A stretch of DNA of 17,659 nt from a bacterium (lineage in GTDB: Bacteria > Blakebacterota > Blakebacteria > Blakebacterales > Blakebacteraceae): NCBI GenBank assembly GCA_025774205.1, contig JALGWK010000087.1:1-17659 (forward strand), given 5' to 3'. Of the stretch, positions 1 through 17,659 are shown one piece after another. Below the pieces are notes generated by a model. The model was not told the origin of the DNA. It saw only the letters and a program-made list of their open reading frames with translations, and ran no database searches. The translations under genes were made by a program, and so were the position numbers. Numbering within the stretch: the first letter of the stretch is position 1; every line of letters begins with the position of its first letter.

Positions 1-256
1 CCACCTGGATTGCAGGATATAGCAGCAAGGTTAATGCCTTAGGCTCATATATATTCTTATGCAATATATACTACCTGTTGCGATTCATATTCAGTCATTA
101 TGACTGTGATAGATAGTTTATGTAGTAATAACATGTAATAAGATGCTATAAGAGACTATTATTGGCATATGATGCTGATACAGCCTGAATATGTTATAGT
201 TGCCCGCTCCGATCACTATCCGTACCACAAGAGTTGAGCGGCCGGGGCTATGACCC
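1..256. other. AT-rich gene-free flank
   Basis: Bases 1-180 contain 60 G/C (33%), far below the rest of the window, and no plausible reading frame. The composition changes to GC-rich around base 200. It lies downstream of the permease-amidohydrolase unit. I see no clear hairpin plus T-run for either strand. Besides the dyad at 92-106 there is only a weak A/T hairpin (48-54 with 64-70). It may be an intergenic spacer, a regulatory region for a gene beyond the left edge, or the border of acquired DNA; the sequence does not decide. Confidence 0.6.
92..106. promoter_or_regulatory. Perfect 7-bp-arm dyad, operator-like
   Basis: CAGTCAT-T-ATGACTG is a perfect inverted repeat around one central base, inside the AT-rich flank. 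Its size and symmetry are typical of a dimeric regulator's binding site, and the AT-rich surroundings would suit a promoter for a gene to the left. No matching second copy was seen elsewhere. It could be chance. Confidence 0.25.
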
Positions 257-260
257 TCAG

Positions 261-370
261 GGTTCACTCCGATCCCGGCTATCCTTGAACAGAAGCTGCC
301 GGGTGTTTCCTCCGGGGTTCACTCCGATCCCGGCTATCCTTGAACAGAAGCTGCCGGGTGTTTCCTCCGA
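261..370. repeat. 55-bp tandem duplication at the amidohydrolase 3' end
   Basis: Copies at 261-315 and 316-370 are identical except for the last base. The unit is 1 mod 3, so it shifts the frame of the minus-strand amidohydrolase. With one copy the protein would end after Pro334 at a TGA at 257-259; with two copies it continues for 11 unrelated residues to a TAG at 279-281. The second copy lies exactly where the frame changes. Confidence 0.95.
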
Positions 371-1316
371 GGATGGCGGTCTTCTCCGACTCCGGGATAT
401 CGAGGGATTGGATACTCTCCACCATTGAACTGAGACTGCCGATCATGTGAGGGTAATCGCTGCCGGCCAGCAGTTGACTCGATCCGGCGAACTCGATGGC
501 GAGTCGGAGAGCGTTCGGATCAAAGTTGACCGTATCGAAGTAGAATTGCTTCAGCTGCTCACTCGGGAGCTGACTGATATGTTCCCGGCACTCTTCGTAG
601 GCGTGGTAACCTCGATCGAGCCGTTCAGCCAGGTAGGGGATGGCACCGCCCAGATGCGCGAGGACCCATGATATCGAGGGAAACCGCTCAACGATCCCGC
701 TGAAGACCAGACCGGCTGCTGCCAGGGTAGTGTCGAAAGTGAATCCGACCAGCGGCATCAGCCAGAACTCTGTCATTGCTTCGACTCCGACCGGGTGGAT
801 CGGGTGGATGTACAAAACCGCGCCCAGCTGGTCAGCCCTCTCGTACAGCGGCAGGAATGACTCATGATGGAGAGGAGTGCCGTTGACATTGCTGTAGAGC
901 ATTACTCCACCCATTTCCAGCTCGAGCATCACCCGTTCCAGCTCTGTAACAGCGGCCGAGGGATTGTTCAGAGGCAGAGTGCCGAGCGCGCTGAAGCGAT
1001 CTGGATGTTCCTGCATTGTTTTCGCGAAGGAGTCGTTCACGATCCGGGCCAGATCTGCCGATTGAGCCGGAGGAGAGAGGTGAGTGCCGGGTGAGGTGAG
1101 GGAGAGGATCTGCATGTCGATCCCCGTCTCCTGCAGCACCTCCACTCTGCGGGAAATGTCCCAATGCCCGGGAACCGCCACATTGTAGTCACCCGGTGAG
1201 TGGAGCACAGGATTTCCATCCGCGTCATCGGTGACTTTGACCGCGCCCTGTTCTGCCCTGAGCGCCTCGATGTACTCGGGCGGGTAGTGATGGTTGTGGA
1301 AGTCGATGATATTCAC
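279..1316 (-). CDS. ACMSD-type amidohydrolase (Amidohydro_2)
   Basis: A TIM-barrel, metal-dependent amidohydrolase of the aminocarboxymuconate-semialdehyde decarboxylase / gamma-resorcylate decarboxylase superfamily; it probably hydrolyses or decarboxylates a small carboxylated substrate in the cytoplasm. Visible metal and active-site signatures are the N-terminal HxH (H7, H9), H171 in the IHP segment, H221 in AHLGG and D287 in GSDYPH. The start is GTG at 1314-1316, directly followed by the metal-binding strand. It begins 4 nt after the permease stop, so the two are probably co-transcribed and the permease may import its substrate or a precursor. Residues 335-345 come from the 55-bp tandem duplication and are not family sequence; the ancestral protein would be 334 aa. 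The catalytic core is intact, so activity may be retained. Exact substrate unknown. Confidence 0.88.
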   Translation of the reverse strand: MNIIDFHNHHYPPEYIEALRAEQGAVKVTDDADGNPVLHSPGDYNVAVPGHWDISRRVEVLQETGIDMQILSLTSPGTHLSPPAQSADLARIVNDSFAKTMQEHPDRFSALGTLPLNNPSAAVTELERVMLELEMGGVMLYSNVNGTPLHHESFLPLYERADQLGAVLYIHPIHPVGVEAMTEFWLMPLVGFTFDTTLAAAGLVFSGIVERFPSISWVLAHLGGAIPYLAERLDRGYHAYEECREHISQLPSEQLKQFYFDTVNFDPNALRLAIEFAGSSQLLAGSDYPHMIGSLSSMVESIQSLDIPESEKTAILGGNTRQLLFKDSRDRSEPRRKHPAASVQG

Positions 1317-1320
1317 GGAG

Positions 1321-2652
1321 TCAATCCCTTCTTGAACGGGAAGGCCTGATCCAGAGCGCGTAGGCCGGCAGGCCGATCAACACGAGTCCCAATCCGAAGC
1401 TGCTCTCTACGGGATCGGATAGTATCTGATTCAATACAATCGCGGAGGAGGCAAGTACGAACACGCCCGGAATCCACGGGTAGCCCCGAATCCGGTAGGC
1501 GGGGGCATAGTCCGGTCTCTGACGCAGGAGAATGAGTCCTGCTGCCATCATCGCAAAGAAGATCCATTCTGTATATACAACCCTCGTGAAGAGGGCTTCA
1601 TAGGTGTCCGTGGCCACCAGTACCGATGACCAGATCGCCTGCGCGATAATGGCCTTCGAGGGAGTTTTGAACCGGGGATGGACGGCCCCCATCCAGGAGA
1701 AGATCAATCCGTCCCGGGCCATGGAATAGTAGACCCGCGGTCCGGCCAGGATGATCCCGCTCAGCGCCCCGAAGGTTGAGAAGATCACGAGCGCGGACAT
1801 CAATGACGAACCACCGCGGCCCAATACCGCATCAGCGGCGTCAGCGGCGACTCTGGTTGAGGAGATAACCGTCTCGAGGGGCAGGACATGCATGTAGACA
1901 GCGTTCATCGCAAGGTAGCAGGCCGTCACAATCAGGGTCCCGATCAGGAGGGCGCGCGGGATCGTCCGTTCCGGCCTGATGGTCTCCTCGGCCGCATAGG
2001 TCACCATGTGCCACCCACCGAAAGCGAAGAGTCCGGCGACCAGGGCAAGGCCGAGATTACTCAGAGTGAATGAACCGGTGGAGGCGGGATCAGGCTGCGT
2101 TATCGATGAGCCGATCGTGCCGGCGGGCTCACCGATCGTGAACCCCACGATAATGATCGCCACGATCGCCACGATCTTGCCGAGAGTAAAAGCTGTCTGC
2201 AGGGTACTGCCCTGGCGGACCCCGAAATAATTGACCATCGAGAGCAGGAGTATCCCCAGGATCGCGACGGCCTGGATCGCGATGTCGTTCATGGGAATGA
2301 AGTGGGCGGTGTAACGGGCGAACACGACCGCAATGGCGGCTATGATGCCGGAGTGCATGCTCCAGAACATCGCCCAGCCCCACAGGAATCCGACCGGGGA
2401 GGAATAAGATTCCTTCAGAAAGACATAGACCCCGCCTGTGCGGGGAAAGGCCGAGGCCAGCTCGGCTGCGACGAGGGCTCCGAAGAGGGTCAGGATCCCG
2501 GCCAGAACCCAGACCAGGTAGACTCCCGCAGAACTCGGGACCTGACTCGTGATGAGTGAGGGCTGGACAAAGATCGAGGCGCCGATGATGGTTCCCACGA
2601 CCATCGCGGTAGCCCGGGTGAGACCTATAGATCTCTTCAGATCACTGGACAT
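1321..2652 (-). CDS. APC-family amino-acid permease
   Basis: A 443-residue integral inner-membrane transporter with about 12 hydrophobic helices. Helix 1 carries the glycine-rich substrate-binding stretch GTIIGASIF (about 20-28). It is followed by the conserved AELASAFPRTGG (about 63-74) and the helix-6 signature FGGWHMVTYAAEE...P.RTIPRA (about 211-234), typical of APC/LAT-like (AA_permease_2) carriers. It is expected to take up or exchange an amino acid or related amine; the substrate cannot be read from sequence. The ATG at 2650-2652 has a GAAGGA-type ribosome binding site just upstream. It is first in a two-gene unit with the amidohydrolase. A perfect 9-bp tandem repeat (2155-2172) encodes part of an IVAIVAI helix segment and keeps the frame. 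Confidence 0.9.
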   Translation of the reverse strand: MSSDLKRSIGLTRATAMVVGTIIGASIFVQPSLITSQVPSSAGVYLVWVLAGILTLFGALVAAELASAFPRTGGVYVFLKESYSSPVGFLWGWAMFWSMHSGIIAAIAVVFARYTAHFIPMNDIAIQAVAILGILLLSMVNYFGVRQGSTLQTAFTLGKIVAIVAIIIVGFTIGEPAGTIGSSITQPDPASTGSFTLSNLGLALVAGLFAFGGWHMVTYAAEETIRPERTIPRALLIGTLIVTACYLAMNAVYMHVLPLETVISSTRVAADAADAVLGRGGSSLMSALVIFSTFGALSGIILAGPRVYYSMARDGLIFSWMGAVHPRFKTPSKAIIAQAIWSSVLVATDTYEALFTRVVYTEWIFFAMMAAGLILLRQRPDYAPAYRIRGYPWIPGVFVLASSAIVLNQILSDPVESSFGLGLVLIGLPAYALWIRPSRSRRD

Positions 2653-2757
2653 CGTTCCTTCATCACTACCTGTTGAACGGGGACGCTCTCATAATGGCAC
2701 GACCATACCGGATGGCAGATGATCCGGAAAGTGGAAGCCGGTAGCGTAGGTTCTGGT

Positions 2758-2763
2758 TATAAT
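2758..2763 (+). promoter_or_regulatory. TATAAT -10 element
   Basis: A perfect TATAAT with a TG two bases farther upstream than the extended -10 position. No good -35 at 16-18 bp spacing is visible. A transcript starting near 2770 would exclude the upstream ATG at 2719 and favour the TTG at 2809 as start of the lipoprotein. Confidence 0.35.
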
Positions 2764-2808
2764 CCCGACTGTGGGGTTGACGAAGTATTATGCCATGGTG
2801 GTGAAGCC

Positions 2809-3564
2809 TTGACAGAGATCGCCCGACTCTTCAGATCCGTCTCCGCGGGGGCTATCCTCCTTCTGATCGTATTCTCCTTCGCCGGATGCGGTAATGGTGG
2901 CCCTTCAGATCCCGGACTCGACCAGAACGATCCCGATTTTCTCTTCGAAGAACTGTTCAATACCATCCCTGACGGCGGTCTGCCATCCGGCTGGGTGTTC
3001 ATGACGCAGGGTGCGGCCACCCTGGAGGGACCGGGTGAATGGTCGGTGGAAGGGGGCACCCTCCATCAGGCGTCCAACGTCCAGGCGCCGCCCACTCCCG
3101 GACTGCCCTACGCCGCCAACTATGAAGGGACGATGGCGATCTACGATGAGGAGTCCTGGATCAACATCGCCTTCAGCGCCGATCTGATTCCCCGGGACGA
3201 CGACGGAATCGGTGTGATCTTCCGCTGGCAGGAATCTGCGGTGAGCGATGACGGCAACTTCTATCGTTTCATGATGGTGAAGGATCAGATCTCCGGCGGT
3301 CCCCGCATCCGGATCGACCGCCACATCGACGGGGTCTGGACCGTGCTGGCCGAGGATCTCTCAGAAGAGTACGGCTATGACGAGAACGCGACCTACCGGG
3401 TCACCGTCGAGGTGGCGCTGACGCAGATCACGGTGAAACTCGACGGCGAGATCCTGTTCGACCTGCTCGATTCGAGCCTCTCGAGCGGCAGGATAGGGTT
3501 CTTCTGCTATGCCGAGGAAGGGGCCGACTTCGATAACATCACGGTCTATCGACGCGGCCCCTGA
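2809..3564 (+). CDS. Lipoprotein with concanavalin/LamG-like domain
   Basis: The frame is open from an ATG at 2719. The TTG at 2809 gives a clean lipoprotein signal peptide: a charged N-terminus, a hydrophobic core and the lipobox Phe-Ala-Gly-Cys, with Cys about 27 residues in. The perfect TATAAT at 2758-2763 also supports 2809. After a Gly/Asp-rich linker, the remaining ~200 residues look like a jelly-roll of the concanavalin A-like / DUF1080 type. Clues are the strands DDGIGVIFRW and FYRFMMV, then DGVWTVLAE, YRVTVEV, VKLDGEILFD, and the typical ending SGRIGFFCYAEEGADFDNITVY. Such domains bind or process carbohydrate or serve as surface adhesion modules; no catalytic residues can be assigned. 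It is anchored in a membrane by the lipid. The gene is monocistronic, divergent from the permease and convergent with the transglutaminase 30 nt downstream. Confidence 0.8.
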   Translation: MTEIARLFRSVSAGAILLLIVFSFAGCGNGGPSDPGLDQNDPDFLFEELFNTIPDGGLPSGWVFMTQGAATLEGPGEWSVEGGTLHQASNVQAPPTPGLPYAANYEGTMAIYDEESWINIAFSADLIPRDDDGIGVIFRWQESAVSDDGNFYRFMMVKDQISGGPRIRIDRHIDGVWTVLAEDLSEEYGYDENATYRVTVEVALTQITVKLDGEILFDLLDSSLSSGRIGFFCYAEEGADFDNITVYRRGP

Positions 3565-3594
3565 TCGAAATACCGGCAAGGCTGAGATTCAGGG

Positions 3595-4016
3595 TCAGCG
3601 ACCCCCTCCCGACAACCGATAGTCGAGTATCTCCAGTTCGGTCGGATTGAAGGTAGTCAGCAGGCCGAACCTGATATGGCCTGAATCGAGGTAATCGCTC
3701 TCCTGGAAGGTGCAGTCGACCGGAACCCAGCCCGCCTCGCCCATCCATACCTCATTCCAGCCGTGTTGTCCGAAGGAGCCGTCCATGATGGTGGTATAGG
3801 CTCCCCCCGTCACCATCCGGGCCGGGATCCCGACCGCCCGGCAGAATGCCGCCAGGAGTCGGGAATGGGCTCCGCATTCTCCCGAACCCTTGTCGAAGGT
3901 CTGGCGAGCGCTGCCGCCCGGGAGAGCGCCGGCTATCTCCGTCCCCACCCACCGGGAGAGCCTTACGGCGGCGTCCCAGCTGTCGCGCGAGCCGCGTCCC
4001 AGCTGTCGCGCGAGCC
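3595..4016 (-). CDS. Transglutaminase core, C-terminal fragment
   Basis: This is the third frame, supported from the duplication to the TGA at 3595-3597. It contains the complete Cys-His-Asp set of the transglutaminase core and ends in LDYRLSGGGR. The open frame extends upstream to about 4455, but that part is a shadow of the middle fragment. I see no credible start codon for it. Confidence 0.7.
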
Positions 4017-4475
4017 GTCCGTGATCTCTCGCGCTTTCGCAACCAGCACGGGATCGTCCGATTCGATCATCCAGCCCGGATCGAGGAACGGTTGCAGTTC
4101 TTCGATTTCGGAATAGTCGCTCGGGAAGGGGGGTGCGTCCTCTCCTGAGTAGCGCGGATGTTCGATCTCGAAGATCCCCTCGATCAGGTTGTCGGTCACG
4201 GTCCCCTCGAAGCTCTGGCCGGGGACATTGAGGGCTTCGACGGTGATGACCTCGCCGGTGGTCCTGACCTCGGCCCTGACTTTCATATACCCGATCGAGG
4301 TGCTTTCCTCGATCAGCACTCCGGTCTCGGCGAGGATGTAGCTGTTCAGGTCGACGCGGCGCATCCGGTTGCGGATCGAGCGGTCGCTGAGGTAGATCAC
4401 CGTCCCGTCCGCACTGGCGCTCCGGATCATGGTGCCATCGGACCGGTCGAACCACATCTGGCCGGTGACACCCAT
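3963..4475 (-). CDS. Transglutaminase-like protein, middle fragment
   Basis: It continues the same protein in another frame from about GQMWFDRSDG. The ATG at 4473-4475 may be only an internal codon. The fragment reads beta-rich sequence up to DGSRDSWDAA. It then runs out of frame inside the 23-bp duplication and stops at TAA 3963-3965. It has no catalytic residues of its own. Confidence 0.6.
   Translation of the reverse strand: MGVTGQMWFDRSDGTMIRSASADGTVIYLSDRSIRNRMRRVDLNSYILAETGVLIEESTSIGYMKVRAEVRTTGEVITVEALNVPGQSFEGTVTDNLIEGIFEIEHPRYSGEDAPPFPSDYSEIEELQPFLDPGWMIESDDPVLVAKAREITDGSRDSWDAARATAGTPP
3971..4016. repeat. 23-bp tandem duplication
   Basis: Two exact copies, 3971-3993 and 3994-4016, beginning GCGTCCCAGCTG. 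The unit is 2 mod 3 and breaks the transglutaminase frame; deleting one copy restores it. Confidence 0.97.
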
Positions 4476-5053
4476 CGACAGGTGTACTCCCGTCCTTCCA
4501 GGATCAGGGTCGTCTCGCCCTCGGCAGTGTAGTCACGGGTGAGGATGTTGCCCAGGAAGGGGTCGAGCTGCCGATAGGTCGCGGTCGCGCCGATCTCGGG
4601 GCCCGGATTGACTATCAGGGCGTCAGCGAGCTTCCCTTCATCGATGATCAGACCCTCATCGACGGGGATCTCACGCGTCACACCATCCGGCATGGTGATG
4701 TGATGGAGAACCGATCCCTCACGCACGAAACTGGCGCCAGCAATCGAACCTCCGGTGTTGGTCTCCAACTCGACGGAGAGGACCCTGCCATCCGACGCAT
4801 CGGTCTTCTGGACCATCACGATCGTTGCATCGAGCGGATATCCCAGTAGGGAGAAGACCATCCTGCCCTCGGACCTGGTCGTAATCGGTATTCCTCTGGC
4901 GGAGTCTCCCGGGGTGGTGCTGGCGGCATTAAAGCCGACCAGTTGACCGTCGAGTTCGATCGCGTACCAGTAGATTTCCTGTGGCTCGGAGGAACAGGCC
5001 GGACTGAACAGGATTGCCAGGAAGAGGAACGCGGCAGTGGGGAGACGTCTCAT
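4427..5053 (-). CDS. Transglutaminase-like lipoprotein, N-terminal fragment
   Basis: The start is ATG at 5051-5053, preceded by an in-frame TTG. GGAAAG about 9 nt upstream is the best ribosome binding site. The signal peptide ends in Ser-Pro-Ala-Cys, an imperfect lipobox that still looks functional. The following ~170 residues are a beta-rich region (IYWYAIELDGQLVGF, TLILEGREY) typical of the N-terminal part of transglutaminase-like exported proteins. The last ~16 residues, after about 4485, are out of frame and unrelated. Confidence 0.7.
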   Translation of the reverse strand: MRRLPTAAFLFLAILFSPACSSEPQEIYWYAIELDGQLVGFNAASTTPGDSARGIPITTRSEGRMVFSLLGYPLDATIVMVQKTDASDGRVLSVELETNTGGSIAGASFVREGSVLHHITMPDGVTREIPVDEGLIIDEGKLADALIVNPGPEIGATATYRQLDPFLGNILTRDYTAEGETTLILEGREYTCRWVSPARCGSTGPMAP

Positions 5054-5135
5054 CAAGGTTTTCTTTCCAGGGTACGGGCCGGAACGGTTCTGGAGGCTGT
5101 ACGTGGGAACGGAGTCAGATATTCAACCCAATCGG

Positions 5136-6104
5136 TCAGCGCAGTCCGGGGATCCGGCGCAGCAACTTGAGGAGAAAGCGGAGGAGGCGGTGAAATCTCT
5201 CCTCGGTCATACCCCGGGGGGTGCCGATCGGAAGCAGGCGCTGAACGGCAATCGACCGGTTCTCGGTGAACTTCATGATCCCGGCGGCGCCGTGTCGGCG
5301 TCCAAGGCCGGAGGCCTTGTATCCCCCCTGGCTCAGGTCAGCCGATCCCCAGGTGGCGCGATGGGAATCGTTGACGTTGACGGAACCGGCCTCGAGTCGG
5401 GAGGCGATCCGCAGGCCTGCCCCGGTGTCACCGGTCCAGAGGGAAGCGCTCAGACCGTACGGACTGGCGTTGGCCAGTTCCACCGCCTCGTCGGTCGAGG
5501 TGAAGGAATAGATACTGACTACCGGCCCGAAGGTCTCTTCCTCGTAAAGGAGCATGCTCTCGGTGACGTCGGTCAGGATCGTCGGCTCGAAGAAGAGGGG
5601 GCCGAGATCGGGACGAGTATTTCCCCCGGTGAGAATGGTCGCGCCGCGTTCGACCGCGTCCCCGACGTGGAGGATGGCTTTGTCGAGCTGTCCCTGGGAG
5701 ATGAGGGTGCCGAGATCGAACTGGTAGTCGAGCGAGGCGCCCATCCTGATCTGGCCGGTCTCCTCGACGAAAGTTCTCGTGAACTCATCCCGCACCGATT
5801 CATGGACATAGATCCGTTCGATGGAGACGCAGACCTGTCCCGCGGAGGCGAAACAGTCCCAGACGGCGACCCGGGCCGCCCTCGCCAGGTCGGCGTCGGG
5901 GAGGACGATCATGGCGTTCTTCCCGCCCAGTTCCATCGAGCAGCCGATCAGGTGCTCGCCGACCTGGCTGGCCAGCAGGCGTCCGGTGGCGGTGCTGCCC
6001 GTGAAGGCGAGGTAGTCGACCTGGTCAATGAGGGGGCCGGCCAGCTCGGGGCCCCGGCCGGTGACGATCTGGCAGAGGTCGGCCGGCAGGCAGTCCGGCC
6101 TCAT
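5136..6104 (-). CDS. Aldehyde dehydrogenase, catalytic C-terminal fragment
   Basis: Third frame. True family sequence starts at LPADLCQIVTG. It holds the NAD-binding FTGSTATGR, the general base E58 in MELGGK and nucleophile C92 (fragment numbering), and ends RRIPGLR at TGA 5136-5138. The fragment alone lacks the N-terminal half of the cofactor fold, so it would not be expected to be active. Confidence 0.8.
   Translation of the reverse strand: MRPDCLPADLCQIVTGRGPELAGPLIDQVDYLAFTGSTATGRLLASQVGEHLIGCSMELGGKNAMIVLPDADLARAARVAVWDCFASAGQVCVSIERIYVHESVRDEFTRTFVEETGQIRMGASLDYQFDLGTLISQGQLDKAILHVGDAVERGATILTGGNTRPDLGPLFFEPTILTDVTESMLLYEEETFGPVVSIYSFTSTDEAVELANASPYGLSASLWTGDTGAGLRIASRLEAGSVNVNDSHRATWGSADLSQGGYKASGLGRRHGAAGIMKFTENRSIAVQRLLPIGTPRGMTEERFHRLLRFLLKLLRRIPGLR
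6085..6093. repeat. 4-bp tandem duplication (GGCA)2
   Basis: GGCAGGCAG on the plus strand. One extra GGCA accounts exactly for the second frame break in the aldehyde dehydrogenase. Confidence 0.85.
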
Positions 6105-6427
6105 CGAGGAGTTCCGCCCCGAGCAGGGAAGTGAAGGGAGCCTGCCGGTCAGGTTTCACAATGACGGCATTGCCTGCCATGAGGGCAGCCAGCGTGTCAG
6201 AGATCGTGAGGATGAGCGGGAAGTTCCATGGTGAGATGAACCCGACCACACCGACGGGCGGAAACTGTTCAATCGCCCGGGTCAGGAGGGGGTAGAGGCC
6301 TTTGCGCCGCCTCGGCCGCAGGTGACGACGCCCGTGCAGGGCATAGTAACGGGCCTGGATGGCGAGGTCGCAGACCTCCTCGAAGGCGTGGCCGCGCGCC
6401 TTGCCGTTCTCGAGCTGGATGAGATGA
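6085..6427 (-). CDS. Aldehyde dehydrogenase, middle fragment
   Basis: Second frame, supported from [15 protein letters not shown] through the cofactor-binding GVVGFISPWNFPL and NAVIVKP to LLDEAGLPA. Here the GGCA duplication throws it out of frame. The frame stays open on both sides (6025-6936), but those extensions are shadows. Confidence 0.7.
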
Positions 6428-6710
6428 GATCGAGGAACTCCTCCTGGTGATCCCAGACCAGATCGTGGAGGCGGAGCAGGATCCTGCTCCGATCCCGAAG
6501 GGAGCGTTCCCTCCAGTGGCGCTGGGCCTCCCTGGCCCGGCGGACCGCCTCGACGACATCCGCAGCGATACCCATCGGCAGGGTCCCGAGGGGCTCGCCG
6601 GTGAAGGGGCTCTGGACCGTGAACGGTTCCCGAATATCGCCGGACAGGGTGACCCGTCGAGCCAGTCGATCGAGGAACGCCCGGTCGATGGTGGCGGATT
6701 TCTCGATCAT
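6282..6710 (-). CDS. Aldehyde dehydrogenase, N-terminal fragment
   Basis: ATG at 6708-6710, in ATGA overlap with the cyclophilin stop. It reads the aldehyde dehydrogenase N-terminus ([31 protein letters not shown]) up to the GATGA repeat. About 45 out-of-frame residues follow to the stop at 6282. Confidence 0.75.
6418..6430. repeat. 5-bp tandem duplication (GATGA)2
   Basis: GATGAGATGAGAT on the plus strand. One extra GATGA accounts exactly for the first frame break in the aldehyde dehydrogenase. Confidence 0.85.
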
Positions 6711-7177
6711 TCCCCGGCGATGGTGAGGGTACTGATGGTGATCTCCTCGAGGGGACGGTCACCGGAGTCGGTCTGAGCACCGCCGATCGTTCGCACGACC
6801 TCGATACCCTCGGTGACCCGACCGAATACCGCGTGCCGGTTGTCGAGCCAGGGTGTCCCATCGAGGGTGATGAAGAACTGTGAACCACCGGTGTTCGGTC
6901 CGGCGTTGGCCATGCTGAGGATGCCCTCAGAATCATGTTTCAGGTCGGGATGGAATTCGTCGGCGATGTTGTAGCCGGGACCACCGGTGCCGGTTCCCTG
7001 GGGACAGCCGCCCTGCACCATGAAACTGTTGATGACCCGGTGGAAGACCAGACCGTCGTAGTAATTGTCCTCGGCCAGTTTGATGAAATTGCCGGTAGTC
7101 TCCGGCGCCTGTTCCTCGAAGAGTTCGATCTTGAAGGATCCGAGGGTGGTGTCGAAGGTCGCGATCCGGTTTGCCAT
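6707..7177 (-). CDS. Cyclophilin-type peptidyl-prolyl isomerase
   Basis: An intact 156-residue single-domain cyclophilin that catalyses cis-trans isomerisation of Xaa-Pro bonds during protein folding. It shows the canonical active-site and binding stretches [13 protein letters not shown] (catalytic Arg, Phe, Met, Gln), [11 protein letters not shown] and [11 protein letters not shown]. No signal peptide is present, so it is cytoplasmic. The ATG at 7175-7177 has AGGAG about 4 nt upstream. It is first in a minus-strand run and overlaps the aldehyde dehydrogenase start by ATGA, suggesting translational coupling. There is no obvious functional link between the two. It is divergent from the sigma factor across 175 bp. 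Confidence 0.95.
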
Positions 7178-7277
7178 GATCTCCTGCCTGTATGGAGTCG
7201 GAGTGATCGTGTTGTCCGAATCTATCTGACCGGGGCGGTCGACTCAACCACCATGCGACCGGCCCGGATTCAGGGAT

Positions 7278-7306
7278 TTATCACGGACGGTGTAAACGCC
7301 TATCCT
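7278..7306 (+). promoter_or_regulatory. Weak sigma70-like promoter before the sigma factor gene
   Basis: TTATCA (7278-7283), a 17-bp spacer and TATCCT (7301-7306), each 4/6 to consensus. It would give a ~40-nt leader to the sigma gene. No clear ECF-type autoregulatory promoter was seen. Confidence 0.25.
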
Positions 7307-7352
7307 GTTCGGACGGTCAAGGAGCCGACATCGAGAGCAATGGGGGATCCCT

Positions 7353-7946
7353 TTGAGAGCGACGATGCGTGATGAACCGGAAAGAGCGGTTGATGAAGGA
7401 GGCGGGAGTCCCGATCCCGCACTCTTCGATAAACTCGTCCGCCCCTTCTATCAGCGCATATATCGCTGGGCGCTCGTAATGACGAGGGATCCCGACGACG
7501 CCGACGATGTGACCCAGGAGACGGTCATCCGGGCGTACCGGCATATCGCCACCTTCCGGAAAGAGGGCCGGGTGTCTACCTGGCTCTACCGGATCACCCG
7601 CAACGTGGCCATGGAGATGATGGGAAATCCGAGGAAGCAGCGTGAGCGGTCCGACGAGCGAGCGATCGAGAACGCCGCCGGGTCGCTCAGGACAGACGGT
7701 TCAGAAGGAGGGCTCGATCATCAGCAGCTCCTGAGGATCGTCCACGCCTTCTTCGGGGAACTCTCCGATCGGCAGCGTGAGGTGTTCGATCTGGTCGATC
7801 TCCAGGGGTGTGAACCGATTGAAGCGGCGGAGATGCTCGAAATCGATGCCGCTACGGCGAGGACCCATCTCTTCCGGGCCCGCCGTCTGATCAGGAAGAG
7901 GATCATGGAACACCATCCGGAACTCGCGGAGGTACTGGGCAGATGA
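7353..7946 (+). CDS. ECF-type RNA polymerase sigma factor
   Basis: A 197-residue sigma-70 family protein with only regions 2 and 4. Region 2 (about 24-95) contains DADDVTQETVIRAYRHIATFR and STWLYRITRNVA. Region 4 (about 135-185) contains LSDRQREVFDLVDLQG followed by the helix-turn-helix EAAEMLEIDAATARTHLFRAR. It would direct RNA polymerase to a stress or envelope regulon when released from the anti-sigma factor. TTG at 7353 has GGGGGA at good spacing. The ATG at 7365 (Met5) is an alternative with a weaker ribosome binding site. The stop overlaps the anti-sigma ATG (ATGA, 7943-7946), a typical cotranslated sigma/anti-sigma pair. Confidence 0.93.
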   Translation: MRATMRDEPERAVDEGGGSPDPALFDKLVRPFYQRIYRWALVMTRDPDDADDVTQETVIRAYRHIATFRKEGRVSTWLYRITRNVAMEMMGNPRKQRERSDERAIENAAGSLRTDGSEGGLDHQQLLRIVHAFFGELSDRQREVFDLVDLQGCEPIEAAEMLEIDAATARTHLFRARRLIRKRIMEHHPELAEVLGR

Positions 7947-8398
7947 AGTGCGAAGAAGCAGGAGAGCTGATCTTCGAAGCCGATCTGGAGGAGTTGGGAA
8001 TGGGGGGGGACTCGCCCCTCACCGGGCATCTCCGGGAGTGCGGCGAATGTCGGCAGGCGGCCGAGGTCATCCTCGGGACCGAATCGGCCTTCGCGGCCGC
8101 TTTCGATTCACTGGCGCCGGGGAGGTCGTTCGAAGAATCGGTCGTAACAGCGATTTCGGCCGTCCCCGGGTCCTCCCGGAGGCGTCTCCGGGCGCTCCCG
8201 GTCCTCCTGCCCCTGGCCGCGGCAGCGGCGCTCTTCCTGCTCATCTTCCCGCTGTGGAATCGCGAGGTGGGAGTCGTGAGGGACCCGTTCGTCCCGGCCC
8301 TGCTGGCCGAAGCGCCGGCGCTTCGAACCCCGTCCGAGAGATCCGCGATGATCCTCGACTCAGGTGACCCCGACTACCAGATAATCTGGCTCTTTTGA
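7943..8398 (+). CDS. Membrane-bound zinc-finger-type anti-sigma factor
   Basis: 151 residues. The N-terminal domain has Cys3 and the H-x3-C-x2-C motif H29-C33-C36 of zinc-binding anti-sigma domains (ZAS). A transmembrane helix lies at about 84-105, and a short extracytoplasmic tail ends with YQIIWLF. It presumably holds the upstream ECF sigma factor at the inner membrane until an envelope signal arrives. The I-I-W-aromatic ending is a pattern I associate with anti-sigma-like membrane proteins of related phyla; its role is unknown. It is translationally coupled to the sigma gene and followed after 72 nt by the secretin-like lipoprotein. Confidence 0.85.
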   Translation: MKCEEAGELIFEADLEELGMGGDSPLTGHLRECGECRQAAEVILGTESAFAAAFDSLAPGRSFEESVVTAISAVPGSSRRRLRALPVLLPLAAAAALFLLIFPLWNREVGVVRDPFVPALLAEAPALRTPSERSAMILDSGDPDYQIIWLF

Positions 8399-8403
8399 TG
8401 CCC

Positions 8404-8447
8404 TGTCATGCAACAGTCGCTGCAGTCGAGCAGCACGTGACATGACA
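8404..8447 (+). repeat. Nested inverted repeats between anti-sigma and lipoprotein genes
   Basis: Outer arms TGTCATG (8404-8410) and CATGACA (8441-8447) enclose inner arms GCTGC (8419-8423) and GCAGC (8430-8434) with a 6-nt loop. In RNA this is an interrupted stem-loop starting 5 nt after the anti-sigma stop and ending 23 nt before the next ATG. There is no T-run, so it is not an ordinary terminator. It may be an RNA processing or stability element, or a protein-binding site. Confidence 0.45.
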
Positions 8448-8470
8448 TTCAGACCGTGGAGGAATGAAGG

Positions 8471-9154
8471 ATGAAAACCGTAAAAATGACCGCCGTACTG
8501 CTCGTCCTGCTCGTGATCGCCGGGTGCGGGAAGGCTCCCAGGCTGGAGATCGAGACCTTCGAGGTGAACCATATCGAGCACTACCAGCTGACCCAGCTGA
8601 TCGAGCCCTACATATTCTACGGCCGGGAGGGATCGGAAGGGATGTACACCGTGTCAGGTAACGTGCTCACCGTCCGTGAAACGCCGGACAACCTGGCCAG
8701 GATCGCCGCGGTCCTGCTGAAATACGACGTCAGGAAGCCCTCTATCATGCTCCATATCGATGTCATCGAGGCTGACGGTGGAGAGATCGATCCATCGATC
8801 CAGGATATCGCTGAGCGGCTCCGGGAGCTCTTCCGCTTCACCGGGTACGAGCGGGTGGCCGGAGGTGTGATGGCGGTCACCGAGGGGAGCGAGATCGACC
8901 AGACCATGGGGGTCGGAGGTGTGACCGGATCCAGCAGTACTTTCTCCTTCCAGGCCCGGATCGGTCGGATTAGTCAGGAAGACGGGGACTGGACACTCTA
9001 CGCTGAGAGTCTGTATCTGAGGCGGGGTGATGGTACCGTCATCCGGACCTCTGCCCAACTCCGCGTGGGGCAGACCACCCTGGTCGGCACCAGCCTGGAA
9101 GGATCGGGCGCCAAGGCGGTTATCCTGGCGGTCCGCCCAGAGATCCACGAGTAG
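8471..9154 (+). CDS. Secretin-like (N-domain) lipoprotein
   Basis: 227 residues with a clear lipoprotein signal peptide: Val-Ile-Ala-Gly-Cys, with Cys19 lipidated. Residues about 30-95 resemble the short secretin N-domain: a mixed alpha/beta pattern with IEHYQLTQLIEPY, then GNVLTVRETPDNLARIAAVL, then a strand with IMLHIDVIEADGG. The end (GQTTLVGTS...AVILAVRPEI, about 195-225) resembles the final strands of secretins. It is far too short for the full pore-forming barrel, so it is probably not a channel itself. A periplasmic accessory or sensor role is inferred. The ATG has GGAGG 8 nt upstream. It is third in the sigma/anti-sigma unit and followed by a strong terminator. It may be a target or sensor of that sigma system. 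Confidence 0.7.
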   Translation: MKTVKMTAVLLVLLVIAGCGKAPRLEIETFEVNHIEHYQLTQLIEPYIFYGREGSEGMYTVSGNVLTVRETPDNLARIAAVLLKYDVRKPSIMLHIDVIEADGGEIDPSIQDIAERLRELFRFTGYERVAGGVMAVTEGSEIDQTMGVGGVTGSSSTFSFQARIGRISQEDGDWTLYAESLYLRRGDGTVIRTSAQLRVGQTTLVGTSLEGSGAKAVILAVRPEIHE

Positions 9155-9188
9155 TCTGCCGCGGGTCCACAGCAGTCGGAGGTTTTCA

Positions 9189-9223
9189 CCCCGTCCGGAC
9201 CGGTTGGTCCGGGCGGGGTTTTT
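9189..9223 (+). terminator. Strong intrinsic terminator
   Basis: A 13-bp stem (9189-9201 with 9206-9218, one G-T wobble), GGTT loop and five T's. It ends the sigma/anti-sigma/lipoprotein unit 35 nt after the stop and separates it from the tricorn operon. Confidence 0.92.
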
Positions 9224-9314
9224 CATGACATTGAAGACACCTCCATCAGAAGGTTACCATGACTGCTCCGGTAGAGATCCGATGATCGAATCCTTTTGCA
9301 AGGGGCCAGGTCCG

Positions 9315-10904
9315 ATGAGAACCATGAGAACGATCTCCCTGATGACGCTGTTCCTTCTCACCCTCGGCGGAACATCAGCGAGAGCGCAGGATATCCACGA
9401 TACCCGTCTCCTCTCTCAGCCGGCGGTGAGCGCCGACCAGATCGCCTTCGAGTACGCCGGCGATCTCTGGGTCGCCGCCCTGGACGGCTCCGATGTGCGC
9501 CGCCTGACGAGCCATGTCGGCACCGAAGCCAGTCCCCGGTTCTCACCCGACGGGAGCCTGATAGCCTTCACAGCGCAGTATGAGGGCAATTCCGATGTCT
9601 ACCTCGTGCCGGTCGAGGGCGGAGTTCCACGTCGGCTCACCTGGCATCCGGGGGCGGACGTGGTTCAGGGCTTCACACCCGACGGCGGGGCGGTGCTCTT
9701 CCGGTCGTCACGGGCGGTGTTCACCAATCGTTTCTCACAGCTCTTCACCATCCCGGTGGAGGGAGGCCATCCGGAACAGCTCCCCATCCCGAACGCGTAC
9801 AAGGCGACCTATTCATCTGATGGCCGGATGATGGCCTACACTCCCCTCGGGGAGCGATTCGGGCAATGGAAGAACTACCGTGGCGGGACAGTGTCGAGGA
9901 TCTGGCTCTACAACACGCGCAATCACGACGTCGAACAGATTCCCCAGCCGGAGGGCAGGTGCAACGATACTGACCCGATGTGGTTCGACGGCACAGTCTG
10001 GTTCCGTTCCGATCGGAATGGCGAATTCAACCTCTTCTCTTATAACCCCCGCTCCCGGAACGTGACCCAGCTCACCACCTTCGATGACTTCCCGGTCATG
10101 AGCGCCTCCTCCGGAGGGGGGCGGATCATTTTCGAGCAGGCGGGCTACCTCCATCTCTTCGATCCCGGTTCCGGAAGCAGCTCGAAACTGACCATCGGCG
10201 TCGCCACCGACCTGGGAGATGAGCGGCCCCGCTATGCCGGCGGCTCCAACTTCATCCGCAACGCCGACATCTCACCCTCGGGAGCCCGGGCGGTCTTCGA
10301 GTTCCGCGGCGAGATCGTCACGGTGCCGGCCGAAGAGGGTGACCATCGCCAGCTCACCTCGACCTCGGGCGCCCACGAGCGCTCGCCTGTCTGGTCGCCC
10401 GATGGATCTTCGATCGCCTGGTTCTCCGACGCCTCGGGTGAATATGAACTGCATATCTCGCCCCAGGACGGCCGTGGTGAAGTTCGTACCTTCCCCGTTC
10501 AGGGGGCAGGATTCTTCGAGGACCCGGTCTGGTCACCGGACGGGACGAGGATCAGTTTTACCGACAACTCGTGGTCGCTCTACATCCTCGAGGTGAAATC
10601 GGGACAGGTGAAGAAGATCGCCTCGGAGGTGCTCTACGGACCGGTGAAACTGCTCCACCACGCCTGGTCGCCCGATTCACGGTGGCTGGCCTACACCCTT
10701 TACACCAGGGCGTACTTCCAGCAGGTCTATCTCTATTCCGTGGAGGGTGGCGCATCCCACACGATCACCGATGGCCTGAGCGACGTCACCGAACCTACGC
10801 AGCTGGTTCGCGATGTCGAACGCCGACATGGAGATGAACAACGCTCTCTACCTGGCCGTGCTGCCGAAAGGCGAGCGGTCCCCCCTGGCCCGGGAGAGCG
10901 ATGA
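9315..10904 (+). CDS. Tricorn-like protease, N-terminal propeller fragment
   Basis: The first part of a secreted bacterial tricorn-type serine protease. A Sec signal peptide (cleavage about after ARA, residue 24) is followed by repeated beta-propeller blades with recurring SPDG motifs (ASPRFSPDG, SPVWSPDG, EDPVWSPDG, HHAWSPDS). These blades form the two propellers that gate substrate entry. ATG at 9315 has AAGGGG upstream; an in-frame ATG at 9282 is less likely. True family sequence ends near codon 10797 (DGLSDVTEP). From there this frame is a shadow running to 10904. At the joint about 22 expected residues are missing (the stretch around DGKYLYF...STDAGP in relatives), with a change of frame. 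The N-terminus contains a 9-bp near-perfect tandem repeat, ATGAGAACC/ATGAGAACG. Confidence 0.85.
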   Translation: MRTMRTISLMTLFLLTLGGTSARAQDIHDTRLLSQPAVSADQIAFEYAGDLWVAALDGSDVRRLTSHVGTEASPRFSPDGSLIAFTAQYEGNSDVYLVPVEGGVPRRLTWHPGADVVQGFTPDGGAVLFRSSRAVFTNRFSQLFTIPVEGGHPEQLPIPNAYKATYSSDGRMMAYTPLGERFGQWKNYRGGTVSRIWLYNTRNHDVEQIPQPEGRCNDTDPMWFDGTVWFRSDRNGEFNLFSYNPRSRNVTQLTTFDDFPVMSASSGGGRIIFEQAGYLHLFDPGSGSSSKLTIGVATDLGDERPRYAGGSNFIRNADISPSGARAVFEFRGEIVTVPAEEGDHRQLTSTSGAHERSPVWSPDGSSIAWFSDASGEYELHISPQDGRGEVRTFPVQGAGFFEDPVWSPDGTRISFTDNSWSLYILEVKSGQVKKIASEVLYGPVKLLHHAWSPDSRWLAYTLYTRAYFQQVYLYSVEGGASHTITDGLSDVTEPTQLVRDVERRHGDEQRSLPGRAAERRAVPPGPGER

Positions 10905-12501
10905 GGAGGTCTCCGGCGAGGAGCCGGACGGCGGGCAGACAGGGGAGGAGGGGGATGATGAGAGCAGGGTCGTCATCGATTTCGACGGTCTCGAGCAGAG
11001 GATCCTCGCCCTGCCGCTCGGCTCGGCTCTCTATTTCGACCTGCAGGCCGGTCCCGAGGGGCAGCTCTACTACCTCAAGCGCGAGGAGGGGCGGGGGACC
11101 AGCCTGCGCCGGTTCGATCTCGACGAGCGGGAGGAGACCACCCTGCTTGAGAGCTGTACCTCCTATACCCTCTCGGCGAACCGGAAGAAGGTGCTCGTCC
11201 GAAGCGGCAGCAACTGGATGATCGCGAACGCCGGTGGAACAATCGCTCCCGGCTCCGGCCGGATATCGGCCGACCGGATCGAGGTCCGTGTCGAGCCCCG
11301 TCAGGAATGGGAGCAGATCTTCAACGAGGCGTGGCGGATCAACCGCGACTGGTTCTATGACCCGAACATGCACGGCGTAGACTGGCCGGCGATGCGTGAG
11401 AAATACCAGATCTTCCTGGCCGACTGTGTGACCCGTACCCAGCTGAACACGATCATTCGCTGGATGTGTTCGGAGGTGTCGGTCGGCCATCATCGGGTGG
11501 GGGGCGGTGATTTCCCCGAACGCGCAAAGACGGTCCCCGGGGGACTGCTGGGGGCTGATTTCACCGTCGAGCGGGGCCGCTATCGCTTCGCGAAGATCTA
11601 CGGCGGACTCAACTGGAACCAGAACCTCAGATCCCCCCTCACCGAACCGGGGGTGGACGTGCAGGAAGGGGAGTACCTGCTGGCCGTGGAGGGGGTGGAG
11701 CTCAGGTCTCCGGAGAACCTCTACCAGCGGTTCGAGAACACCGCCGGCCGGATGATCGAGATGACGGTAGCGTCAGATCCGAATGGCCGGAATGCCCGCA
11801 CCGTGAAGGTCGTGCCGGTGGCGAACGAGTCCGCCCTGAGAAATCGTGACTGGGTGGAGGGGAACCTCCGTCACGTGACGGAGGCCACCGCCGGACGGGT
11901 GGCGTACACCTACGTGCCCAATACGTCGACCCTTGGACACACCTACTTCAAACGGTACTTCTACCCCCAGACCGACCGGGAGGCGATCATCGTCGATGAA
12001 CGGTTCAACGGCGGCGGCTCGGTAGCGGACTACTACATAGACCTGCTGCGCCGTCCCGAGATCTGCTACTGGGCGATGCGGTACGGTGAGGACCTGCCAA
12101 CGCCCCTGGGAGCGATCCAGGGTCCTAAAGTGATGATCATCGATGAGACGGCCGGCTCCGGAGGTGACCTTCTGCCCTGGATGTGGCGCAAGCTCGAGAT
12201 GGGACCGCTCGTCGGGAAGCGGACCTGGGGGGGGCTGGTCGGCACTCTCGGGTTCCCGATCCTGCTCGATGGGGGGAGCGTGTCGGCGCCCAACCTGGCT
12301 ATCTGGACCGAAGAGGGCTTCATCGTCGAAAATGTGGGCGTTCCGCCCGATATCGAGGTGGAGCAGTTACCCGCCGATGTCATCGCGGGCCGTGATCCAC
12401 AGCTCGAACGGGCCATCGAGGAGGCGCTGAGGATGCTGGAGGACGATCCGGTCACTATTCCGGTCAGGCCTCCCTTCCCGATCAGGATCTGGAGGTATTG
12501 A
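10813..12501 (+). CDS. Tricorn-like protease, catalytic C-terminal fragment
   Basis: Family sequence resumes at SWFAMSNADMEM from about 10801; the ATG at 10813 is the Met of that motif and probably not a natural start. An acidic Gly/Glu linker (about 28-51) is followed by the C1 domain (EAWRINRDWFYDPNMHGVDW), a PDZ domain (about 240-335) and the C2 catalytic domain. Residues matching the tricorn catalytic set are H226 in VGHHRVGGGD, nucleophile S449 in ETAGSGGD and E506 in FIVENVGVPPDI. Such enzymes cut peptides in the periplasm or outside the cell. All catalytic parts are intact, but without a start and signal peptide this fragment could not be exported as it stands. The stop at 12499-12501 is 2 nt before the M14 start. 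Confidence 0.87.
   Translation: MSNADMEMNNALYLAVLPKGERSPLARESDEEVSGEEPDGGQTGEEGDDESRVVIDFDGLEQRILALPLGSALYFDLQAGPEGQLYYLKREEGRGTSLRRFDLDEREETTLLESCTSYTLSANRKKVLVRSGSNWMIANAGGTIAPGSGRISADRIEVRVEPRQEWEQIFNEAWRINRDWFYDPNMHGVDWPAMREKYQIFLADCVTRTQLNTIIRWMCSEVSVGHHRVGGGDFPERAKTVPGGLLGADFTVERGRYRFAKIYGGLNWNQNLRSPLTEPGVDVQEGEYLLAVEGVELRSPENLYQRFENTAGRMIEMTVASDPNGRNARTVKVVPVANESALRNRDWVEGNLRHVTEATAGRVAYTYVPNTSTLGHTYFKRYFYPQTDREAIIVDERFNGGGSVADYYIDLLRRPEICYWAMRYGEDLPTPLGAIQGPKVMIIDETAGSGGDLLPWMWRKLEMGPLVGKRTWGGLVGTLGFPILLDGGSVSAPNLAIWTEEGFIVENVGVPPDIEVEQLPADVIAGRDPQLERAIEEALRMLEDDPVTIPVRPPFPIRIWRY
12491..12496 (+). promoter_or_regulatory. GGAGGT ribosome binding site deciding the M14 start
   Basis: A perfect anti-Shine-Dalgarno complement within the last codons of the tricorn gene. 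It lies 7 nt before GTG 12504 but only 1 nt before TTG 12498, so GTG 12504 is the better start. Confidence 0.75.
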
Positions 12502-12503
12502 GG

Positions 12504-13832
12504 GTGAGGATTGCGAAACTGATAGCCCGGCCGGTGATGATCATGGCGCTGGCCGTGACAGGGTGCGCCCACACTGCTCCCTCTCCTGGCAGCGAGGGCG
12601 AGGCCATCGTACCGGCGGCGGTGACCCGGATGTTCGACCGGGGTCTCGCTGTCGCCGATGAGTATCGGGTCACCACCATACGGGAGCGACGCTTCACCCA
12701 TGAGCAGCTCTGGACCACGCTCGCCCCTCTGGTGGACCTGGAGGCCTTCACGGTGCGGGAGGAGGGCCGCTCCCTCCAGGGTCGTTCGATCATGACCGTC
12801 ACCTTCGGAGAGGGACCGGTCACGGTCCTGCTCTGGTCCCAGATGCATGGGGATGAATCGACCGCGACCATGGCCCTGACGGATATGATCCGATTCCTCG
12901 GTGAAGCGACCTCCGATCCTCTCCGGAACCGTCTCAGGGAAGAACTCACGATCGTGATGATCCCGATGCTCAATCCGGACGGCGCGAAGCGTTTCCAGCG
13001 CCGGAATGCCATCGGGGTCGACATCAACCGTGACGCCCGGCGGCTGGCGACTCCGGAGGCCCGGATACTGAAAAGGGTCAGGGATCGAGTCGACGCCGAT
13101 TACGGCTTCAATCTTCACGACCAGAATCCGCATACCCAGGCCGGACGGGAAGGGCCGCGAGCCGCGATCGCGCTGCTGGCGCCGGCCGCCGATATCGAAC
13201 GGAGCTGGGGCAGGACGCGATCACGCGCGCGCCTGGTCGCTTCAGCCATCGCCGGGGCCCTGCAGTCCGGGATACCGGGCCGGGTAGCCCGTTACGGGGA
13301 TGCCTTCAATCCCCGGGCTTTCGGCGATTTGATGCAACAGTGGGGCACGAGTACCGTTCTGATAGAGAGCGGGGTGCTGGACGATGATCCCGAGAAACAG
13401 CAGCTCAGGGCCCTGAACGTGGCTGCTCTGCTGATGTCTCTCGATCTGATCGCGAGCGATGGGCTCAGCATCGTGAACGGGGTCTGGTATGATCGTCTGC
13501 CCCCCAATCGGGGATTCACGCACGACCTGCTGGTGCGGGGGGGCTCCCTCATCCTGGCGGGCAGCGGACCGATACGGGTGGACATGGCTTTCGCCTGGGA
13601 GGATGGTGTCGACAGGACGAGGCTGGTGTTGAGCGAAATGGGCGATCTGGAGGATGAGTACGCGCTCGAGGTCATCGACGCGACCGGCCTCTACATCCAC
13701 CCGGAGGTCCCATTCCTTTCATTTGATTCATCAGGTGCGTGGCTATTCCTGGATATGGAGGCGGTCATCACCCTGCGCAGAGGCCCGGATCGCGCAAGCG
13801 AGCCGGTGATGAGAATCGGTGGAAATCGATGA
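12504..13832 (+). CDS. M14-family zinc carboxypeptidase lipoprotein
   Basis: From GTG 12504 the protein has 442 residues and a lipoprotein signal ending Val-Thr-Gly-Cys (Cys21). The M14 fold is shown by the zinc motif HGDE (H115, E118), NPDG then DINRDARR (substrate Asn-Arg), the third ligand His in GFNLHDQN (H205) and the catalytic Glu in TVLIESG (E288). It would trim C-terminal residues or small peptides in the periplasm, a logical partner of the tricorn protease that directly precedes it. About 130 C-terminal residues after the catalytic domain are beta-rich with no assigned function. It overlaps the next gene by 14 nt. Confidence 0.88.
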   Translation: MRIAKLIARPVMIMALAVTGCAHTAPSPGSEGEAIVPAAVTRMFDRGLAVADEYRVTTIRERRFTHEQLWTTLAPLVDLEAFTVREEGRSLQGRSIMTVTFGEGPVTVLLWSQMHGDESTATMALTDMIRFLGEATSDPLRNRLREELTIVMIPMLNPDGAKRFQRRNAIGVDINRDARRLATPEARILKRVRDRVDADYGFNLHDQNPHTQAGREGPRAAIALLAPAADIERSWGRTRSRARLVASAIAGALQSGIPGRVARYGDAFNPRAFGDLMQQWGTSTVLIESGVLDDDPEKQQLRALNVAALLMSLDLIASDGLSIVNGVWYDRLPPNRGFTHDLLVRGGSLILAGSGPIRVDMAFAWEDGVDRTRLVLSEMGDLEDEYALEVIDATGLYIHPEVPFLSFDSSGAWLFLDMEAVITLRRGPDRASEPVMRIGGNR

Positions 13833-15627
13833 TTTCATCATAGAGATGGCCCGGGCCTTCCAGCGGTACGGCATGTACCCTGATGGTCACCCATCCCGTC
13901 TCACTACTGCCGCCGAGATCCTGGAGCTCCTCACCGGACTCATCGGAGACCGTGGCGAACTGACCATCCAGGTCACCGGGGACTTTCTGCAGGTCGGTGA
14001 CCAGGAGACCGATGAGAAGAACTCCTCGGCTGTCAACGTAGCCAGACGACTCCACCAGCATCAGCTCCACGTGGTCAACTTTCTCGTGGGGGTCACCGTT
14101 GAGGAACTCGATGGCCTGCTAGGGATTATCTCGGTGCAGGTGGGCAAGAGCATGGGGGAGCCGTTCGGGGCTTCTCCCCGTGAAGAGCTCGAGCAATGGT
14201 CGCACATTACCCTCCAGCGGACGCCGTACGACGCGCTCCGGCTCTCGGAGGGTACAGATGAATTCGATGATGATCGCCCCGACTCCGGGACCGGAGGAGG
14301 AGCGGGGGAAGAGGATCGGGGCGGTTCAGGCGCCGCGAGTGAACTCAGATTACAGATCGCGAAACTGGTCGAGAACCTCGATCCAGCGGCCCGACAGAAA
14401 TTGCTGAAGATGTTCCAGACCCTGCTGAACGCGACGGGGGTTGATGGCTCCCACGACCTGGCGGTTATGAAACTGGTGGAAATGACCAGGAAGGGCAAGA
14501 GCAAGCAGGCCGCCACCATGCTCGGTATCCTCTCGAAGATCGGCAAGCAGATGGGAGCGTCCGATCCGGACGGGCCCGCGATCGCTCCAGGACCGATCCT
14601 GGGCGCGCTGATCGGGCATCTGTCGGATGAGGGGCCGGTCGCCGAGGAGGCCGGACAGGCCGAGACTCCGGAATGGATCGGAGAGATCGAAGCCGGGCGG
14701 GTGCTCCAGATGAGCGTTGAACTGCGGGAGATGAATCCATCCACCAGGACTCGCCTCACAGAGATCGTGACAACGGGGGACATCGGCACCCTTGCCGATC
14801 TGCTCACGCGGGTGCCGGAAGGGAATCCCGTCACGACTGAGATCGTCGCCTGGCTCGAGAAGCCGAAGAATATGCAGAAACTGCTGAGCAGCGAGACTCT
14901 CGACCTCCCCGGCCTAGAACCCTTCCTGGCCCTGGTAGGCACCGCAGCCATCGGTCCGATGCTCGATCTCCTGGCAAGGTCTGAGGACGAGGGCACCCGC
15001 CGGGAACTCATCGAACGGCTGACTCAATACGGTGATCAGCTCTATCCGCTCGTCATGGAGCGGATCGATAACCCCCGGTGGGAGGTTCGGAGTGACCTGC
15101 TGACCATCCTGGGCAGTATGAAACTTCTGCCGGAGGGTTTCTCGGCATCGACCTGGTATCTGGACGATGATAAGGGGGTTCGTCTCCAGGCGCTGAGGCT
15201 AGGTCTCGCCCGGGGCGAGGACCGGGGCAAACTGCTTCTGACGGCTCTGCGCGATCCCGATGATGAGAACGCTGCCTTCGGTCTCAAAGAGACGAAAAAG
15301 GAGTGTCCGCCGGAAACCGCGGGTCAGATCATCGAAATGGCGTTGAATGGCCGGGAGACGTCCGGCGTCCGGATCAACTGCATCAGGGCGATGGCCGGGC
15401 TCGATGATCCCGGTGTACTCGGAGCCCTGCTGTCCCTGACATGGCAGAGTCGGGCGCTCATCACCCATACCCTGGCACCCAAGACACAGGAGATGCTGGA
15501 GAGCCTGGCCGTTCTCGCCTCCCGGTTCGCGGGTGATCCGAAGGCGAAGGCGGTCCTGAAGGCAGCCCGGGCATCGAAGGACGCCCAGATCAGGGCAGTG
15601 GCAGGCGGGAAGAAGGAATCGTCGTGA
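13819..15627 (+). CDS. HEAT-repeat protein with shared N-terminal domain
   Basis: 602 residues from GTG 13819, overlapping the M14 end by 14 nt. Residues 1-~110 form an alpha/beta domain containing ARAFQRYGMYPDGHPSR, a strand pair TIQVTGDFLQV, a helix ARRL and VNFLVGVTVEELDGLL. The same plan occurs in the next gene. A low-complexity Gly/Asp/Glu linker (about 150-175) precedes a helical region. The C-terminal ~250 residues show HEAT-like helix pairs (LEPFLALVGTAAIGPMLDLL, YPLVMERIDNPRWEVRSDLL), a scaffold for protein binding. No signal peptide or membrane helix is present, so it is cytoplasmic. It ends in GTGA overlap with the HD-GYP gene. Inference: a scaffold or regulator acting with the HD-GYP protein. 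Confidence 0.8.
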   Translation: MEIDDFIIEMARAFQRYGMYPDGHPSRLTTAAEILELLTGLIGDRGELTIQVTGDFLQVGDQETDEKNSSAVNVARRLHQHQLHVVNFLVGVTVEELDGLLGIISVQVGKSMGEPFGASPREELEQWSHITLQRTPYDALRLSEGTDEFDDDRPDSGTGGGAGEEDRGGSGAASELRLQIAKLVENLDPAARQKLLKMFQTLLNATGVDGSHDLAVMKLVEMTRKGKSKQAATMLGILSKIGKQMGASDPDGPAIAPGPILGALIGHLSDEGPVAEEAGQAETPEWIGEIEAGRVLQMSVELREMNPSTRTRLTEIVTTGDIGTLADLLTRVPEGNPVTTEIVAWLEKPKNMQKLLSSETLDLPGLEPFLALVGTAAIGPMLDLLARSEDEGTRRELIERLTQYGDQLYPLVMERIDNPRWEVRSDLLTILGSMKLLPEGFSASTWYLDDDKGVRLQALRLGLARGEDRGKLLLTALRDPDDENAAFGLKETKKECPPETAGQIIEMALNGRETSGVRINCIRAMAGLDDPGVLGALLSLTWQSRALITHTLAPKTQEMLESLAVLASRFAGDPKAKAVLKAARASKDAQIRAVAGGKKESS

Positions 15628-16766
15628 GCCTGGCGGTCGACTTTCTCCACGCGCTCGCGCAGGCGCTCTCGACCATCGGTCTCTATTCCGATGAACACCC
15701 CGCCAGAGTCTCGGCCCTCGAGCATCTCCTCGAAATGCTGGAAGCGCTCCTGGCAGAGAACCGGACGCCGACCTTCACCTTCTTCAAGGAAGAGGTGGTC
15801 TATCTCGAGGCGCCGCTCCGGGAACTGAAGGGGTGGGGCCTCTCGAAACGTCTCTCCGAATGCGGGATCGAAAGAATGGAGTTCACGGCCGGGATATCGG
15901 CCGATACCCTCGGGGCCTTCATCGTCGACCTCCATCTCTACCTCATTGACAAGAAGAACCTCGAAGAGGGATCGATCGACACCTTTACCGGTATCAGGTT
16001 CGGTTCGGTCAGCCTCTTCGACGATTCGAGCGGTGGTGAGACTGATCTCGATCTCTACGAGCAGGCGGGGAAGGCCGCCGATCTTTTCGCGGAGGCCCGG
16101 AAGAAGGGTCAAGTTTCGTCCGCGTACTCACGCTCGGTACTCGACTCGATCTGGGCCGCGATGCATGCCGACGAGGAGTTCAGTATCCCGCTCGTGCCTG
16201 TCGAGGCGGGGAACGAACTGGCCCCGATCAGGTCGATGAACACGGCCATGCTGGCGGTGGCGTTCGGACGCTATATGAAACTGAAGGGCTCGGAGATACG
16301 GATGCTGGCCGAAGCAGCGCTCCTGCATGATATCGGCAAGATCATCATTCCCGATGAGATCCTGAACGATACCGGCAGGCTGGATCCGGAGGGCTGGAAG
16401 ATCATAAGGAAACATCCCATTGCGGGAGCGAAGATCCTCATGCGTTCCGGGGAGAGGTTCGAGATGGCCGCGGTCGCCGCCTACGAACATCACCTCGATC
16501 TCGACGGTTCGGGCTACCCGACTCTCACCTATCCCCGTCAGCCGCATCGGGTGAGTCAGGTGGTTCGACTTTGCGACGTCTACGACGCCATGCGTACGAC
16601 ACGCTCCTATGAAAGGGAACAGCCGATGGGGAGGATCATGGAGGTGTTGCGGGGTGGAGCAGGGCAGAAGTTTTCCGGCGAACTGGTGGAACACTTCATC
16701 TCGATGCTGCGGGACTGGGACTCGAAATTCACCCGCGGCGACACCGGTGGGATCGAGCTGATCTGA
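15624..16766 (+). CDS. HD-GYP domain protein with shared N-terminal domain
   Basis: 380 residues; start GTG 15624 overlaps the previous stop (GTGA) with AAGGAA upstream. The N-terminal domain (about 1-110: ALSTIGLYSDEHPAR, FTFFKEEVVYLE, FTAGISADTLGAFI) matches that of the HEAT protein. The C-terminal HD-GYP-type phosphohydrolase domain shows H235-D236 in LLHDIGK, H264 in RKHP, H289-H290, G297-Y298-P299 and D318 in LCDVYDAM. HD-GYP proteins typically hydrolyse cyclic di-GMP. Odd points: the first conserved His of the HD fold is Arg203 (spacing to H235 is exactly the usual 32), and the Glu after the His pair is Leu291. Catalysis may therefore be altered or lost. Cytoplasmic. Last gene of the tricorn operon. 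Confidence 0.87.
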   Translation: MSLAVDFLHALAQALSTIGLYSDEHPARVSALEHLLEMLEALLAENRTPTFTFFKEEVVYLEAPLRELKGWGLSKRLSECGIERMEFTAGISADTLGAFIVDLHLYLIDKKNLEEGSIDTFTGIRFGSVSLFDDSSGGETDLDLYEQAGKAADLFAEARKKGQVSSAYSRSVLDSIWAAMHADEEFSIPLVPVEAGNELAPIRSMNTAMLAVAFGRYMKLKGSEIRMLAEAALLHDIGKIIIPDEILNDTGRLDPEGWKIIRKHPIAGAKILMRSGERFEMAAVAAYEHHLDLDGSGYPTLTYPRQPHRVSQVVRLCDVYDAMRTTRSYEREQPMGRIMEVLRGGAGQKFSGELVEHFISMLRDWDSKFTRGDTGGIELI

Positions 16767-16777
16767 CGGATCAGATC
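16760..16777. repeat. 7-bp inverted repeat across the HD-GYP stop codon
   Basis: GATCTGA (16760-16766) and TCAGATC (16771-16777) around CGGA. No T-run follows on either strand, so it is a doubtful terminator for the convergent genes; it may protect the mRNA end. Confidence 0.35.
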
Positions 16778-16839
16778 GATTCTCCCGGTCCCGGTGGTTC
16801 CTTTCACCCTGGTATCATGTCAGGTAGCAAACATCGGCC

Positions 16840-17460
16840 CTACCGTCTGGAGCGAATGTACCCGATCGGGTATCGGGCACCGAACGAGACGTTCAGGGTC
16901 GGCTTGATATCCGGGTAGAGGTCGAGGATCGGGACCACTTCCAGAAAGATATTGAACTCTGAATCCGGAATGAGGTAATCGAGACCGCCGGGAAATCGTA
17001 CTCCGAGGCGTGAATCATCCTTGAAGACCTTCACCCGCGCGCCCACTCCGTAATAGAGATTGAGTTCTCCCTCTTCAACCCGGAAGAAATCGAACCAGTG
17101 ATGCAGGTAGTCGAGGTGCACCTGGAAGGCGCTCCGGTCGAAGAATGACCATGCGACAGCGCCCGCGAAAGCAGTGTAATCCCGGTTGAGATAACGGTGG
17201 ATCTCCTCGACTTCGTCACTATCCAGACCGAGTTGACTGATGATGGAATAGCCGGCATTGGCCAGCCGGCGGATCGAAGCGGCCTGTTGGCGACCACCGG
17301 TCAGAGCGGTCAGGGTGGAGAATTCCCGGTCCCACAGTTTGAACGAGAGACCGCTTGGCTCTCCCACTATTATGCCGGCGTCGAACTGACGGTCCTGCGC
17401 CCGGGTGCTCCCCCCGGAGATCGTGATCACGATGGCGATGATGAGCGCTGTTCGGTGCAT
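16840..17460 (-). CDS. Outer-membrane beta-barrel-like protein
   Basis: From ATG 17458-17460 the protein has 206 residues with a Sec signal peptide (cleavage about after TRA, residue 21). GGGGAG upstream supports this start over the ATG at 17490, which has no ribosome binding site. Alternating hydrophobic strands (AGIIVGEPSGLSFKLW, FQVHLDYLHHWFDFF, LNLYYGVGARV, LGVRFPGGLDYLI, NIFLEVVPILDL, LNVSFGARYPIGY) and the aromatic-rich end suggest a small eight-strand-type outer-membrane barrel, similar in style to DUF3996-type proteins. Residues about 57-94 look like an inserted helical segment with many Glu/Arg between two strands. It lies 41 nt downstream of the partial gene on the same strand, so they are probably co-transcribed. 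Function unknown. Confidence 0.75.
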   Translation of the reverse strand: MHRTALIIAIVITISGGSTRAQDRQFDAGIIVGEPSGLSFKLWDREFSTLTALTGGRQQAASIRRLANAGYSIISQLGLDSDEVEEIHRYLNRDYTAFAGAVAWSFFDRSAFQVHLDYLHHWFDFFRVEEGELNLYYGVGARVKVFKDDSRLGVRFPGGLDYLIPDSEFNIFLEVVPILDLYPDIKPTLNVSFGARYPIGYIRSRR

Positions 17461-17501
17461 TCTGTAAAGTTCTCCCCTCCCCACAGTCATTCTGTACGGA
17501 T

Positions 17502-17659
17502 TCAGTTGCCGCCCGGTTCCACTATCTTGACCGCCTCGCCCGCCGCGAGGTGGTCGTCGAGAGACCTGCCGTTCAGGAGCGAGAATTCTTCGAGCCGATC
17601 TGCGGGGATGCCGCTGGTGAGGAGGAAGGTGGAGAGGATCGTGATGGCTCCCTCTTCGG
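17502..17659 (-). CDS. C-terminus of a probable M48-type metalloprotease (partial)
   Basis: The frame is open from the right edge to TGA 17502-17504, giving 51 residues. LEEFSLLNGRSLDDHLAAGE followed by AVKIVEPGGN resembles the LysM-like tail of exported M48 family peptidases, in which LNG and a terminal LKIV are typical. The HExxH region would lie beyond the edge, so the family call rests on the tail only. It precedes the barrel protein on the same strand. Confidence 0.5.
   Translation of the reverse strand, partial: EEGAITILSTFLLTSGIPADRLEEFSLLNGRSLDDHLAAGEAVKIVEPGGN

Follow-up and report, generated by a model that had tools for sequence, protein, structure and literature searches.

Exact tandem duplications in a draft bacterial genome are most likely artefacts of assembly

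Exact tandem duplications, some of them breaking genes, recur across the draft genome analysed here and are most likely artefacts of its assembly, a reading to which we assign a probability of roughly 0.86. An earlier note on this DNA had described a cluster of frame-breaking duplications and had left two explanations side by side, a mutational signature and unmerged overlaps between assembled pieces. The second is supported by the spread of the duplications through the genome, their clustering near contig ends, repeat units that are blind to codon phase and the deletions that accompany them.

The window, by which we mean the whole 17,659-nt stretch of DNA analysed, is one entire contig (C294) of draft genome G000, which comprises 527 contigs and is ~86% complete. 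It was compared with G001, a genome of the same genus whose DNA is ~76-78% identical to the window and whose contig L036 is collinear with it, and with G002, a genome from another genus of the same family. The family is thinly sampled: three other compared genomes share it, and the next relatives listed share the domain (Bacteria) only. The features of the window discussed below are as follows.

260..369: exact tandem duplication of 55 bp (two copies), lying 259 nt into the contig
279..1316, minus strand: amidohydrolase (PF04909), by family match
3595..5056, minus strand: transglutaminase-like gene in three pieces, with PF01841 in the C-terminal part
3971..4017: exact 23-bp tandem duplication in two copies, breaking the transglutaminase-like gene
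4482..4485: GTGT where the frame of the transglutaminase-like gene breaks a second time; which event took place is ambiguous
5136..6710, minus strand: aldehyde dehydrogenase (PF00171), its frame broken twice; one open frame in the same-genus relative
6085..6092: GGCA twice, exactly +4 bp relative to the same-genus relative
6418..6430: GATGA 2.6 times, exactly +5 bp relative to the same-genus relative
9296..12501, plus strand: tricorn-like protease gene, split by a 59-bp deletion
10795..10798: loss of 59 bp that breaks the frame; 2 bp in the window, 61 bp in two relatives

The plus-strand gene at 9296..12501 is presumably tricorn-like, a name suggested by its domain order. Further along the same strand are two adjoining genes (13819-16766). 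One encodes a 602-aa protein that matches no NCBIfam family, the other an HD-type phosphodiesterase of 380 aa (HDIG match); the starts of the two look alike by eye.

All five repeats named in the earlier note (55, 23, 5, 4 and 2 bp) exist in the deposited sequence. The 4-, 5- and 23-bp repeats are confirmed as insertions that the compared relatives lack; the claim of that note that removal of one copy restores the family sequence at each of four frame breaks fails for the 55-bp repeat. When aligned to the window, L036 is shorter by exactly 4 bp at 6085 and by exactly 5 bp at 6418, and it carries the aldehyde dehydrogenase as an uninterrupted frame of 544 codons. Chance alone yields many tandem 2-, 4- and 5-mers, and the 4- and 5-bp repeats count only because this relative does not carry the extra copy. 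The transglutaminase-like gene is absent from the collinear G001 locus, and a tblastn search with a piece of it against plasmids returned no match. A more distant homologue (L214) is without the 23-bp extra copy and has the pieces flanking the duplication in one frame, while another homologue (L216) has the N- and C-terminal pieces of the gene in one frame. Because relatives without the extra copy keep the frame, the 4-, 5- and 23-bp events are, on comparison of sequences, frame-breaking and private as far as the compared relatives go. The 2-bp GT pair is ambiguous, since other events of 1 or 2 bp are possible as well.

Contrary to the earlier note, the 55-bp duplication leaves the body of the amidohydrolase unbroken and changes only its last ~11 residues. 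With two copies the protein ends in ...RSEPRRKHPAASVQG before the stop and with one copy in ...RSEP; the relative's amidohydrolase stops earlier, at ...RLLF, and consequently there is no conserved tail, and no family sequence, to restore at this site. In unrelated loci totalling 468 kb no exact tandem unit of at least 20 bp was seen, so neither the 55-bp nor the 23-bp duplication is a product of chance.

The frame breaks of this genome are not a class made up of duplications only, since deletions break frames too. At 10795-10798 the window has 2 bp where G001 and G002 both hold 61 bp, a net loss of 59 bp that breaks the frame of the tricorn-like gene and that was overlooked on first reading. 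Elsewhere in the draft genome, a 10-bp deletion at L159:1589 breaks a frame that G001 keeps open over 1138 codons, and a 29-bp deletion at L038:1574 is likewise frame-breaking relative to G001. Indels relative to G001 are too noisy at 75-80% identity to be taken as a whole; those kept were isolated, uncompensated and flanked on both sides by codon periodicity. The idea of a signature specific to duplications, put forward in the earlier note, fails on these three deletions.

An excess of tandem duplications was also found beyond the window. In a census of samples, restricted to exact tandem duplications with a unit of at least 20 bp, 18 turned up in this genome (464 kb, 58 contigs), 4 in G001 (383 kb) and none either in two same-family genomes (98 kb) or in other loci (468 kb); the 18 thus stand against 0 in 566 kb outside the genus. 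Three rows come from one repeat-protein gene, on L128; without them the comparison is 15 for the 464 kb of this genome and 4 for the remaining 949 kb (P = 5e-5). The units range from 21 to 66 bp, are mostly present in two copies and have nearly flush ends. Once repeat-protein genes are left out, the unit length is divisible by three in 5 of 15 cases, which is the share expected without any effect of codon phase. The assembler's k-mer was considered as the source of the unit length (e.g., 55) and rejected, as the units extend from 21 to 66 bp with no preferred length. The gain in open frame on a one-copy reading was informative for some duplications only, because the GC-rich DNA of this genome has many long spurious frames.

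Some repeats in the genome are of another kind. The arrays at L128:7939-8197 (units of 54, 27 and 21 bp) and L127:2349-2531 (18-bp units) are in frame and seem to belong to genuine repeat proteins; they do not have the look of join errors. At L050:3102 lies a near-exact (97%) tandem duplication with a unit of 104, the longest seen in this genome, which stops only 16 nt short of a contig end.

The duplications lie close to contig ends more often than expected. Eight of the 18 are less than 500 nt from an end (expected, 12%; P = 6e-4), and the association persists when the window is left out (7 of 16 within 500 nt; P = 0.0015). The end distances of the eight are 220, 222, 233, 241, 259, 329, 345 and 374 nt, none being below 150 nt. 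The rate in the band from 150 to 400 nt is 286/Mb, against 24/Mb in the interior, beyond 700 nt (P = 5e-6 for the band, an optimistic value in that the band was picked from the same data). Half of the duplications (9 of 18) are interior, at over 700 nt from the nearest contig end.

This positional pattern bears most directly on the alternative that the duplications record a real mutational process of the lineage, in which end joining with fill-in, or else slippage during replication, would have turned the broken genes into null alleles only recently. A mutational signature should be independent of contig boundaries, and the duplications are not: biology offers no reason for clustering at 220-374 nt from contig ends, and assembly should halt right at a polymorphic duplication, not 200-400 nt away from it. 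New mutational events would be expected to be exact and two-copy, as these are, and deletions similar in size are also present; against this, the units are phase-blind, and a search for the Ku gene (PF02735), for which Bacillus subtilis served as a working positive control, found no match in this genome, which is, however, only ~86% complete. The four exact duplications in G001, compared with none in the 566 kb outside the genus (P = 0.03), also speak for such a process, although they may reflect either the same study and pipeline or a genus that is somewhat duplication-prone. We regard a mutational process as unlikely. Slightly less likely again is its Ku-independent form, in which exact tandem duplications of 20-66 bp, and deletions as well, would arise often in the genus and the clustering at ends would come in part from assembly stopping near polymorphic regions.

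Two further readings are very improbable. Phase-variable elements that switch genes on and off could take the form of short direct repeats within coding frames, yet the repeats here have two copies only, with unrelated units of arbitrary length, they are absent from the tested relatives, the genes are ordinary enzymes, and slippage cannot switch a 59-bp deletion. Old pseudogenes in a decaying genome would account for several frame breaks in adjoining genes, but most breaks are flanked on either side by codon-periodic substitutions, and identity to an intact relative is 76-78%.

An assembly artefact most likely fits these observations better than a mutational process does. What would mark a misjoin was found together: exact two-copy duplications of unconstrained length that are absent from relatives, tied to contig ends and blind to codon phase. 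When pieces were joined or extended, a short stretch common to two neighbours, from a few bp to 66 bp, would sometimes have been kept twice, and the same operation would sometimes have lost a stretch, giving the deletions of 10-59 bp. A short-read assembler may have introduced these changes while joining pieces or extending them locally. The distance of the duplications from the ends is about that of one paired-read insert, and the simplest account is a step that used paired reads to extend or join contig ends. Internal cases such as 3971, 6085 and 6418 would then be former ends of pieces, an extra assumption that the nine duplications more than 700 nt from an end require. The affected genes are probably intact in the organism, about which the duplications would then reveal little.

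If this reading is right, gene breaks in draft genomes of this sort should not be counted as pseudogenes or as a mutational signature, and a check is available that needs no reads: exact two-copy tandem repeats can be listed together with their distance to contig ends. If it is wrong, the lineage would have an unusual duplication process that is worth study.

Among known systems, Ku/LigD end joining would likewise leave small duplications and deletions of varied length as scars, but it offers no explanation for the clustering at contig ends, and Ku is without a match in this genome. Scaffolders such as SOAPdenovo2 and similar programs place gaps inside overlapping contigs (PMC5368935), an error that is likewise tied to contig ends and overlaps; gaps and false variant calls are what is reported there, whereas the present case is one of exact tandem duplications within a finished sequence. 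Chen et al. 2020 (Genome Research, PMC7111523) found that local errors are frequent in metagenome assemblies and, if uncorrected, lead to incorrect gene sequences in databases; they described duplicate sequence at joins with overlapping flanks in IDBA-UD and CLC assemblies. Ns separate the copies in those cases, which were seen by read mapping, whereas the copies here have no Ns between them and were recognized from sequence alone. The two have in common a duplicate where neighbouring pieces overlap, wrong gene sequences as the outcome, and short-read drafts as the setting.
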